Source: Melioribacter roseus P3M-2 (lineage in GTDB: Bacteria; Bacteroidota; Ignavibacteria; Ignavibacteriales; Melioribacteraceae). From it: a DNA stretch of 64,000 nucleotides. Location: the NCBI RefSeq assembly GCF_000279145.1, contig NC_018178.1, positions 2,985,688 through 3,049,687 on the forward strand, given 5' to 3'. Every line of letters starts with the position of its first letter. Positions within the stretch are counted from its first letter, which is position 1. The translations under genes were made by a program, and so were the position numbers. This document shows positions 1 to 64,000 of the stretch, piece by piece. The notes under the pieces were generated by a model, which worked only from the letters and a program-made list of their open reading frames with translations, searched no databases and was not told where the DNA came from.

Positions 1-2
1 CG

Positions 3-2519
3 CAAATAGCAAGGATTAAAGAAATTATTGAAGCATTCAATATTCCGATATATATTTTGCCCGGTTACGAAGCCGACGATTTAATAGGAACCGCCGTAAG
101 AAAAGCAGCCGAAGCCGGATTGACTGCCTATGCAATTACTCCCGACAAAGACTATGTGCAGTTGATTAATGATAGCGTTAAAGTAATTAAACCCGGAAAA
201 TCGACGGATGAAATCGTCGTTATAGACGAAAAAAAAGTTGAAGAAGAATACGGAATAAAGCCGTCGCAAATGGTCGATTATCTTGCCCTTGTAGGCGATA
301 GCTCGGATGATATTCCCGGAGTAGCAGGTATCGGTCCCAAAACAGCGGCGCCTTTAATTCGGAAATTCGGCTCCCTTGAAAAAATTTACGAGAATCTCGA
401 TAAAATCGATAAACCTTCGGTTGTAAAAAAACTGATCGAAAATAAAGAGAACGCCTTTTTATCCAAAGAGCTCGCCACTATTAAAACCGACGTACCGTTC
501 GATTTCAATCTGGAAGATGCGCGTTTTACAAAACCGGATTTCAACAAACTGATGAAAATTTTCGGCGAACTCGAATTCAGATCTTTTGCGGACAAATTGA
601 AAAAAATCTACACCGACGAAAATAAGGAAATCGAAATTCCGGAAGATAACGGCGTTAAGCTTGCTCCCGAAGAATACGGCTCATTCGATAAAACGAAAAT
701 CAATTATAAGCTTATTACAACCGAAAAAGAAGCCGTAAAACTTGCGGATAAACTCTCGAAAACAGAATTGTTTGTATTCGATACCGAAACCGATTCGCTC
801 GATATTTTCAACGCTAATCTGGCCGGGGTTTCCTTTTCCGTAAAACCCGGCGAAGCATGGTTTGTGGCCGTTAATCCAGAACGCGCTAAAGAGGAATTGT
901 TTGCTTCCGAACTAACGGATCGTATTCCCGTCGAAAAATTCGTCGAAATTTTCAAACCTCTCTTCGGAAATGAAAATATAAAAAAGGTCTGCCAGAACGG
1001 TAAATACGACATTGCCATTATGAGAACTTACGGCATAGAAGTAAAAAATTTTTATTTCGATACGATGCTTGCAAGCTACGTTATCGATCCGGATCAAAAA
1101 CACGGAATGGACGAGCTTTCAGCCAAATACCTGCAATACAAACCGATTCCGCTTATCGAATTGATCGGTTCTAAAAAAACGCCCGAAAAAATATTCGAAG
1201 CGGATTTAAATAAATTGGCGGAATACTCGTGCGAAGACGCCGACATTACATTCAGACTTTACAGGATACTCGACGATATTTTGAAAAAAGAAAAACTCGA
1301 AAAAGTCGCGTATGAAATCGAATTCCCTCTCGTACCGGTATTGGAAGATATGGAAAGAACGGGAGTAAAGATTGACGTCGAAAGTCTAAACGAATTCAGC
1401 AAGGAACTCGAAATTAAATTACAGTCGATTTCAAAAGAAATATTTTCTTACTCGGAGGAAGAATTCAACATCAATTCGACTCAACAGCTTCAAAAAGTTT
1501 TATTCGACAAGTTGAAACTACCTCAAACCACTAAAACAAAAACCGGATATTCTACCGACGCTAAGTCGTTAGAGTCGTTACGAGGCTCTCATCCGATAAT
1601 CGAATTGATATTGGAATACAGACAAATTGCCAAACTGAAATCGACTTACGCCGATTCATTACCGAATTTGATAAATCCGAAAACGGGTAAAATTCACACA
1701 ACATATAATCAAACGGTGGTTTCGACGGGGAGACTATCGAGCAACGACCCCAACCTCCAAAATATTCCGATCCGTTCAGACCTCGGTAAAGAAATCAGAA
1801 AAGCGTTCATACCGTCGTCAGATGGCAACATAATATTGAGCGCGGATTACAGCCAGATAGAGCTGAGAATTATGGCCAGCATTTCGGGCGACGAAAATTT
1901 GATCGCCGCATTCGAACAGGGCGAGGACATCCACCGCCGCACTGCGGCAATGGTTTTCAAAGTGGCTCCGGAAGAAGTTACTGCAGATATGCGCCGCAAA
2001 GCCAAGGAAGTCAACTTCGGAATCCTTTACGGTTTAGGTCCCTTCGGACTAAAGAATCGATTGGGCATATCTCAGGCGCACGCGAAAGAAATTTTCGAGA
2101 ATTATTTCAATTCTTTCAAGAAAGTTAAACAATTTATGGACGAATCGATCGAAAAAGCGCGACAAAAAGGTTACGCCGAAACTCTTACTGGCAGAAGAAG
2201 ATACCTTAAAAACATCAACAGCAAAAACAGAACTATACGGCAATTCGAAGAAAGAGTGGCAATCAATATGCCGATTCAAGGAACTGCCGCCGATATGATC
2301 AAATTGGCAATGATTAAAATCTTCAAAGAACTGAACGATAGAAATTCGAAGACAAAGATGATATTACAGGTTCACGACGAGCTTGTTTTCGATATGCCCA
2401 AAAAAGAATTAACCGAGTTAAAACCGGTAATAAAAAATTTAATGGAAACCGCAATGCCCTTAAACGTGCCGATCGTAGTGGATATCGGCGCCGGTTCCAA
2501 CTGGCTCGACGCGCATTAA
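3..2519 (+). CDS. polA: DNA polymerase I, 5' end cut by window edge
   Basis: Replicative gap-filling and repair polymerase. The reading frame is open from base 3, and its first residues (QIARIKEIIEAFNIPIY, then the GYEADDLIG motif) belong to the 5' nuclease domain. The true start therefore lies before the window, with roughly 100 residues missing, and the TTG at 57 is not the start. Domain order is 5'-nuclease/H3TH, a 3'-5' exonuclease with DTETDSL, NGKYD and YSCEDAD, then the polymerase domain with motif A DYSQIELR, motif B RRKAKEVNFGILYG and motif C QVHDELVFD. All three exonuclease motifs keep their acidic residues, so proofreading should be active, unlike in Taq-type enzymes. Its 3' end overlaps the convergent gene at 2516 by four bases. 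Confidence 0.97.
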   Translation, partial: QIARIKEIIEAFNIPIYILPGYEADDLIGTAVRKAAEAGLTAYAITPDKDYVQLINDSVKVIKPGKSTDEIVVIDEKKVEEEYGIKPSQMVDYLALVGDSSDDIPGVAGIGPKTAAPLIRKFGSLEKIYENLDKIDKPSVVKKLIENKENAFLSKELATIKTDVPFDFNLEDARFTKPDFNKLMKIFGELEFRSFADKLKKIYTDENKEIEIPEDNGVKLAPEEYGSFDKTKINYKLITTEKEAVKLADKLSKTELFVFDTETDSLDIFNANLAGVSFSVKPGEAWFVAVNPERAKEELFASELTDRIPVEKFVEIFKPLFGNENIKKVCQNGKYDIAIMRTYGIEVKNFYFDTMLASYVIDPDQKHGMDELSAKYLQYKPIPLIELIGSKKTPEKIFEADLNKLAEYSCEDADITFRLYRILDDILKKEKLEKVAYEIEFPLVPVLEDMERTGVKIDVESLNEFSKELEIKLQSISKEIFSYSEEEFNINSTQQLQKVLFDKLKLPQTTKTKTGYSTDAKSLESLRGSHPIIELILEYRQIAKLKSTYADSLPNLINPKTGKIHTTYNQTVVSTGRLSSNDPNLQNIPIRSDLGKEIRKAFIPSSDGNIILSADYSQIELRIMASISGDENLIAAFEQGEDIHRRTAAMVFKVAPEEVTADMRRKAKEVNFGILYGLGPFGLKNRLGISQAHAKEIFENYFNSFKKVKQFMDESIEKARQKGYAETLTGRRRYLKNINSKNRTIRQFEERVAINMPIQGTAADMIKLAMIKIFKELNDRNSKTKMILQVHDELVFDMPKKELTELKPVIKNLMETAMPLNVPIVVDIGAGSNWLDAH

Positions 2520-3223
2520 TCTTCGGTCAGCAATTTATAAAAAAGATAACCGAAATTAATTTGAAGCAGCCCGAAAGCCATTCCGCTGTAAATGTCGTAC
2601 CGGTTTACTTTTTCGTACAGAGCGCTGTCGCCCGTGCTGACGTAATCGTCGTAAAGATTGTCCGCCCGGAGCTTGAAATAAGCGGCAATTCCGCCGAGCA
2701 GTACGGACGAAGCTATCAGCAATTTGAATTCTGTCGTTTCGGGAAATTCCTTTTTTAGCCTTTCAGACATTACATGAAAATTAACATTTATCTTATCTTT
2801 AACGCCATAGAATTGACGTTCGCCGCCCTTTCGGGAAACGGTAATAACGTCGTCTTCAAAGCAATAAATTCTTACGGGCGTATAACCGGCAAATTTATTG
2901 TTAATATTTACCAAGGCATCCTGAGGATTCGAATTAATTAATGCCGCGGCGGGCAATCTGTAATTAAACGCCCTCGCGGAATTTTCATCTACGTAAATGG
3001 TATCCGCAATCATAATTCCATTCCATATTATTGGAGATTCGAGTATCGATACGATATGCTTGCCCCCGGATAATTTAATCGATACGCTGCCGACGCCCGC
3101 CGGTTGATCGTCCACATAAATTGCCGCGTCGGGTTTTTCCGTAACAATTTTTACTTCATACAATTCCTGCTGCGCCTTCACGGTTACGGCAAAAAACAAT
3201 ATAATTAATATTCTTACAAACAT
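2516..3223 (-). CDS. Exported PEGA-domain protein
   Basis: About 235 residues. The start is taken at the ATG at 3223 because it gives a clean signal peptide (MFVRILIILFFAVTVKAQ) and sits one base after the stop of the upstream gene; the longer frame would begin inside that gene. Two PEGA-like beta segments follow, one around IYVDDQPAG and one around ALVNINNKFAGYTPV. PEGA domains are small surface or periplasmic beta-domains that often bind or scaffold other envelope proteins. The C-terminal third has a probable membrane-associated segment (LLIASSVLLGGIAAYF) and a second hydrophobic stretch near the end. It is last in a long minus-strand operon, after the PQQ-propeller lipoprotein and the Omp85-like fusion, which suggests a shared envelope job. 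The exact function is unknown. Confidence 0.75.
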   Translation of the reverse strand: MFVRILIILFFAVTVKAQQELYEVKIVTEKPDAAIYVDDQPAGVGSVSIKLSGGKHIVSILESPIIWNGIMIADTIYVDENSARAFNYRLPAAALINSNPQDALVNINNKFAGYTPVRIYCFEDDVITVSRKGGERQFYGVKDKINVNFHVMSERLKKEFPETTEFKLLIASSVLLGGIAAYFKLRADNLYDDYVSTGDSALYEKVNRYDIYSGMAFGLLQINFGYLFYKLLTED

Positions 3224-3224
3224 T

Positions 3225-4376
3225 TCAACCGCCGCGTTTATAATTATATAGATAAATAATTCCCCTGTCGGAGCCGGCAATAATATAATCCCGATAATAA
3301 ACCGGACTAAGTTTAGCCCGTCCTTCGTAAATTACTGTTTTACGAATCGCTCCGTTTGCTACGTCAATCAGGTACATTTTCTTGTTCAGGTCGGGCTGGA
3401 GTAAAATATTTTTGGTCATCAAAGGAGTTGCATTAATAAGACCGTCGATTTGAAGAGACCATTTTAATTTGCCGCTATTTTTGCATACGGCATAAATCAT
3501 TCCTTTCAAATTGCCCGATATTACTAATGAATCGTTTTGCACGGGAAAGTTAACAATCTTAGCGCCCGTATTAATTTTCCAGAGAAGTTTTTTTTGAGGA
3601 TAATTATATGCATATAAATTACCTGCTGCGTCGCCGAAATAGATAATATTATTATCTATTGCGGTTCCTGATGTAACGGAGGTATCGGCGCTAAAAGAAT
3701 CGACAATTTTTTTTTGCTCGGCGGAAAAAATAATTAGTTTACCTTCGTTTGTTCCCCATGCAATAATTTTGCCGTCGGATGAAGGATGCGAATTTTGTTT
3801 CTGTTTTGTATCGAAAGACCATTCAACGTAACCGGCGGTATTAAAATTATAAACGGCGCCTTCATTGTCGACGGCGACAATTCTATTGTTTAAGATCAAC
3901 AATTCGCTCTTTACCGAGCCGTTCAAATCGTACTTATTAATTTCCTTCCCGTCGAAGAAATCGAAAGTAACGAGAGTTGAATTCGGTTCGTTTCTTTTAT
4001 TCACCACAAAATAAATTCTCCTGCCGATAAGCGCCGGAGCGATTGAAATTTCGCCGTCGTATTTTTTGTAGCCATAGGACTTTCCAGTTTCAACGTCGAA
4101 TGCATATATCCGTCCCGAGAGATCGCCCGTAAAAATTAATCCGTTGCCCGCCGTTACCGAAGTGTTTGAATGGCTCCCTTTTAAATCGAATTGACGAACC
4201 AGTTCGAGAGAATCGCGGATCTCGATATCAGAGTAAAAATTTCTTTCGGGAACTCCCCCGAACATCGCGTATCCCGCTTCGGCAACGGGACGAAAATCGA
4301 CCAATAGATTTACCGAGCACGAATGGAAAACAAAAACAGTCGCTATGATCAATAAAACTTTTTTCAAAAATCCCAC
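3225..4376 (-). CDS. PQQ-type beta-propeller lipoprotein (BamB-like)
   Basis: 383 residues. The N-terminus has a lipoprotein-type signal ending in FVFHSC, with Cys20 the likely lipidated residue. The rest is built from repeated propeller blades of the PQQ/WD type, with repeats of the form GLIFTGDLSGRIYAFDVETG, NIIYFGDAAGNLYAYN and SPVYYRDYIIAGSDRGIIYLY, giving roughly seven or eight blades. BamB, the lipoprotein partner of the BamA assembly barrel, has the same plan. Its start overlaps the end of the upstream Omp85-like gene by 13 bases, so the two are probably translationally coupled. No quinoprotein catalytic residues are recognisable, so a scaffolding or assembly role is more likely than a dehydrogenase. 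The BamB-like role is inference from fold and neighbour. Confidence 0.72.
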   Translation of the reverse strand: MGFLKKVLLIIATVFVFHSCSVNLLVDFRPVAEAGYAMFGGVPERNFYSDIEIRDSLELVRQFDLKGSHSNTSVTAGNGLIFTGDLSGRIYAFDVETGKSYGYKKYDGEISIAPALIGRRIYFVVNKRNEPNSTLVTFDFFDGKEINKYDLNGSVKSELLILNNRIVAVDNEGAVYNFNTAGYVEWSFDTKQKQNSHPSSDGKIIAWGTNEGKLIIFSAEQKKIVDSFSADTSVTSGTAIDNNIIYFGDAAGNLYAYNYPQKKLLWKINTGAKIVNFPVQNDSLVISGNLKGMIYAVCKNSGKLKWSLQIDGLINATPLMTKNILLQPDLNKKMYLIDVANGAIRKTVIYEGRAKLSPVYYRDYIIAGSDRGIIYLYNYKRGG

Positions 4377-7162
4377 CCGAAGAAGAATTGATAAAATAAT
4401 TTATCCTGGAATCGCGAAAAATTGTTTTCGATTTTCTTGCCGATATCGTAACGGAGCGTAATGACGTTAAACAAATTGAGTCTGAAACCAAATCCGACGC
4501 TACCGAGAGTTTCTTTGTATTTAGAATCCCATGCGGCGCCTGAATCGAAGAACAGAGCGCCTCGTAAACCCGCGAAACCAAGACCGAAGAACGGAAATTT
4601 TATATAAATTCTGTCGATCAACGGAAAACGCAGCTCTACCGACGAGAGCCATAATTTTTCTCCTCTTATCGACCATCTCGGCCATCCTCTCAAATCCCAG
4701 CTTCCGCCTGCAAAAAATCGACGCGCTTCTTTGCCGTGATTTATGAAAATCGCTCCCCTTAAAGCAACCGCGCTGGTATAACCGATTCTGAAATATTTTC
4801 TGTAGTCCGCTATAACGGAATAATAATTCAAATTGCTGAATTTAATGTCGCTGATATAACCGAGCATTATTCTGAATCTCGATCCGTCAATCGGGCCGGT
4901 CGACGCCCATAATGCATTGTCGTGCACAAACGAAAGAGTATTCGACATCAGCAGCGCTTTTCTTGCCATAAATTCCCCGAAGAGTTCTTTATCGGAATTG
5001 GCAAGACTAACGCTGGCTTCGAGTCGTTGAAATACGGAGAACGGGTAATGAATTTCGGCGAAACCGCCGTAAACTCTTTCGTAAAAAAATTCTTCAGACT
5101 CGCGAATGTCGTATCGTCTGCCGGCAAAATGGAAAATTCCGTAACCGTAATTTGATCTTTTTTGCAGGTTGATTCTGCTGAGAGCAATATTGAAATTGTC
5201 TAAAATTTCACTCTGTAATTCGGCGCTGTTATAAAAATAAAAGATATAACGGTCGTCTCCCAAAAGGTCGCTTATGGCAAAGAGCGCGCCTCCTCTCGAG
5301 CCGTATATCGGATCGGTGGATAACTGTCCCACGGCATAATCGAGCGTATATTCCCTGTCGTATTTCAATCGGTCGACGCCTTTCAATGAGGAAATGCCAT
5401 CGGTTTTCCATGCAGGTTTGATTTTCGTATAATCGGAAGCAATTCGGTCATAAATTCCTGATGCGGATATATTTAGTTCATAAAATTGAAAAGAGAGCTT
5501 CTCAAACGAAGATGTAACGAGCGTAGTATCGTCCACAAAATCAAAGCTGTAAACGCTCGTTACAAATTTTGTCAACTGTTCGATTTCGTCTTTCTTTACG
5601 CCATAATTATTTAATCGCCAGATGTTATACACTCCGTCGTAATCACAATTAAAATAGAGCGTTTTATAGTCGGGAGAAAAACGAGGGAATCTGATATTTG
5701 CGTTTATGTTGGTTATATACGATACTGCATAAGAACTTAAATCGAGTTCGAACAAGTTGAATTTTTGTGCGTACTCGCCGGATGTCCTGTCTGAACAGAA
5801 AATGACTTTCTTCCCTTCTTTGTCGAACACTGGATCGGCGTCGGCATAGTAATCGTTCGTAAGGCGCAATAAAGTGTCTTTCTCGAGATCATACATATAA
5901 ATATCGACATAGGCCTTTGTGTCGGTAGCGGAGAACAAAAGCCTCTTCCCGTCGTTGGAAAATTTCGGCGACCTGATAGATATCAAATTCTCGAATCCCA
6001 AGGTTTTTATTTTATTATTACCGATTACCGAATAAAGATGAATCACGTCCCTTTCTTTCGATTTGGTAATAAATGCCAGAAGACCGTCCTCCGAGAGGTC
6101 GAGCGTATTGTCGAGAAGATGAAAGCTTTCGTACTCGGGCTCTTTTTCGCCTTCTATTATTACTTCCGGTTGCGTATGGTCAACGTTATCGTAATCGAGT
6201 TTAAATACGGAGGAATAACCGTTGTGATTACCGATAAAATAGATTTCCTTTTCGCCGTCCTTATTAAAAATTCTCGGATTAAAATTCAGCCCGGCGTCGG
6301 TTAATTTACGGGCGCCGATAAAATGAGGTAAGTAACTCTCGTATAACGGATAATACTTTTTCTTGAGATAATATTCCCATCTTTCGCCGATATCTTTAAT
6401 TTTTAATCCGAGGGAGTATTCAAGATTGTCGTTGAAGGAATTGAACCGCCACATATTCTCAATAATAAATAAAATTTTATCTTCTCCGAATTCTGCGGCA
6501 ATAAATTCCAGAAAACTTTGGCCTTCCTTGTAAATAATATATCCTCCCGCGCCGGAGAGGTCTTCGAGCGGAATAAACATGTTATTCAAAAGGAAATCCC
6601 TCATAATCATCTCTCCCTGAGCGTCCCATTCGTACGACCAATATTCCGCAAGTCCTTCCACGAACCAGAGCGGAGGCATTCTGCCGGTCTCAATTCTGTG
6701 GTCTCTGAGCAGATTGAAAATCTTGTTCGTCATAAAAACATGAACCAATTCATGCTTAATAACATGTCGAAAATCTTTCAAAGAGCCCGGATACGGAATT
6801 ACTACTCTTCCCTTTAAGAATTCAAAAAATCCCCCGACACCTTCGGGAATAAAATTCGGAATCGTGTTGGTCTGTTGGAAATGAATGTGCGAGTTGTAAA
6901 AAATTAGCGGAATTTTTGACGTTACGTAGTGATTGAATTTGACTTTCAGTTCCTCGAAAGATTCTTCTGCAAAGCGAGCCCCTATTTCCGCAATCCGTTC
7001 GAAGTTATCGTAGTAATAGATATTGAAATGCTCTGTTTTAATGAGCTTCCACTTAAATGACTCGTACTGGACTTTATTTCGACCGAAGAAGTAAAACTGG
7101 GCGGAAATTAAATGCGGCATTAAGAAAAGCAGCAAAAAATATTTCCGCCCTTTGAATATCAA
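4364..7162 (-). CDS. Exported metallopeptidase-like / TolB-type propeller / Omp85-like barrel fusion
   Basis: 932 residues with a signal peptide ending near ISAQ. Residues about 35-200 form a peptidase MA-like (gluzincin) domain: HELVH at 137-141 is a zinc-binding HExxH, and WFVEGLAEYW about 26 residues later offers the third ligand, Glu169. Residues about 280-590 contain PD40/TolB-like propeller repeats (KFSNDGKRLLFSA, FDKEGKKVIFCSDRTSGEY, RFSPDYKTLYFNCDYDGVYN). The last 300 or so residues are a beta-barrel resembling the BamA/TamA (Omp85) C-terminus, including FFAGGSWDLRGWPRW (compare the VRGY/RGF motif) and a terminal aromatic residue (FFFGWDF). A protease on a propeller with its own outer-membrane barrel could act on surface or transiting proteins. 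Its start overlaps the PGI/PMI stop by four bases. The domain calls are by eye, and the barrel family is less certain than the HExxH domain. Confidence 0.75.
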   Translation of the reverse strand: MIFKGRKYFLLLFLMPHLISAQFYFFGRNKVQYESFKWKLIKTEHFNIYYYDNFERIAEIGARFAEESFEELKVKFNHYVTSKIPLIFYNSHIHFQQTNTIPNFIPEGVGGFFEFLKGRVVIPYPGSLKDFRHVIKHELVHVFMTNKIFNLLRDHRIETGRMPPLWFVEGLAEYWSYEWDAQGEMIMRDFLLNNMFIPLEDLSGAGGYIIYKEGQSFLEFIAAEFGEDKILFIIENMWRFNSFNDNLEYSLGLKIKDIGERWEYYLKKKYYPLYESYLPHFIGARKLTDAGLNFNPRIFNKDGEKEIYFIGNHNGYSSVFKLDYDNVDHTQPEVIIEGEKEPEYESFHLLDNTLDLSEDGLLAFITKSKERDVIHLYSVIGNNKIKTLGFENLISIRSPKFSNDGKRLLFSATDTKAYVDIYMYDLEKDTLLRLTNDYYADADPVFDKEGKKVIFCSDRTSGEYAQKFNLFELDLSSYAVSYITNINANIRFPRFSPDYKTLYFNCDYDGVYNIWRLNNYGVKKDEIEQLTKFVTSVYSFDFVDDTTLVTSSFEKLSFQFYELNISASGIYDRIASDYTKIKPAWKTDGISSLKGVDRLKYDREYTLDYAVGQLSTDPIYGSRGGALFAISDLLGDDRYIFYFYNSAELQSEILDNFNIALSRINLQKRSNYGYGIFHFAGRRYDIRESEEFFYERVYGGFAEIHYPFSVFQRLEASVSLANSDKELFGEFMARKALLMSNTLSFVHDNALWASTGPIDGSRFRIMLGYISDIKFSNLNYYSVIADYRKYFRIGYTSAVALRGAIFINHGKEARRFFAGGSWDLRGWPRWSIRGEKLWLSSVELRFPLIDRIYIKFPFFGLGFAGLRGALFFDSGAAWDSKYKETLGSVGFGFRLNLFNVITLRYDIGKKIENNFSRFQDKLFYQFFFGWDF

Positions 7163-8196
7163 AGTCGAGCCTTGAGATAATTAATGTTGTCGATAGTAGT
7201 GGGGTCGAATCCTCTGATAACGGCGTAATAATAAGTAGCCCAATCGCCCAGGAAAATCAGATCGACCAAGCGTAATTTGGCGTTTTTTTCTTCGCTTTTC
7301 AAGTCGATAATTTCGCACCCTGTTTTGCGTATGACTTCCGAAGTAATTTCAAGGCGCTTCTTTACCTGCGGATGATATTCGTCGTCCCAGATGTTAATCA
7401 GTTTTATATTCATTTCCTGAGGATTGTAACCTTCCCAGCCCATTATTTCGTTGTGATCGAGTTCGGGGAAATATGCAAAGAAGGCGTGTTGTTTCGAATT
7501 TTCGTTGAACTGTCCTTTAAATCTTGTGCCTACGACAGAAGTATAATCCGAAACGGAATAAATCAGCGGAACGTATCCGAGAAGGCTTTCGGCCAGACTA
7601 AGCGCTCTATTTTCAGGTTGAGCGTATTCGGCTCCCTTTTTCTTCAACAATTCGATAGTATCCTGTACGTTTTGATTTTGATCGGGTACGAGTTTAAGAT
7701 TGTTGAACGCATTCAAAACGGTAAAGAAATTGATCCACAGTGCAAAACGCGGCTGATAACCCGGTAGAAGTTTGCCAACGGGAATATTGTGTTTAGCGGC
7801 GACCTCTTCCATTTTTCCGCCCGTGGTTACGCAGACTATCTGACATTTTTTTTCGATCGCCTGATTTAACGCCGAAAGGGTTTCTTCGGTATTTCCCGAA
7901 TACGAAGACGCAATCACAAGAGTTTCTTCGTTTACGTAAGGAGGCAACTCGTAATTTCTGTTAACCGCATAAGGATAATTCAGTTCTGTGCGGAAAAAAT
8001 TCTGTATTAATTCTCCGCCGATTGCCGAGCCCCCCAATCCCGTCAATATGATATTTTTGATTTTCGAAGTATCGATTGACGAAAGATCGATTTTAAGATT
8101 CCAGGCGTACTCCACCTGTTTATAAGAATCCTGAAGAACCTGAAACTGGTTAGCCTTATCGTACTTGGCTATCAATTCGTTGATATTACTCATCAT
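7159..8196 (-). CDS. Bifunctional phosphoglucose/phosphomannose isomerase
   Basis: 345 residues, the usual length for the archaeal-type PGI/PMI family. It interconverts glucose-6-P and fructose-6-P, and mannose-6-P and fructose-6-P, in the cytoplasm. Two SIS sugar-phosphate domains are visible: ILTGLGGSAIGGEL opens the first, ASSYSGNTEETLSAL carries the Ser/Thr phosphate-binding loop, and FPELDHNEIMGWE holds the conserved catalytic Glu and neighbouring His. Two adjacent ATGs (8196 and 8193) follow a GAGGT Shine-Dalgarno. The second has better spacing, so the protein may be one residue shorter. It follows ptsI by six bases, placing sugar-phosphate isomerisation in the same transcript as the PTS phosphocarriers. 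Confidence 0.92.
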   Translation of the reverse strand: MMSNINELIAKYDKANQFQVLQDSYKQVEYAWNLKIDLSSIDTSKIKNIILTGLGGSAIGGELIQNFFRTELNYPYAVNRNYELPPYVNEETLVIASSYSGNTEETLSALNQAIEKKCQIVCVTTGGKMEEVAAKHNIPVGKLLPGYQPRFALWINFFTVLNAFNNLKLVPDQNQNVQDTIELLKKKGAEYAQPENRALSLAESLLGYVPLIYSVSDYTSVVGTRFKGQFNENSKQHAFFAYFPELDHNEIMGWEGYNPQEMNIKLINIWDDEYHPQVKKRLEITSEVIRKTGCEIIDLKSEEKNAKLRLVDLIFLGDWATYYYAVIRGFDPTTIDNINYLKARL

Positions 8197-8202
8197 TTTA
8201 CC

Positions 8203-9948
8203 TCAATATAAGTTTTTAATTTGGTCTGATATTTTTTCGTTAAAGAATTTATGAAGCTTATTATTGATTTCGTCCTCGTTCTTGAGATTCAAACATTCAT
8301 CCGCAAGCCGTTTCAGTTCCGAATAATTCAAAGAGCGAAGTATCTTCTTGTGCAATGGTATTCCGGCGGCGGAAATGCTTAAAGATTCGAGACCGAGCCC
8401 CACGAGCAAAGGCAATGCAAACGGGTCGGCCGCCATTTCTCCGCACATTCCAATCGGCACCGACTTTTTTCCCGCTTCGTCAATAATATGTTTAATAGTT
8501 CTGATGACCGCGGGATGAAATTCCTGATATTGGCTCGAAACGATTTCGTTGCCACGGTCGACTGCAAGCAGATATTGAATCAAATCGTTCGTACCGATAC
8601 TTATAAAATCGACCACGTCGGCAAAATCGGAAGTCAAAACAGCCGCCGAAGGCACTTCTATCATTATTCCGACTGGAATTTCATCATCGTATTTAATTCC
8701 TTCTTCTGTCAATTCTTTTTTGCATTCATCGATTAATTGATTAGCCGCAACCACCTCCGAAAGAGAATTAATCATCGGCAGCATGAACCAGACATTCTTG
8801 TGCAAACTGGCTCTTAGAACGGCGCGGATTTGCGTTTTGAAAAGGTTCGGACTGTCGAGCAGTAAACGGATGCCCCTCCAGCCGAGCATCGGATTCGGTT
8901 CGTGCAAATCAACCGGCAGAACTTTGTCGCCCCCGATGTCGAATGCTCTGATTATTACTACTTTCGGATAAATGCTTTCGGCAATTTTATTGTAAACTTC
9001 GAATTGTTGGTCTTCGTCGGGAAAGACTTCATATTCTTCGAACAATTGTTCGGTCCTTACCAATCCTATACCGTCGGCGCAGTTGTGAATTATAAAACTC
9101 ATCTCTTCGGAAATATCGAGATTAGCCATCAATTTGATTTCTTTACCGTCGAGCGTAACTGCCGGAAGGGACTTTAATTTCAGTAATTCTTCGTCGTACT
9201 GACTTAATTTTTCAATTTTTTCTTCGTATTCTTTGATTAATATATCTGTTGGATTTACTATAACCTTTCCGTGGAAGCCGTCGATAATCAAAAGGTCGCC
9301 GTTCCGGATAATATTTGTCGCTTCGTGAATGCCGACGACGGCGGGAATATTCAACGACCTGGCGACGATAGCGGCATGCGAAGTAAGCCCGCCGAAATCC
9401 GTAACGTACCCTTTCACATTCGACCTGGATAAGAGGACAGTGTCCGACGGAGAAAGACTTGTGGTTACTACAATAACGTCATTGGAAATTTTAGATTTCC
9501 ATTTTTTCTTTTTAAGATTACGGATTATTCTGTTTTTGATGTCTTCGATATCGTGCGAACGTTCTTTCATATACGGTTCGTTCGACGCGCTCATTATTCT
9601 GATATATTTCGAAATTTCATCTTCGACGATATATTCCGGCGACATTTTTTCATTTTTTATTCTTTCTTTAATATTGGAAGTCAAAACCGGGTCGTCGAGG
9701 ATCATCATTTGAGCTTCGAAAATTGCAGCGCGTTTTTCGCCTATTTTGTCGACTGCAAGATTAAAAATTTTACGCATTTCTTTTTTCGACAGCTCGAGCG
9801 CAGCATCGAGATTTTCCAGCGCTTCGTCGACGTTTTCTATTTTTTCGGCGCTAACCGACTCGCTCTCTTTCGAGAACAGGTACGCCGGGGCAATCGAAAT
9901 TCCAGGCGCCGCCGCTATGCCTTTCAATATGATTTGATTTTTTTCCAT
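8203..9948 (-). CDS. ptsI: PTS enzyme I (phosphoenolpyruvate-protein phosphotransferase)
   Basis: About 581 residues. It autophosphorylates from PEP and passes the phosphate to HPr. The start at 9948 (MEKNQIILKGIAAAPG) is chosen because it lies one base after the ptsH stop; an in-frame ATG upstream would run into ptsH. Key features are the N-terminal GIAAAPGISIAPAY, the phosphoacceptor His191 in GGLTSHAAIVARSLNIPAVV, the PEP-binding GWRGIRLLLD region, GTNDLIQYLLAVDR, and the C-terminal CGEMAADP. All catalytic motifs look intact. No enzyme II component is encoded in this window, so its output may be regulatory or serve transporters elsewhere. Confidence 0.95.
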   Translation of the reverse strand: MEKNQIILKGIAAAPGISIAPAYLFSKESESVSAEKIENVDEALENLDAALELSKKEMRKIFNLAVDKIGEKRAAIFEAQMMILDDPVLTSNIKERIKNEKMSPEYIVEDEISKYIRIMSASNEPYMKERSHDIEDIKNRIIRNLKKKKWKSKISNDVIVVTTSLSPSDTVLLSRSNVKGYVTDFGGLTSHAAIVARSLNIPAVVGIHEATNIIRNGDLLIIDGFHGKVIVNPTDILIKEYEEKIEKLSQYDEELLKLKSLPAVTLDGKEIKLMANLDISEEMSFIIHNCADGIGLVRTEQLFEEYEVFPDEDQQFEVYNKIAESIYPKVVIIRAFDIGGDKVLPVDLHEPNPMLGWRGIRLLLDSPNLFKTQIRAVLRASLHKNVWFMLPMINSLSEVVAANQLIDECKKELTEEGIKYDDEIPVGIMIEVPSAAVLTSDFADVVDFISIGTNDLIQYLLAVDRGNEIVSSQYQEFHPAVIRTIKHIIDEAGKKSVPIGMCGEMAADPFALPLLVGLGLESLSISAAGIPLHKKILRSLNYSELKRLADECLNLKNEDEINNKLHKFFNEKISDQIKNLY

Positions 9949-9949
9949 A

Positions 9950-10216
9950 CTACATCTCGTCGAATCCTCTGTTGAAAAAATCGACAATTTCTTTTGCGGC
10001 TTCCTCTTCGTCTTCGCCGTCGAAAACGAGCGTAATTTCAGAACCTTTTTCAGCCGCCAGCGTCATTACTCCGATTATGCTTTTCCCGTTTATTTGCATT
10101 CCGTCTTTAATCAGATAGAAGTCGCATTTGTATTTCGAAGCCATTTTAACAATTGTAGCCGCCGGGCGAGTGTGCAAACCGGCGTTGTTCACAATTTTAA
10201 CTTTTCTTTCTATCAT
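9950..10216 (-). CDS. ptsH: PTS phosphocarrier HPr
   Basis: 88 residues, the normal HPr length. The catalytic site NAGLHTRPAA puts the phosphoacceptor at His15, and INGKSIIGVM puts the regulatory serine at Ser46, both at canonical positions. The protein therefore has both EI-dependent and potential HPr kinase-dependent phosphorylation sites. It is not a Crh-type regulator, which would lack the His. It lies three bases after the polyprenyl synthase gene and one base before ptsI. Whether an HprK exists cannot be told from this window. Confidence 0.95.
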   Translation of the reverse strand: MIERKVKIVNNAGLHTRPAATIVKMASKYKCDFYLIKDGMQINGKSIIGVMTLAAEKGSEITLVFDGEDEEEAAKEIVDFFNRGFDEM

Positions 10217-10219
10217 ATT

Positions 10220-11206
10220 TTACTTTGTTCTGTTTATGAGAGAGTTAGCCAGCCACCGTAACATTAGGCTTCCTTCGTTGTCCGGAAGCTTATTCAAGCC
10301 ATTGAGAGCCGATCTTGTATACTTATCGATTTCCTTCTTTGCATCCTCCGGAACGCCGTACTTTTCATAAATACTTTTATAAGATTCAATTTCGTTGGAT
10401 TCGATTCCGGAATTTTTAATTACTCTCAAAAGTTTCTTTTTATCCTCTCCTTTCGCTTTTTCTAGAGCTTTAAGAAAAAGATACGTTTTTTTACCTTCAA
10501 TTAAATCACTGCCGACTTTTTTTCCAAATGTTTTTTCGTCTGCGGTAATATCGAGCAGGTCGTCTTGAATCTGGAATGCCATCCCCAGATTTTTACCGTA
10601 ATTCATTAAAATTCTCACTACTTCGTAATTCGCTCCGGCAATCAAACCCCCGATTCCGGTGCAAACAGTCAAAAGCGCAGCCGTTTTTTTTGAGATCATG
10701 TTGCGGTATTCCCGCAGCGATACATTTCTACGCGTTTCAAATTCTTTGTCGAGACTCTGCCCTTCGCAAACGTCGATAATTCCCTGAGTAAAGATTTCTA
10801 TAATTTGATTTGTATTCTTTTGGCAATCTTTCAACAACAATTTATAGGCGAAGGCAATCAAATTATCGCCCGCTAAAATGGCGGTATTCGTATCGAATTT
10901 TTTGTATAATGAAGGTCTTCCCCGCCTGATTGGAGAGTTATCCATAATATCGTCGTGCACGAGCGTAAAATTATGGAAAATTTCGACCGCCAATGCCGCA
11001 TTGTACGCATCATTGAATTTTCCGCCTGCGGCTTTGGTCGATAACAAGAGCAAGACCGGGCGCAGTCTCTTGCCTCCCGATTCGAGCGCGTATTTGCACG
11101 GCTCGTAAAGCGAAGCCGGTTTTTTGTTATTAAATAATTTTTCGATTCTTTTCTCGATTTTCTCGAGCAGTCGTCCGTATTGTAGTTCGTATTTTTCTTT
11201 TTTCAA
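10220..11206 (-). CDS. Polyprenyl (trans-prenyl) diphosphate synthase
   Basis: 328 residues of the IspA/GGPPS/IspB family. It condenses IPP with allylic diphosphates. The first aspartate-rich motif is LVHDDIMDNSPIRRGRPS and the second is FQIQDDLLDIT; GGKRLRPVL near residue 50 is the conserved N-terminal motif. The residues five and four before the first DDxxD are F and T (NFTLVHDD), but chain length cannot be fixed by eye. It overlaps the IPP isomerase gene by four bases, so IPP/DMAPP balance and chain elongation are made together. The product could feed quinones, carotenoids or undecaprenyl lipids. Confidence 0.92.
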   Translation of the reverse strand: MKKEKYELQYGRLLEKIEKRIEKLFNNKKPASLYEPCKYALESGGKRLRPVLLLLSTKAAGGKFNDAYNAALAVEIFHNFTLVHDDIMDNSPIRRGRPSLYKKFDTNTAILAGDNLIAFAYKLLLKDCQKNTNQIIEIFTQGIIDVCEGQSLDKEFETRRNVSLREYRNMISKKTAALLTVCTGIGGLIAGANYEVVRILMNYGKNLGMAFQIQDDLLDITADEKTFGKKVGSDLIEGKKTYLFLKALEKAKGEDKKKLLRVIKNSGIESNEIESYKSIYEKYGVPEDAKKEIDKYTRSALNGLNKLPDNEGSLMLRWLANSLINRTK

Positions 11207-12246
11207 TGAAATTCCGATTTATTGATCAACTTATTTTTTTGCAAATCCGATAAATTTTTGCAGCCGGTTAAATACATAATTTTCTTAATATCTTCGAACA
11301 AATTTTTAATATAGTCGACGGCAGCCAGCTCGTCTTTTTCGACAACCAATTTAAGAATCGGTTTGGCAGCCGCCGTAAAATCGGCTCCCAGTGCATACGA
11401 TTTGGCATAATCGACGCTTTTTCTGAGTCCCCCCGAAGAAATAAGTACAAATTTATAATTTTTTTTCAACTTTTTAATCGTCCGTAGACAATAAGAAGTC
11501 GGGTTTCCCCATTCGCTCAAAAAGCTTTGATTGCCGCTCCGCATCAATTCAATTTTAGCCCAATTTGTGCCCCCGGCGCCTGCTACGTCGATGCCTTTGA
11601 CTCCGGCTTCCAATAATTTGACAGCAGAGTCCGGATCGATACCGGCGCCCACTTCTTTTGCAATTACCGGGGTTTTAATTTTTGCAGTAATTTTTTCGAT
11701 TTTTTTAAGAAGTCCCTTGAAATTCGGTTCGCCTTCCGGCTGAAGCAATTCCTGCAGCGGATTCAAATGAATTACCATTGCGTCGGCTTCGATTAAGTCG
11801 ATCAGATAATTTATGTCGTCGATTATATTTTTGGATTTTACAATTTGAGCCGCGCCGATATTTCCGAGTATCGGAATAGCGCCGCCGATTCTTCTGAGTG
11901 ACTTGTACGACCGGTCGAATTTATTGTCCAGAAGCGACCGGCGTTGACTGCCGACGCCGATCGGAATATTAAGAGCTTTTGCAACTTCCGCCAGCCGTTC
12001 GTTTATATTATTCGCTTCCTTGGCGCCTCCGGTCATGGAAGAGATTATAAAAGGATAATCGACTTTTTTCGAAAAAAATTTCGCCTCGAAACCGATTTCA
12101 TCAATAACCGTTTCCGTGGCGGCGTGATGGACAAATTGATAATTTTCGAATCCGTTTGTGACAGAATCGTAATCCGCATCGTCGGAAAGCGACAACTTAA
12201 TATGTTCTCCTTTCCTGCCGCTGATTATTTTCGATTCATCGCTCAA
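11203..12246 (-). CDS. fni: Type 2 isopentenyl-diphosphate delta-isomerase (FMN-dependent)
   Basis: About 347 residues. It interconverts IPP and DMAPP using reduced FMN and NAD(P)H. The start is set at the TTG at 12244-12246: it is preceded ten bases upstream by a strong AGGAGG (in 12255-12263) and lies one base after the upstream stop, giving MSDESKIISGRKGEHIKL. The ATG at 12282 would overlap the upstream gene and place the Shine-Dalgarno inside the coding region. Family marks include RKGEHI, the SSMTGGAKEA motif, VGSQRRSLLD, HLNPLQELLQPEG, VIAKEVGAGI and GVKGIDVAGAGGTNW, which line the FMN and substrate site. It pairs with the prenyl synthase that overlaps its end. Confidence 0.93.
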   Translation of the reverse strand: MSDESKIISGRKGEHIKLSLSDDADYDSVTNGFENYQFVHHAATETVIDEIGFEAKFFSKKVDYPFIISSMTGGAKEANNINERLAEVAKALNIPIGVGSQRRSLLDNKFDRSYKSLRRIGGAIPILGNIGAAQIVKSKNIIDDINYLIDLIEADAMVIHLNPLQELLQPEGEPNFKGLLKKIEKITAKIKTPVIAKEVGAGIDPDSAVKLLEAGVKGIDVAGAGGTNWAKIELMRSGNQSFLSEWGNPTSYCLRTIKKLKKNYKFVLISSGGLRKSVDYAKSYALGADFTAAAKPILKLVVEKDELAAVDYIKNLFEDIKKIMYLTGCKNLSDLQKNKLINKSEFH

Positions 12247-12247
12247 T

Positions 12248-13072
12248 TCAGTTCGCCCTCCTGATTTCGAGTTGAACCACAAAATTGCCCGTAAAACGCT
12301 CTTTCGAATCCGTAAAATCGAATAACGATATTTGAACGTAGCGCGGATTTATATCCGTAAGATTCGAAAACATAGCGCCTTTTACCTTGAAATCTTCCAC
12401 GTTATTCCAATCCTTCCGGCTTTCGTCCCACTCTTTTGGCAGGCAATTCTTAATATCCTCTACCAATTTCGTATAAATTTTGTTTGCTTCCCGAATATTG
12501 TCGCCTTCGTAGTACTTGGCGATATAACTGCCGTCGTTTTCATCGACGAATGAATCGGAAGAGCCGGACAATTTTACAAATCCGGATCTACCCGATACGG
12601 GCGCCTGGAATAGGATAAAATTAGCTTTGGCATGTTCCGTAAGGAATAGAATCTGAGAACAAAAATCTGCGTCGTCATCCGGTTTAACCGAATTGGAAGC
12701 GGCAAAAGCATATTGCAATGTATAACCGCATACAGTCGCATTCGAATCGGCGACTATCAAAAGCGCCCATTCGCCCTGTTTAGGTATTTGAGTCGAGAGG
12801 ACAGCCACGCCGCCCGCATTAGCGCGGGATTGCATAAATACTTTTCCGTCCGGATCAACAAATAATACTGTAAGCGGATGCGATTCCGGAAAGACGAGAA
12901 AATTTACAATTTCGTTTTGATAGAATTCGATTTCATAACCGTCGTACCTCCCGAACCCGCTTTTAAATTTATCTCTGGAATTAATTTCTCCTTTAATTTC
13001 GTTGAATTCCACCGAATATTGACCGAAGACCGACGTAACGAATAAGAATAAAATTGGAATGATTTTTTTCAT
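12248..13072 (-). CDS. Exported protein of unknown function
   Basis: About 274 residues. The start at 13072 gives a signal peptide (MKKIIPILFLFVTSVFGQ) and an ATGA overlap with the methyltransferase stop. The mature part begins with a beta-rich stretch, including LTVLFVDPDGKVFMQSRAN and GEWALLIVADSNATVCGYTLQY, which resembles pre-peptidase C-terminal-type jelly-roll domains. A second half has no motif I recognise. Three or four cysteines occur in the mature chain. Its location between a methyltransferase and the IPP isomerase gives no functional hint beyond co-transcription. Confidence 0.65.
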   Translation of the reverse strand: MKKIIPILFLFVTSVFGQYSVEFNEIKGEINSRDKFKSGFGRYDGYEIEFYQNEIVNFLVFPESHPLTVLFVDPDGKVFMQSRANAGGVAVLSTQIPKQGEWALLIVADSNATVCGYTLQYAFAASNSVKPDDDADFCSQILFLTEHAKANFILFQAPVSGRSGFVKLSGSSDSFVDENDGSYIAKYYEGDNIREANKIYTKLVEDIKNCLPKEWDESRKDWNNVEDFKVKGAMFSNLTDINPRYVQISLFDFTDSKERFTGNFVVQLEIRRAN

Positions 13073-13821
13073 TTTTTCCTCGCTGTGGTTAAAAGTGATT
13101 CGCATCCGAAGGATATAAATTCTTTGAGCAATGGTATTTCGGGCAATTTGAAAACAGGCAGTCCGAAACGAAGATTGTAAATAGGACGGAATAAATAGAA
13201 TTCTTTAACGATAAATTCTAAACCGAAATCCGAGACCAATTTTTCGAGTTTTCTTACAGTGCATCCGGTTGAAAAATGAAGTTTAATCTCGTCCACGTAA
13301 GCGGGATTTTCTTTCATGATTTTAGAAATAATGCGCAGAATGCCTGCGGGCAATAGATGAAGATAAGGTACAAACTTCAAAAAGCTTTTTGCAATCTGTT
13401 GATGACCCGCGAAGGGAGAATATTTGGGAGGAAAACTGATGAATATAAATCCTCCATCGTTTAGCAGATTTTTAAGGTTTCTAAAAGCGGCTTCTTTATC
13501 TCGGATGTGCTCAATTACTTCTCTGATAATTATCAAATCATACTTATTTTTCAATTTAGCCGGCAGTTCAGGATCGGTAATATCGCCCACTACAATGTCG
13601 AGTTCAGGATTTTTATTCAATGCCGTTTCGGCTCTTTTCGGATCGATTTCTATACCCTTACAACGCACTCCGAGCGCTTTCATAACGGTAAGTAATCCGC
13701 CTTCGGCGCATCCGACTTCCAGAAGATTCATCTTTTCGAATTCGGGCAAATTTACGCGCAAATATGGAATTATGTATTTCCTGGTATAATCTATCTGTTC
13801 GTAATAATGTTTTTCCGCCAT
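13069..13821 (-). CDS. Class I SAM-dependent methyltransferase
   Basis: 250 residues. The Rossmann SAM-binding motif I is LLEVGCAEGGLL (residues about 34-45), followed by the acidic loop CKGIEIDP, then VVGDITDPELP and the motif IV-like region YDLIIIREVIEHIRDKEAAF, and LNDGGFIFISFPP. This is the UbiG/type-11 methyltransferase layout, which acts on small molecules, lipids or sugars rather than nucleic acids. It is first in the ten-gene operon that also makes isoprenoids, so an isoprenoid-quinone or lipid substrate is conceivable, but the sequence does not prove it. Confidence 0.85.
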   Translation of the reverse strand: MAEKHYYEQIDYTRKYIIPYLRVNLPEFEKMNLLEVGCAEGGLLTVMKALGVRCKGIEIDPKRAETALNKNPELDIVVGDITDPELPAKLKNKYDLIIIREVIEHIRDKEAAFRNLKNLLNDGGFIFISFPPKYSPFAGHQQIAKSFLKFVPYLHLLPAGILRIISKIMKENPAYVDEIKLHFSTGCTVRKLEKLVSDFGLEFIVKEFYLFRPIYNLRFGLPVFKLPEIPLLKEFISFGCESLLTTARKK

Positions 13822-13967
13822 AGTGTTCGATTAATGAAGGTAAAAAATATTTTGGACGGTAAAATACGCAAGATTTTTAAATTATTATAAGAAAAGAATT
13901 AGGAATCTACCTACCTCGCATAATTCTATGCATTTAATTCATCGGAACCATTGTGACTTTTTCCGAT

Positions 13968-14819
13968 TCAATTATTCTCAGAGCCGAAGATTTCGAAGAA
14001 CTGAGCGACGTCTTTTATATAATCATAACCGAAAATCCGGCAGGTTTCCGAGACGTCGGAAAAATCGAGTCCTCCCGCTGCAATAGCTTTATTATTGTAG
14101 CGGTTTTCCTTGCCATTGTATTTATTTGCTATTTCGATTGCAAGTTTCCAGACTTTCAGAATATTCTCGTCGTCGATATACTGACTTAAATCGACCGGTT
14201 GATTTGTAACAAATCCGGGCGACCCGTTTCCGATCACATTCCCGTCGGGAATTTTATGATAGGAACAATTTTCTTTCACGAATTTGAGTTTATCAGGAGT
14301 GGTAACGCTTTCGTTCCAGTCGCTGTGTTGAACCACATGGATGCGATTTTTGATGTCAATCGAAGGATCGAGTTTCATAATGTTTTGAACAAGAGCATAA
14401 GTAAAATCCGATTGACCCGCTTCGGCAATCCAAATACTGCCGCCGTTTTTTAACGCCCCGACTGCCAATCCGGTAACTTCCTCAAGAGCGCTATTAAAAT
14501 CGGAATGAGCGTCCGACCAATGTTTTCCGAACGCCGCTTCGAACAATTCGTTTGCCGGGACGTATAACCCCTCCTGAATTCCGTATGCGCCGGCTACGGC
14601 ATGATATTTAACACCCATAAAACGGGGATGCGATAAAATCGTAGCCACGCCTGCAACCGAGTGTAAATCGTCCACATCGGTTTTACAATCGAAATGCGCC
14701 AGATATAAATCTTTCTCTTTATTGAAGTTCCCTATGATATTTTGGCTTTTTTCCTGAAACTTATACCCTGCGAAAAAGAGAGCCATAATCATAACAACGA
14801 AAATATTTTTCACATTCAT
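13968..14819 (-). CDS. Exported nucleoside hydrolase-like protein
   Basis: About 283 residues. The start at 14819 is preferred because it opens a signal-like segment (MNVKNIFVVMIMALFFAGY); the longer frame adds a charged leader. The mature N-terminus carries AHFDCKTDVDDLHSVAG, similar to the calcium-binding DxDxxxDD loop of inosine-uridine nucleoside hydrolases. The middle (GGSIWIAEAGQSDFTYAL, HVVQHSDWN) and C-terminus (GLDFSDVSE) contain more acidic residues that could complete the metal site. Classic nucleoside hydrolases are usually cytoplasmic, so export suggests scavenging of external nucleosides or a related ribosyl hydrolase. It stands alone, with about 125 bases of flanking DNA on each side. 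The family call is moderate. Confidence 0.55.
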   Translation of the reverse strand: MNVKNIFVVMIMALFFAGYKFQEKSQNIIGNFNKEKDLYLAHFDCKTDVDDLHSVAGVATILSHPRFMGVKYHAVAGAYGIQEGLYVPANELFEAAFGKHWSDAHSDFNSALEEVTGLAVGALKNGGSIWIAEAGQSDFTYALVQNIMKLDPSIDIKNRIHVVQHSDWNESVTTPDKLKFVKENCSYHKIPDGNVIGNGSPGFVTNQPVDLSQYIDDENILKVWKLAIEIANKYNGKENRYNNKAIAAGGLDFSDVSETCRIFGYDYIKDVAQFFEIFGSENN

Positions 14820-14943
14820 ATGCGATACCCGATTTCTTTTTTCTTTGATAAGAAAGATAAACATCGATCCGATTTACGTCAACATTGGTTTTAAAATCCA
14901 TCAATCAAATTATAACCATCTGTCACTTATAGTAAAATTATAG

Positions 14944-15861
14944 TTAATCATCATTGCACGGAACGCCGGGAACTAGTCTGACCTGAACTACTCTGCCGTT
15001 ATCCTCAATTTTATCGAGAATAAAAGCATATGTATTGCCCGGTTGCAAACCAATACTTTCCCACTCGTATAACTGTTTTGAAATTCCTTCATTCAGCGCC
15101 TCATTTACATCGAAGTCGAAAACATCATTCCACAATATTGCCGGATAAGAACGGTAGACACGAAAATATCCGTAACTTTTTCCTCCGTCATAAATTGAAT
15201 AAAGCGAATCGCCGGATAAGAACAATATGTTATTGCCGTATTGATCGTTGACATTCCTGAAATAATCAATAATTTGTCCTGCATTTTCCAGACTGTCATA
15301 ATAATAAGCGGTATTACTCTCGAGTATTACATCGGTGAAAATCCAATTTTTAACAATTCCCTCGCCTTCCCATGCGGAAATTAAAGTTGCGTATTCCGGT
15401 TCCGAATTAATGCTCCTGTTTATCTCTCCAAGCGTCGTCAGTATATTTTTAAATTCGAACGGAATGTCTGCCCCGTCGGACGCGCTTATATCTTTGGTTA
15501 TACCGCCGGCGCTTACGTATTTAACATGATATGAAAATCCGTCCGCTATCGGATGCTCGGGTTTATATTCGTTTTGAAGCCTTAACACGACGTACTCGTC
15601 AAACGCCAGATTCAATCTGTCAAGTTGTTCGTCGGTCAATTTTTTCGCAATACAATATTTTTTGTTCGAGCGGTAATAAGAAAAGACGGCATTGCCGTTA
15701 GAGTCGATAACGGTTTTCAGACGAACGCCGACAAATCCGCCCGTCACATCATATTCAATCAAGCGGAACGAAACCACGCGAATCGAATCGACGCCCGTCT
15801 CGCCGCAGGCAAATGTGAGGAACATTAATAAAATTAATAGATATTTTCTTATAGAAGTCAT
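14944..15861 (-). CDS. Uncharacterised lipoprotein
   Basis: 305 residues with a lipoprotein signal peptide ending LMFLTFACGE (Cys about 19). The mature protein is mixed alpha/beta with no motif I recognise. The first half (FRLIEYDVTGGFVGVRLKT, then KKLTDEQLDRLNLAFDEY) resembles small domains seen in many Bacteroidota lipoproteins. The last part (GLQPGNTYAFILDKIEDNG) looks like a beta-sandwich. It is flanked by spacers with no strong terminator, and a 14-base perfect palindrome lies 28 bases upstream of its start. Confidence 0.7.
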   Translation of the reverse strand: MTSIRKYLLILLMFLTFACGETGVDSIRVVSFRLIEYDVTGGFVGVRLKTVIDSNGNAVFSYYRSNKKYCIAKKLTDEQLDRLNLAFDEYVVLRLQNEYKPEHPIADGFSYHVKYVSAGGITKDISASDGADIPFEFKNILTTLGEINRSINSEPEYATLISAWEGEGIVKNWIFTDVILESNTAYYYDSLENAGQIIDYFRNVNDQYGNNILFLSGDSLYSIYDGGKSYGYFRVYRSYPAILWNDVFDFDVNEALNEGISKQLYEWESIGLQPGNTYAFILDKIEDNGRVVQVRLVPGVPCNDD

Positions 15862-15888
15862 GTAGAAAAATAAAATTCAATTACGCTA

Positions 15889-15902
15889 ATACATGTATTA
15901 AT
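15889..15902. promoter_or_regulatory. 14-base perfect palindrome, possible operator
   Basis: TAATACATGTATTA is a perfect inverted repeat located 28 bases before the start codon of the lipoprotein gene ending at 15861, in a short A+T-rich spacer. The position fits a binding site for a dimeric regulator. No second copy was noticed in the window and no regulator is adjacent, so this is only a candidate. Confidence 0.25.
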
Positions 15903-15921
15903 ATTTTCACATATACATTAA

Positions 15922-16296
15922 TTATTTTACAGACTCTTTTACTTTTTTTATTAGCATTTCACTTTTTGTTATTATCTCGTATACTGTATTGCCTACCTTT
16001 AATATATTTTTTTCAGATTTATGAAGCTTTTCTAGTTGGTTATATAAAATAGTGGCATCCTGATCACTTTCGCAGATTACAATGTTTATTTGTAATTTTC
16101 CTGCATCAGTATCTATAATATCATTAGTTATCGACAGAGCATTTATACCAAATTTATTGTTAAACGAAGCGATTTTTTCTTTAGGAACTACTACTGTTTT
16201 AATTATTTTCCATTCTTTAGGGATAACATCCTTAATTAAAGATTGCCCTGTTAAAGTAGAACTAAAGATCGTAATAAAAAAGCTTATTATTAACAT
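15922..16296 (-). CDS. Small exported protein, start region apparently shifted by one base
   Basis: About 124 residues from the in-frame ATG at 16296 (MLIISFFITIFSSTLTGQS, signal-like). A much better translation start lies just upstream: AAGGAG at 16319-16324 is correctly spaced before an ATG at 16311-16313, but that ATG reads only M-K-K-stop because of the A6 run (T6 at 16305-16310). One more A would join it to this frame as MKKIKDMLIISFFITIF, a textbook signal peptide. This may be a base-calling error, a real slippage or phase-variable site, or a decayed gene. The mature part (KDVIPKEWKIIKTVVVPKEK, DAGKLQINIVICESDQDA) matches no family I know. The gene is more A+T-rich than its neighbours. 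Confidence 0.6.
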   Translation of the reverse strand: MLIISFFITIFSSTLTGQSLIKDVIPKEWKIIKTVVVPKEKIASFNNKFGINALSITNDIIDTDAGKLQINIVICESDQDATILYNQLEKLHKSEKNILKVGNTVYEIITKSEMLIKKVKESVK

Positions 16297-16578
16297 ATCT
16301 TTTATTTTTTCATAGCCCCTCCTTATGGTAATATACTTTTTTATTTTATTGATTATTAAGATATTGAGTCTATATTTCCCTCTAGATATCCCTCTAAAGC
16401 CCACTATCAAAATAAATATTTTAGAATAAAATGAAAATATTCCGTTTCATTTTTAATAATTCGGGAAGCGGCTGTTAAGAATTTATGCAATGAAGGTTGC
16501 CGTTTTCCACTTGATATTGGTTAACTTCTTGCATTTATTTGAGTTTCAAAATAAATTTAGTTCGTTTTTTTGAAAATT

Positions 16579-17037
16579 ATGGCAGAGCAGAGCGAAGAGA
16601 AAAATATAACGGTCAACCGGAAGGCGCAGCACGACTATTTTATTAAGGAGCGCCTCGAAGCCGGAATTGTTCTCGTCGGAACGGAAGTAAAAGCTTTGCG
16701 CCAGAACAGAGCCAGTTTGGTCGACAGTTACGCCATTGTAAAAGACGGCGAAGTCTGGCTGATGAACGCTAATATTTCTCATTACGACCAAGGCAGCTAT
16801 AACAATCACGATCCGCTGAGAAAGAGAAAACTGCTCCTTAAAAAGAGCGAAATAAGAAAATTAAAAAAAGCCGTTTCCGAAAAAGGCAATACGCTTGTTC
16901 CGTTGCGGCTCTACTTCAAAAACGGCAAAGTTAAAGTAGAATTGGCGATTGCCGCCGGGAAACGTAAATACGATAAACGAGAAGATATAGCAAAAAGAGA
17001 AGCTAAACGCGAACTGGAGCGTAAACTGAAACAATAA
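16579..17037 (+). CDS. smpB: SsrA-binding protein SmpB
   Basis: 152 residues from the ATG at 16579; a TTG nine bases earlier is a weaker alternative. SmpB binds tmRNA and mimics the anticodon arm to rescue stalled ribosomes. Conserved blocks are [56 protein letters not shown], and the basic C-terminal tail [14 protein letters not shown], which enters the mRNA channel. The 168-base spacer before it holds no other gene I can see. The tmRNA gene itself is not in the window. tyrS follows 16 bases after its stop. Confidence 0.95.
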
Positions 17038-17053
17038 GGAGAATAATTCAAAA

Positions 17054-18289
17054 TTGGAAAAAAAGATTGCCTTCCCTCCCGTTAACGAACAAATGGACTT
17101 AATCAAAAGAGGAACTTCGGAAATTATACCGGAGGAAGAGCTCGTCGAAAAACTAGAAAAATCGTATAAAGAAGGAAAACCGCTAAATATAAAATTGGGC
17201 TGCGACCCTACGCGTCCCGACCTCCACCTGGGTCACTCCGTTGTTTTAAGAAAACTCGCACAGTTTCAACAATTGGGTCATACTGCGATTCTGATAATCG
17301 GCGATTTTACAGGTATGATTGGAGACCCGTCGGGTAGAAATTCTTCCCGTCCGCCGCTTACTTTCGAAGAAGCGCGTAAAAACGGCAAGACGTATTTCGA
17401 GCAGGCTTCCAAAATTCTCGATCCTCAAAAAACGAAAATCGTCTACAATTCCGAGTGGCTCGGAAAGATGACATTTGAAGATGTAATCAAGCTTGCGTCG
17501 AAATATACCGTGGCTCGCATGCTCGAACGGGACGATTTTACCAAAAGGATGAAAAACGGAATTCCGATAAGCATGCACGAAATTCTCTATCCTCTGGCTC
17601 AGGCGATGGATTCGGTGGCAATCGAAAGCGACGTGGAACTGGGCGGAACCGACCAGAAATTCAATTTGCTCGTGGGACGCGATATTCAACGCGAATACGG
17701 GCTTGCTCCGCAAGTAATTCTCACTATGCCGATTCTCGTAGGAACCGACGGCGCGGAAAAGATGAGCAAATCCCTCGATAACTATATCGGCATCAATGAA
17801 CCGCCGAATGAGATTTACGGCAAAACTCTCTCGATTCCCGACGAATTGATTTATACATACTACGAACTTGCCACGGATGTATCGAACCAGGAACTTAAGA
17901 TAATCAAACAACAACTTGACAACAAAGAAGTTAACCCGAGAGACCTAAAAAGAGCTTTAGCAAGAAAACTCGTGTCGATGTATCATTCAGAAGAAGCGGC
18001 TTTGGAAGCCGAACGGGAATTCGACCAGATTTTCGTTAAAAAAGGTTTACCGGACGAAATACCGGATTTAAAACTCGATAAGAGCGATTCCGAAAAAGGA
18101 ATCGATATACTCGATTTAATATTAAAAGCAGGCTTTGCTCCCTCTCGCAGCGAAGCAAGGCGACTTGTAATTCAAGGCGGGGTTTCAATTGACGGCGAAA
18201 AAATTTCAGACCCGAAATTGGTAGTTAATCCCAAAGAAGGCTCCATCTTAAAGGTGGGAAAGCGCAATTTTGCAAAAATTTCGATTTAA
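17054..18289 (+). CDS. tyrS: Tyrosyl-tRNA synthetase
   Basis: 411 residues, starting at a TTG at 17054 with AAGGAG about 12 bases upstream, just after smpB. It is a class I synthetase with a Rossmann fold: the HIGH-type motif is [18 protein letters not shown] and the KMSKS motif is [14 protein letters not shown]-terminal S4 RNA-binding domain ([20 protein letters not shown]) completes the standard architecture. The length and domain order match the TyrZ-like branch, which has LHLGH. The gene after it overlaps only in an implausible longer frame; its real start lies 20 bases after this stop. Confidence 0.96.
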
Positions 18290-18308
18290 TTTATGGAGGA
18301 AATCTAAA

Positions 18309-18854
18309 TTGTACGTACCAACAAAAATCTTTTTTACTAAAGGGGTCGGACGCCACAAGGAATATCTGGCCTCGTTCGAGCTCGCATTACGCGACGCAGG
18401 AATCGAAATCTGCAATCTGGTTTCAGTTAGCAGCATCTTCCCCGTCGGCGCTAAAATTATTAACAAGACGCAGGGACTTAAAATGTTGCAGCCCGGTATG
18501 ATAACCCACTGTGTGATGGCTAGAAACGCGACAAACGAACCAAACAGATTAATAGCCTCTTCAATAGGAGTAGCAATTCCCGCCGACAAAAATATGTACG
18601 GCTATTTGTCGGAGCATCATCCGTACGGAGAGACCGAGAAAGTTGCCGGCGAATACGCCGAAGACCTTGCAGCTACAATGCTTGCTACCACTCTCGGTAT
18701 CGATTTCGACGCGGACAAGAACTGGAACGAAAGAGAACAGGTATTCAAAATGTCGGGAAAAATCGTACGTACTTTCAACGTTACGCAGTCAGCCAGGGGA
18801 AACAAAAACGGTCTCTGGACAACCGTAATTTCAGTAGCAATCTTATTGCCATAG
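18309..18854 (+). CDS. pdaD: Pyruvoyl-dependent arginine decarboxylase
   Basis: 181 residues, starting at a TTG (18309-18311) eight bases after GGAGGA (18295-18300). This gives [19 protein letters not shown], the expected N-terminus. The proenzyme cleaves itself between Ser41 and Ser42 in [16 protein letters not shown], turning the second serine into the pyruvoyl cofactor. It decarboxylates arginine to agmatine for polyamine synthesis. Other family marks are [24 protein letters not shown] and the H-PYGETE segment. It lies between tyrS and terC with three bases before terC, so the three probably share a transcript. No agmatine-processing enzyme is in the window. Confidence 0.93.
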
Positions 18855-18857
18855 TTT

Positions 18858-19805
18858 ATGATACATTCTCATTTAGCGTTCTGGATTTTCTTCTGGGTCG
18901 TAGTTTCGATAATGTTCTACATCGACCTGTATGCAGTTGAGCACAGAACTGATAAAATCGGCATAAAAACAAGCCTTAAATGGAGCGGCATCTGGATAGC
19001 TGCCGCTTTTCTTTTCAATCTGCTCATTTTTCTCTTCCTGGAAGACGGACATCAAAAAGCTCTCGAATTTTTAGCCGGCTATCTGATTGAAAAGTCCCTC
19101 TCGGTCGACAATTTATTCGTCTTTCTGATGATATTCAACGTAATGAATATCAAAGAAGAACATCAGCCTCATGTTCTCAAATGGGGAATAATAAGCGCCA
19201 TCGTTTTGAGAATAATATTTATACTTGCCGGCGTTGCTCTCATAGAGCTGTTTCACCCGATTATTTATGTTTTCGGAATAATGCTTTTTTATGCGGCTTA
19301 TAAAATGGCATTCGGCGGCGAAGAGCAAATTAACTACGAGAAAAACCCGTTCATTAAATTTTTTACGAAGAGATTCCGACTGATAACAAAATACGAAGGC
19401 AAAAATTTCTTCGTCAGAAAATCCGGTAAATTATACATAACGCCGGTCTTTCTTACGCTCGTTTTAATCGAATCGTCCGATATTGTTTTTGCCATCGATT
19501 CGATACCCGCCATAATTGCAATTACGCACGACCCGTTCATAATCATTACCTCAAATATCTTTGCCATACTCGGTTTAAGAGCTCTCTACTTTGCTCTCGC
19601 GGGAATAGTCGATTTGTTCTCTTACCTTAAATACGGAGTAGCGATTATACTTGCATATGTAGGCGTTAAAATGTTATTGGCGGATATTTATAAAATTCCT
19701 ACACTCTATTCGCTGGCATTTATTGTTACCGTACTCGCCGTATCGGTAATTATTTCTCTGATGAAGAGTAAAAGCGCCGGCGAGAAAGCCCCAAAAGGTG
19801 AATAA
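18858..19805 (+). CDS. TerC/Alx-family integral membrane protein (probable metal exporter)
   Basis: 315 residues with about nine hydrophobic helices. TerC-family signatures are EKSLSVDNLFVF in the third helix and ESSDIVFAIDSIPAI in a later one; their acidic residues are thought to coordinate the transported metal. Relatives such as Alx and MeeF-type proteins export manganese or help metallate secreted enzymes. A cytoplasmic loop (KNPFIKFFTKRFRL) lies mid-protein. The gene begins three bases after pdaD and runs 56 bases into the end of the convergent symporter gene. Confidence 0.9.
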   Translation: MIHSHLAFWIFFWVVVSIMFYIDLYAVEHRTDKIGIKTSLKWSGIWIAAAFLFNLLIFLFLEDGHQKALEFLAGYLIEKSLSVDNLFVFLMIFNVMNIKEEHQPHVLKWGIISAIVLRIIFILAGVALIELFHPIIYVFGIMLFYAAYKMAFGGEEQINYEKNPFIKFFTKRFRLITKYEGKNFFVRKSGKLYITPVFLTLVLIESSDIVFAIDSIPAIIAITHDPFIIITSNIFAILGLRALYFALAGIVDLFSYLKYGVAIILAYVGVKMLLADIYKIPTLYSLAFIVTVLAVSVIISLMKSKSAGEKAPKGE

Positions 19806-21147
19806 CCAAAGATACCGTCAAACCGACGACCATCGGTTCTATAAATTGCAAACCGTCATCGACATAAGGACGCGCCATAAGCCATATTATTACAGATGCG
19901 GAACCTCCGATTAATTCAGCCGCTGCAAAATTAGAATCGATTCTGAACTTATCGTAATACGCTCCGATTATCAACAGTATTATGCCCGGTATGAATATGC
20001 TTCCTATCATATACCAGATAGAAATTACGGATTGTACAAAATAAGCCAGCAGAACAGATATTATTCCGGCGAAGACAATGCCTGCTTTCGTATAAAAATT
20101 CACCGTTTGTTTCTTTGCAAAACCGAATTTTAACATAATATCGTTTCCGAATGTAGTTCCGCTTAGGAACAGGAAACTGTTGGACGTGGAGATAATAGTC
20201 GCAAAAAGCGCCGCAAAAAAGAGTCCTTTCAATCCGCTGCCGAGAATTCTATCGGCATAAATCGGGAAAGCCAAAACCGGGTCCGTTAGGTCTTTCAAAT
20301 ATGCTTTTGAGTAAAGTCCTGTGGTTGTGGTCAGGAAGTCGAACAAGAACCAGAAAATAACCGATATTAAAATTCCGTATTTGGCTGTTTTCCCGTCTTT
20401 TGCCGCATAGCATCTCTGATGGAATCCGGGATCGGCAAAAGTCCATAACGCAATCAGAAACCAGACCATAACATATAAAGGCGATTGACCGCCGGTTATG
20501 CTGAGATGCTCCGGAGGTAAATTCCCAACTAAAAATTCAAAATCCCCTACCGATTCAAACGATACTAATACGATGATTATAAAACCTGCGAACATTACAA
20601 AAAACTGAAAAACGTCCGTAATCAAATCCGCGCGATACCCCCCTTTTATCAAATAGACCGACGAAAAAATAAAGGCAATTATCAAGCCTAATATAAGAGG
20701 AATATTAAATATTACGTGCAATAATGCGCCCGTCATCAGAATATATGGAGCCGGCGAGACCAGAATGAAAATAAATATCGACGAAATTAACGCCGGAATT
20801 TTGCCGTATATTAATTCTATTTTATCGGGAATTGTATAAAGCGAAGAACTTCTTACTTTTTCCGCAAAAAAGAAAGCAAAAACAATTGCAAAAATATAGT
20901 ACGGCAAACCCTGGGTAATCCAGCTCAAAATACCGCTGGTATACGTAAACTCTCCCACGCCGAGTATGCCGCCGTACCAGGTGGATACGTTAGTGAGCAC
21001 GAACAAAAGAAGTCCTACTTTCCTGCCCGACAGAAGAAAATTTTCAGTAGTGTCTTCGGTACGGCGCGCGGCATAAAAACCGATAAACAATAGCACGAGG
21101 AAAAAACCGGTTATGATCAATATATCGGCGACGCTAAAGCTGACCAT
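19750..21147 (-). CDS. Sodium:solute symporter (SSS family), candidate thiamine importer
   Basis: 465 residues with about 13 hydrophobic segments. The SSS pattern is clear from the first helix (ADILIITGFFLVLLFIGFYA), through RRTEDTTENFLLSGRKVG and the region VLTNVSTWYGGILGVGE. It is the third gene of a TPP-riboswitch operon and overlaps the thiamine pyrophosphokinase stop by 14 bases. By context it probably carries thiamine or a thiamine precursor across the inner membrane, like the predicted SSS-type ThiV transporters, and fills the place PnuT holds in many Bacteroidetes operons. The substrate is inferred from regulation, not from the sequence itself. Confidence 0.85.
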   Translation of the reverse strand: MVSFSVADILIITGFFLVLLFIGFYAARRTEDTTENFLLSGRKVGLLLFVLTNVSTWYGGILGVGEFTYTSGILSWITQGLPYYIFAIVFAFFFAEKVRSSSLYTIPDKIELIYGKIPALISSIFIFILVSPAPYILMTGALLHVIFNIPLILGLIIAFIFSSVYLIKGGYRADLITDVFQFFVMFAGFIIIVLVSFESVGDFEFLVGNLPPEHLSITGGQSPLYVMVWFLIALWTFADPGFHQRCYAAKDGKTAKYGILISVIFWFLFDFLTTTTGLYSKAYLKDLTDPVLAFPIYADRILGSGLKGLFFAALFATIISTSNSFLFLSGTTFGNDIMLKFGFAKKQTVNFYTKAGIVFAGIISVLLAYFVQSVISIWYMIGSIFIPGIILLIIGAYYDKFRIDSNFAAAELIGGSASVIIWLMARPYVDDGLQFIEPMVVGLTVSLVIHLLGLSRRRFYSSSEK

Positions 21148-21787
21148 TTTTCCTCATTGCTTCAAAATCCCTGATTAGAAAAATCCGCCCTCCTTTTATA
21201 GTCAGATTTATCGAATCTTTCAGAGCTACGTTGCTCGTGCTCTCCTTTTCGCCGAATGGAAGACTTGTTTCTTTTAGAGGATATTTAAGACCTTGCGAAG
21301 TAATTTTTGTTTTGCGATCGAAGCCGTATATCGAGACGGTTTCGCCCGGCGATGTTTTTATTTCCACATCTCCTTCATAAGCGCACAGCACCGATTGACG
21401 ATGCAGTAATTTAATCCGGATTTTATCGTAAAATTTCAGCATAATGCCGAGATTGCAAAACGAGTGGTCCAAACGGCTGCCCGTTGCGCCGATTAATATT
21501 AGTTCGTCAAATTTCTTTTTAATGGAGTATTTCAGAGCCTTTTCGACGTCGGTGTCGTTTTGCCGGTTCAGTTTTATGATTTCAGATTTATCGGAAAAAT
21601 AATTCAGATTATCATCGGTAATCGAATCGAGATCGCCTATAATCACGTCGGGAACGAAATTTAATTTACGGGCGGAGTTTGCCCCTCCGTCGGCGCAGAT
21701 AATTTTATTGTATCCGGCGCGGATAAGATAACCAATTATTCTTTTCGACGGAGGGTCTCCGTTAGCCCATAAAATTGCTTTTTTCAT
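21134..21787 (-). CDS. thiN: Thiamine pyrophosphokinase
   Basis: 217 residues. It makes TPP from thiamine and ATP. The N-terminal domain carries ICADGGANSARKLNFVPDVIIGDLDSI, whose acidic DxD-type residues bind Mg-ATP; then comes NRQNDTDVEKALKY, which contacts substrate, and the GATGSRLDHSFCNL motif. The C-terminal beta-domain ends with STSNVALKDSINLTIKGGRI. Its start overlaps the TonB receptor stop by four bases, so it is translationally coupled into the TPP-riboswitch operon: uptake across the outer membrane, entry by the symporter, then trapping by phosphorylation. Confidence 0.94.
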   Translation of the reverse strand: MKKAILWANGDPPSKRIIGYLIRAGYNKIICADGGANSARKLNFVPDVIIGDLDSITDDNLNYFSDKSEIIKLNRQNDTDVEKALKYSIKKKFDELILIGATGSRLDHSFCNLGIMLKFYDKIRIKLLHRQSVLCAYEGDVEIKTSPGETVSIYGFDRKTKITSQGLKYPLKETSLPFGEKESTSNVALKDSINLTIKGGRIFLIRDFEAMRKNGQL

Positions 21788-24267
21788 AAACCGAATTTAA
21801 TTCCCGCAATAAAATTACGCTCGGCAGCCGGAAAGAATTCTTTACCGATTCCGTATGCCGCATAAAGATTGTCGAAAATATTGTTTATTTGCAGATACAA
21901 TTTAAGATTTTTCAAATACGAATCTAATTGTAAATCGTACGAGACATAAAAATTAGCCACAAAATACGATTCGACTTTGTTGTCGGTATAATCGGTAATG
22001 TAGGGATAAATCGATCTGTACTCGGATAATTTTTCATCGTAATTGTCGGTATAAAACTCGCCGACGTATTTGCCCGAGAGTTGCGCAAACAATCCGTCCC
22101 TTTTGTATTTTATAAGCGCGTTGAACATAACATCCGGAAAACCGCTGATTCTGTTGCCCGACAAATCGAACCGATAAGTTTTCGCTTCGTCGTCGCTGTA
22201 GAAATATGCGTAACCTTTGCTTATATAATTCTTACTTAGCGCTCCGTTGAAAACCAATTCGATTTCTTCGGAGGGTTTGAAAATAAGCGAAGATTCTATT
22301 CCGTAATGTATGGTTCTGTCCATATTTCCGGTTATCGGTTGACCGAATCTGTCGAGCTGTCCCCTTTTGACAATTTCGTCATTGAATAACATATAAAATC
22401 CATTCAGAGCCAGACTCATTTTTTCTGTGTTGTAAGCCGCTCCAAATTCGAAATCGTTCATGGTTTCTGGTTTTACCAGAGGTTTTGAAAAATCGTACGA
22501 ACCGTCGGGCAATTGTTCAAACTGAGGAGTTTCGCCCCAGCTCGATTCGGCGGCGTCGTAATAATTTTTCAATCGGGGTTCTCTAGTTACGCGCGCAAAT
22601 GTAAAATAGAAATTCAGTTCGGGCGTGTAACGGTAATTCAATCCGAAACGGGGATTGAAAAACAAGTCGTCAATTTCGAATTCGTTGTCGAGATAACGCT
22701 CGTTTGCAATTTCATATCTATGATACGCCAACTGCGCTTCCGCCAGCAGACTCAATTGTGAATTAATATCGTATTTTTCATGAGCAAAGAAAGTGAAAAT
22801 ATCTTTTGCTCCTTCGTAATAATAATAACGGTAATCTTTGGTTATACCTTCAGGGAGAAATTCGCCGTAATTAAGACTTCCCCAGTGGACCGATCTGTGC
22901 AGTCGCAATTCGCCGCCGATAATTAATTCTCCGTTTGTATGATTAAGACTTAAACGCGGAATCCATCCCCATTGCTTGTTTTCTACCATTGCGCGTATCA
23001 ATACATTAGAAGGATTCACAACGGGATTGAAACCGTTGTCGCGCGTAAGTCTGAAATATGTCGTGTCGCCCCACGAGCCGTCGTAGTCGAAGAATCCGTC
23101 GCCCAGCACCAGGAACAGCGCTGAATTGAACACAGCCTTTTCATTCAAGCGATACTCGTTGAGCAATTCGAAATGCGGCTGAGAAAAGTTTTCGATTTCC
23201 TCCGGTCTTCTTTCGGCAGTGTAAGTATATCCGTTTTCGTCCGCTTCCCAATAAGAATAATTTGCTTTGCGGAGCTCTCTATCTTTGATAGCAAATTTTG
23301 GCAAACCCGTATACGCCAATCCGTCGGCAAGCGGACCGCCGTAAATATTAATTTGAGTAGTCAGATTTTCATCAAGCCGCACCGCCGACAAATAATAAGA
23401 TTTAAGGTCTACCCAACTGTTGTTACGGTAACCGCTGCTCAATGTTTGAGATAGTTTTGCATAGACGGAATATTTGTTATCGATCAATCCGCTGGAAACA
23501 ACAGCAGAGTATTTTCTAGTATTATAGCTGCCGATAGAAGAAGACAACTCCAAAAGCGGTTTATCGGTAATCGATGTGGTGATAATATTGATGGAACCTC
23601 CCACTGCGGCATAACCCGCTACGCCCGAACCGGCGCCTCTCTGTATTTGTATCAGTTCCGTATTTTCCAATAAATCCGGAAAATCAATCCAGTAGACGTT
23701 ATGATCTTCAGGGTCGTTTTGAGGAATGCCGTTGATCGACACGGAAATTCTGCGTTGATCGAACCCTCTAATGCTCAGGTAATTATAACCCAGTCCGTTA
23801 CCGCCTTCGGAATAGAAAGTAGCAGAAGGAGTGTAACTGATAATTTCCGGTATATCCTGAATCGTATAGTCTTCTTTGATTTCGGTTTTATTCAACTTGG
23901 TAAAAGTCAACGGCGAAAAACCGCTTTCTCCTATTGTGCCTTTAACGAGTACGGTCTGACTTATAATAATGTCGCTTTTGAGTTTAATGACTCTATTTTC
24001 GAGTTCAAGAAAATCTTTGACAGGAATTTCGAATTTTCGATACCCGATATAGCTAACGACCATTATGTCGTCGTTTCCGAAATTTCCTTTCAAAACGAAA
24101 ATGCCCATTGAATCGGCCGAAGCGCCGAAAGATGTATTTTTTATGTAGACGTTTGCTGCAGGTAACGGTTCGCCCGTGTCGGCATTAACGATTTTGCCTT
24201 TGAGCTCTGTAACCTGAGAGTAAATTAAAGATGTGAATAGAAAAAAAAGAATAATTAAGTTTTTCAT
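21784..24267 (-). CDS. TonB-dependent outer-membrane receptor, thiamine-regulated
   Basis: 827 residues with a signal peptide (MKNLIILFFLFTSLIYSQ). An N-terminal carboxypeptidase-regulatory-like domain (TELKGKIVNADTGEPLPAAN) is followed by a plug domain with YLSIRGFDQRRISVSINGIP and QIQRGAGSGVAGYAAVGG, then a 22-strand-type barrel with many aromatic-ended strands. It begins just after a TPP riboswitch and intrinsic terminator and has a good GGAGGTT ribosome site (24271-24278). It should import thiamine or a thiamine compound across the outer membrane with energy from TonB. TonB-dependent receptors under TPP riboswitches are known in Bacteroidetes; the substrate here is inferred from that control. 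Confidence 0.92.
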   Translation of the reverse strand: MKNLIILFFLFTSLIYSQVTELKGKIVNADTGEPLPAANVYIKNTSFGASADSMGIFVLKGNFGNDDIMVVSYIGYRKFEIPVKDFLELENRVIKLKSDIIISQTVLVKGTIGESGFSPLTFTKLNKTEIKEDYTIQDIPEIISYTPSATFYSEGGNGLGYNYLSIRGFDQRRISVSINGIPQNDPEDHNVYWIDFPDLLENTELIQIQRGAGSGVAGYAAVGGSINIITTSITDKPLLELSSSIGSYNTRKYSAVVSSGLIDNKYSVYAKLSQTLSSGYRNNSWVDLKSYYLSAVRLDENLTTQINIYGGPLADGLAYTGLPKFAIKDRELRKANYSYWEADENGYTYTAERRPEEIENFSQPHFELLNEYRLNEKAVFNSALFLVLGDGFFDYDGSWGDTTYFRLTRDNGFNPVVNPSNVLIRAMVENKQWGWIPRLSLNHTNGELIIGGELRLHRSVHWGSLNYGEFLPEGITKDYRYYYYEGAKDIFTFFAHEKYDINSQLSLLAEAQLAYHRYEIANERYLDNEFEIDDLFFNPRFGLNYRYTPELNFYFTFARVTREPRLKNYYDAAESSWGETPQFEQLPDGSYDFSKPLVKPETMNDFEFGAAYNTEKMSLALNGFYMLFNDEIVKRGQLDRFGQPITGNMDRTIHYGIESSLIFKPSEEIELVFNGALSKNYISKGYAYFYSDDEAKTYRFDLSGNRISGFPDVMFNALIKYKRDGLFAQLSGKYVGEFYTDNYDEKLSEYRSIYPYITDYTDNKVESYFVANFYVSYDLQLDSYLKNLKLYLQINNIFDNLYAAYGIGKEFFPAAERNFIAGIKFGL

Positions 24268-24280
24268 ATGAACCTCCGTT

Positions 24281-24317
24281 TAAAATAAAAAAGCCGTTTT
24301 TATAACGGGAAAACGGC
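24281..24317 (-). terminator. Intrinsic terminator of the TPP riboswitch
   Basis: On the minus strand GCCGTTTT (24317-24310) pairs with AAAACGGC (24300-24293) across a nine-base loop, followed by TTTTTTATTTTA. It lies between the aptamer and the receptor start codon, so its formation would stop transcription before the operon. The minus-strand segment GGGAAACGG at the 3' edge of the aptamer (24347-24339) can instead pair with CCGTTTTCCC of the terminator's 5' arm, giving an antiterminator when TPP is absent. Confidence 0.85.
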
Positions 24318-24337
24318 GATCAACTTAATTATTCTTC

Positions 24338-24420
<83 letters not shown>

Positions 24421-24439
24421 TTTTTTTATGTTAAAAGAA

Positions 24440-27196
24440 CTAGTTAATTATTTTGAGTTTTTGTCCGACTTTTATTTTGTCGGATTGAAGATTATTCCAA
24501 TTAATAATATCGGCGACAAGCACTTTATAAATTCTTGCAATGGTCCAGAGCGACTCGCCCTGTTTAACTCTGTGAATCGTTACTTTAGATTCATTATTTT
24601 GCTTTGCAATATATTTATTGTCGGAATTATTTTCCACTCCGTTTTTAACTGTAAGTTTTTGACCTACAAATATTTTATTAGAATTGAGTCGATTCCAATT
24701 CTTAAGGTCGTCGACAGTGACATTAAATTTATCCGCTATCTCGATTAAACTGTCGCCTCTTTTCACAACATAGTATTCGCTATTGCTGCTTTTATTATCA
24801 TTCGGCAGGTTCTCATTTTTCTGATAAATTTTAAGATTCTGTCCTACACGAATAAGATTATTTCTCAAATTATTCCATTCTTTGATATTCGACACTCTCA
24901 CGCCGAATTTATCCGCTATTTCGCTTATAGTATCGCCTTTTTTGACAGTATATTCTACAAGGTTGGAATTTCTTTTGGCTGTATTGTCTCCGTATGAATA
25001 GACATTGTCGGTTCCTTTTAGAGTAAGAACCTGACCGTATCTGATACGATCGGATTTAAGGTTATTCCATCTTTTGAGTTGGGCTACAGAAACGCCGAAT
25101 TTTTTGGCAATTTCACTCAAAGTATCGCCGCGTCGCACTCTGTATTTATCGGCTCTTTTATTGTCAAGATTTTGCGAAGAGGCTGTTTGCTGAGCATAAC
25201 CCGGATATACAATCAACTTTCTGCCCTGATAAATTCTGTCGCTTCTGAGGTTATTCCAGTCTTTCAGCTGGGAAACTCGCACGCCATACCGTGCGGCAAT
25301 AGTTGATAAAGTTTCTCCACGACGAACCCTATGTTCGATAACCGTGCTGCCGATATTCGCCAATAACAATTGATTTTTTTCCGCGCCGGATAACGAATCA
25401 ATCTTTGAATAATACTCTGTTTGTTCTTCAGGGACATAAATTTTTAATTGTTGCCCTACTCTAACCCTGCGCGTATAAGGAATATTGTTCCAGTTTCTCA
25501 AATCGGAAACGCGCACGTCGAACAATTCGGCTATATCCACGAGGTTATCGTTGCTCTTCACGGTATAGTTAACCGCAACTTTACCTTCGGGAACAATATA
25601 TTCCAAAGAATCCGCGCTGTATAAAGAATCGTAAATTTGAGTGAATTTATCGTCCAGGTCGGGATTTGTGAGCTCTAGTTTATAAGTCGGATTTTCGTCC
25701 GCCGAAGCCACCAACTCATCAACCGCAGGTAAAATATCCGTATTAATTGGAATATCATCGACATTTATGCTTGAGACCGGAATCTTAAGTTCCGTTCCCA
25801 CGCTTAATTTACTCCTCGGCGAAATGTTATTGTATGATGCAAGCTGCGAAATGCTCACATTATATTTCGAAGCTATTTGCCATAGAGATTCTCCGGATTT
25901 AACCGTATGAACAGTGTACTGAACTTTTGCATCGTCAGGAATATTTTTGAGATTCGTAACGAAGGCTTCGTAAGATTGCGCGGGAACTTTGAGCGGATAT
26001 CCTCCATCATATTTAGGAGGAGTAATATTTTGAATTAATTCGGGATTTAATTCTCTTAAAAATTCAACGCTAACTCCTGCGCACTTGGCTAGCACATTCA
26101 AATCGACAGCCTCTTCAATCCGATAAATTTTATAATCAATCGGTTTCTCGTATTGAATATTATTGAATCCGAATTTTTCGGGTTGACTTGCAATCAATGT
26201 AGCGGCAATATATTGAGGTACGTAATTACGAGTTTCTCGCGGCAAATACCTTCTCATTTCCCAGAAATTATTCGAGCCGGAAAGTCTCATTGCTCTTCTT
26301 ACTCTGCCTTCGCCGCTGTTATAAGATGCTATAGCGGAATACCAGTCGCCCAGTGAATAGTAAAGATCGCGTAAATGTCTTGCCGCTGCTCTGGTGGCTT
26401 TCTCCGGATCTCGTCTTTCGTCTATATGGTAATTGATTTTCAAATCGTACAAACGCGCCGTTCCTTTCATAAACTGCCACAATCCGACAGCTCTAGCCCA
26501 CGACCTGGCGGTTGGGTTCAATCCGCTCTCTATCATACTCAAGAATATTAATTGCTGAGGCACCTGCTCTTCCGCAAAAATCTTAGCCATCATCGGAAAA
26601 TATTTTCCCGAACGGGAGAGCCACAGTTCCATATATTTCCTGCCTTTGCCCGTGAAATACTCGATATATTGCTCTACATTCCTATTGATTTCCAATGGAA
26701 ATTCGCCGACTACGACAGTAACGGTATGATCATCATCGTTAACTTCCACTGAATCTTCCAGAGCAGGCAAACCTGGTATGCTCTTATTCATCCATTCGTC
26801 AAGAGCGCTTATAGATGCGTCTTCAGGTAATTCGTCCAGACTTTCCACATAACTTCTATAGTCTTCCACGATGGCATTTTCCAATTCGACATAAGCGCCG
26901 TTTTCTTCTATATTGGGATAATAACTCAATTTATTAATGATGGATAAAGCCGATTCGTAATAATTAATAGCTTCGGATTTGAAGCCCAATTTTTGCTTGT
27001 AAAGAGCAGTCAGATAATCCTGTCTGGCGTTTTCTAACATCTCGCTGGTTATCGACCTGACAGTCAGAACTTTTGTTGTATCGGGCGGCGCCTTTTCGCT
27101 TTTTTGAGATAAAAAGTCTAGTGTTCCGCATGCATTAATTATGAAAAGACTGAGTACCGATAAGATTAAAATTTTATATTTCACACTAAACTCCAT
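24440..27196 (-). CDS. mltD: MltD-type lytic transglycosylase lipoprotein with seven LysM repeats
   Basis: 918 residues. The lipoprotein signal ends [11 protein letters not shown], so it is probably anchored to the outer membrane. After an alpha-helical N-terminal part with TPR-like helices (residues about 55-85), the SLT domain begins near residue 185. It has the catalytic Glu in [14 protein letters not shown] (about residue 222) followed by AVGLWQFM and [16 protein letters not shown]. From about residue 427 onward there are seven LysM peptidoglycan-binding repeats, each shaped like [20 protein letters not shown]. MltD proteins usually carry two or three LysM domains, so this is an expanded version. 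It cleaves glycan strands and forms 1,6-anhydromuropeptides. No partner gene is adjacent. Confidence 0.93.
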
Positions 27197-27293
27197 CTCA
27201 TTTTTTCTTATTGCAATTTAGTCCCTTAAGTGAATTTTGTCAAGGAAATTATTATAAAATGTCAATTACTCCTTGTAATTAAACAAGTTAGTA

Positions 27294-28829
27294 TTAAAGA
27301 GGAATATTCGAATGCTTTTTCTTCGGATTATTATCGACTTTAGTTTTAAGAATATTGAGCGAATCGATCAATCTTTTTTTAGTTTCTCTCGGAAAGATTA
27401 CTTCGTCAATATAACCTCTTTCGGCGGCTATATACGGATTTGCAAACTTTTCGGTATACTCTTCGACAAGTTTTTTCAACTTTTCTTCAGGTTTATCGGC
27501 ATTTTTAATTTCTTTTTTGAATATTATTTCGACTGCGCCTTTGGGACCCATAACCGCTATTTCAGCAGAAGGCCAGGCAAAATTGAAATCGCCTCTGATG
27601 TGTTTTGAATTCATTACGTCGTAAGCCCCGCCGTATGCTTTGCGCGTTATGACCGTAATTTTAGGAACCGTAGCTTCGCTGAAGGCAAAAAGTAATTTGG
27701 CTCCGTGCCTGATAATTCCGTTCCATTCCTGTTCTGTTCCCGGCAAAAATCCCGGCACGTCGACCAGCACTATTAAAGGAATCGAAAAGGCGTCGCAAAA
27801 TCGCACAAACCGAGCTCCCTTTACCGAAGCGTTTATGTCCAAAACTCCCGCAAGCGCTTTCGGCTGATTCGCAATAATCCCTACGGACATTCCTCCGATT
27901 CTGCCGAAACCGACCACTATATTCTCCGCATACTGACTGTGCACTTCATAAAAATCTTCAGTCAATAACTCAATTATTTCTTTCATATCATACGGTTTAT
28001 TGGGATTATCGGGAATAATCGTATCGAGTTCCGGAATTATCAAATCATCCGACGTGAAAATTTTTTCCGGAGGAGAGTCCATCCAATTCAAAGGCAAATA
28101 CGACAACAATTGTCTTATTCCTTCCAGGACTTCGGCTTCGGTGTTAAATACAAAATGAGCCACTCCGCTTTTGGATGCATGAGTATCGGCGCCGCCCAGT
28201 TCTTCGAACGAAACATCTTCATGCGTAACGGTTTTTACCACATTAGGGCCCGTAACGAACATATAGCTCGTATTGCGCACCATAAACGTAAAATCAGTTA
28301 TTGCGGGCGAATAGACCGCTCCGCCTGCGCACGGTCCGAGAATAGCAGAAATCTGAGGAACCACGCCGGAAGCCAAAGTATTCCTCAAAAATATTTCCGC
28401 ATAACCGCCCAAACTTACAACTCCTTCCTGAATTCTTGCGCCGCCGGAATCATTCAGCCCGATTATCGGAATGCCGGTTTTCAATGCCATGTCCATTATC
28501 TTGCATATTTTTTCGGCATGAGCTTCGGATAACGAGCCTCCGAATACTGTAAAATCCTGACTGAAAACCGCTACGGGTCTGCCGTCAATTTTGGCAAAGC
28601 CGGTAATAACGCCGTCTCCGTAGAATTTTTGTTTGTCCAATCCGAAATCTTGGCTCCTGTGTGTAACGAGCGAATCGATTTCCTGAAATGTGCCGCTGTC
28701 AACCAACAGATCGATTCTCTCCCGCGCAGTCAGCTTTCCCTTTTTATGCTGTTGTTCGATTTTCTCTTTGCCGCCCCCGTCCAAAGCCGCAGAACGTAAT
28801 TTTTCCAGCTTTTTGAATTTATCTTCCAT
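27294..28829 (-). CDS. Acyl-CoA carboxylase / decarboxylase carboxyltransferase subunit
   Basis: 511 residues. The start at 28829 ([19 protein letters not shown]) lies one base after the ABC ATPase stop; the longer frame overlaps that gene. It belongs to the MmdA/PccB family that moves a carboxyl group between biotin and propionyl- or methylmalonyl-CoA. The crotonase-like domains are marked by [43 protein letters not shown] and [17 protein letters not shown]. No biotin carrier, biotin carboxylase or membrane decarboxylase subunit is in this window, so the complex partners lie elsewhere. The tight link to an ABC transporter pair is unusual for this enzyme. Confidence 0.93.
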
Positions 28830-28830
28830 A

Positions 28831-29580
28831 CTACACCAACATATTGGCGAGCAGATTTTCTGCATCGAGTTTTTTGAATTCGTTAATTACGTTCTTTCTC
28901 AATTCGGCAAATTCCTCGGACTTAAATGTATCCAGATTTTCTTCCTTGGTAATTGCGACATCAATTTTCCTGATAATTTCGCCGGGACTTTTTTTCATCA
29001 GGAACAAGACGTCCGACAAAAAAATTGCTTCGTTTATATTCGAAGTAGTAATCAGCATTCCCAGATTTAATTCTTTATTCAGTTTTCTGAGCAGAAAATA
29101 GAGCTCCGCCTTTGAACGGTAATCCATCTTAATGAAAGGTTCGTCTATTAAGAGGAATCCGGATTTTCTAATTAAAGCCCTTGCAATACTTATCCGGAAT
29201 CGGAACCCCAGACTATTATTGTAGGGCACATGAGTTTCATATCCTACCAGTCCGGTAAGTTTTATTGCATTTTGCAATTCCTCCTTGTCGTATTTGTTCA
29301 AACCGAAGAGGATGTTTTCTTGAACATTCAACCAGGGATACGACGAAGGCGCTGACGGAATGTAAATTAAAGGAGCCGGCAATTCATACCGGATTTCGCC
29401 TTCGGTAGGTTCTTCCAATCCGCATAAAATTTTCAACAGACTCGATTTACCCGCGCCGACAGGCGCAAGTATCGATGTGATTTTATCGGCTTTGAATTCA
29501 CAATTAAGTCCTTTGAACAATACTTTTCTGAAACCCTGCTCGTCAATATAAGTTTTGCCGAGGTTGATTAGTTCAATCAT
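28831..29580 (-). CDS. ABC transporter ATP-binding protein with degenerate motifs
   Basis: 249 residues, SsuB/TauB-like in layout. Walker A is [12 protein letters not shown] and Walker B is FLLIDEPF with the catalytic Glu. Other key motifs are missing: the Q-loop position reads [12 protein letters not shown] instead of VFQ..LLPWL, the LSGGQ-type signature is replaced by [15 protein letters not shown], and the switch His region reads [11 protein letters not shown] instead of VTHDxxEA. The protein may bind ATP yet hydrolyse it poorly, or use different residues. It starts one base after the permease stop and is followed one base later by the carboxyltransferase. Family assignment is firm; activity is uncertain. 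Confidence 0.85.
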
Positions 29581-29581
29581 C

Positions 29582-30319
29582 TTATTCTTCCCAATTAAAA
29601 TATTTTTCTTCGATGATAAGGAGAATCTTATCGCCCGCCCAAATCAAAAATGTGGTAATTACTGCGACAACGAACAAGAAAACGAAATCATTGTAATATA
29701 GCGCTTTGTAGTATATGCCGCCAAGTCCGTTCCCCTTCTCCGCAAATTCATAAAAAAGCACAATCATCCAAATCAGATAATGCTTTGCGATTAATACGCG
29801 ATATAAATACTTTTGTAAAATTTTATGGACGACTGTTTTTGCGACTTCTTGTTTAGACATCCCGAGATTAAACGCTACGTCTATATATTCCTTTTTAATA
29901 TCATTCATTTTTTCTGCGGCGGACAATTTGAGCATAGCCGACACAAAAACAAAACCAAACAACAACTCGCCCCAAAACGAAGCGCCGAACCAGAACAGAA
30001 ATAATAAAACAGGGAATAAAAAAGGAACATATTTAATCGGTCTAACTGCAGAGAAATCAAATGAGGCAAAAAGATTTAATCCGGTTTTTAAAACTGCAAG
30101 AATTAACAAGTAGGCTAACAACATCGAAACGTAGATAACTGTGGTTGTGGAAGCCAGGCTTTGGAACATATCGTAAACGTTCCACGATTCGACGAACGAT
30201 TCGATTATCTGCGAAGGCTGAGGCAATACTCTATTAACGGGTAAAATAAATTCGAAAAGCATCAAATAAATAAACAGAAGAGTTAAGACAAATTTAATCC
30301 CGCTGTAATTTTTATTCAT
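29582..30319 (-). CDS. ABC transporter permease (SsuC/TauC-like)
   Basis: 245 residues with about six hydrophobic helices. The cytoplasmic EAA-type coupling loop is visible as EYIDVAFNLGMSKQEVAKTVV, with the conserved glycine. NRVLPQPSQIIESF near the N-terminus is typical of nitrate/sulfonate/taurine permeases, which start with LPSPxxv. No substrate-binding protein is encoded beside it, although this transporter type normally needs one. The coupled ATPase is degenerate. The pair may have taken on a different role, or may use a binding protein from elsewhere. Confidence 0.82.
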   Translation of the reverse strand: MNKNYSGIKFVLTLLFIYLMLFEFILPVNRVLPQPSQIIESFVESWNVYDMFQSLASTTTVIYVSMLLAYLLILAVLKTGLNLFASFDFSAVRPIKYVPFLFPVLLFLFWFGASFWGELLFGFVFVSAMLKLSAAEKMNDIKKEYIDVAFNLGMSKQEVAKTVVHKILQKYLYRVLIAKHYLIWMIVLFYEFAEKGNGLGGIYYKALYYNDFVFLFVVAVITTFLIWAGDKILLIIEEKYFNWEE

Positions 30320-30382
30320 TTGTATCCTGTCGGTTTTATGTACTTAATTTATCGATAGGAAATCGATTATGCAACTATATAA

Positions 30383-31024
30383 TCATATTAAGAAAGGATT
30401 AATTTCCTTTTCCCTGCCAATTGTGGAAGATTCGCCGTGTCCGGGATAAATAATTACGTCTTCCGGAAGCGTAAGCAACCCGGATTTAATCGATTCTATA
30501 AGTTGATTGTAGTTTCCGCCCCAAAGATCCGTTCTTCCGATACTTTCCTGAAAAAGAACGTCGCCGGTAAAACAAATTTTTTCATCAGGCAAATAGATAG
30601 AAAATTCGCCGGGGGTATGTCCGGGTGTAAAAATAAATTTCAGTTTCGAATTACCGACTTGAAGATCGAGCTTTTCGTCGATATAAAAATCGGGTTTGGG
30701 AGATTCTTCGAATTCCATTCCGTAACCGGCTGCAACTTCTTTCATTAAATCGAGAAGAAAAAGATCCTTTTCGGGCGCATAGAATTGAGGATTAAATTTT
30801 TCGTACACAAATCTGTTGCCGAGAATATGATCGATATGACAATGGGTATTAAAAAGATAACGGAGTTTAATGCCGTTCAATTCGATAAAATCGGATAATG
30901 TTTCTTTCTCGAGTTGGGTGGAACAGCCCGGATCGATAATCGCCGCATCGAACGTAAGATCGTCCCAGATTAAATATGTATTCTCCGCAAAGAGATTGAA
31001 TACAAATTTTTTAATCGAAATCAT
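30383..31024 (-). CDS. MBL-fold metallo-hydrolase (glyoxalase II-like)
   Basis: 213 residues. The metal-binding motif NTHCHIDHILGN (HxHxDH) is followed by FTPGHTPGEFSIY, CFTGDVLFQESIGRTDLWGG and IYPGHGESSTIG, giving the full two-metal site. The size and motif set fit the short GloB/YcbL group, which hydrolyses thioesters such as S-lactoylglutathione or related small thiol conjugates. Its start overlaps the aroC stop by four bases. The substrate cannot be inferred from the neighbours. Confidence 0.9.
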   Translation of the reverse strand: MISIKKFVFNLFAENTYLIWDDLTFDAAIIDPGCSTQLEKETLSDFIELNGIKLRYLFNTHCHIDHILGNRFVYEKFNPQFYAPEKDLFLLDLMKEVAAGYGMEFEESPKPDFYIDEKLDLQVGNSKLKFIFTPGHTPGEFSIYLPDEKICFTGDVLFQESIGRTDLWGGNYNQLIESIKSGLLTLPEDVIIYPGHGESSTIGREKEINPFLI

Positions 31025-32232
31025 TTATTAAAATTTTCTTTGAGACGTTTTTCTAACTGACCGGTATAATTCAAAAAATTCGCTCTGGTTTCTTCGATTG
31101 AATCGCCGCCGAATTTATCGAGGAACAGTTTTGCAACGCTCCAGGCTGCCATCGATTCCGCAATAACCGCGCATGCCGGCGCGGCTACAAAGTCGCTTCG
31201 TTCTCGTCGGGCTTTAATATTCTTCATTTTCGACAAGTCAATAGAACCGATTGGCGACATGAGCGTGGCTATCGGTTTCATTGCTACTCTAATAATTATC
31301 GGGAGTCCCGTCGATATTCCGCCTTCTATTCCCCCGGCATTGTTAGTCTTGCGGCTGATTTTGCCTTTTCTCAGAACAATTTCGTCGTGTACCGCAGAGC
31401 CGTATTCATCCGCCATCTTGAATCCCCTGCCAATCTCGACTCCCTTAACGGCTTGTATCGACATTATAGAATGAGCCAGGTCGGCTTCGAGACGAGTATC
31501 GTAATGCACAAAGCTTCCGATGCCTATGGGCATACCCGTTATTACGACATAAAATGTACCTCCAAGCGTATCGCCCTTTTTCTTGGCGAGTTTTATCCGT
31601 CGAATTATTTTATCTTCATGCTCTTTGTCTAAAACCCTCACCGGACTTTTATCCGAAATCTTGTTTAATTTTTCAGCCGAATAATTCGAATTTATTTTAT
31701 TGGCAAAAAACTTATCTATAAAATTCTCTTTCGGATAAATGCCTCCTATGCTTTCTACGAAACTGCCGACGTGAATGCCGAACTCGCTCAAAAATTTTCT
31801 GGCTACCGAGCAGGCTGCCACGCGAGCCGCAGTTTCCCTCGCGCTCGAACGTTCGATGGAATTGCGTATATCGTCGAAATTATATTTCGTTACGCCGACC
31901 AAATCGGCGTGTCCCGGACGAGGAATCGATATCTTTTCAATCGGAACATCGACCGGCTCCGGATTCATTTTGTCTGTCCAGTTTTCCCAGTCTTTATTCC
32001 AGATAATCATCGAGATCGGCGAACCGAGAGTTTTACCGTGCCGGATACCCGAGAGTATTTCCGCTTTATCCGTTTCAATTTTCATTCTGAGACCCCGGCC
32101 GTAGCCTGCCTGACGTCTCTTCAATTGTTCGTTTATATATTCGGATGAAATTTCAATATTCGAAGGGAATCCGCTTACAACTGTTACAAGAGCTTTTCCG
32201 TGGGATTCGCCTGCGGTAACAAAATCAATCAT
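31021..32232 (-). CDS. aroC: Chorismate synthase
   Basis: 403 residues. It converts EPSP to chorismate, the last step of the shikimate pathway, using reduced FMN. Signatures are TAGESHGKALVTVVSGFP at the N-terminus, RRQAGYGRGLRMKIETD, the conserved HAD-GVTKYNFDD region with RSSARETAARVAACSVA, and GIEGGISTGLPI. The slightly extended length fits the AroC type with an inserted mid-segment (residues about 170-200). It starts downstream of the bidirectional terminator at 32267-32297, so it begins a new transcript. Confidence 0.96.
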   Translation of the reverse strand: MIDFVTAGESHGKALVTVVSGFPSNIEISSEYINEQLKRRQAGYGRGLRMKIETDKAEILSGIRHGKTLGSPISMIIWNKDWENWTDKMNPEPVDVPIEKISIPRPGHADLVGVTKYNFDDIRNSIERSSARETAARVAACSVARKFLSEFGIHVGSFVESIGGIYPKENFIDKFFANKINSNYSAEKLNKISDKSPVRVLDKEHEDKIIRRIKLAKKKGDTLGGTFYVVITGMPIGIGSFVHYDTRLEADLAHSIMSIQAVKGVEIGRGFKMADEYGSAVHDEIVLRKGKISRKTNNAGGIEGGISTGLPIIIRVAMKPIATLMSPIGSIDLSKMKNIKARRERSDFVAAPACAVIAESMAAWSVAKLFLDKFGGDSIEETRANFLNYTGQLEKRLKENFNK

Positions 32233-32266
32233 TTTACCAGCCCTGTTTTTTTGATGCGTAAATATA

Positions 32267-32297
32267 AAAAAAGCGTCCTAATAATGGACGCTTTTTT
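32267..32297. terminator. Bidirectional intrinsic terminator after htrA
   Basis: A 12-base perfect stem, AAAAAAGCGTCC (32267-32278) with GGACGCTTTTTT (32286-32297), and a seven-base loop, has A/T runs on both sides. It lies 20 bases after the htrA stop and 35 bases before the aroC start, so it ends the long minus-strand operon that begins with the permease genes near 42942. Confidence 0.92.
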
Positions 32298-32316
32298 CGG
32301 TTAAAATCATTTTTAT

Positions 32317-33816
32317 TTATTCTTCTTCGGGAATTTCCAGACCGACGAGGCGGGAATTACCCTGACTGTCTACCAATTTGAGAAGAACGGCTTTCCCTTT
32401 GTTGTCATTGAATATTTCTTCGAGTTCGCTTACCGTTTTAACCGGCTTTTTATCGGCTTCCGTTATTACAACGCCTTTTATTATGCGCTGGTTATAAGCC
32501 TTGCTGAAGTTTTTTACTTCGGTGACGAGAACGCCGTTACCCACTTTATATTCTTTCAGTTCCTCTTCGGTCATGTTTCTGACCGTCATTCCAACGTTAT
32601 CGAATTTTATTTCCTTCTTGTCGATTTTCCCTTTCGATTTTCCTTTATCCGAAGTCTTAACATTATCGGAGGCATCCTCGTCGCGGGCTTTCAGTTTAAC
32701 ATACCTTTCGATTTTTTTACCGTCGCGGTAGAGAGTCAATTTTACTTCGTCGCCTGCGCGTTTCGAAGCTACATACGACTGCAATTCGCTCGGTACGTTT
32801 ACTTCTTTTTCGTCTATCTTAAGAATAACGTCGCCTTGTTTAATATCGGCTTTTTCTGCGGCGCCGCCTTTAACAATATCCTGTATAAGCACGCCTTTCG
32901 GTTCGTCGAGTCCTATCGCCTTTGCTGTTTGGGCGTCGAGTTCGGAGATCTGCACTCCAATATAACCGCGGCTGACTTTGCCGTTAGCGATTAAATCTCT
33001 CGCAACGGCTTTTGCCAGGTTAATCGGTATGGCGAATCCGTAACCGATATATCTTTGTGTAATTCCGTCGGTTGCAATTGCAGAGTTAACTCCGATGACC
33101 GCGCCGTTTAAATCGACCAGAGCGCCTCCGCTGTTGCCGGGGTTAATGGCGGCGTCGGTTTGAATGAAATTTTCGATTGCGTATTGGTCGCGGATTATAT
33201 TAATATTTCTGCTCTTGGCGCTGATTATTCCGGCTGTTACTGTCGAAGCGAGCGAAAGCGGGTTTCCGATTGCCATAACCCATTGACCGACTTTAATATT
33301 ATCCGAATCGCCCAGATAAGCAGCCGGCAGGTCTTTTGCATTTATTTTAATCACAGCCAGATCCGTCAACGGGTCGGTGCCGACGATTTCTGCTTCGAAT
33401 TCTCGCTTGTCGTGCAAAGTAACCGTCACATGTTTGGCGTCCTCAACGACGTGATTGTTCGTAAGAATATATCCGTCTTCGGAAATTACAATTCCGCTTC
33501 CGCCTCCCTGCTGTTCTCGGGGAATGTCGTCTTTGAACGGGAAAAAGAAATGGAATTCTTCCGGCAATTTGTTTTTGACAGTTGTTACTACGGTAATCTG
33601 AACAATTGAAGGCGTAACTTTTTCGGCGGCTTCTATGAACGCGTTATTGAAAGCTGCGGCTTGCGGGTCTAAATTCACTACGGGGGCTTTATCGGCGCCA
33701 ATCTGTACGTCGGCATAACTGGGTCGAACCCAACCGAATCCCGAAACCAATACGGCTCCGAATACTATACCGATTAATATAAGTGAGACAGTACCCAGCA
33801 GATTTTTTCTATTCAT
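32317..33816 (-). CDS. htrA: Periplasmic HtrA/DegP-type serine protease
   Basis: 499 residues with an N-terminal signal or anchor (LLGTVSLILIGIVFGAVLVS). The trypsin-like domain has the catalytic triad His in LTNNHVVEDA, Asp in DPLTDLAVIK and Ser in NPGNSGGALVDL. PDZ1 (SRGYIGVQISELDAQTAKAI) and PDZ2 (from about residue 410, linked by a lysine-rich stretch with DKGKSKGKIDKKE) follow. This is a two-PDZ DegP/DegQ-like quality-control protease and chaperone. It is last in its operon, 14 bases after recO. Confidence 0.95.
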   Translation of the reverse strand: MNRKNLLGTVSLILIGIVFGAVLVSGFGWVRPSYADVQIGADKAPVVNLDPQAAAFNNAFIEAAEKVTPSIVQITVVTTVKNKLPEEFHFFFPFKDDIPREQQGGGSGIVISEDGYILTNNHVVEDAKHVTVTLHDKREFEAEIVGTDPLTDLAVIKINAKDLPAAYLGDSDNIKVGQWVMAIGNPLSLASTVTAGIISAKSRNINIIRDQYAIENFIQTDAAINPGNSGGALVDLNGAVIGVNSAIATDGITQRYIGYGFAIPINLAKAVARDLIANGKVSRGYIGVQISELDAQTAKAIGLDEPKGVLIQDIVKGGAAEKADIKQGDVILKIDEKEVNVPSELQSYVASKRAGDEVKLTLYRDGKKIERYVKLKARDEDASDNVKTSDKGKSKGKIDKKEIKFDNVGMTVRNMTEEELKEYKVGNGVLVTEVKNFSKAYNQRIIKGVVITEADKKPVKTVSELEEIFNDNKGKAVLLKLVDSQGNSRLVGLEIPEEE

Positions 33817-33830
33817 TTTAATTCCTCCTG

Positions 33831-34568
33831 TTATAGTACTTTAAGCGACCTGAGTCCTTTGAATTCGTCTATATTGTATTTCAAAAATTTTTCGAGCAGC
33901 ATTATCAGTGTGTCGAGTTCTCTGTCGCCGTATCGAACATTATTATTTTTTGAGCTTAGACACTGGAGTAAATTGAAAAGTTCCTTTGTAAAACGGAAAT
34001 GGCTCATTCTGTCTTTGCCGCATTCCCCGCATAAAATGCCCGAATCGTAATTGTAATTTATCTGCATTGTGTCGTTTAGCTCTTTGTTACATACGGAACA
34101 ATGAGTAATGGGAAATTGGTAACCGATTTCTTTAATGAAAAACAGAAAATATTTAGCGAAGTAAAATTTCGGATTTTTCTCGGCATTGTTCATTATTTCG
34201 AAAATCCTGACCGTGCCGTCGAAAAGCCTCGGATGCGGATCGAGTTCTACAGTTAACTGAAGCAACAATTCGATAACCGCAGTGGCATATTTAATGCGCT
34301 CGAAATCTTCTTTTATAGTCGGAAAATGTTTTATTAAATCGGCGCTGCCGATTAATTGAATATCCCTTGTTTCTTTCTTATAGATTATTACCTGGATAAC
34401 GTTAATCGCGTCGACTATCATGCCGATTTTCGATTTCGGGGAGCGGGCTCCTTTAACGATAACCGACATTTTGCCGAAGTCGCGGGTAAAAAGATGTGCT
34501 ATTTTACTGGTGTCTCCGTAATCGAGTTTATTGAGAACGACGGCGTCGGTTTTAATAATTTCAGACAT
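33831..34568 (-). CDS. recO: DNA repair protein RecO
   Basis: 245 residues. RecO anneals single strands and loads RecA with RecR. The N-terminal OB domain (IIKTDAVVLNKLDYGDTSKI, then FGKMSVIVKGARSPKS) is followed by a helical domain and a zinc site with CSVCNKEL and CGECGKDR. These are the four cysteines found in many, but not all, RecO proteins. Its start overlaps the mtnA stop by eight bases, suggesting translational coupling with an unrelated metabolic gene. Confidence 0.92.
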   Translation of the reverse strand: MSEIIKTDAVVLNKLDYGDTSKIAHLFTRDFGKMSVIVKGARSPKSKIGMIVDAINVIQVIIYKKETRDIQLIGSADLIKHFPTIKEDFERIKYATAVIELLLQLTVELDPHPRLFDGTVRIFEIMNNAEKNPKFYFAKYFLFFIKEIGYQFPITHCSVCNKELNDTMQINYNYDSGILCGECGKDRMSHFRFTKELFNLLQCLSSKNNNVRYGDRELDTLIMLLEKFLKYNIDEFKGLRSLKVL

Positions 34569-35571
34569 TCTCTAATCTGTAAGGATTTCCAAATACGCCC
34601 TTTTCCGTAATAATTCCGGTAATCAGTTCCGCCGGGGTTACGTCGAATGCGGGACAGTATGCATCGTAAGCGTCTGATGTAAAACGGCAGTCGCCTATTT
34701 TAACCAATTCCTCTTTACCGCGCAATTCGATTTTAATTTCTTTTCCGCTTGGACAATGTCTGTCGATTGTGGATGTCGGAGCCGCAATATAAAACGGTAT
34801 ATTATGATGCCTGGCAAGAACAGCAAGATTATACGTGCCTATTTTATTAGCCGTATCGCCGTTGACGGCAATACGATCGGCGCCCGTAATGATCAGGTCT
34901 ACTTTCTTTTCTTTCATTAAAACCGCCGCTGTTGAATCCGTATTAATCGAAAAAGGAATGCCCAGTTTATCGAGTTCCCACGCGGTAAGTCTGGAACCCT
35001 GAAGCAGCGGGCGGGTTTCGTCCACATGGACGCATTCCACGAAGCCATTAAAATATGCGCGACGTATAACGTTCAAAGCCGTGCCGCTTCCGCCGGTTGC
35101 CAACGCGCCGGTATTGCAATGCGTAAGAACTCTCATTTTTCGATCGAAAACCGACAAGCCGTTGAGCGCAATTTTTTCGCACATCTCGATATCGTCTTCA
35201 TGAAGCCTCTTGGCAGCTTCTATTAATTTCAAATATACCCGCGGGTCGTTTTTATATTTTTCAAATTCTTCCTTAATCGAGTCCAGACCGAAGAACAAAT
35301 TAACAGCTGTCGGACGCGTAGATTTCAGGCGGTTGTATGCTTTAAGAAATTCTTCTTCTACGTTTTCATTTTTATTTTTTACTGAAAGAGCCAGAGCGTA
35401 AGCCGCTGTAACGCCGATAGCCGGAGCGCCTCTTACTTCGAGCCTTTCGATTGCTATTGCAATCCTTTCGTAATCATCCGTAACAATATATTCCTCTTTC
35501 AACGGAAGTTTTGTCTGGTCGATCAAAATAATTTTATCGTCTTTGAATTTAACCGCTTCGATTTTAAACAT
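34561..35571 (-). CDS. mtnA: S-methyl-5-thioribose-1-phosphate isomerase
   Basis: 336 residues. It converts methylthioribose-1-phosphate to methylthioribulose-1-phosphate in methionine salvage. Characteristic stretches are RGAPAIGVTAAYALAL, LTHCNTGALATGGSGTAL with the catalytic cysteine, VDETRPLLQGSRLTAWEL, and ITGADRIAVNGDTANKIGTY with the catalytic aspartate. This last motif separates MtnA from eIF2B proteins. It follows the PfkB-type kinase gene by one base. No other mtn gene lies in the window. Confidence 0.95.
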   Translation of the reverse strand: MFKIEAVKFKDDKIILIDQTKLPLKEEYIVTDDYERIAIAIERLEVRGAPAIGVTAAYALALSVKNKNENVEEEFLKAYNRLKSTRPTAVNLFFGLDSIKEEFEKYKNDPRVYLKLIEAAKRLHEDDIEMCEKIALNGLSVFDRKMRVLTHCNTGALATGGSGTALNVIRRAYFNGFVECVHVDETRPLLQGSRLTAWELDKLGIPFSINTDSTAAVLMKEKKVDLIITGADRIAVNGDTANKIGTYNLAVLARHHNIPFYIAAPTSTIDRHCPSGKEIKIELRGKEELVKIGDCRFTSDAYDAYCPAFDVTPAELITGIITEKGVFGNPYRLENV

Positions 35572-35572
35572 A

Positions 35573-36478
35573 TCAAAAACTCGAGAGTTCTTTGAATTCG
35601 AAAAAACGATTTTGGATTTCGAGATAGCTCAGATCTTCCAATCCTTTAGTGCTGAATTTTTCCACGCAGAATGACGCCATTACGCTTCCGTAGATTACAG
35701 CTCGTTTAAGATTATCGAAACTCAGGTCGCGATTTTTGTGAAGATATCCGGTAAAGCCCCCGGCAAATGCGTCGCCGGCGCCCGTCGGGTCGTTAATATC
35801 TTCCATCGGATAAGCCGGCGCGGAAAATATCGAATCGTCTCCAAACAGCAGCGCCCCGTGCTCGCCTTTTTTTATTATTAAATATTTCGGACCCATCTCA
35901 GATATAATTTTAGCAGCTTTAATCAAATTCGGTTGTTGAGTTAAAAGCCGCGCTTCCGAGTCGTTTATAATCAAAACATCCACTCTTTTTAATACCTTCA
36001 ACAAATCTTCTTTCGCTCCTTCAATCCAAAAATTCATCGTGTCGCATACTACAAATTTCGGATTGGTTAGTTGATCGAGCACTTTGAGCTGCAACGCCGG
36101 CGATATGTTGCCCAAAATTACAAAACTGCTCTTCTTTTTTTGTTCGGGAATAACGGGGTCAAAATGTTCGAATACGTTCAAATGGGTAAAAAGCGAATCC
36201 CTCGCATTTAAATCGTAATGATATTTGCAGCCGTAGCGGAAGGTTTTTGCGCCTTCCACTATCTGAAGTCCTTCCAGATCGATGTTATGATTTTCGAGCA
36301 TACGTATGTGACGTTGTTCGAAATCGCCTCCAACGACGCCAACAATACTAACCGGAGCTGTAAAGTAGCTTGCAGCCAAAGAAATATAAGTGGTAGATCC
36401 GCCAAGAGCGTTTTTAACGCTGTCAAATGGCGTTTCGATATCATCCAAACCGATTGAACCGACAACGAGCAAACTCAC
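35573..36478 (-). CDS. PfkB-family sugar or nucleoside kinase
   Basis: About 301 residues. The start is set at a GTG (36476-36478), about seven bases after an AAAGGTGAT Shine-Dalgarno, giving MSLLVVGSIGLDDIETP. A GTG three codons earlier falls inside that site. It has LGGSTTYISLAASYF near the N-terminus and the C-terminal PfkB signature DPTGAGDAFAGGFTGYLH with the catalytic Asp. It sits one base before mtnA, and relatives of this subgroup are often near methionine-salvage genes. A role with methylthioadenosine products or adenosine is possible but unproven. Confidence 0.88.
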   Translation of the reverse strand: MSLLVVGSIGLDDIETPFDSVKNALGGSTTYISLAASYFTAPVSIVGVVGGDFEQRHIRMLENHNIDLEGLQIVEGAKTFRYGCKYHYDLNARDSLFTHLNVFEHFDPVIPEQKKKSSFVILGNISPALQLKVLDQLTNPKFVVCDTMNFWIEGAKEDLLKVLKRVDVLIINDSEARLLTQQPNLIKAAKIISEMGPKYLIIKKGEHGALLFGDDSIFSAPAYPMEDINDPTGAGDAFAGGFTGYLHKNRDLSFDNLKRAVIYGSVMASFCVEKFSTKGLEDLSYLEIQNRFFEFKELSSF

Positions 36479-36514
36479 AGTTATCACCTTTTTTTGTTTA
36501 TATAAATATAGGAA

Positions 36515-36982
36515 TCATTTTCGAAATTTTATTTCGAGCAGGTCAAAAAAATGATTTTTATTCATAAAATAATCTTCAATAATCTTTGCCGATTTGCGTT
36601 GTCCTTCCCAGGCAAGCATTCGGCGCGCCTCTACGGGACTGGTCCATTTGAAGTCGCAATGTTCTTCGGACAATTTAATTACCGCGTCGGCGTCTAGCAT
36701 AGCCGCAAAGACGGGTATTAAAACGATACTGTCGTCTCGATCCGAATAAAAAGAATTAACGTTCGGCACAGTCCAAAGTCGTAACGGGCGTTGGCCGGTT
36801 TCTTCATTAATTTCTCTCAAAGCAGTTTCGTATGCCTTTTCTCCATCTTTAATTTTTCCCGTAACCATCTGCCATATGGAAGGATAGAGTTCGCCTTGCG
36901 ATCTTTTTAAGAGTAAAAATTCGATACCTTCGTCATTTTCTCTAAAGAGATGAACTTCCACCATATTTGCCGTTATTTTCAT
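36515..36982 (-). CDS. NUDIX hydrolase
   Basis: 155 residues. The Nudix box is complete: GKIKDGEKAYETALREINEE followed by TG, matching GX5EX7REUXEEXGU, so it should bind Mg and cleave nucleoside-diphosphate-linked substrates. The overall look (VEVHLFRENDEGIEFLLLKR, then WQMVTGKI) is close to dihydroneopterin triphosphate pyrophosphatase or MutT-like housekeeping enzymes, but the substrate cannot be fixed by eye. It lies nine bases after the giant outer-membrane protein gene and 36 before the kinase. Confidence 0.88.
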   Translation of the reverse strand: MKITANMVEVHLFRENDEGIEFLLLKRSQGELYPSIWQMVTGKIKDGEKAYETALREINEETGQRPLRLWTVPNVNSFYSDRDDSIVLIPVFAAMLDADAVIKLSEEHCDFKWTSPVEARRMLAWEGQRKSAKIIEDYFMNKNHFFDLLEIKFRK

Positions 36983-36991
36983 AGTTCAATT

Positions 36992-39900
36992 TCAAAAATA
37001 CGCTCTGGCTTCGGCGCGCATCGAATGTATTACTCTTCGTTTGCCGTAGATCCGAGCTTCGTAATTAATAGTCGTTTGTATGTAATCGGTAATCCTGTAA
37101 TCGAAATATGTTCTGCAAAAATAATTTTTTCCGACGATATTTCCCTTAAGTATTTCGAAAGGAATATTGTTTTCGTTAGCGCCGGAATTAATTTCAATCC
37201 TCTCCAATTCGATTCTCAATCTGCCCAGATTCAAAAAGGAATAATTAAATTGAATCGTTTGGGAATTATCGTCGATTATTGTCGGAACTTCGGGATAGTA
37301 ATCCGTGCTTCTGCCGGTTGTAATCTTGAAACCCACTTCGATTTTTCGGGCAGGCTTATACGAAAAGTTAGTAGACAATTCGTCTCTTAAAATATTGCGG
37401 GATCGTTTTGTGATGGGAGGCGCCGCGTAGTTATCAACCCGATTTACATACTCCGTTTGATTGCTCAATTCTTTCAACATTCTGAATCTCAATCGTACGG
37501 AGCGTTCTTTGAGATATCCCTTTTCAATGCCGTTGCTGTATTGATTCAAACTTTTGCGTTCCAGAAAACGGAACCTGATCGAAAAGTCCGAGCGATTCTT
37601 AAATAAATCCACGTCCTGTTGAAAAAGTTGAGTTCCGTTGATTGTAGTCGAGTCGTTAAGAAACTCGGACAATTTGAAGAAATAGATATTCGCCGTGTTT
37701 TTATCCCGGCTGTTTTCATCGACGCGCCAGTTTGTTTCGGTCGATACCGGTTTAAGATATTTACCGAGGACGCCGTCTTTGAATTTAGAAAAATCGATCC
37801 GGAATCGCACGTTCGATTTCAAATCGATTACCGGGAATTGCTCTTCGGTAGGAACTGTTATTAAAATGAATTCGCCGTCGTAAGAAGTTAACTCGAATTC
37901 GTTTTCATCGGCAATGCCGTTATTGTTCAAATCCCCCAGGTAAATATAATTTCCGTAGCCCGTATTAACTTTAACAAAAACTTTTTCGTATTTGGCGGAT
38001 TGTTCAGTAGAAACCTGATAATATACATCCCCGCTGACCGCTCTGTCGAAAAAATTAAATCTGTTTTTGGAAAGCAGCAGAAACGTCTCGCTGTCTGTAA
38101 ATCCTTCGGATAAAAATTCGTCGGTATATTTCTTTTTACGAAGACTTAAAGTCAATGATGAAATGAGGAGTGTTGCTCCGTTAAATTCTAGGCTCAATTG
38201 TTTAATATCCGCTTCGGATTGTTTGATTAATCGATTATTCCGTGCGGCAAACTCTTCCCTGACCGAATACCCGCCTTTAATATTAAATCCGCCGGAAATA
38301 AATTCGATATATGGCGCAGCCTCCCTGTATTCATAACTGCTGTTAATAAGACTGTCGGATACCTGTTCTTCTTTTTTTTCGTAAAGGAGATCGAAGCCCG
38401 GTCTAAAATTATAAATTTTATAAAATGCATTCCCGTTCTGGCGATTCCACGCAGAATTGAGAGAGCCGTTTCGAGACGAAACGTAATCCAGAGTGTAATC
38501 GATATTGTAATTTTGTTCGTCCGTTATTGAAGCTCTGCTGAAAAATCGATTCGATTCGAAATTCGCTCCCTGCTTCAAGAAACCATAACTCGAATTCAGC
38601 GCTATTCTCCCGCCGGGTTTATACGTTATTTCCGCTTCTCTGAGAAGTTGATTCCCTTTCTGGTCAGATTCGAGGTTATAATACCTGTTGAACTCCACCT
38701 CGTTAATTCTGTCGAGCGTTGTATAGCGACTGTCGATAAATCTTTCTTTAAAATTCAGCCCGATATTTCCCAGATTTATGTCGAACAATTTCATATCCCG
38801 CGGTTTTATTTCCAGTTTCAAAAGCCGTGCAAAGCCGTAATTGTCGTTATCGTCGAGCGAAGAAAATCTGTTTTTATCGTAACCGCTGCCTGAGAATTCC
38901 ATTTTGAAGTTTACGTCCTTACCGAGATCGGCCGCGGCGGACAAAACCGTTATCTGTTTTAATTCGGGCAGCGGCAAAAAAATCAACGGCGTATAATTGC
39001 CTTTACCAGGTCCTACAAATCGGTAATTGCCGAGCCCCTTTTTGATATAATCTCCTTTCGCTTCGCCTACATAGCTGAAGCTCACATTGTATTCCGACGA
39101 CCCGCTGCCCGGGGCGTACAAATAATATTCATAATGTTGACCGTTAATTACCGTATCCCTTTTTGAATAGAGACCTTTCACGTTGCCCGCCGAATCCGGT
39201 TCCGCCAATCGGACGCCGCTCTTGAAAGCATCTGTTCCGGAATCGCCGGCGTTCTTTAATATATTAAGGTCGTCGTCGGTAAGCGATAGTTCAACGGGGC
39301 TGTCCTGATTGTCCGCCTCTCTGTAATATGAAATCCCTAGGGACAGTCTGTCATCAAACGCTTTTGAACGTATGTTGACTCCCATAAAGTTTCGAGAATA
39401 ATTCAGGTCGGTATATTCGTAATCGACATGAATTCTGCTGGCCGAAGTAATAATTCTTTTCGGCGTGAAAGTAATAGTTGCATTCGAATAATCGATTATA
39501 TAATCGTAGTTTTCGCCTCGGGTCATTTCGATGCCGTCGAGAAAGACCTTTTCGCTGCCCGCAATAATTATAATATTTCTTTCATTATTCTGGCCTGTCA
39601 GTCGGTACGGACCCTGATTCCCGTCCGATCCGAAAAAATCGAGCGAGTTGAATTTACCGCGCGCGCCGGCAATTACCAGGCTTCCTATAACATTCCCGTC
39701 ATTTGAACGGATTTCGGTTTTCAAACCCTGTAATTTTTTGGTTACTCTCGAAAATTGCGATGAATTATCGAAAAAATCGATGTCACCGAAAGTTCCCGTA
39801 AAATTACGGTGCCTGAGTTCAATGAATACTTTGTCGATTTCATCGAGCGTTTGAGTGTTCCCCTCGGGTTGAATAGGAGTGTTCTCATCCGTCAATGCCG

Positions 39901-40444
39901 CTATTAATTCAAGGTCGTCGGACAACTTTCCACTCAGTTGCAGTCTAAGTCCGCTGTTTAATGTAAAATCCCTATTGGTGCCGATAGTAAAGCCTCGAAT
40001 AATCGACCCGCTTTTGTTAATATCCCTTCCGAAAATCGATTCCGCAGAAAGGGCTCTGGACAAAGGCTCAACGACAATTAACGTATCTTTAGCGTTTTTG
40101 TCATATCTGAATACGGGAACTTGCCTCCGGTATTCTTTTTTCAAAGAAACCGCAGTTGACGAATAACGAATTATTAGCGTATCCCCGATGTTATATCGCG
40201 TAATGTCGTTTAGACTGAACGAGCCTTTTCGGTAAGAAATTGTATATTCGTTTTTTCCGAGCGGACTATTGTTAATTAAAATTATTTCCGAAAACGGAAT
40301 AATATTAAGAGACGAGATTTCGTAATTGTTTTCAAGACTGACGCGGAAAGTATCCGATATGGCTGCCGTTTGCGCAAAGAGGTTCCAGCCGCTCAGAAGC
40401 AAGGGCAAAAGTAAGACAAGTTTTTTCGGTAATTTTAATTTCAT
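36992..40444 (-). CDS. Giant outer-membrane beta-barrel protein of unknown function
   Basis: 1150 residues with a signal peptide (LVLLLPLLLSGWNLFAQ). The N-terminal 130 residues look like a small beta-domain; then come repeated strands in the style of large barrels (LRLQLSGKLSDDLELIAAL, FIELRHRNFTGTFGDIDFF). Alternating aromatic strands run to the C-terminus, which ends in a typical barrel Phe (EARAYF). Around residue 836, DLNNNGIADENEF is a good EF-hand/dockerin-like calcium loop in a surface-loop position. The build recalls parts of SprA-like or TonB-plug-less barrels in Bacteroidota, but I cannot place it in a named family. It follows two MacB/FtsX-like permeases by 33 bases, which hints at an envelope export or lipid/protein transfer system. 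Confidence 0.7.
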   Translation of the reverse strand: MKLKLPKKLVLLLPLLLSGWNLFAQTAAISDTFRVSLENNYEISSLNIIPFSEIILINNSPLGKNEYTISYRKGSFSLNDITRYNIGDTLIIRYSSTAVSLKKEYRRQVPVFRYDKNAKDTLIVVEPLSRALSAESIFGRDINKSGSIIRGFTIGTNRDFTLNSGLRLQLSGKLSDDLELIAALTDENTPIQPEGNTQTLDEIDKVFIELRHRNFTGTFGDIDFFDNSSQFSRVTKKLQGLKTEIRSNDGNVIGSLVIAGARGKFNSLDFFGSDGNQGPYRLTGQNNERNIIIIAGSEKVFLDGIEMTRGENYDYIIDYSNATITFTPKRIITSASRIHVDYEYTDLNYSRNFMGVNIRSKAFDDRLSLGISYYREADNQDSPVELSLTDDDLNILKNAGDSGTDAFKSGVRLAEPDSAGNVKGLYSKRDTVINGQHYEYYLYAPGSGSSEYNVSFSYVGEAKGDYIKKGLGNYRFVGPGKGNYTPLIFLPLPELKQITVLSAAADLGKDVNFKMEFSGSGYDKNRFSSLDDNDNYGFARLLKLEIKPRDMKLFDINLGNIGLNFKERFIDSRYTTLDRINEVEFNRYYNLESDQKGNQLLREAEITYKPGGRIALNSSYGFLKQGANFESNRFFSRASITDEQNYNIDYTLDYVSSRNGSLNSAWNRQNGNAFYKIYNFRPGFDLLYEKKEEQVSDSLINSSYEYREAAPYIEFISGGFNIKGGYSVREEFAARNNRLIKQSEADIKQLSLEFNGATLLISSLTLSLRKKKYTDEFLSEGFTDSETFLLLSKNRFNFFDRAVSGDVYYQVSTEQSAKYEKVFVKVNTGYGNYIYLGDLNNNGIADENEFELTSYDGEFILITVPTEEQFPVIDLKSNVRFRIDFSKFKDGVLGKYLKPVSTETNWRVDENSRDKNTANIYFFKLSEFLNDSTTINGTQLFQQDVDLFKNRSDFSIRFRFLERKSLNQYSNGIEKGYLKERSVRLRFRMLKELSNQTEYVNRVDNYAAPPITKRSRNILRDELSTNFSYKPARKIEVGFKITTGRSTDYYPEVPTIIDDNSQTIQFNYSFLNLGRLRIELERIEINSGANENNIPFEILKGNIVGKNYFCRTYFDYRITDYIQTTINYEARIYGKRRVIHSMRAEARAYF

Positions 40445-40477
40445 AACAAGGTAAAGACAAACGATATCACCTCGTGA

Positions 40478-41707
40478 TTATTCGTAGCGAAGCGCTTCTA
40501 TCGGGTCGAGATTGGCTGCCTTCATCGCAGGATAGACCCCGAATACTACGCCGACAATCGTAGTAATAATAAGACCGATTACTATCCAGTCTATCGGGAG
40601 AATAAGCGAAACGCTCAAATAGAGCGCTACTATATTTCCGCCAATTAAACCAAGTACAATTCCGATCAGACCTCCGAACCAGCTCAAGGCTACCGCTTCG
40701 ATAACAAATTGCGTCAGAATATTCTTTTTCTGAGCTCCTACGGCTTTACGGATTCCGATTTCTTTGGTTCTTTCGGTAACGCTGACCAACATAATATTCA
40801 TAATGCCAACTCCGGCTGCAATCAACGCTATAAACGCTATAACCGCGGCGCCCAATCTGAAATATTTCGTCAGTTCGTTGAACTGTTCAGTCAACTGATC
40901 GTTTGTGACAATTTCAAAATCGTTGTCTTCGCCGGGAGCGATGCCGCGTATTAACCTCAAGGCGCCGATAACTTCATCCATGGTCTCTTGAATCAAATCT
41001 TTACTCGGAGCCATAATCAAAAACGACGCCGACCTTTCCCGTCCGAAATATTTCTGAAAAACAGGCAGCGGAATACATACGAAATTATCCTGCGATTGTC
41101 CGAGCACAGTGCCGCGTTTTGCAAATGTACCGATAACTTCGAATTCGTATTTATCGACTCGTATTGTTTGCCCTACCGGATTGATATTCTTGAATAATTT
41201 ATCCACGACATCATGCCCAAGCACCGCCACCGGACGGCTCAATTCGACATCGGCATTGGTATACATTCTGCCGTCTTCCATTTCAAGATCGAGCGCCACA
41301 AAATAATCGACATTAGTGCCGGCGACATAAACGGTAGGATTAGTCTTTTCGTTACGAAAACGAACGACTCTTCCGGTCGCATTTAGTACAATTCCCACCG
41401 CGGCGGGTAATTCCGTCATTTCTCTCAGTTTTTCCCCTTCATAAGGAGTTAAATCTTTTCTGTTTCTGTATTGTCTTCTGGCATGAGGACCGCCCGCCTG
41501 AAAAGCGGGATATTTTTGCACGAAAAAGTTATTTGCGCCGATTTCATTGAATGCATCCACAATATTCTGCTGAATTGCGCTGATTGCCGTCATTACAATT
41601 ATAATCGAAAACAGTCCTATTGCAATTCCAAGCAGCGTCAAAAACGACCGGAGTTTACTCCCGATTATGGATTGATATGCCAGTTTAATACTTTCGAGTA
41701 TCAGCAT
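40478..41707 (-). CDS. MacB/FtsX-type ABC transporter permease (copy 2)
   Basis: 409 residues with the MacB plan: one N-terminal helix (SKLRSFLTLLGIAIGLFSII), a periplasmic MacB_PCD domain (about residues 45-250), and three C-terminal helices with GVGIMNIMLVSVTERTKEIG and IRKAVGAQKK. The final motif DPIEALRYE is typical. It shares its first base with the stop of the upstream paralogue (TAATG), so the two are coupled and probably form a heterodimer. No ATPase gene adjoins it. Confidence 0.92.
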   Translation of the reverse strand: MLILESIKLAYQSIIGSKLRSFLTLLGIAIGLFSIIIVMTAISAIQQNIVDAFNEIGANNFFVQKYPAFQAGGPHARRQYRNRKDLTPYEGEKLREMTELPAAVGIVLNATGRVVRFRNEKTNPTVYVAGTNVDYFVALDLEMEDGRMYTNADVELSRPVAVLGHDVVDKLFKNINPVGQTIRVDKYEFEVIGTFAKRGTVLGQSQDNFVCIPLPVFQKYFGRERSASFLIMAPSKDLIQETMDEVIGALRLIRGIAPGEDNDFEIVTNDQLTEQFNELTKYFRLGAAVIAFIALIAAGVGIMNIMLVSVTERTKEIGIRKAVGAQKKNILTQFVIEAVALSWFGGLIGIVLGLIGGNIVALYLSVSLILPIDWIVIGLIITTIVGVVFGVYPAMKAANLDPIEALRYE

Positions 41708-42942
41708 TATTCATACCTCAACGCATCTACCGGATTCAAACGCGAAGCCTTCCACGCCGGCACAAACCCCGAAATTATACCGACGAGAGCCGAAATCATA
41801 AGCGAAATGAAAACAATATGAATCGGAAGAGAAGTCGGCAAGAACTGGTTAATCACCAAACTGAGAGGATATGAAATTATAATACCTATAATCCCTCCGA
41901 TCATACAAATTACTGCCGCCTCGGTTAAAAACTGGAACAGAATCGACCATGTTTTCGCTCCTATAGCTTTTCGAATACCTATCTCTTTAGTCCTTTCGGT
42001 TACGGAAACAAACATGATATTCATTATGCCGATTGCTCCTACGAAAAGAGAAAGAGCTGTAATGACAATACCGGCAATCGCCACTACGCCGACCGTCTGG
42101 TCGTACATCTGTTTAAAAGCTTCCTGTTGATTGATTGCAAAATCTTCCGGTTTACCGGGAGGGACTTTACGAATAACTCGCATGGCGGCAATAATTTCTT
42201 CTTTTGCCTCTTCCAGCCTGTCAATGTTCCCGATTTTAATATCGATTCGCATTCTGTTGCGCGCCTCTCCAACGGCGGTTTCGAACGCTTTAAATGGGAT
42301 AATCACCTGCCCGTCGAGGCTGAACGCGCCCAAAAAGCCGCTTCCCTGTTTTTCTATAATGCCGATCACTTTAAAAGGAATGTTATTAATACGGATTTCT
42401 CTTCCGATGGGACTTATGTCGGGGAATAATTCGTTCTGAATATCTTTGCCTATAATACAAACGCGCCGCCCCGCTTTTGCTTCCCATTCGTTCATGAATC
42501 TGCCTTCTTCGAGAATTATTTGACTGGTGCGCGCATATTCCTGCGTCGTGCCGATTATCATTGCCGATTCGACGGTTCGATTTTTCCTTTTTACAGACGC
42601 TCCGAAAGTTCTCTTAGTGGGAGCCATCGCCTCGTAGTTTTTGAGCGCCGTTCTGAGTTTTTCGTATTGTTCGTATGTAATGTCTTTGCGGTTTCTGTAG
42701 AGTCGCCAGTCGTTCATGGCAAACCAGGGAAATTTATCGACGTACAAAACGTCGCTTCCGAACGACGAAATCGAACTCATAAACGCTTCCCTCAAACCAA
42801 CGATTGCAGTCGACATAGTTGTTACAGCGACTATTCCGATAATAATGCCAAGCGTGGTCAATACGGAACGCAATTTATTTGCCCGGATTGCCCTCAGTGA
42901 AATTAACAGAATTTCTTTAAACTCTATAAAGAATCTTTTCAT
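41707..42942 (-). CDS. MacB/FtsX-type ABC transporter permease (copy 1)
   Basis: 411 residues, a clear paralogue of the gene that follows: NKLRSVLTTLGIIIGIVAVT at the N-terminus, a long periplasmic domain, then VGAIGIMNIMFVSVTERTKE, IRKAIGAKTW and a final NPVDALRYE. MacB-type transporters use ATP in the cytoplasm to drive mechanical movement of periplasmic substrates toward an outer-membrane exit duct. The 166-base spacer upstream (42943-43108) probably holds the operon promoter, but I see no clear motif or gene in it. Confidence 0.92.
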   Translation of the reverse strand: MKRFFIEFKEILLISLRAIRANKLRSVLTTLGIIIGIVAVTTMSTAIVGLREAFMSSISSFGSDVLYVDKFPWFAMNDWRLYRNRKDITYEQYEKLRTALKNYEAMAPTKRTFGASVKRKNRTVESAMIIGTTQEYARTSQIILEEGRFMNEWEAKAGRRVCIIGKDIQNELFPDISPIGREIRINNIPFKVIGIIEKQGSGFLGAFSLDGQVIIPFKAFETAVGEARNRMRIDIKIGNIDRLEEAKEEIIAAMRVIRKVPPGKPEDFAINQQEAFKQMYDQTVGVVAIAGIVITALSLFVGAIGIMNIMFVSVTERTKEIGIRKAIGAKTWSILFQFLTEAAVICMIGGIIGIIISYPLSLVINQFLPTSLPIHIVFISLMISALVGIISGFVPAWKASRLNPVDALRYE

Positions 42943-43108
42943 ATTCCGGTTGATTTATCAGACCTTAATATAAAAGTTTAATTTTAATAAAAAAATAATT
43001 TGTAAGAATTACATTTTTATCGGTTTAACAGATTGGAGAGAGGAAAAGTTTAAAATCCGTATTTTTGAATCGCGTCAGGACTTTATATAATGCCCTCTGT
43101 AAAAAAAA

Positions 43109-44500
43109 TCAATTAACTGCCTTTCCGTTAATTTTCACATTTTTAAGTATGAGATTACGGGTATTCGAAATCGAATTTTCCTTTTTCACTCCGTTAAAAT
43201 CGCAGTTGATAATCTCAACATTTTCAATCGGCGATTCTTCGAGTCCCAGAAATTCCAACGCATAATCGCTCTTCCGGCTTGTAACATTCTCAACGCGTAT
43301 ATTCCTGAATTTCGGCGGGAAATCACGAGGTCCGATTTCTTTCGGATCGTAAAACATATTCATTCTTACAATTGCGTTGCTTACTTCGCCCACTTCGATA
43401 TTTCTTACGTAAACATGCTCAACCACGCCGCCGCGAACTGTATTTGATTTAATTCTCAGCATCCTGTCGAGATTCGGACTGTCCATTTTACACTCTTCCG
43501 CGAACACAAACCGGCAGCCGCCGGAAATTTCGCTTCCGATAACAACTCCGCCGTGCCCGTCTTTCATAGTGCAATTTCGAATAATAATATTTTCACTCGG
43601 AGCGTTAATTCTCCGCCCGTCGTTGTTTCTTCCGGATTTAATCGCAATACAGTCGTCTCCGTTATCGAAATAGCATCCTTCGATAAGGACGTTTTTGCAC
43701 GATTCAGGGTCGCATCCGTCGTTGTTGGGACCGTGACCGATTGTTTTCACATTGCGAATAATTATATTTTCGGATAGCACGGGATGCAAAAACCACATGG
43801 GCGAATTTTTGAAAGTGACTCCTTCGATCAAAATATTCTTTGATTTATAGAATTGTACAAAATTCGGTCGCAGATAATGTCCTTCCCCGAAGACGCGTTT
43901 ATCAACGGGTACGTCCTGATTATTCATTTCGAAGAGTCGCGGTCTGCTGTTCGGATTATTTTGTGTTTCGTCGTCTTTCGGATTTTTTCTTCCTTTCCAC
44001 TTCCACCAATTCTCGTCGGAAGCCATACCGTCAAATACGCCTTCTCCTGTAATAGCTACATTATCAACCTCAAATCCGTATATTAAAGGAGAATAGTTAT
44101 AGCATTCGACGCCTTCCCAACGCGTAAAAACAACGGGTAAATAATCCTTCGGATTTGTACTGAATAAAACGACTGCATTTTTTTCCAGATGCAGGTTAAT
44201 ATTGCTCTTGAAATGAATTGGACCGTTGCATTTATAAACGCCTTCGGGAATTATAATTTTACCGCCGCCCGATTTGCCGCATTCTTCGATGGCTTTGTCG
44301 AGAGCGGGTTTAATATTTTCGGCAAGCGACGCTTTGTCGGCATAATCAGTAATATTGAAAACTCTTTCGGGAATTTTCGGTTCATGAATATTTTCCAGTA
44401 TTTCAACGGCTTTTTTCCATGGATCGCTTAAAGTCTGCGAAATGATAAAAAGCGGTAAAATAAAGACAAAAATTCCAATGTAAAATTTGAGCGCTTTCAT
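43109..44500 (-). CDS. Exported GH28 polygalacturonase-type glycoside hydrolase
   Basis: 463 residues with a signal peptide (FYIGIFVFILPLFIISQ). The right-handed beta-helix of GH28 is recognisable by SGGGKIIIPEGVYKCNGPI, HGPNNDGCDPES, DNGDDCIAIKSGRNNDGR, DGHGGVVIGSEISGG and RMLRIKS. These cover the catalytic aspartates, the conserved His and the Arg-Lys substrate clamp. It should cleave alpha-1,4-galacturonide bonds or related rhamnogalacturonan. There is no T9SS tail, so it is probably periplasmic. It follows the LacI regulator by 27 bases and should share its transcript. Confidence 0.93.
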   Translation of the reverse strand: MKALKFYIGIFVFILPLFIISQTLSDPWKKAVEILENIHEPKIPERVFNITDYADKASLAENIKPALDKAIEECGKSGGGKIIIPEGVYKCNGPIHFKSNINLHLEKNAVVLFSTNPKDYLPVVFTRWEGVECYNYSPLIYGFEVDNVAITGEGVFDGMASDENWWKWKGRKNPKDDETQNNPNSRPRLFEMNNQDVPVDKRVFGEGHYLRPNFVQFYKSKNILIEGVTFKNSPMWFLHPVLSENIIIRNVKTIGHGPNNDGCDPESCKNVLIEGCYFDNGDDCIAIKSGRNNDGRRINAPSENIIIRNCTMKDGHGGVVIGSEISGGCRFVFAEECKMDSPNLDRMLRIKSNTVRGGVVEHVYVRNIEVGEVSNAIVRMNMFYDPKEIGPRDFPPKFRNIRVENVTSRKSDYALEFLGLEESPIENVEIINCDFNGVKKENSISNTRNLILKNVKINGKAVN

Positions 44501-44527
44501 AAAAACATCTAATTATTGTTAATAAAA

Positions 44528-45556
44528 TTATTTTTCGTTACAGCTTATACAAGTGCCTCTCAGAATTAATTCCGATTCGACGATTATCTTTTTCGAAGAC
44601 TCATCCGTTTTTTTGTCGATTAAATCGAAAATAAGATTCATGGCATTTTCAGCTATCAAGTTGGTAGGTTGGTCGACGCAACTGAGCGGCGGCGATAAAA
44701 ATTTTTGAATCCGCGCATTTCCAAAACAAATAACGTCGACGTCGTCCGGAATCCTGTAACCGACTTCATTTGCAGCCATATAAACGCCCAGCGCTACGGG
44801 ATAAGTAACAGTGAAAATCAATTTAGGAAGGTTGTTTTTGAGATATAATTCCATAAACGATTTATATCCGTATTCTTCGCCGAAGCCGCCTTCGATGACC
44901 CACTCGGGATTAATCTCAACGCCGTATTTGTTCATCGCTTCCTGATAACCCATAAAACGCTCCCTGCCGATATTAATATCGGTATAACCTGCAAAATGAC
45001 CGATCTTACGGTAACCCAGTTTAATTGCATGTTCAATTGCTTTGAAAGCGCCTCCTCGGTCGTTTACCACAACCGAATGGATGTTTTCCATTTCGGGAAT
45101 ACGGTCGATGAAAACAATCGGCACGTTTCTGCTTTTTACAAGTTCGAAAATTTCATAGTTCTTCGTTTCCTGAGTTATCGACACGATTATGCCGTCGACC
45201 TTCATCGAAAGGAGAGTTTGAATTTGTCGTTTTTCAATTTCCGCGTTTTCCTGAGAAACGGTCAATATTATGTCGTAGTTTTTAGAGAATGCAATTTGAT
45301 AAACATATTCGATTATCGAGCCGAAGAAAAAGTGAGCAATTTTAGGAACTACCAGACCGATAGTGTTCGATTTGCGGGCGGAAAGATTGCGAGCCATTAT
45401 ATTGGGAATATACCCGAGCTGCTCCGCTGTTTGTTTAACAAGATTAGTGGTTTCGGGAGAAATGTCGGGGTGATTTCTGAGAGCTTTAGAAACCGTAACC
45501 GTAGAAACATTGAGTCTCTTGGCTATGTCGCTGAGTGTAACGGCTTTGTTTTTCAA
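44528..45556 (-). CDS. LacI-family transcriptional regulator
   Basis: 342 residues. The N-terminal helix-turn-helix (VTLSDIAKRLNVSTVTVSKA) with the hinge AEQLGYIPNIMARNL is typical of LacI/GalR/CcpA. The remainder is a periplasmic-binding-protein-like effector domain (NTIGLVVPKIAHFFFGSIIE through VICFGNARIQKFLSPPLSCV). It lies between the GH28 gene and the T9SS beta-helix gene and very likely controls this polysaccharide locus in response to a sugar from pectin breakdown. A candidate operator is noted upstream of the TonB receptor at 50432-50463. Confidence 0.94.
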   Translation of the reverse strand: MKNKAVTLSDIAKRLNVSTVTVSKALRNHPDISPETTNLVKQTAEQLGYIPNIMARNLSARKSNTIGLVVPKIAHFFFGSIIEYVYQIAFSKNYDIILTVSQENAEIEKRQIQTLLSMKVDGIIVSITQETKNYEIFELVKSRNVPIVFIDRIPEMENIHSVVVNDRGGAFKAIEHAIKLGYRKIGHFAGYTDINIGRERFMGYQEAMNKYGVEINPEWVIEGGFGEEYGYKSFMELYLKNNLPKLIFTVTYPVALGVYMAANEVGYRIPDDVDVICFGNARIQKFLSPPLSCVDQPTNLIAENAMNLIFDLIDKKTDESSKKIIVESELILRGTCISCNEK

Positions 45557-45589
45557 TTCTTCAGACCAATTTTATTCGGAAAAATAATA

Positions 45590-45632
45590 AAATATAAATA
45601 AAAACGGGACTACCTTTTTGAGGCAGTCCCGT
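45590..45632 (-). terminator. Strong intrinsic terminator after the beta-helix gene
   Basis: On the minus strand ACGGGACTGCCT pairs with AGGTAGTCCCGT (45632-45604; 12 base pairs including one G-U) around a CAAAA loop, followed by TTTTTATTTATATTTTAT. It closes the TonB receptor/beta-helix transcript ten bases after the stop at 45642 and separates it from the LacI promoter region. Confidence 0.92.
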
Positions 45633-45641
45633 GTCATTAAA

Positions 45642-47363
45642 TTACTTCAGAAGAATCATTTTCTTTGTAAGAACCAGGTCGCTCGATTTCAACTGATAGA
45701 AATATATTCCGGTAGCGACAGAATTTCCGTAATTATCTTTGCCGTTCCATGTGATTGTATGCGTTCCTGCCGATTGCAATTCGTTATTGACCAATTTAGC
45801 CACTTCCTGACCGAGCGAATTGTAAACCGTAATCGTAACATTCGAAGCCTTTGGCAATTGATAACGAATATTCGTGGTCGGGTTAAACGGATTCGGGTAA
45901 TTTTGTTCGAGTACGAATTCGTTTTTGATTACCGGTTCGTCAGCCACGCCAACCGTTCCGCCTTTCAGCCAGAGTTCTTTCAATTCGGGGAACCAGTTGA
46001 GGTCGCCTGCGGGGAAACCTTTGGCTGCTCCGGTGTAGGCCGGCGACGAACTCGAATACGACGCGTCAAATTCATTCACATAATACGTCAACGGACGTCT
46101 GTCCATATCCTGAGTTGCAGGATCCCAATAATCATTCGGCGTGTCTTTTGTCTTATTGGCTACCGTTACATAATATTCCATCATTCCCAGCATCAAATCA
46201 GGTACGTTCGTCAATCCGGGGTCCTCTATCATCTTAAAGGCATCGGCGGCTTTCGATCCCAATGCCGACTTTATGTAATTCGACAACGGCTCGCCTACGC
46301 CGATTTCTGGATATTTATCGAAGAACGACTGTCCAGCCGCCGTTACCGCATAATAGTTATGATCCACCACCCATTTGGTCGTATCGTTCGGAGCGGCAAA
46401 TATCCAGGCCATACGGTTATTTCCATTGGCATACTGCTCGCCCGTATTTGCCCATTCTGCCGTCCTCGTAGCATCCGTCGAGTCCTCGCCTGCGGCAAAC
46501 GCATCGACAAACAAGTTATTCGTTATCACTATCTCGTCGCCTACGTTACCCAACGACAATAATCCGTGGAAGCCCATGCCGTTGACAAACGTATTATGGT
46601 CAAACAATCCGTAACCGATATTGCCCGTTCCAGCCAACGGATTACTGAAATTATAGTGACGGATCGGTCGGTCGATATAATTTACAAACGTATTGTTTAT
46701 CAATATCAACGAATCGCACGTCGATTCACGCAAATCGATGCCTTTCCCGGCTCCGAAATTAGATGTCGACAAAGCGCCTAAATTTGCAAATATACAATCC
46801 TCCACACGTATCGTCTTAGTCGATGCATTCGTGCGCAATACCTGACCGGCTATATTCGAGAATATACAATTCTTCAATGTTATCGAGGCTCCTTCGCTGT
46901 CCGTCCTCAAGAATGTTCCGCCTACCGTATACAATTGATCAAATACGCCGTTTGCCGGATCGTCGGCAGGTTCATAATAACCCGTGATTGCTATACCTTC
47001 AAGTATTATATCTCCGCCTCTTGAACGAAGGATATATCCCGGAGGATTTTGTGGATTGTCGCCCGTTCCCGTCGGATACTGATAAATTATTGCTTTCTGG
47101 TCGTTCGACGACCTCATGTGGAACGTATAATCTTTCTCTACATAAAATACTTCCGTATTTAGATAAATCTTACCCCCCTCTAATTCGTACACTCTGCCTT
47201 CGGGTATTCCGCCGTTTGCAGTCGTATCGGCGCGGATCTGCGCTATCAAATAAGACTCCGGCGTGCCGTCATACGGCTTTAAGCGTAATACGTTTTGCGG
47301 GTACGCATACCCTGCAAGAAATATCAACATCAGTACAATACTCAGGTATTTCTTGGATATCAT
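45642..47363 (-). CDS. T9SS-secreted right-handed beta-helix protein
   Basis: 573 residues. A signal peptide (YLSIVLMLIFLAGYAYPQ) is followed by a parallel beta-helix with repeating coils (GASITLKNCIFSNIAGQ, TIRVEDCIFANLGAL, DSLILINNTFVNYIDRP), as in pectate lyase-like and DUF4957/DUF5123 proteins. From about residue 484 comes a type A T9SS sorting domain: FVLEQNYPNPFNPTTNIRY, then LGQEVAKLVNNEL, ending with GIYFYQLKSSDLVLTKKM and ILLK. It should therefore be sent to the cell surface or medium. It lies 51 bases after the TonB receptor gene and probably works with it on a pectin-like glycan, as a lyase or as a surface binder. The catalytic residues are not certain. Confidence 0.88.
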   Translation of the reverse strand: MISKKYLSIVLMLIFLAGYAYPQNVLRLKPYDGTPESYLIAQIRADTTANGGIPEGRVYELEGGKIYLNTEVFYVEKDYTFHMRSSNDQKAIIYQYPTGTGDNPQNPPGYILRSRGGDIILEGIAITGYYEPADDPANGVFDQLYTVGGTFLRTDSEGASITLKNCIFSNIAGQVLRTNASTKTIRVEDCIFANLGALSTSNFGAGKGIDLRESTCDSLILINNTFVNYIDRPIRHYNFSNPLAGTGNIGYGLFDHNTFVNGMGFHGLLSLGNVGDEIVITNNLFVDAFAAGEDSTDATRTAEWANTGEQYANGNNRMAWIFAAPNDTTKWVVDHNYYAVTAAGQSFFDKYPEIGVGEPLSNYIKSALGSKAADAFKMIEDPGLTNVPDLMLGMMEYYVTVANKTKDTPNDYWDPATQDMDRRPLTYYVNEFDASYSSSSPAYTGAAKGFPAGDLNWFPELKELWLKGGTVGVADEPVIKNEFVLEQNYPNPFNPTTNIRYQLPKASNVTITVYNSLGQEVAKLVNNELQSAGTHTITWNGKDNYGNSVATGIYFYQLKSSDLVLTKKMILLK

Positions 47364-47389
47364 GTTGCCTCCTATTGTTATTGATAATT

Positions 47390-47407
47390 ACTGAGATAAG
47401 TCTCAGT
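47390..47407. repeat. Perfect inverted repeat between receptor and beta-helix genes
   Basis: ACTGAGATAAGTCTCAGT has seven-base arms and a four-base loop, lying a few bases after the TonB receptor stop (47415) and about 27 bases before the beta-helix start codon. No T-run follows on the minus strand, so it is not a normal terminator. It may be an mRNA-stabilising hairpin that sets the ratio of the two proteins, or a regulator site. Confidence 0.4.
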
Positions 47408-47414
47408 TAATTTT

Positions 47415-50402
47415 TTATAATTCGAGCCAGATTCCGGCTTCCACAGTAATACCGTAGCGTTCGGCGGAACGCGGTATTTTGTAGCCGTCTTCTCTGTTTT
47501 CGAGTAAGTTTTCCTCTTTAATATTTGTCAGGTTATTGATATTACACAATACGGTTATGTTATCTGTAATCTTTTGTTTCAGCACAAGGTCGAGACGGGT
47601 GAAAGCGCCTACGATTCTGTCCGAGCGCCCGCTGGGAGAATATGTTCTGTAATATTCGGACTGATGGAAGAGGGACAAACGTCCCGAAAATCCGCCTATA
47701 TCATAACCGATAGAAACATTACCGAAAAATTCGGGTTGATTTTCCAACCGTTGTTTATAAGATCTGACTACTACTTCGTATTTCGGCAACGGAATTCCCA
47801 GAATCGGATCGGTTACGTAAGTTGTATCCCGTTCGGAGCCGATCAAAGATGTTTCGGACTTAACCATCGAGAAGTTGTAGCTAAGAACAAAGTTCTTAAG
47901 CCATCCAGGCAGCCATGTAAAATTAATCTGGTGATCGACTTCGAATCCCCAAACTTTGGAATCATCCGGAGAATTATACGGAACGTACAAATCGTAATTT
48001 CCTCTGTGGGGCGAGCTCCAGTTAAGTCCGAGCGCGTGTATTAAAGTGTCCCCCACCGTCGATATACCGTTCAACATGTGATACATATCTTCGATCTGTT
48101 TATAAAAAGCCGACACGGAGAAAAGTCCGATTCTGTTGCCATAGAAAGAAGTATTGATTTCGAAATTCCACGCTTTGGCGGTTTTGAGCAACGGATTGCC
48201 GAGAATCAATATTCTATCTCCGCCAGTTTCGGCTTCGCGCCATGCAAAGTAGGATAATAACCTCATGTTAAAATCGGGACGTGCTAGAGCGCGGTATGCG
48301 GCAAGCCTTACGTTCATAAAGTCGGTAACGGCAATATTCAAATGCAAATGTGGAAGAACTATTGTCTCTTCGTATGTAGAACTTGTATCTCTCGTAGAAC
48401 CTACCGGAATCGGGAAACCGCCTATTTGGCGCGGCGAATATTTGTTGGAATAATCATGACTTTCGTGCTCGATTCTCGCTCCTAAAATCATCGTAATTGC
48501 TCTTCCGATTTTAAGAGTATTCATGGCATAACCGGAAGTTACAGATTCCGTAATATCATAAGTATTTGCTTCGGACGAAGGATCGTTATGATATTCGGGA
48601 TTTGTACCGGCCTGATTGATACCGTTCTTATTGAGCGCGTACCATTGTCTCAACTTATCCCTGTTAATTAAGGGATTCATATTAAAGTCGTCCAAAATAA
48701 TTTTGGAATTTGGAGACGGGTCCAAAAAATCATTAAATGAAATTGTTCCGATATTGGGATTTTCCAGGTAGCTTTGATAAAAATCTTCGAAATAAGTGCC
48801 TGTAAAATCTTTCGGAACAATCGAGCCGTCTTCCAACTTCTCGTATGCACGCCAGTAACCGAGATAATAAGGCGAATAGATTCTCGAATTTACATTCGTT
48901 CTGTTTTTGGAGCGATATTTGGCGCCTGCCTTAAAAGTTCCGGTAACAGATTTCGTTATTGTATAATCCCTGGTTAAATCCAGAAAAGCCGTTATTTCTT
49001 TTTCGGCGTTATCCTGAGTATAATAATACGCCTCGCTAAGAGTAGCCGCACGGAAATTATTGTAAGCGTAATTTGTAAGCGCTTCGGGATTGGATTTTAT
49101 AATCGGAGCGCTCATCATACCGGACAAGCCTCCGCTGGAAGGTTCTACGAAACGGATTTCATAATCGTAAGGATAATATGCTTTTGAACGCGCAAACGAA
49201 AGTCCCCAACTCGTATTAAAGCCGAACAAATTGTTTTCGCCGGTCAATGCGCTGCTGAAGATGTCGATTGTTTGTTCCCTGTCTCTGAAAATATAAGATA
49301 CCGAAGCTTCCGTAACAGGATAATTACGCGAGTGGACGAGATAATCTCGCGTAGTAGTGCTGAAATTAGTGTTGAGTTTAATATTTCCTTCGTCCGGAGT
49401 ATTAATATCGAGAATTAGTCCTGCGCCCTTTCTGTACCTGATCTCATCGGTAAATTCCAGATCGAGGTCGCTGATAAAATAATCCGATTGATTTTCGCCC
49501 GTAGTCGAATAGCTGATGTCGATACTTTCGTTACTACGGATTTTTCTTTCGATATTGCCGTTTACCTGCACGCCCAAGAAATTATCAAAAAAGCGTTCGC
49601 CGTACTTGAGACTGAAATCATACTGCCCGAATGAATCCATAATTCCGTTATATCCGCCTTTAGATACAAAGCGGAGGTCTCTTACTTCGGGAGCTTTTTT
49701 CGTTACAAGATTAATACTACCGGCTATAGCGTCTGCGTCTTTATCGGGAGTCAAAGCTTTATAAAGTTCAATTCCCGCCAGCGAACTTTGAGAAATGGTG
49801 CTCAAATCGAGACCGCGTTCAAGAGCGTCGGTAGCCGGCAGTCTTACTCCGTCGACGGTAACGCTCAAATATTTGCCTGACAAACCGCGGAGTATAACTT
49901 TATTAGCTTCGCCACCTGAACGAATCAAAGAGACGCCCGGCAATCTTCCGATCGATTCCGCCGCGTTTGCGTCGGGCAGCTCCTGTATTTTTTCTTCCGA
50001 AACAACATTTATAATAGTATTGGAGGATAGCTGTTGGTTTATAGCAGCCACCTGTCCGACAGCCTGAGCAGTAATAGTAACTTCGGTACCTTCAATCACG
50101 TCGGCAACGAGCGGTATATCCAGAACGAGAGTTCGATTGTTTTGAATGGTAACTTGAATAATTTTCGGTTTGTAACCCACGTACGATATTTTGACATCGT
50201 AAGTGCCTGCGGGGATTCTGGAAATATGATATTCACCATCGATATTAGTGGCGCTTCCGAGTGAAGTGCCCATCAAAAAAACATTTGCGCCAATTAACGG
50301 TTCAGCCGTTGCCGAATCCGTTACTACCCCCTTTAAATTACCCTGTCCGTATAAATTAACTGCAAAAAACAATATTATTATTAAGCGGTTAAATAATTTC
50401 AT
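47415..50402 (-). CDS. TonB-dependent receptor of the polysaccharide locus
   Basis: 995 residues with a signal peptide (LIIILFFAVNLYGQ). A carboxypeptidase-regulatory-like domain (GNLKGVVTDSATAEPLIGAN) leads to a TonB plug (NAAESIGRLPGVSLIRSGGE, then ALTPDKDADAIAGSINLVT) and a 22-strand-type barrel with many aromatic strands. The plug resembles the Caulobacter/Xanthomonas-type sugar receptors as much as SusC. There is no SusD gene nearby, so it may take up oligosaccharides without the usual SusD lid. It shares a transcript with the T9SS beta-helix protein. A candidate LacI-family operator lies 30 to 60 bases upstream of its start. Confidence 0.93.
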   Translation of the reverse strand: MKLFNRLIIILFFAVNLYGQGNLKGVVTDSATAEPLIGANVFLMGTSLGSATNIDGEYHISRIPAGTYDVKISYVGYKPKIIQVTIQNNRTLVLDIPLVADVIEGTEVTITAQAVGQVAAINQQLSSNTIINVVSEEKIQELPDANAAESIGRLPGVSLIRSGGEANKVILRGLSGKYLSVTVDGVRLPATDALERGLDLSTISQSSLAGIELYKALTPDKDADAIAGSINLVTKKAPEVRDLRFVSKGGYNGIMDSFGQYDFSLKYGERFFDNFLGVQVNGNIERKIRSNESIDISYSTTGENQSDYFISDLDLEFTDEIRYRKGAGLILDINTPDEGNIKLNTNFSTTTRDYLVHSRNYPVTEASVSYIFRDREQTIDIFSSALTGENNLFGFNTSWGLSFARSKAYYPYDYEIRFVEPSSGGLSGMMSAPIIKSNPEALTNYAYNNFRAATLSEAYYYTQDNAEKEITAFLDLTRDYTITKSVTGTFKAGAKYRSKNRTNVNSRIYSPYYLGYWRAYEKLEDGSIVPKDFTGTYFEDFYQSYLENPNIGTISFNDFLDPSPNSKIILDDFNMNPLINRDKLRQWYALNKNGINQAGTNPEYHNDPSSEANTYDITESVTSGYAMNTLKIGRAITMILGARIEHESHDYSNKYSPRQIGGFPIPVGSTRDTSSTYEETIVLPHLHLNIAVTDFMNVRLAAYRALARPDFNMRLLSYFAWREAETGGDRILILGNPLLKTAKAWNFEINTSFYGNRIGLFSVSAFYKQIEDMYHMLNGISTVGDTLIHALGLNWSSPHRGNYDLYVPYNSPDDSKVWGFEVDHQINFTWLPGWLKNFVLSYNFSMVKSETSLIGSERDTTYVTDPILGIPLPKYEVVVRSYKQRLENQPEFFGNVSIGYDIGGFSGRLSLFHQSEYYRTYSPSGRSDRIVGAFTRLDLVLKQKITDNITVLCNINNLTNIKEENLLENREDGYKIPRSAERYGITVEAGIWLEL

Positions 50403-50431
50403 GGGTACCTCATTTAAAGATTTTTGACTGT

Positions 50432-50463
50432 TTAAGTTAATGTTTACTTAATTGCTTACTTAA
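50432..50463 (-). promoter_or_regulatory. Candidate LacI-type operator upstream of the TonB receptor
   Basis: TTAAGTTAATGTTTACTTAA (50432-50451) is an imperfect palindrome, 16 of 20 positions symmetric, with a GTTAATGTTTAC core that looks like a LacI-family site with central TG in place of CG. The eight bases TTACTTAA occur at 50444 and again at 50456, twelve bases apart. The place, just before the receptor start at 50402, and the nearby LacI gene make it a plausible operator. No matching copy was seen before the other locus genes. Confidence 0.3.
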
Positions 50464-50579
50464 ATTCCCCAAAAAAAATTTTAATGTCAAGAAAAAATCG
50501 ACATTCCTCAAAAATTAAATAATCAGAATTTTATTTTACGAGAAGGGATTTCGTGTTTATATTACACTTTTTAAGAAGA

Positions 50580-50623
50580 CTGTCCCGACCGTTTTATTGT
50601 ATTAATTATTTCGATCGGGACAG
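50580..50623 (-). terminator. Hairpin terminator after the GH27 gene
   Basis: On the minus strand CTGTCCCGATCG (50623-50612) pairs with CGGTCGGGACAG (50591-50580), 12 pairs with one G-U, around a 20-base A+T-rich loop. On the plus strand the same position is an A-C mismatch, so the fold favours the minus transcript. The following TCTTCTTAAAA is only a weak T-run. It lies 16 bases after the GH27 stop. Confidence 0.6.
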
Positions 50624-50638
50624 CCATTCTCATCCTAA

Positions 50639-51859
50639 TTATTTTACCAATCTAAGCATTAAAACATCATGAGACGGAACCACAGCTTTTAACGGCTCGT
50701 CTGTAGTTCCGACAAATTCGTGTTTCCATAAATCTCTAAGGCGATATGTTTTATTTTGCGTATCGAGTTTTTTGTCGAACAATTCGTCAATCACTTTCTC
50801 TTTTTGCCAGTCAAAAACAAATTCTTTGTCCGTTTCATTCCGATTCAAAATGCAGAAAGCCCATTCGTCGTTAACTAGAGGTTTAAACCAGATTTCTACG
50901 CTGTCCTCCGAAGAATATTTGAAGCCTTGAATTCCGAGAGGATCCTGGTCTACGGCAATCGCTTCTTTGTTTGTCAATATTTCTAAAGTTTCTTTCGACA
51001 TGTTTCGAATATCGTTGCCTGCAATTAAAGGCGCCGCCAGCATACACCACATCGAAAAGTGAGCCCGGTCTTCATTAACGCTCATACCGTTGCCAACTTC
51101 CAGCATGTCGGGGTCGTTCCAGTGCCCGGGTCCCGCATACTGTCTCAATCCTTCCTGCATATCGAGGATATAAGTAACGCCCCACGACTTCCATGTTCCG
51201 TGGTCAACAAAGCAATCAAAACAATTTGTAATATCGCCCGTAGTTCGCCATAGGTGACCTACGTCTTTTCCCCATTCCCACGGTTGATTGTCGCCCCATT
51301 CGCATATGCTGAGCACCATAGGTCTTCCAGCGGAGCGTATCGCATCCCTGATAGTCATATAAGCTCCTTCGGCGCAGAGACCTTCGGTATTACACCAATC
51401 ATATTTCAAATAATCGATACCCCATTTAGCATAAGTGAGCGCGTCCTGATATTCATATCCCCTGCTTCCGGGTCTGCCCCCGCATGTTTTATAACCTGCG
51501 CATGAATAGATGCCGATCTTTAATCCTTTAGAATGAATATAATCCGCAAGGGCTTTCATACCCGAAGGGAATCTTTCCGGATCCGGATGGATAAATCCGA
51601 GACTGTCCCTTTCGCCGTGCCAGCAGTCGTCCAGATTAACATAAATATAACCGGCGTCTTTCATTCCCGATTCAACTATAGCGTCCGCTATTTCTTTAAT
51701 AAGTGTTTCGTCAATATCGCACGCAAACTTGTTCCAGCTGTTCCAGCCCATCGGAGGCGTTAACGCCAGTCCCTCGTATTTTTGAGCCGTTAGTTTCCCG
51801 CTGATAAAGAATACTATTGTAATTAGCGCTATCGAAAATATTTTTTTGAAATTATTCAT
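50639..51859 (-). CDS. Exported GH27 alpha-galactosidase (or beta-L-arabinopyranosidase)
   Basis: 406 residues with a signal peptide (IFSIALITIVFFISGKLTAQ). GH27 marks are PPMGWNSWNKFACDIDE, VNLDDCWHGERDSLGF, YLKYDWCNTEG with the nucleophile Asp, SICEWGDNQPWEWG, WRTTGDI and GHWNDPDMLEVGN with the acid/base Asp. A C-terminal beta-sandwich follows. It removes terminal alpha-galactose (or beta-L-arabinopyranose) from side chains of pectin, galactomannan or arabinogalactan. It lies 19 bases after a U32 gene and so may be read from that transcript. Confidence 0.93.
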   Translation of the reverse strand: MNNFKKIFSIALITIVFFISGKLTAQKYEGLALTPPMGWNSWNKFACDIDETLIKEIADAIVESGMKDAGYIYVNLDDCWHGERDSLGFIHPDPERFPSGMKALADYIHSKGLKIGIYSCAGYKTCGGRPGSRGYEYQDALTYAKWGIDYLKYDWCNTEGLCAEGAYMTIRDAIRSAGRPMVLSICEWGDNQPWEWGKDVGHLWRTTGDITNCFDCFVDHGTWKSWGVTYILDMQEGLRQYAGPGHWNDPDMLEVGNGMSVNEDRAHFSMWCMLAAPLIAGNDIRNMSKETLEILTNKEAIAVDQDPLGIQGFKYSSEDSVEIWFKPLVNDEWAFCILNRNETDKEFVFDWQKEKVIDELFDKKLDTQNKTYRLRDLWKHEFVGTTDEPLKAVVPSHDVLMLRLVK

Positions 51860-51878
51860 GAATTGCTCCTCCAGTTGT

Positions 51879-53693
51879 TTATCTTATGTATACTTCCATC
51901 AAACAATTTTTACAGTCGAATTTCAGTTCGAATTTGCCGTTCCTGTTTTTAAGGTAATAAGCCTTTGAATTGCCGCCGGTTGTTTTTCTGCAAATTCCAA
52001 TTTCTTCGAGAATGCAGTAACGGGACGTCATCAAAGGTTTATTTTGAAATTCCTCGGTATAATCGAGCCCCCGTTCGATTTTTTCCGCTCCGCATTTTAT
52101 GTAGAAATTTTCCGCCAGCCGATTAACTACATTCTCTCTGTAATCTATCTCCTTCTTATAATAATTCGTATATCGCGGCTTAAAAAAAGAGGTGCGTTTT
52201 TTCTCGTGATATTCGACTCTCAATTTTGTCAGTTCCTTCAGCGTCTCTCTCCGGAATCCGTTGATTTGCGAGATTGCAAGGAATGAAATTTTTCCCTTAT
52301 CGACACCTACATTTTTTACGTTATATATTGTATTCCCGGTTTTTGAAAATTGTTTTTTCAGCAATTCGATGAATGCGTTTTCTTTTGCTGGAGGCGTGAA
52401 TTCAACTTCGAATTTTTTAGACACGCTAACGCCGTCTTCGCATTCGGCTTTAATGGAAATTGAGCGCTCGTCGAGAGAAATTAAAAAAGAGATATCTATT
52501 TTGCGTTCGGTTTTGAGTTCGAGTTTCTTTTCGAATAATCTGTCGAAGTTTCTGTATATGTCGGTATTCTTAGGGACGACAAAATTGCCGTCGTAAAAAA
52601 TAGAATCGTTTGCAATTTTGTTTACATAAAAACCGTTCAAATTTCCCTCGTTGTCAAAATAACAGAGTCCGTCCCCTGTGGTAATGTCTTTTTTGTTATT
52701 AAGCTTAATAAATCCCTCTCCTGATTTAATAACTTTGCCGATTAATTCCCCTGTCGATTTAGGCGTACTTAACGAAGCCAGTCTATCGGCTTTTCCGTTT
52801 ATAAAAAAACTTGTAAAACCGCGATTGAAAGATTTTTCGGGAGCCGGCACGAAATCGGCGTAAGATTTTCCTACGGACGCCCTTTCAATTTCGTCTGAAT
52901 TATCAATTATTTCATCGAGCAGATTCCGATAAAAAGCCGTAACGTTTTTCACATAATTGACGTCTTTTAGTCTGCCCTCTATCTTAAAAGATGAAATTCC
53001 CGCGTCGATTAAATCCTTCAAATAATCCGACAAATTCAGGTCTTTCAGAGACAGCGGGTATCTGTTTTTTATAATCGGATTTTCATTTTCATCCAGAAGG
53101 TCGAATGCCATGCGACAGAATTGAGCGCACTCGCCCCTGTTGCCGCTCCGGTCGAAAAGAGCTTTGCTTATATAGCATCTTCCGCTGAAACTTACGCAGA
53201 GGGCTCCGTGGACAAAGAATTCGAGCTCCGCCTGAGTTGTTTGGCTTATCTCTTTAATTTGCCGCAACGAGAGTTCACGCGCCAGAATGATTCGATCGAC
53301 TCCGATACTGTCGATAAATCGAATTCTTTCGGGGTGGTAATTATCCGTTTGTGTCGACGCAATTATTTTAACCGGAGGGAGATCCATTTCCAGCAAACCG
53401 AAATCCTGGAAAATGATTCCGTCGATTCCGGCATCGTACAAATCGAAAATTAATCTGCGAACCTCTTCGATTTCTTCGTCATAAAAAAGCGTGTTAACAG
53501 CGGCAAATACGTTAACTCCGAACGGATGAGCGTATTCCGTCAAGCGCTTGATATCTTCGATAGAAGTGCCGGCTGCTTTGCGCGCTCCGAATTTAGGCGC
53601 TCCGATATAAACGGCGTCGGCGCCGCAATCGACAGCCGCAATACCGATTTCCGCATTGCCCGCTGGCGACAACAATTCGATCTTCTTAATCAT
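51879..53693 (-). CDS. U32-family protein, RlhA-like
   Basis: 604 residues, longer than TrhP-type U32 proteins and close to RlhA, which hydroxylates a 23S rRNA cytidine. The N-terminus IELLSPAGNAEIGIAAVDCG starts a TIM-barrel-like domain. The conserved cysteine block FSGRCYISKALFDRSGNRGE plus CAQFCR would bind an Fe-S cluster. The C-terminal part, with a DUF3656-like region and cysteines near the very end (FDCKNCLMEVYI), completes the family plan. The old name peptidase U32 is misleading for this group. A housekeeping rRNA-modification gene directly upstream of GH27 looks accidental. Confidence 0.87.
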   Translation of the reverse strand: MIKKIELLSPAGNAEIGIAAVDCGADAVYIGAPKFGARKAAGTSIEDIKRLTEYAHPFGVNVFAAVNTLFYDEEIEEVRRLIFDLYDAGIDGIIFQDFGLLEMDLPPVKIIASTQTDNYHPERIRFIDSIGVDRIILARELSLRQIKEISQTTQAELEFFVHGALCVSFSGRCYISKALFDRSGNRGECAQFCRMAFDLLDENENPIIKNRYPLSLKDLNLSDYLKDLIDAGISSFKIEGRLKDVNYVKNVTAFYRNLLDEIIDNSDEIERASVGKSYADFVPAPEKSFNRGFTSFFINGKADRLASLSTPKSTGELIGKVIKSGEGFIKLNNKKDITTGDGLCYFDNEGNLNGFYVNKIANDSIFYDGNFVVPKNTDIYRNFDRLFEKKLELKTERKIDISFLISLDERSISIKAECEDGVSVSKKFEVEFTPPAKENAFIELLKKQFSKTGNTIYNVKNVGVDKGKISFLAISQINGFRRETLKELTKLRVEYHEKKRTSFFKPRYTNYYKKEIDYRENVVNRLAENFYIKCGAEKIERGLDYTEEFQNKPLMTSRYCILEEIGICRKTTGGNSKAYYLKNRNGKFELKFDCKNCLMEVYIR

Positions 53694-53743
53694 CTACATA
53701 CAACCATAAGTTTAATCTATTCGCATGGAATTATTGATCATTC

Positions 53744-54043
53744 TCAGTTAATACTGTTATCATCAAGAACGCTGATATTATGTACATATAAGAAAATTGC
53801 ATACGATTCTAAATATTTCTTTTTTACCATTTCTATAATTTTTTTTGCTTTTTCATCATCGCAGGCAATTTCGATGCGTATATTTCTTGATTGTTCCCAA
53901 TCGTTACCCCGCGCTCCTTTTTTCCCTTCGCCGCTTGCTTCGACTATTGTATAGCCGCTTATTTTCAATTCTTTCAAATTACTAATTAAATATTTAGAAA
54001 GATTGGCTTCGCAAATAATAGTTACTAATTTCTGTTCTTTCAT
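53744..54043 (-). CDS. sbtB: SbtB-like PII-family regulator
   Basis: 99 residues of the PII-like fold. The segment LKISGYTIVEASGEGKKGAR and the following EQSRNIRIEI match the T-loop region of SbtB, the partner of the bicarbonate transporter SbtA in cyanobacteria, and the gene lies eight bases after sbtA. SbtB binds adenine nucleotides, including cAMP, AMP and c-di-AMP, and gates SbtA. The C-terminal CGPxGC redox motif of cyanobacterial SbtB is absent: the protein ends HNISVLDDNSIN. The ligand here is therefore open. Confidence 0.82.
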   Translation of the reverse strand: MKEQKLVTIICEANLSKYLISNLKELKISGYTIVEASGEGKKGARGNDWEQSRNIRIEIACDDEKAKKIIEMVKKKYLESYAIFLYVHNISVLDDNSIN

Positions 54044-54051
54044 TTTAACAC

Positions 54052-54996
54052 CTACATAATAAATTTAATCATTTGATGATAAAGCGGAATACCAAAGACT
54101 ATATTGAACGGAAAAGTTATAGCCAGAGAAGCCGTAATATAGTAAGTGGGATTAGCTTCAGGCAGAGTGAGTCGCATCGCTGCAGGAGCCGCAATATATG
54201 ATGAACTGGCAGCTAAAGTAGCGACTATCAAAGTGCCTCCTGCGCTGAGCCCGCACAATACGGCTACAAATATACCCAATATTGATGATAGTACAGGCAT
54301 AATAATAGCGAATCCGAATAAAAAGAAACCGACGCTTTTAATAGAATAAAGCTTACTCGCCGCAATAAGACCCATTTCGAAGAGGAAAAAGGCTAAAGCT
54401 CCGTAAAACGGCTCAACAAACACAGCCGAAATTTTGCCAAATTGCTTTTCTCCCGAAAAATAACCGATCAACAACCCCGCCACCAATAGGTATACTGACT
54501 TACTAAAAAATAATTCGTGCAATAATTTTTTGATATTGGAATTGTCATTTAACTTTGATTTTTTTGCAATATAGACGCCCATTATAATTGCCGGCACTTC
54601 CATTAAAACCAAAAGGACATTAACATAACTTTCATAAGAAATGTTGAGCGAGTGTGCATATGTAATAACAACAGCAAAAGTTACAGCGCTTACCGAGCCA
54701 TAATGGGCGGCAATTGCCGCTGAATTTATTTTATCCAACTTACCTATTTTATGAAGTATAAAGTAGGCAATTATCGGAATAATCACCCCCAATAATATCG
54801 TACCTATAGAAGGTATGATTACATCTACAAGGTGGGAATTGGATAATTCTACGCCTCCTTTTAAACCGATTGCCAGCAATAGATATATACTTAAACCCTC
54901 ATAGATAGATTCGGGGAGTCTTATGTCGGATTTTAATATCCCTGCTAATATGCCGAAACCAAAAAAAAGAATAACGGGATTAACTAAATTTTCCAT
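54052..54996 (-). CDS. sbtA: SbtA-type sodium-dependent bicarbonate transporter
   Basis: 314 residues with about ten hydrophobic helices in two inverted halves. Family stretches are NPVILFFGFGILAGILKSDI, IYLLLAIGLKGGVELSNS, AAHYGSVSAVTFAVVITYAH and LVATLAASSSYIAAPAAMRL; the small-residue-rich serine motifs in both halves correspond to the SbtA ion-binding site. It imports bicarbonate with sodium. Its downstream partner is the SbtB-like regulator, and it is divergent from the MFS-purK-purE operon across 192 bases. Confidence 0.9.
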   Translation of the reverse strand: MENLVNPVILFFGFGILAGILKSDIRLPESIYEGLSIYLLLAIGLKGGVELSNSHLVDVIIPSIGTILLGVIIPIIAYFILHKIGKLDKINSAAIAAHYGSVSAVTFAVVITYAHSLNISYESYVNVLLVLMEVPAIIMGVYIAKKSKLNDNSNIKKLLHELFFSKSVYLLVAGLLIGYFSGEKQFGKISAVFVEPFYGALAFFLFEMGLIAASKLYSIKSVGFFLFGFAIIMPVLSSILGIFVAVLCGLSAGGTLIVATLAASSSYIAAPAAMRLTLPEANPTYYITASLAITFPFNIVFGIPLYHQMIKFIM

Positions 54997-55062
54997 AATT
55001 CTCCTTTTATTGCTTGTGTTTTTAAGAAAAATACTAACCTTAGTAACTGAGAGTCGGGAAAC

Positions 55063-55096
55063 AACTTGCCTAAAATATTTTATGTCGGAGCAAGTT
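55063..55096. promoter_or_regulatory. Inverted repeat in the sbtA/MFS divergent promoter region
   Basis: AACTTGC (55063-55069) and GCAAGTT (55090-55096) form a seven-base inverted repeat around the perfect palindrome TAAAATATTTTA (55071-55082). It sits about 70 bases from the sbtA start and 95 from the MFS start, where shared control of both directions could act. No regulator gene adjoins it, so this is only a candidate site. The rest of the 192-base spacer is A+T-rich with no visible gene. Confidence 0.3.
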
Positions 55097-55188
55097 TACA
55101 ATTATTAATAAAGAAAATTACAGGTAAATTATTATTTTTACAAATCGATTTTTGTATTAATTTTTACAATAATATAAGGGAATCTATT

Positions 55189-56388
55189 ATGAAAAACATT
55201 TCTCCCTTAACCTTTAAAAAAATAATTACAATTACGTCGATAGTAATTATAATGGGACTGGTTGGAGGTATTTATGCATGGAGTATTTTTATAAGCGGCT
55301 TAGAAAGACAATACGGATTTACCACAACACAAAGTCAATTGATATTCGGTCTTACTATCGCGTCTTTTACAATAACTATGATTTTAGCAGGCAGACTTGA
55401 AACCAAATTTTCGCCGAGACTGATATTAATTACGGGAGGTTTCCTATTTCTTGCAGGCTATCTTATTGCGGCTTTCTCAGTAGGAAATTTTTTGTTAGTT
55501 CTATTTGGCATAGGAATAATCTCCGGTATGGGAATCGGTTCCTGCTATATGAGTTCATTAATTCTGGCTATGCGAATATACCCCGAAAAAAAAGGATTGA
55601 TTTCAGGGATCGCTGTCGGAGGATTCGGAGCCGGAGCCATTTTAACTTCTTTTGTAGTTGACTTCTTGTATAAAATTAACTTTAACCTCAACGAGATTTT
55701 TATTTTTATCTCCCTGGCTTACGGGAGTGCGATTATCATATTGAGTCTCTCAGCGGAAAATATTAAAAGTAAAGAATCGAATTCTTCATCGTTAAAAGAC
55801 ATTTTTAAAATTATAAAAGACAGAAGAATAGCTGCGCTTTCTTTGGGAATATTTAGCGGCACTTTTTCTGGCTTACTCATTATTGGCAATCTAAAAAAAA
55901 TTGGAATTAGTTATGGAATAGATGCCTACATAAGCACTCTTTCAATAAGCGTGCTTTCGATAGGAAACATGAGCGGTAGAATTTTTTGGGGATTTTTATC
56001 CGATAAAATTGGAGGAGACCTCTCCATAAAGCTAAGTCTTTTGTTTCAAGCTCTGTTAATCTCGTCTGTTATTGCATTTAATAACTCTCCCATTGCGTAT
56101 CTTATAGTAGTATTTTTAATAGGCCTCGGTTTCGGGTCGAATTTTGTACTCTATGCCAGGGAAACTGCGGAAATTTTCGGAGTCGACAAAGTCGGCACAA
56201 TTTATCCGTATATATTTTTATTTTACGGTGTTGCAGGCATTGCCGGGCCTACAATAGGCGGCAAAATTTACGACTATCTGAATTCGTATTCATTAGCGCT
56301 TTTAATATCGTCTTTAATTTGTTTGACAGGTTTACTTTTGTATTATTATACTATTAGTAAGGAGATAAAAGCTGTTGAATCCCACTAG
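55189..56388 (+). CDS. MFS transporter, oxalate/formate antiporter-like
   Basis: 399 residues with 12 hydrophobic segments. The start at 55189 (MKNISPLTFKKII) follows an AAGGG site; the longer frame has no ribosome site. The N-terminal pattern GLVGGIYAWSIFISGLERQY and FTTTQSQLIFGLTIASFTIT is typical of the oxalate:formate antiporter branch of MFS, and the A-like motif GRIFWGFLSDKIGGDLS is clear in the second half. Its last 14 bases overlap purK, so the two are coupled. The substrate may be a small organic anion or formate. The gene is more A+T-rich than purK-purE, which could mean later arrival. Confidence 0.85.
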   Translation: MKNISPLTFKKIITITSIVIIMGLVGGIYAWSIFISGLERQYGFTTTQSQLIFGLTIASFTITMILAGRLETKFSPRLILITGGFLFLAGYLIAAFSVGNFLLVLFGIGIISGMGIGSCYMSSLILAMRIYPEKKGLISGIAVGGFGAGAILTSFVVDFLYKINFNLNEIFIFISLAYGSAIIILSLSAENIKSKESNSSSLKDIFKIIKDRRIAALSLGIFSGTFSGLLIIGNLKKIGISYGIDAYISTLSISVLSIGNMSGRIFWGFLSDKIGGDLSIKLSLLFQALLISSVIAFNNSPIAYLIVVFLIGLGFGSNFVLYARETAEIFGVDKVGTIYPYIFLFYGVAGIAGPTIGGKIYDYLNSYSLALLISSLICLTGLLLYYYTISKEIKAVESH

Positions 56389-57514
56389 AATAAAATTAGG
56401 TATAATCGGAGGCGGACAGTTATCGAGAATGATGGCTTTCGAAGCCCAGAAAATGGGGATATATATAGAAGCGCTGGATCCCGACCCGAAATGCCCCGCT
56501 TCTTACGTAGCCAACAGTCTGATAGTCTCGGATTTTTATAACGAAGAACATCTTGCAAAAATATTTCACAATAACGACTTCATTACTTATGATATAGAGC
56601 ATATTAATGCAGAGGCATTAAAAAAACTCTACGACAAAGAACCGAAAATATTCCCTTCCCCTTACATTTTGGAACAGATACAGGATAAACTCCTTCAGAA
56701 AAAAATATTCGAAAGAGCGAAAGTGCCTGCGCCCGCTTACCGGAAGCTCGACAAAAATGAAATAGAAAATTTCGAATCGGATATTTATCCTGTAGTACAA
56801 AAGTCAAGGAAAGGCGGATACGACGGGAGAGGCGTTTTTGTGCTGAAATCCCCCGCCGATAAAGCAAACATGCTCAAGACCGATTCCTTAATTGAGGAAT
56901 ATATCGACTTCGAGAAAGAGCTTGCAATAATGGCCGCAAGAGACAAAGAAGGGAATATAAAACTCTATCCGGTCGTGGAAATGATATTTGACGACAGGGT
57001 TAACATTTGCGACATTACATCGGCTCCGGCAAGAGTATCCGAAAAAGTAGTTAAAGAAGTCAACTCGATTGCGGAAGCTATAGTAGAGAATCTCGACGGA
57101 GTCGGCATTTTCGGCATTGAGTTGTTTCTAACCGGAGACGAAAAAGTTTATGTTAATGAGATAGCCCCGCGTCCGCATAATTCGGGACATTATACTATCG
57201 AGGCGTGCAAAACTTCCCAGTTCGAACAGCATATTAGAGCCGTTTGCGGTTTGCCGCTTGGCTCGGCAGACCTGGTAATTCCCGCTGTAATGGCTAATAT
57301 TCTCGGCGACGAATCCCATACGGGCAAACCTTTAATCACCGGTCTTAAAGAAGCTCTTCAAATCGAAGGGCTCTATTTCCATTATTATTGCAAATCTTCG
57401 ACTAAGCCGTTCAGAAAGATGGGACATATTACCGTAGTCGATAATTCAGTCGACTCGGCGTTCAAAAAAGTATCCCAAGCAAAAAATATCATAAAAGTAA
57501 TAAGCGAGAAATAA
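56375..57514 (+). CDS. purK: N5-carboxyaminoimidazole ribonucleotide synthase
   Basis: 379 residues. It uses ATP and bicarbonate to carboxylate AIR in purine synthesis. The start is a TTG at 56375, nine bases after AAGGAGA (56359-56365), inside the end of the MFS gene. The N-terminus [20 protein letters not shown] and the ATP-grasp segments [36 protein letters not shown] and [18 protein letters not shown] are intact. It is followed one base later by purE, which rearranges the product. Confidence 0.96.
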
Positions 57515-57515
57515 A

Positions 57516-58031
57516 ATGAAACCGATAGTCAGTATAATTATGGGAAGCGATTCGGATTTACCCGTGATGAAAAACGCAGCCGAAGTTTTGGAAAATTTCG
57601 GGATTGAGTATGAAATTAAAATTGTGTCGGCTCACAGAACTCCGGATTTCATGTTCGAATTCGCGCACAATGCCGCGGAACGCGGAATCGAAGCAATCAT
57701 TGCGGGGGCGGGCGGCGCCGCTCACCTGCCGGGCATGGTTGCTTCTTTAACGGAACTGCCGGTAATCGGAGTCCCCATTAAAACTTCGACGCTCAACGGC
57801 ATCGACTCTCTTTTGTCGATTGTTCAAATGCCGGGAGGCGTTCCGGTGGCAACCGTAGCCATAAATAACGCCAAAAACGCCGGTCTGCTCGCATGCCGTA
57901 TTTTAGCTCTTAAATACCCGGAGATTAGAACAAAAGTTATCGAATCGATAAAGAATACGGAAAAAGAAGTGTTGAACAAATCGGATAAATTATATAGAGA
58001 AGGATATAAAAAGTACCTGGGCAATTCTTAA
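57516..58031 (+). CDS. purE: N5-carboxyaminoimidazole ribonucleotide mutase (class I PurE)
   Basis: 171 residues. It converts N5-CAIR to CAIR. The active-site motifs are [21 protein letters not shown] with the catalytic His, [15 protein letters not shown] and [19 protein letters not shown]. The motif set and the partner purK show it is the bacterial class I mutase and not the class II AIR carboxylase. It overlaps the end of the convergent DUF58 gene by four bases. Confidence 0.96.
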
Positions 58032-58936
58032 AAGCTCATTACTCTTTTCTTGAAGTACGAAAAAAGAGCCGTACTGAAATTTTCGTCCGTTTTAATCAGA
58101 TTGTATTCGATGCCGTAATTGAGAGATTCGTTCTTTAATTTTTCAATAAAATCAGCCATCGATTCCGAGTATGCTTTACGAATATGATACGGCTGCGACG
58201 AAAGTTCTTCCGAAGTTTCGAGGTCTACAAAGAGAGCGTCCTTCTCGAAATCGAAATCGATTTCCGACGGATCGAGCAGTTGAAAAAGAATTACTTCGTT
58301 CTTTCTGTGTTTTATCTTTTTTATCGATTTGACTATTTTATCCGCGTCGTCGAAAAAGTCCGAAATGATTATTGTCAATCCCCTTTTGTTAATTCTTTCC
58401 GTTATCTGATTCAAACACTCGGTCGTATTTGTAGTGCCGCCCGGTTTTATTCCTGTCAGAGAAATTAGAATATTTTTCAGATGAATTCTGTTGGATTTGG
58501 GCGGAAGGTAATTATGTATTTCGTTCGAATAAATCGTGAGAGCTACCGCGTCTTTTTGATTAATCATTATATAACTTAGAGCCGAAGCCAGCGTTACGGC
58601 ATAATCCAATTTTGTTACGGACGCCTTATGTTTGAAATTCATCGAGTTGCTTACATCCAGAAAAATATTACAAATTAAATTTGTCTCTTCTTCGTATTGT
58701 TTGATATAAAATCTGTCGCTCTTGGCATAAACTTTCCAATCGATATCCCTCAACGAATCGCCCTGCATGTAAGGACGATGCTGACTGAATTCAACGCTGA
58801 AACCGTGATAAGGGCTGCGATGGAGTCCTACCATAAAGCCCTCGACAACCGCTTTTGCCCTCAGCTCGAGGTTTTTAATTTTAGTTACGATTTCCGGCTG
58901 CAGATAAGTGACTATATCCTGTGATTTAATATACAT
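58028..58936 (-). CDS. DUF58 / VWA-like domain protein
   Basis: 302 residues. The DUF58 signature is clear: [40 protein letters not shown], then [20 protein letters not shown] ending in SNSM, a MIDAS-like DxSxS metal site of the von Willebrand A fold. DUF58 proteins usually work with MoxR-type AAA ATPases and membrane VWA/BatA-like proteins. None is next to this copy. It starts one base after the stop of the next listed lipoprotein gene in transcription order. Confidence 0.88.
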
Positions 58937-58937
58937 G

Positions 58938-59435
58938 TCACTGATTGTTGAGTCTTTGCTCGAGTAATTTATCGGGCGCCATACCGAGATATTCCAATTC
59001 GAGTTTGACAGAGGTAACCATCTCGCTGTCGGGATAACGTTTAAGAAATTCTTCGTAAGTTTTTCTGGCGGCGCTTGTATCGCTCAATTCATTTGCCTCG
59101 ATGTAGCCGGCGACGAAAAGCGCTTTTTGAGATTCGCTCGCCTCGGGGTATTCGGCGGAAAGTCTTTTATAATAGCGAACCGCATTGCCGAGCGATTCTT
59201 TTTTATCGATGTCCTTAATCAAATTCATATGATAAATTTTTGCAATTTCGTAAAGAGCTTTCGGAGCTAGCCGGCTGTCGGAATGTTCTTCTGCTAATTT
59301 ATTATATTCATTAATAGCGCCCTGAAAATCGTTCTTTTTGACCAACTCCACGGCATTGCTAAAAATTTCGGTATCGCTTTGTGAACTGCAAGAAACAAAT
59401 AGAACAGAAAAGAAAAACAAGAATATTTTACGCAT
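58938..59435 (-). CDS. TPR lipoprotein (BamD/YbgF-like)
   Basis: 165 residues. The lipoprotein signal is IFLFFFSVLFVSCSSQ (Cys about 16). It contains about three tetratricopeptide repeats, such as DFQGAINEYNKLAEEHSDSR, then LGNAVRYYKRLSAEYPEAS and ARKTYEEFLKRYPDSEMVT, resembling the N-terminal half of BamD/YfiO or the TPR part of YbgF/CpoB. It is shorter than BamD (about 240 residues), so it is a related adaptor rather than a certain BamD. It lies between hydE and the DUF58 gene, 60 bases after hydE's stop. Confidence 0.75.
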   Translation of the reverse strand: MRKIFLFFFSVLFVSCSSQSDTEIFSNAVELVKKNDFQGAINEYNKLAEEHSDSRLAPKALYEIAKIYHMNLIKDIDKKESLGNAVRYYKRLSAEYPEASESQKALFVAGYIEANELSDTSAARKTYEEFLKRYPDSEMVTSVKLELEYLGMAPDKLLEQRLNNQ

Positions 59436-59495
59436 AAAATTTCCCGATTTTTTTGTTGACTAATATACAATAATAATCGAATAAACGGAGTGAAA

Positions 59496-60539
59496 TCAAT
59501 TTTTATGGCTTAGAAGTTTAAAGGAATCGCCTCTCGACGAGGAAACTTTTCTGCCGATCGATTCAATTTGTAATTGAAGGCAGGAGCGGCAGTAATCGGG
59601 ATTGTCGTTGACGCACCTTCTGTCGGCGTAAATCTGGTATTTTTCCCTGTATGGCGAGGGCGTAAAGTCGGGCATTACTACATTTGCTCCGGCTTTTAAA
59701 CCTTTGATTCTGCCGTCTTCATCCAGAGTTGCCAATGCCGTAGTAGCGGGGATATGAGCGTCTTTAAGAACAATTCTGGCGACAGCCATAGTTTTAAGCG
59801 TCAGAACAACATCCCCTGCTTTTTTGTTTTCCCACGGCGTATCGGGCGCCGGGATGAAAGGACCGAACGCCGCCATATCGAGGTCATATTCTTTACACAG
59901 CAAAATATCGTCGGCAATATCTTCTAGAGTCTGATTCGGCAAACCAATCATATTACCCGAACCCACCTGATAACCGATCTCTTTCAAAAAACGGATATGT
60001 TCGAGCCGTTCGTTTAATTTTTGATTTTCATGAAAAGCGGCGTATAATTTTGGATTTGCCGTTTCATGTTTTATCAGATAACGGTCGGCGCCCGCAATTT
60101 TCCAGGTTCTGTATTCTTCGAAATCGCGTTCTCCCAAACTCAACGTTATCGCCACGTCGGCTTTCTGCTTAATAGAATAAATTATGTAGGCAATCTGATC
60201 CGTATCGTAATAACCGTCCTCGCCCGACTGGAGCACTATTGTAAAAATGCCTTTATTGATAATCTTATGCGCGACTTCAACGACTTCATCGGGGGTCATC
60301 CGGTAACGCGGCAGTTTTTTATTGCTCTTACGCAGACCGCAATAGAGGCAATCCTGCTCGCAATAATTGGAAAAGTCGATTATTCCTCTTAAATGGACTT
60401 CGTCGCCGCAATAAATACGACGCACTTCGTCCGCCCTTTCTAATAAAAGATTTATTTCTTTTTCATCGGATAAACCGAGCAGATATACAATTTCGTCCCG
60501 GTTCAAATTCTCTTTTTTCAATAATTCGTTTATATCCAT
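59496..60539 (-). CDS. hydE: [FeFe]-hydrogenase maturase HydE (radical SAM)
   Basis: 347 residues. The radical SAM motif CEQDCLYCGLR holds the CX3CX2C cluster ligands, and the C-terminal CVNDNPDYCRSC gives the CX7CX2C auxiliary cluster of full-type HydE. Other HydE/BioB-like stretches are IIDFSNYC, TIVLQSGEDGYYDTDQIAYI and GNMIGLPNQTLEDIADDILL. It helps build the dithiomethylamine-bridged diiron part of the H-cluster. It follows hydG by 21 bases. No hydF or hydrogenase structural gene is in the window. Confidence 0.93.
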   Translation of the reverse strand: MDINELLKKENLNRDEIVYLLGLSDEKEINLLLERADEVRRIYCGDEVHLRGIIDFSNYCEQDCLYCGLRKSNKKLPRYRMTPDEVVEVAHKIINKGIFTIVLQSGEDGYYDTDQIAYIIYSIKQKADVAITLSLGERDFEEYRTWKIAGADRYLIKHETANPKLYAAFHENQKLNERLEHIRFLKEIGYQVGSGNMIGLPNQTLEDIADDILLCKEYDLDMAAFGPFIPAPDTPWENKKAGDVVLTLKTMAVARIVLKDAHIPATTALATLDEDGRIKGLKAGANVVMPDFTPSPYREKYQIYADRRCVNDNPDYCRSCLQLQIESIGRKVSSSRGDSFKLLSHKN

Positions 60540-60560
60540 AATCGTGGAATAATTTAGTTA

Positions 60561-61952
60561 TCAGAAAAATACGTCGCGCTCGCCCGCATCGACTCTTTCA
60601 ACCATTTTCAGTGTTTTATTCTTAGTCGGTTCTTCCAGTTTTTCAATTTCATTGAGCAGAAATTCGAGAGCTACTTTTTTTGTTTCTTCCGATGCGTATT
60701 CGAGTATGTATTCTTTGAAAGTCGAAATTGCATTCGGCGAGCAGAGCTTGCCAATGTTGCCCGTTTTTGCAAGTTCCATAAACCGGTCGCCCGTACGAGA
60801 AGACCTGTAGCATGCCGTGCAAAAACTCGGCAGATATCCCAATTGGCAGCAATCCCGAACGACTTCGTCTAAAGACCTGTGGTCGCCCAATTGAAATTGC
60901 TCCATTTGATGTTCTTCCAGGCTTTCCTGCGATTCTTTATATGCTCCGGGAGAAGTCCGGCTGCCTGCGCTTATCTGCGAAACGCCCAGATTGAATAATT
61001 CCCTCCGAAGTTCGGGACGCTCCCTTGTCGATAAAATAATGCCGGTATACGGCACCGCAAGACGTATAACCGCCACGAGTTTCTTAAACGAGAGATCGTC
61101 GACGGCAAACGGGGGTTTTTCCGAAACGGGAGCATTCAACGCCGGCTCAAGTCTCGGAACCGAAATAGTATGAGGACCAATCCCGTATTTTTCATCGAGA
61201 TTAAATGCATGACTCAACATGGCAAGCGTTTCAAATTTATAGTCCGTCAGACCAAATAAAACGCCTATCCCGACATCGTCTATACCGGCTTGTAAAGCTC
61301 TGTCCATCGAATACAATCTCCACGCAAAATCGCGTTTCGGTCCGTCGGGATGCATTTTCATATACGTTTCGTAATGATAAGTCTCCTGAAAACATTGATA
61401 AGTGCCTATGCCAAAACTCTTTAACGTTTTGAATTCATCCACTGTCAGAGGAGCCACATTAACGTTAATTCTTCTTATATTGCCGCCGTTAATGTGAACT
61501 TTGTACATCGTATCGATTGCTTTTCCAACAAAATCGAGCCCGGGTTTTTTCGGATGCTCGCCAGCTACAAGTAAAATTCTTTTATGTCCCTGTTTAACTA
61601 AAAATTCTGTTTCCTCTCGTATTTCGTCGAGAGTGAGCGTTTTTCTTTTCAATTCCTTATTGTCCCTGCGGAAGGCGCAGTAGAGGCAATTATTTACGCA
61701 TATATTGGTGATGTAGAGCGGAGCAAAGAGAACGAGTCTGTTGCCGTATATTTTTTCTTTAACCTCCTTTGCAGTGTGGAACAATTCTTCGAGCGTTTCC
61801 CTATCCTCGATATTCAAAAGTGCGGCGCTTTCTTTGAGACTCAATCCCTTTGCATTCTTTGCTTTTTCGATAATTTCACGCTGATAGGATTGGTCGTTTA
61901 GTCCCTTGTCTTCAATTAGGGATTGAATATATTCTTCTTTTATGAATTCCAT
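60561..61952 (-). CDS. hydG: [FeFe]-hydrogenase maturase HydG (radical SAM tyrosine lyase)
   Basis: 463 residues. It splits tyrosine to supply the CO and CN ligands of the H-cluster through an Fe(CO)2(CN)-cysteine synthon. The N-terminal cluster motif is CVNNCLYCAFR (CX3CX2C), and the C-terminal auxiliary site is CTACYR followed exactly 22 residues later by Cys in KLCSPNAIS, the HydG CX2CX22C pattern that distinguishes it from ThiH. GDHRSLDEVVRDCCQLGY just before the last site is also typical. It begins the hydG-hydE transcript; its 144-base upstream spacer has no other visible gene. Confidence 0.95.
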   Translation of the reverse strand: MEFIKEEYIQSLIEDKGLNDQSYQREIIEKAKNAKGLSLKESAALLNIEDRETLEELFHTAKEVKEKIYGNRLVLFAPLYITNICVNNCLYCAFRRDNKELKRKTLTLDEIREETEFLVKQGHKRILLVAGEHPKKPGLDFVGKAIDTMYKVHINGGNIRRINVNVAPLTVDEFKTLKSFGIGTYQCFQETYHYETYMKMHPDGPKRDFAWRLYSMDRALQAGIDDVGIGVLFGLTDYKFETLAMLSHAFNLDEKYGIGPHTISVPRLEPALNAPVSEKPPFAVDDLSFKKLVAVIRLAVPYTGIILSTRERPELRRELFNLGVSQISAGSRTSPGAYKESQESLEEHQMEQFQLGDHRSLDEVVRDCCQLGYLPSFCTACYRSSRTGDRFMELAKTGNIGKLCSPNAISTFKEYILEYASEETKKVALEFLLNEIEKLEEPTKNKTLKMVERVDAGERDVFF

Positions 61953-62096
61953 GCTGCCTCTTAAAATTAATGCAGGTGTAATTTAATTAAACAATAAGCA
62001 TACCAAAACGGAAATCATCAAATAATTGAAGGTATAAGGAAGGTTTTTCTTAAAAAAGAGAAATATAAAAGTCGTTATTCTATATTTGCGATAAAA

Positions 62097-63038
62097 TCAG
62101 ACTACGCCGCTTTCTGGTATTTCAATAAAACCTCTCGAACCGTTAACGATACATTGCAATCCGAAAGGGATTGTTATATTTTCTTTAATATGCCCGTGTT
62201 TGACGTTGTAAATAACCGGTATTTTCATTTTTTCGAAATATTCGAGGATCACTTCATTTAGAGTAAATGAAGATTTGCTGTTATCCGTTTCGTAACAGTT
62301 GACAAATCTGCCCAAAATTATAGCCTGAGCGTTTTTAAAAAGTTTAGCCAGACGTATTTGATTAAACATCCGGTCAATTTTATACGGCGGTTCGTTAATT
62401 TCTTCGAAAATAAAAACAGGGGTTTTAAATGGCGGTAAATATTCGGTTCCGACAAGAGATGTAAAAATACTCAGATTTCCTCCGATTAAATTACCGACTC
62501 CGCGACCTTTCCGGAGCACGAAGAATTTTTCATCCGAAGGATTTTTCAGACGACCGATTTTCTTATTTGACGTAATAGTACGCCAGAAAATCTCTTCGGT
62601 AAATTCGCTCACCTGCTCATGGAAATCGACTGCAACCATCGGTCCTGCAAAAGTAACGAGCCCGCACTTTTTCAAAAAAGCCAGTTGCAGGGCGTTAATA
62701 TCGCTGTATCCGACGAAAATTTTCGGATTTCTTTTTATCAAATTATAATTAATTTTATCGAGCAATCGCGTTGATCCGTATCCTCCGCGAATCGAAAAAA
62801 TAGCTTTTACATGCTTGCTTTCGAACATATAATGAAGGTCTTCCAGCCGTTGTTCGTCTGTTCCGGCTAAATACCCTTCCTGGAGTCCGACATTTTTACC
62901 GAGTTCCACGCGATAACCGATGCTCTCGAGATAACTGACGCCTTTATTGATTTTATTAAGGTCGTCGGGCGATGATGCAGGCGAGATTAACCCTATCACG
63001 TCTCCTGCATTTAATTTGGGAGGTTTTATCAACTTCAT
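62097..63038 (-). CDS. LD-carboxypeptidase (peptidase S66)
   Basis: 313 residues. It trims the terminal D-Ala from tetrapeptides during peptidoglycan recycling. The nucleophile Ser is in FVGYSDINALQLAFLKKCG, the catalytic Glu in FEEINEPPYKIDRMFNQI and the His in KHGHIKENITIPFGLQC. The N-terminus GDVIGLISPASSPDDLN is standard. No signal peptide is present, which matches the cytoplasmic LdcA-type enzymes. It stands alone between the GH26 gene and hydG. Confidence 0.93.
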   Translation of the reverse strand: MKLIKPPKLNAGDVIGLISPASSPDDLNKINKGVSYLESIGYRVELGKNVGLQEGYLAGTDEQRLEDLHYMFESKHVKAIFSIRGGYGSTRLLDKINYNLIKRNPKIFVGYSDINALQLAFLKKCGLVTFAGPMVAVDFHEQVSEFTEEIFWRTITSNKKIGRLKNPSDEKFFVLRKGRGVGNLIGGNLSIFTSLVGTEYLPPFKTPVFIFEEINEPPYKIDRMFNQIRLAKLFKNAQAIILGRFVNCYETDNSKSSFTLNEVILEYFEKMKIPVIYNVKHGHIKENITIPFGLQCIVNGSRGFIEIPESGVV

Positions 63039-63114
63039 TAAGATTTATAGTTTTGTCAGAAGTTTTTTACAATATAAAAAAAGTTTGCTCCAATGCAAAA
63101 TAATTTTTTGATTT

Positions 63115-63139
63115 ATGCGGCTCAATTTCTGAGCCGCAT
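63115..63139. terminator. Ten-base-pair hairpin after the GH26 gene
   Basis: ATGCGGCTCA (63115-63124) pairs perfectly with TGAGCCGCAT (63130-63139) around a five-base loop. It begins five bases after the GH26 stop on the minus strand, where a terminator would be expected, but the clear T-rich tail (TTTGTTTTATTT) is on the plus side. It may act as a weak terminator or a 3'-end stabiliser. Confidence 0.6.
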
Positions 63140-63144
63140 TTGTT

Positions 63145-64000
63145 TTATTTCAACACCGGATAATGAACTTTGATTGTGTCGATATCCGTCCAAGGTAATT
63201 CGTCCAAAGTAATAACTTTTTCGTCTCTATATATTTCGAAAAATTGGCGATTCGATTGAATTCCGCCAAACGGATCGCCCCAGAGCATAAACCAGACCCA
63301 GCGCGGTTGTTCTTCCAATATTTTACTTGAAGGAACAGCGCCAACTTCCCCTAACGCTATGGGTTTATCCTTGGCTAATTCGAGCAGTTCATCGTAATTT
63401 TCCCGATTAAATCCTTCAGAATAGACGTCGGTGGCAAGTATGTCCACCACATCGTCGCCGGGATAATACTCAGCATAAGAGTCGACGCCCGGTTTAACTT
63501 CGTTGGCGTTGTATACCCAGAGCAGATTATTAAGGCCGTGAAAATTCACCAACCTGTCGAAGAGCATCCGATAAAGCTTTTTATAGCCGTTTTCGCCTTT
63601 TTTCTTTCCCCACCAGAACCATCCCCCGTTCATTTCATGATACGGTCTCCACAGTACAGGCACTCCCGCATATTTAAGTTGTTTTAAGAACCAGGCAATT
63701 ACGTCAACCTGAGATTTCCATCTTTCGTTTAATTCCGTTCCTTCGGTAATCAGGTCATTCCACTCATCATCCGAAAGCCGGCTTTGGATTGCCGAGCTGA
63801 AGTCGACGGGTTCTTCCATATTCGGAGGTACGGCGTGCCACATTAACGTAATTATAAAACCCTGTTCATGGCGTTTAATCGCTTCGTCAACTATTTGTTG
63901 TCTGTAGTTTATACCGTCCCACGTTCCGGGTTCGCTAAATCCGAAATCCTGTCCGAAAAGAGCGGGATACTTACCCGTGGCTTTATGGACTGCCGGCAGC
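63145..64000 (-). CDS. GH26 beta-mannanase-type glycoside hydrolase, N-terminus cut by window edge
   Basis: About 285 residues are visible. The frame is open to base 64000 (LPAVHKATGKYPALFGQDFG at the edge), so the ATG at 63843 is internal and the start is outside. GH26 marks are the acid/base Glu in YHEMNGGWFWWG and the nucleophile Glu in IALGEVGAVP, with LLWVYNANEVKPG between. It should hydrolyse beta-1,4-mannans or related beta-glycans. With the GH27 alpha-galactosidase it could strip and cut galactomannan. The C-terminus shown has no T9SS sorting tail, so the enzyme is probably periplasmic or lipid-anchored. Confidence 0.9.
   Translation of the reverse strand, partial: LPAVHKATGKYPALFGQDFGFSEPGTWDGINYRQQIVDEAIKRHEQGFIITLMWHAVPPNMEEPVDFSSAIQSRLSDDEWNDLITEGTELNERWKSQVDVIAWFLKQLKYAGVPVLWRPYHEMNGGWFWWGKKKGENGYKKLYRMLFDRLVNFHGLNNLLWVYNANEVKPGVDSYAEYYPGDDVVDILATDVYSEGFNRENYDELLELAKDKPIALGEVGAVPSSKILEEQPRWVWFMLWGDPFGGIQSNRQFFEIYRDEKVITLDELPWTDIDTIKVHYPVLK

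Follow-up and report, generated by a model that had tools for sequence, protein, structure and literature searches.

The window analysed here, a 64,000-nucleotide stretch of the Melioribacter roseus genome, carries on its reverse strand three neighbouring genes, the features of which are listed in Table 1. The gene that we call A is followed downstream by genes for a BamB-like lipoprotein and a PEGA protein. Its reading frame of 932 codons starts with TTG, and the HELVH motif and Glu169 lie where an earlier, sequence-only reading of this DNA had placed them. That reading had also proposed that a peptidase-like domain, a propeller and an Omp85-type barrel are joined in a single chain, and had staked this on a C-terminal barrel of 16 strands. 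All three parts are present in a structure model of A (pLDDT 87.5, pTM 0.86), including the 16 strands, and profile searches for PD40 and the Omp85 family PF01103 scored above their cut-offs, thus bearing out the proposed architecture.

Table 1. Features of the three-gene locus, with positions in the window; counts of 146 include the window and loci from the best 80 of 488 relatives.
Feature	Position	Strand	Basis or content
Fusion gene A	4364..7162	(-)	932 aa: signal peptide, gluzincin-type peptidase domain, TolB-like propeller, 16-strand Omp85 barrel
Signal-peptide-like N-terminus of A, residues 1-21, ending ...HLISA before Q	7100..7162	(-)	by eye and hydropathy
Peptidase domain, about residues 36-290 of A	6293..7057	(-)	domain model pLDDT 84.5
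HELVH motif, residues 137-141	6740..6754	(-)	H137, E138 and H141 identical in 146/146 covering sequences
Glu169, putative third zinc ligand, 28 residues past H141	6656..6658	(-)	146/146, partly by selection (see text)
Tyr211, putative transition-state tyrosine	6530..6532	(-)	146/146
TolB-like beta-propeller, about residues 293-596 of A	5375..6286	(-)	PD40 48.1 bits, cut-off 20.9
16-strand Omp85 barrel, residues 605-932 of A	4367..5350	(-)	PF01103 and model strands
RGW, residues 825-827, loop between strands 11 and 12	4682..4690	(-)	alignment and model strand positions
A/BamB-like overlap, 13 nt, GTGGGATTTTTGA	4364..4376	(-)	W-D-F-stop in the frame of A, M-G-F-L in that of the BamB-like gene
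BamB-like PQQ-propeller lipoprotein, 383 aa	3225..4376	(-)	PQQ_2 78 bits, cut-off 27.6
Cys20 of BamB-like protein, predicted lipidation site	4317..4319	(-)	34/34 aligned rows
PEGA protein, 235 aa, signal-peptide-like start	2516..3223	(-)	PEGA 32.1 bits, cut-off 20.8, 2 stretches

The peptidase domain of A matched the M9 collagenase 8jt1 (VIA Z 16.9, 3.2 Å, 226 aligned) and the M30 peptidase lugdulysin 7bb8 (VIA Z 16.9, 4.1 Å, 232 aligned), with further fold matches to M1 and M61; identity to the listed M9 entries was 10-14%. This fold search was clearer than a search of PDB sequences based on the alignment of the peptidase, in which two collagenases (E 0.043 and 0.23) were the sole matches. 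In the former of these weak matches, Vibrio collagenase 7esi, a Tyr aligns with Tyr211 of A. Since the patterns behind the loci from the best 80 of 488 relatives included WFxEGxAE, conservation of Glu169 in these loci is partly due to selection. Alignment A1, whose 77 rows include the window, was gathered without this pattern and shows H137, E138, H141 and E169 in every row. With its HExxH motif and downstream Glu in a gluzincin fold, the domain resembles the MA(E) gluzincins and is a putative zinc peptidase. The profile check of the peptidase was split: Peptidase_MA_2 (PF13485) remained below its cut-off of 32.4 bits in A (24.1 and 26.9 bits) and exceeded it in a paralogue, B (57.3 bits). TPR is part of the architecture of BepA, an M48 peptidase, and no M48 or TPR match was listed for A (E up to 1 at full length, 0.1 for the N-terminal part).

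The propeller resembles TolB 1c5k (VIA Z 25.3, 2.5 Å, 243 aligned) and the barrel BamA 8xnb (VIA Z 22.9, 3.9 Å, 300 aligned). A scan of the isolated barrel gave PF01103 at 37.2 bits, against a cut-off of 24, and a whole-genome search recovered it as well; a full-length hmmscan of A did not list it. Omp85 proteins carry a loop-6 RG(F/Y/W) motif and a C-terminal aromatic residue. The RGW of A occupies what we take to be the position of the loop-6 RGF/Y motif, and in a set of A sequences that includes loci from the best 80 of 488 relatives, R825 is present in 147/148, G826 in 145/148, and F932 in 144/144 ungapped rows. The BamA-fold barrel of 16 strands, the loop-6 motif and the C-terminal aromatic assign A to the Omp85 superfamily. 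No POTRA was found in A, since the PF07244 matches of a whole-genome search (E up to 0.1) sit in four other genes, and domain scans of A listed neither patatin nor POTRA before the barrel. The N-terminal 30 residues contain no Cys, so a TamL-type lipoprotein signal is absent. Taken together, the alignments and the model show that A, predicted to be exported, combines an intact and invariant gluzincin-type site with a TolB-like propeller and a BamA-like barrel.

The PQQ_2 domain and lipobox Cys of the second protein agree with a BamB-like PQQ-propeller lipoprotein, and the sequence-only reading was right both about this BamB plan and about the 13-base overlap with A. Many rows of the BamB-like alignment begin with MGFL. 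The BamB equivalog model TIGR03300 scored 93 bits, far under its cut-off of 285.2, and the BamB-like profile matched solved BamB chains at about 1e-42, with designed and other PQQ propellers scoring higher. The PEGA gene follows after the 1-base gap noted before, its ATG at 3223 lying one base past the BamB-like stop. This ATG is preferred over a TTG further upstream (3280), an alternative start in the ORF list, because the signal-peptide-like stretch comes after the ATG. The C-terminal region of the PEGA protein is conserved and has a moderately hydrophobic segment (alignment and hydropathy).

A was found in 45 of 58 genomes, the copy in G012 being in two pieces, and the BamB-like gene then follows A in 40/40 order-level loci, with the window kept separate and the A genes of G002, G012, G045 and G054 left out. 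A broader set of 161 A loci, which includes those from the best 80 of 488 relatives, was reduced to 148 by dropping 13 near-identical rows. Here, a BamB-like gene was counted within 2 kb of A and a PEGA gene within 3.5 kb, and loci with less than 1200 or 2300 bases of downstream DNA, respectively, were left out, which gave 123/135 loci for BamB and 104/127 for PEGA. Without the loci from the best 80 of 488 relatives these counts were 77/81 and 70/79, and for loci without a row in the profiles (best 80 of 488 included) 90/102 and 77/100. The conserved gene order on which the three-gene proposal had been made to depend is therefore present. Some adjacent matches are weak (BamB in L118, 22.6 bits, and L119, 43.6 bits; three PEGA matches below 60 bits), and the BamB match of L214 lies 1007 nt from A. 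Linkage by slow rearrangement alone was considered and rejected: in a comparison of 69 loci that have 5 kb or more of upstream sequence, 34 of the 36 that lack an upstream PGI match keep BamB and 30 keep PEGA, and where PGI, PTSI and IDS are all missing (10 loci), 8 keep BamB and 7 PEGA. The genes past PEGA (a CRP-like regulator, a PHP-type protein and others, by eye) vary between loci and were for that reason not counted in the system.

The strongest evidence for a partnership between A and the BamB-like protein is their phyletic co-occurrence. Among class genomes, which were hand-picked and not a random sample, an ortholog-grade BamB-like gene occurs in 29/29 genomes with A (253 bits or more) and in 0/42 genomes without A (138 bits at most; absence of A was checked), and the 200-bit ortholog line was set after these scores, with their gap from 253 to 138 bits, had been seen. 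The A-positive genomes comprise groups of 8 and 21, 12 of them with a row in the BamB profile and 17 without, and the A-less genomes groups of 34 and 8, four of the latter being 88-93% complete. Both states, with and without A and the BamB-like gene, are found inside four families and one genus, in line with the partner-gene co-occurrence that had been anticipated. Of note, the contig of G002 ends within the BamB-like match (253 and 151 bits), and the BamB-like frames of G017 and G223 each contain one stop. Four genomes in which A stands alone were checked and have the BamB-like gene elsewhere, in two cases followed by a PEGA match (72.3 and 27.9 bits). Outside the class, four of seven A-positive genomes pass for BamB (202 to 403 bits) and three fail: a genome search of G058 gave no match, and G063 and G145 gave only partial matches of about 63 bits; in the locus survey, G058, G063 and G145 have adjacent BamB matches of 22.6, 43.6 and 118.9 bits.

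In a separate test, PEGA matched in 8/8 positives (5 with a row in the profile; lowest score 94.3 bits, G290) and in 0/42 negatives, and an ortholog-grade PEGA is missing in 5 of 8 A-positive genomes examined. PEGA is thus an optional, dispensable member: often present beside A, as the sequence-only reading had it, but less constant than implied there.

A FastTree phylogeny of 46 sampled A proteins, including that of the window, and 33 B proteins separated A and B with support 1.0. The peptidase site and an RG at the corresponding barrel place are both kept in 33/33 B paralogues. The order TamB-RNase R-B occurs in 19/33 B loci, three of the remaining 14 having under 5 kb upstream, and the sole PF04357 match in the M. 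roseus genome lies upstream of B, with one gene between them. The two sets of TamB sequences are homologous (hhalign probability 100, 1417 columns), and neither TamB profile found a match (E 1e-5) in the stretches of the 161 A loci. The idea that A is simply BamA was dropped, since the BamA gene of the genome is in L266, in the context uppS-bamA-skp-like-lpxD (by eye). Besides BamA there are three more POTRA-Omp85 genes, namely a PlpD-like patatin-POTRA-Omp85 gene in L268 and two others of 710 and 565 aa. Inspection of the genome by eye revealed no TamL-like lipoprotein, and B is a possible TamA substitute there.

A lipoprotein partner that comes and goes with A suggests a dedicated machine for handling outer-membrane proteins. 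We give about even chances to the reading in which this machine is built on a POTRA-less Omp85 barrel, has protease and barrel in one chain, and processes or quality-controls its clients. The even strand number of the barrel would leave the peptidase and propeller in the periplasm, where the BamB-like lipoprotein could dock on A as BamB does on BamA. The propellers would then keep arriving clients, either outer-membrane proteins or lipoproteins, at the mouth of the barrel, the peptidase would trim them to maturity or remove failed ones, the barrel would assist insertion or surface delivery, and PEGA might tether the complex to another envelope layer. A would thus resemble the BAM-associated protease BepA and the BamA barrel in one polypeptide, working beside the ordinary BamA and not replacing it. 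More tentatively, A may represent a second class of outer-membrane assembly machine, uniting proteolysis and an Omp85 barrel in one polypeptide, in which peptidase and propeller replace POTRA, a BamB-type subunit is obligate, clients are cut or destroyed at the mouth, and the sister protein B works with TamB throughout the Ignavibacteria-like lineages.

The POTRA-less barrel of A might also be only an anchor, a passive support for a periplasmic protease in peptide turnover or envelope stress that uses the BamB-like protein as substrate-recognition subunit. The lack of POTRA speaks for this and the BamB co-occurrence is also compatible with it, but the Omp85 hallmarks R825 and F932 are kept, as is the RG of the B paralogues, and B is often near TamB, which points to outer-membrane biogenesis, so that we consider a mere anchor unlikely. 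The proximity of TamB raises another possibility, that A and B partner TamB-type bridges for lipid or protein transport, with this lineage having substituted them for TamA or TamL and the peptidase playing a regulatory part. The TamB-RNase R-B order, the position of the only PF04357 gene and the homology of the TamB sets speak for this. However, no TamB match was found beside A in the 161 loci, RNase R intervenes between TamB and B, 14/33 B loci are without this order, and the 710 and 565 aa POTRA-Omp85 proteins could be TamA, making such a role rather improbable.

It is also conceivable that the barrel, in the manner of type Vd or PlpD-like proteins, exports its own peptidase and propeller to the cell surface to act on environmental protein. 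PlpD-like proteins, one of which is encoded in this genome, have an enzyme in front of their barrel, collagenases are the nearest fold to the A peptidase, and surface exposure is raised for a 'Metallo' subfamily in the available part of Heinz and Lithgow (PMC4104836). On the other hand, the A chain has no POTRA, a folded propeller would need to cross as well, and A is partnered by a BamB-type lipoprotein, the POTRA domains of BamA being where BamB binds in E. coli (excerpt of PMC13067283); we regard surface display as improbable.

If A is indeed a dedicated outer-membrane machine, its interest is clear. The task of Omp85 proteins is to insert proteins into outer membranes or move them across, and BepA, the protease known to exert quality control at one of them (BAM), is made as a chain of its own. 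A conserved protease-barrel fusion with a co-occurring BamB-like partner would lend itself to studying how proteolysis is coupled to insertion, and if other domains can stand in for POTRA. It also provides the functionally undescribed 'WD40-Omp85' class with a testable partner set, carried by a little-studied bacterial group.

The sequence-only reading knew of no described system of this kind, which holds in part. The pairing of a propeller with an Omp85 barrel without POTRA is already known as the 'WD40-Omp85' subfamily, for which a BamA-BamB fusion has been considered (Heinz and Lithgow 2014, PMC4104836, in the part available), and A falls within this definition. In contrast, our literature search found no description of an A-type peptidase fusion with BamB-like and PEGA partners, and the checked part of the text of PMC3482391 contains no Omp85. 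WD40-Omp85 proteins share with A a propeller most like TolB before the barrel; the available part of PMC4104836 mentions neither an N-terminal zinc peptidase nor a separate BamB-like or PEGA partner, whereas A has an invariant peptidase site and conserved partner genes. With the gluzincins of M9 (collagenase), M30, M1 and M61, A has the fold, HExxH, Glu ligand and Tyr in common, and differs in that its peptidase domain is fused to a membrane barrel. The BamA-BamB pair of BAM has the same 16-strand barrel, loop-6 motif and linked BamB-type propeller lipoprotein, but A carries a peptidase and another propeller instead of POTRA, its lipoprotein fails the BamB equivalog cut-off, and the genome has a separate BamA. 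BepA, the E. coli M48 metallopeptidase that acts on BAM (PMC8423444, in excerpt), may share the logic of a periplasmic zinc peptidase helping or degrading a client at an Omp85 barrel, although it is a separate chain from another peptidase family, whereas the protease-like domain of A is fused to the barrel. Paralogue B is often near TamB, as is frequently the case for an Omp85 protein; TamA and TamL have POTRA, and TamL is a lipoprotein (PMC4494059, PMC12045153, excerpts), whereas no TamB was found alongside A. Finally, PlpD-type patatin-Omp85 proteins also place an enzyme domain N-terminal to the barrel, but combine a lipase with POTRA, where A has a peptidase-like domain, a propeller and partner genes.

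The three-gene set lies on the single 3.30-Mb contig of the Melioribacter roseus P3M-2 genome, of which the window covers positions 2985688-3049687. When the coordinates were rechecked, the 13-base overlap of A, the gene for the fusion protein, with the BamB-like gene and the 1-base gap before the PEGA gene, both claimed in the sequence-only reading, proved exact. Within the overlap, the last codons of A give W-D-F-stop in one frame and M-G-F-L in the second; many sequences of the BamB alignment start with MGFL. The PEGA gene converges with an opposite-strand DNA polymerase I gene, with a 4-nt overlap (window 2516-2519), and polA lies close behind PEGA in many of the 40 order-level loci. The best conserved stretch of the PEGA protein in the alignment is its C-terminal part (window 2516-2743; ADxxYDxY...QINFGxLxY), for which no Pfam family is listed.

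Coordinates of the gene set, the upstream gene and the paralogue B (window positions unless a locus is named)
Gene	Position	Strand	Length	Remark
Phosphoglucose/phosphomannose isomerase gene (PGI)				upstream of A
A	4364-7162	(-)	932 aa	
BamB-like gene	3225-4376	(-)		second of the three-gene set
PEGA gene	2516-3223	(-)		third of the three-gene set
B	L037 8098-11280		1060 aa	relative of A in the same genome

The structure of A was predicted from 77 aligned sequences (pLDDT 87.5, pTM 0.86). In this model, a propeller spans residues 293-596 (VIA Z 25.3, 2.5 Å, 243 aligned, versus TolB 1c5k) and residues 605-930 form 16 strands (VIA Z 22.9, 3.9 Å, 300 aligned, versus BamA 8xnb). The N-terminal domain, modelled alone (pLDDT 84.5), came nearest to gluzincins, namely M9 collagenase 8jt1 (Z 16.9, 3.2 Å, 226 aligned) and M30 lugdulysin 7bb8 (Z 16.9, 4.1 Å, 232), with M1 aminopeptidases next. 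Model and fold matches agree with the proposal that a peptidase-like domain, a propeller and an Omp85-like 16-strand barrel are joined in one chain. POTRA domains were not found in A by a genome search that detects them in four other genes. In the model, an RGW motif sits in the strand 11-12 loop of the barrel, where Omp85 proteins carry their loop-6 motif, and Arg825 is kept in 147 of 148 loci; the conservation of this motif favours a functional Omp85 barrel over a passive anchor. The genome also encodes an 894-aa PlpD-like patatin-POTRA-Omp85 protein (L268 4991-7675), a 565-aa POTRA-Omp85 protein whose gene lies, by eye, near an MCE/Mla-lipid-transport-like set and an RNase HII-like gene (L269 969-7315), and a 710-aa POTRA-Omp85 protein followed by a predicted secreted glycosidase (L267 6193-10642), the C-terminus of which, by eye, resembles a type IX sorting domain.

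The named relatives in the genome collection (best 80 of 488) comprised Melioribacter, other Ignavibacteria, Kryptonia, Calditrichaeota and KSB1. Removal of near-identical loci reduced the 161 A loci to 148. His137, Glu138, His141, Glu169 and Tyr211 are identical in all 146 covering loci, the window included (two have gaps), Glu169 being partly selected, in the loci from those best 80 relatives, by search patterns containing WFxEGxAE, and all five are also invariant in the 77-row alignment, which was built without motif patterns. A weak match to Vibrio collagenase (E 0.043) pairs Tyr211 with a tyrosine at chain position 549, counted along the alignment; a related entry in the fold search carries the title mutant Y549A. 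The invariant residues and this pairing make it likely that A carries an intact catalytic set, against which counts the sub-threshold Pfam score of the domain.

The order A, BamB-like, PEGA, chosen beforehand as a point on which the reading could fail, is kept in most loci counted. At order level, BamB follows A in 40/40 retrieved loci and PEGA in 37/40; with the wider set and profiles, the numbers are 123/135 and 104/127 loci with enough sequence, respectively. Where PGI has no match upstream, BamB still lies beside A in 34 of 36 loci. In loci L107-L110, L227-L232, L236 and L238, neither BamB nor PEGA lies next to A; in all four genomes checked among these (L107-L110), the BamB gene is located elsewhere.

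The strongest result is the co-occurrence of A and the BamB-like gene. Every A-positive genome examined in the class Ignavibacteria has an ortholog-grade BamB-like match (8/8 and 21/21, all at least 253 bits), including four of the first eight, in which A has no adjacent BamB. Such a match is absent from all 42 A-less class genomes examined, the top match being partial (138 bits, genome G089). The absence of A from these 42 was checked with the A profile (top score 447 bits), whose top matches sit in 1029-1153-aa frames, as in B, except for a 268-aa fragment in G027; G011 has no match at all. PEGA was present in 8/8 A-positives of one test (at least 94 bits) and in 0/42 negatives (at most 49 bits, none extending to the C-terminal part). 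In another test, ortholog-grade PEGA was missing in 5/8 A-positive genomes, and PEGA is therefore an optional member. Of the proposed partner set, the BamB-like protein is constant in the examined class genomes and PEGA is not. Families f1, f3, f4 and f10 contain genomes both with and without A and BamB, and one genus (g51) has loci with all three genes (L071, L072) as well as genomes lacking A and BamB (G053, G057). These mixed states suggest that A and BamB may have been gained or lost together on several independent occasions. Beyond the class, four genomes retain the link (G123, G260, G222, G271; 202 to 403 bits), and in three it is weak or absent (G058, G063, G145).

A and B form separate groups in the tree (support 1.0). 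Pfam detects Peptidase_MA_2 (57.3 bits) and PD40 (68.7 bits) in B and finds no Omp85; that it has a barrel is deduced from its match to A (residues 601-822 at 32%, E 1.6e-21) and from an RG at the corresponding place in 33/33 B sequences, all of which also have HExxH and Glu intact. A TamB-type gene and RNase R precede B (L037 8098-17867; G000:C1 about 2182097-2191866). This order is found in 19/33 loci; in three of the other 14, the upstream sequence is shorter than 5 kb. The TamB-type gene, the genome's sole PF04357 match, is weak alone (16 bits; 28.8 with in-frame neighbours; cut-off 22.4), and hmmscan gave DUF748 below cut-off and, for its C-terminal part, no TamB; profile comparison groups it with Pfam-confirmed TamB proteins. 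TamL is assigned to Bacteroidota and Chlorobi in the parts consulted of PMC4494059 and PMC12045153. None of the genome's four POTRA-Omp85 proteins looks, by eye, like a lipoprotein, which makes B a candidate TamB partner, as a lead.

The A/BamB-like/PEGA system is real, conserved and coherent, and its proposed function putative. The even strand number and Omp85 topology would place both barrel ends in the periplasm, and then peptidase and propeller at the mouth of the barrel, next to the BamB-like lipoprotein. According to the part of PMC8423444 consulted, the periplasmic zinc peptidase BepA either promotes LptD maturation or degrades LptD, probably on the BAM complex. BepA would be a functional parallel for A, in which peptidase and barrel are fused, and a fused version of the BepA logic is the leading reading, at roughly even odds. 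The clients may be limited to some barrels or surface lipoproteins. Among the matches listed in the open-licence literature, no other account of a peptidase-propeller-Omp85 protein was recognised, nor, among the matches listed, of PEGA with BamB and Omp85, TamB with Omp85, or POTRA-less forms. A WD40-Omp85 subfamily without POTRA has been described and compared to a BamA-BamB fusion (Heinz and Lithgow, PMC4104836, consulted in part). So the propeller-barrel pairing is already known; what appears to be new is the invariant peptidase site, the BamB-like partner that co-occurs with A, and the paralogue linked to TamB.
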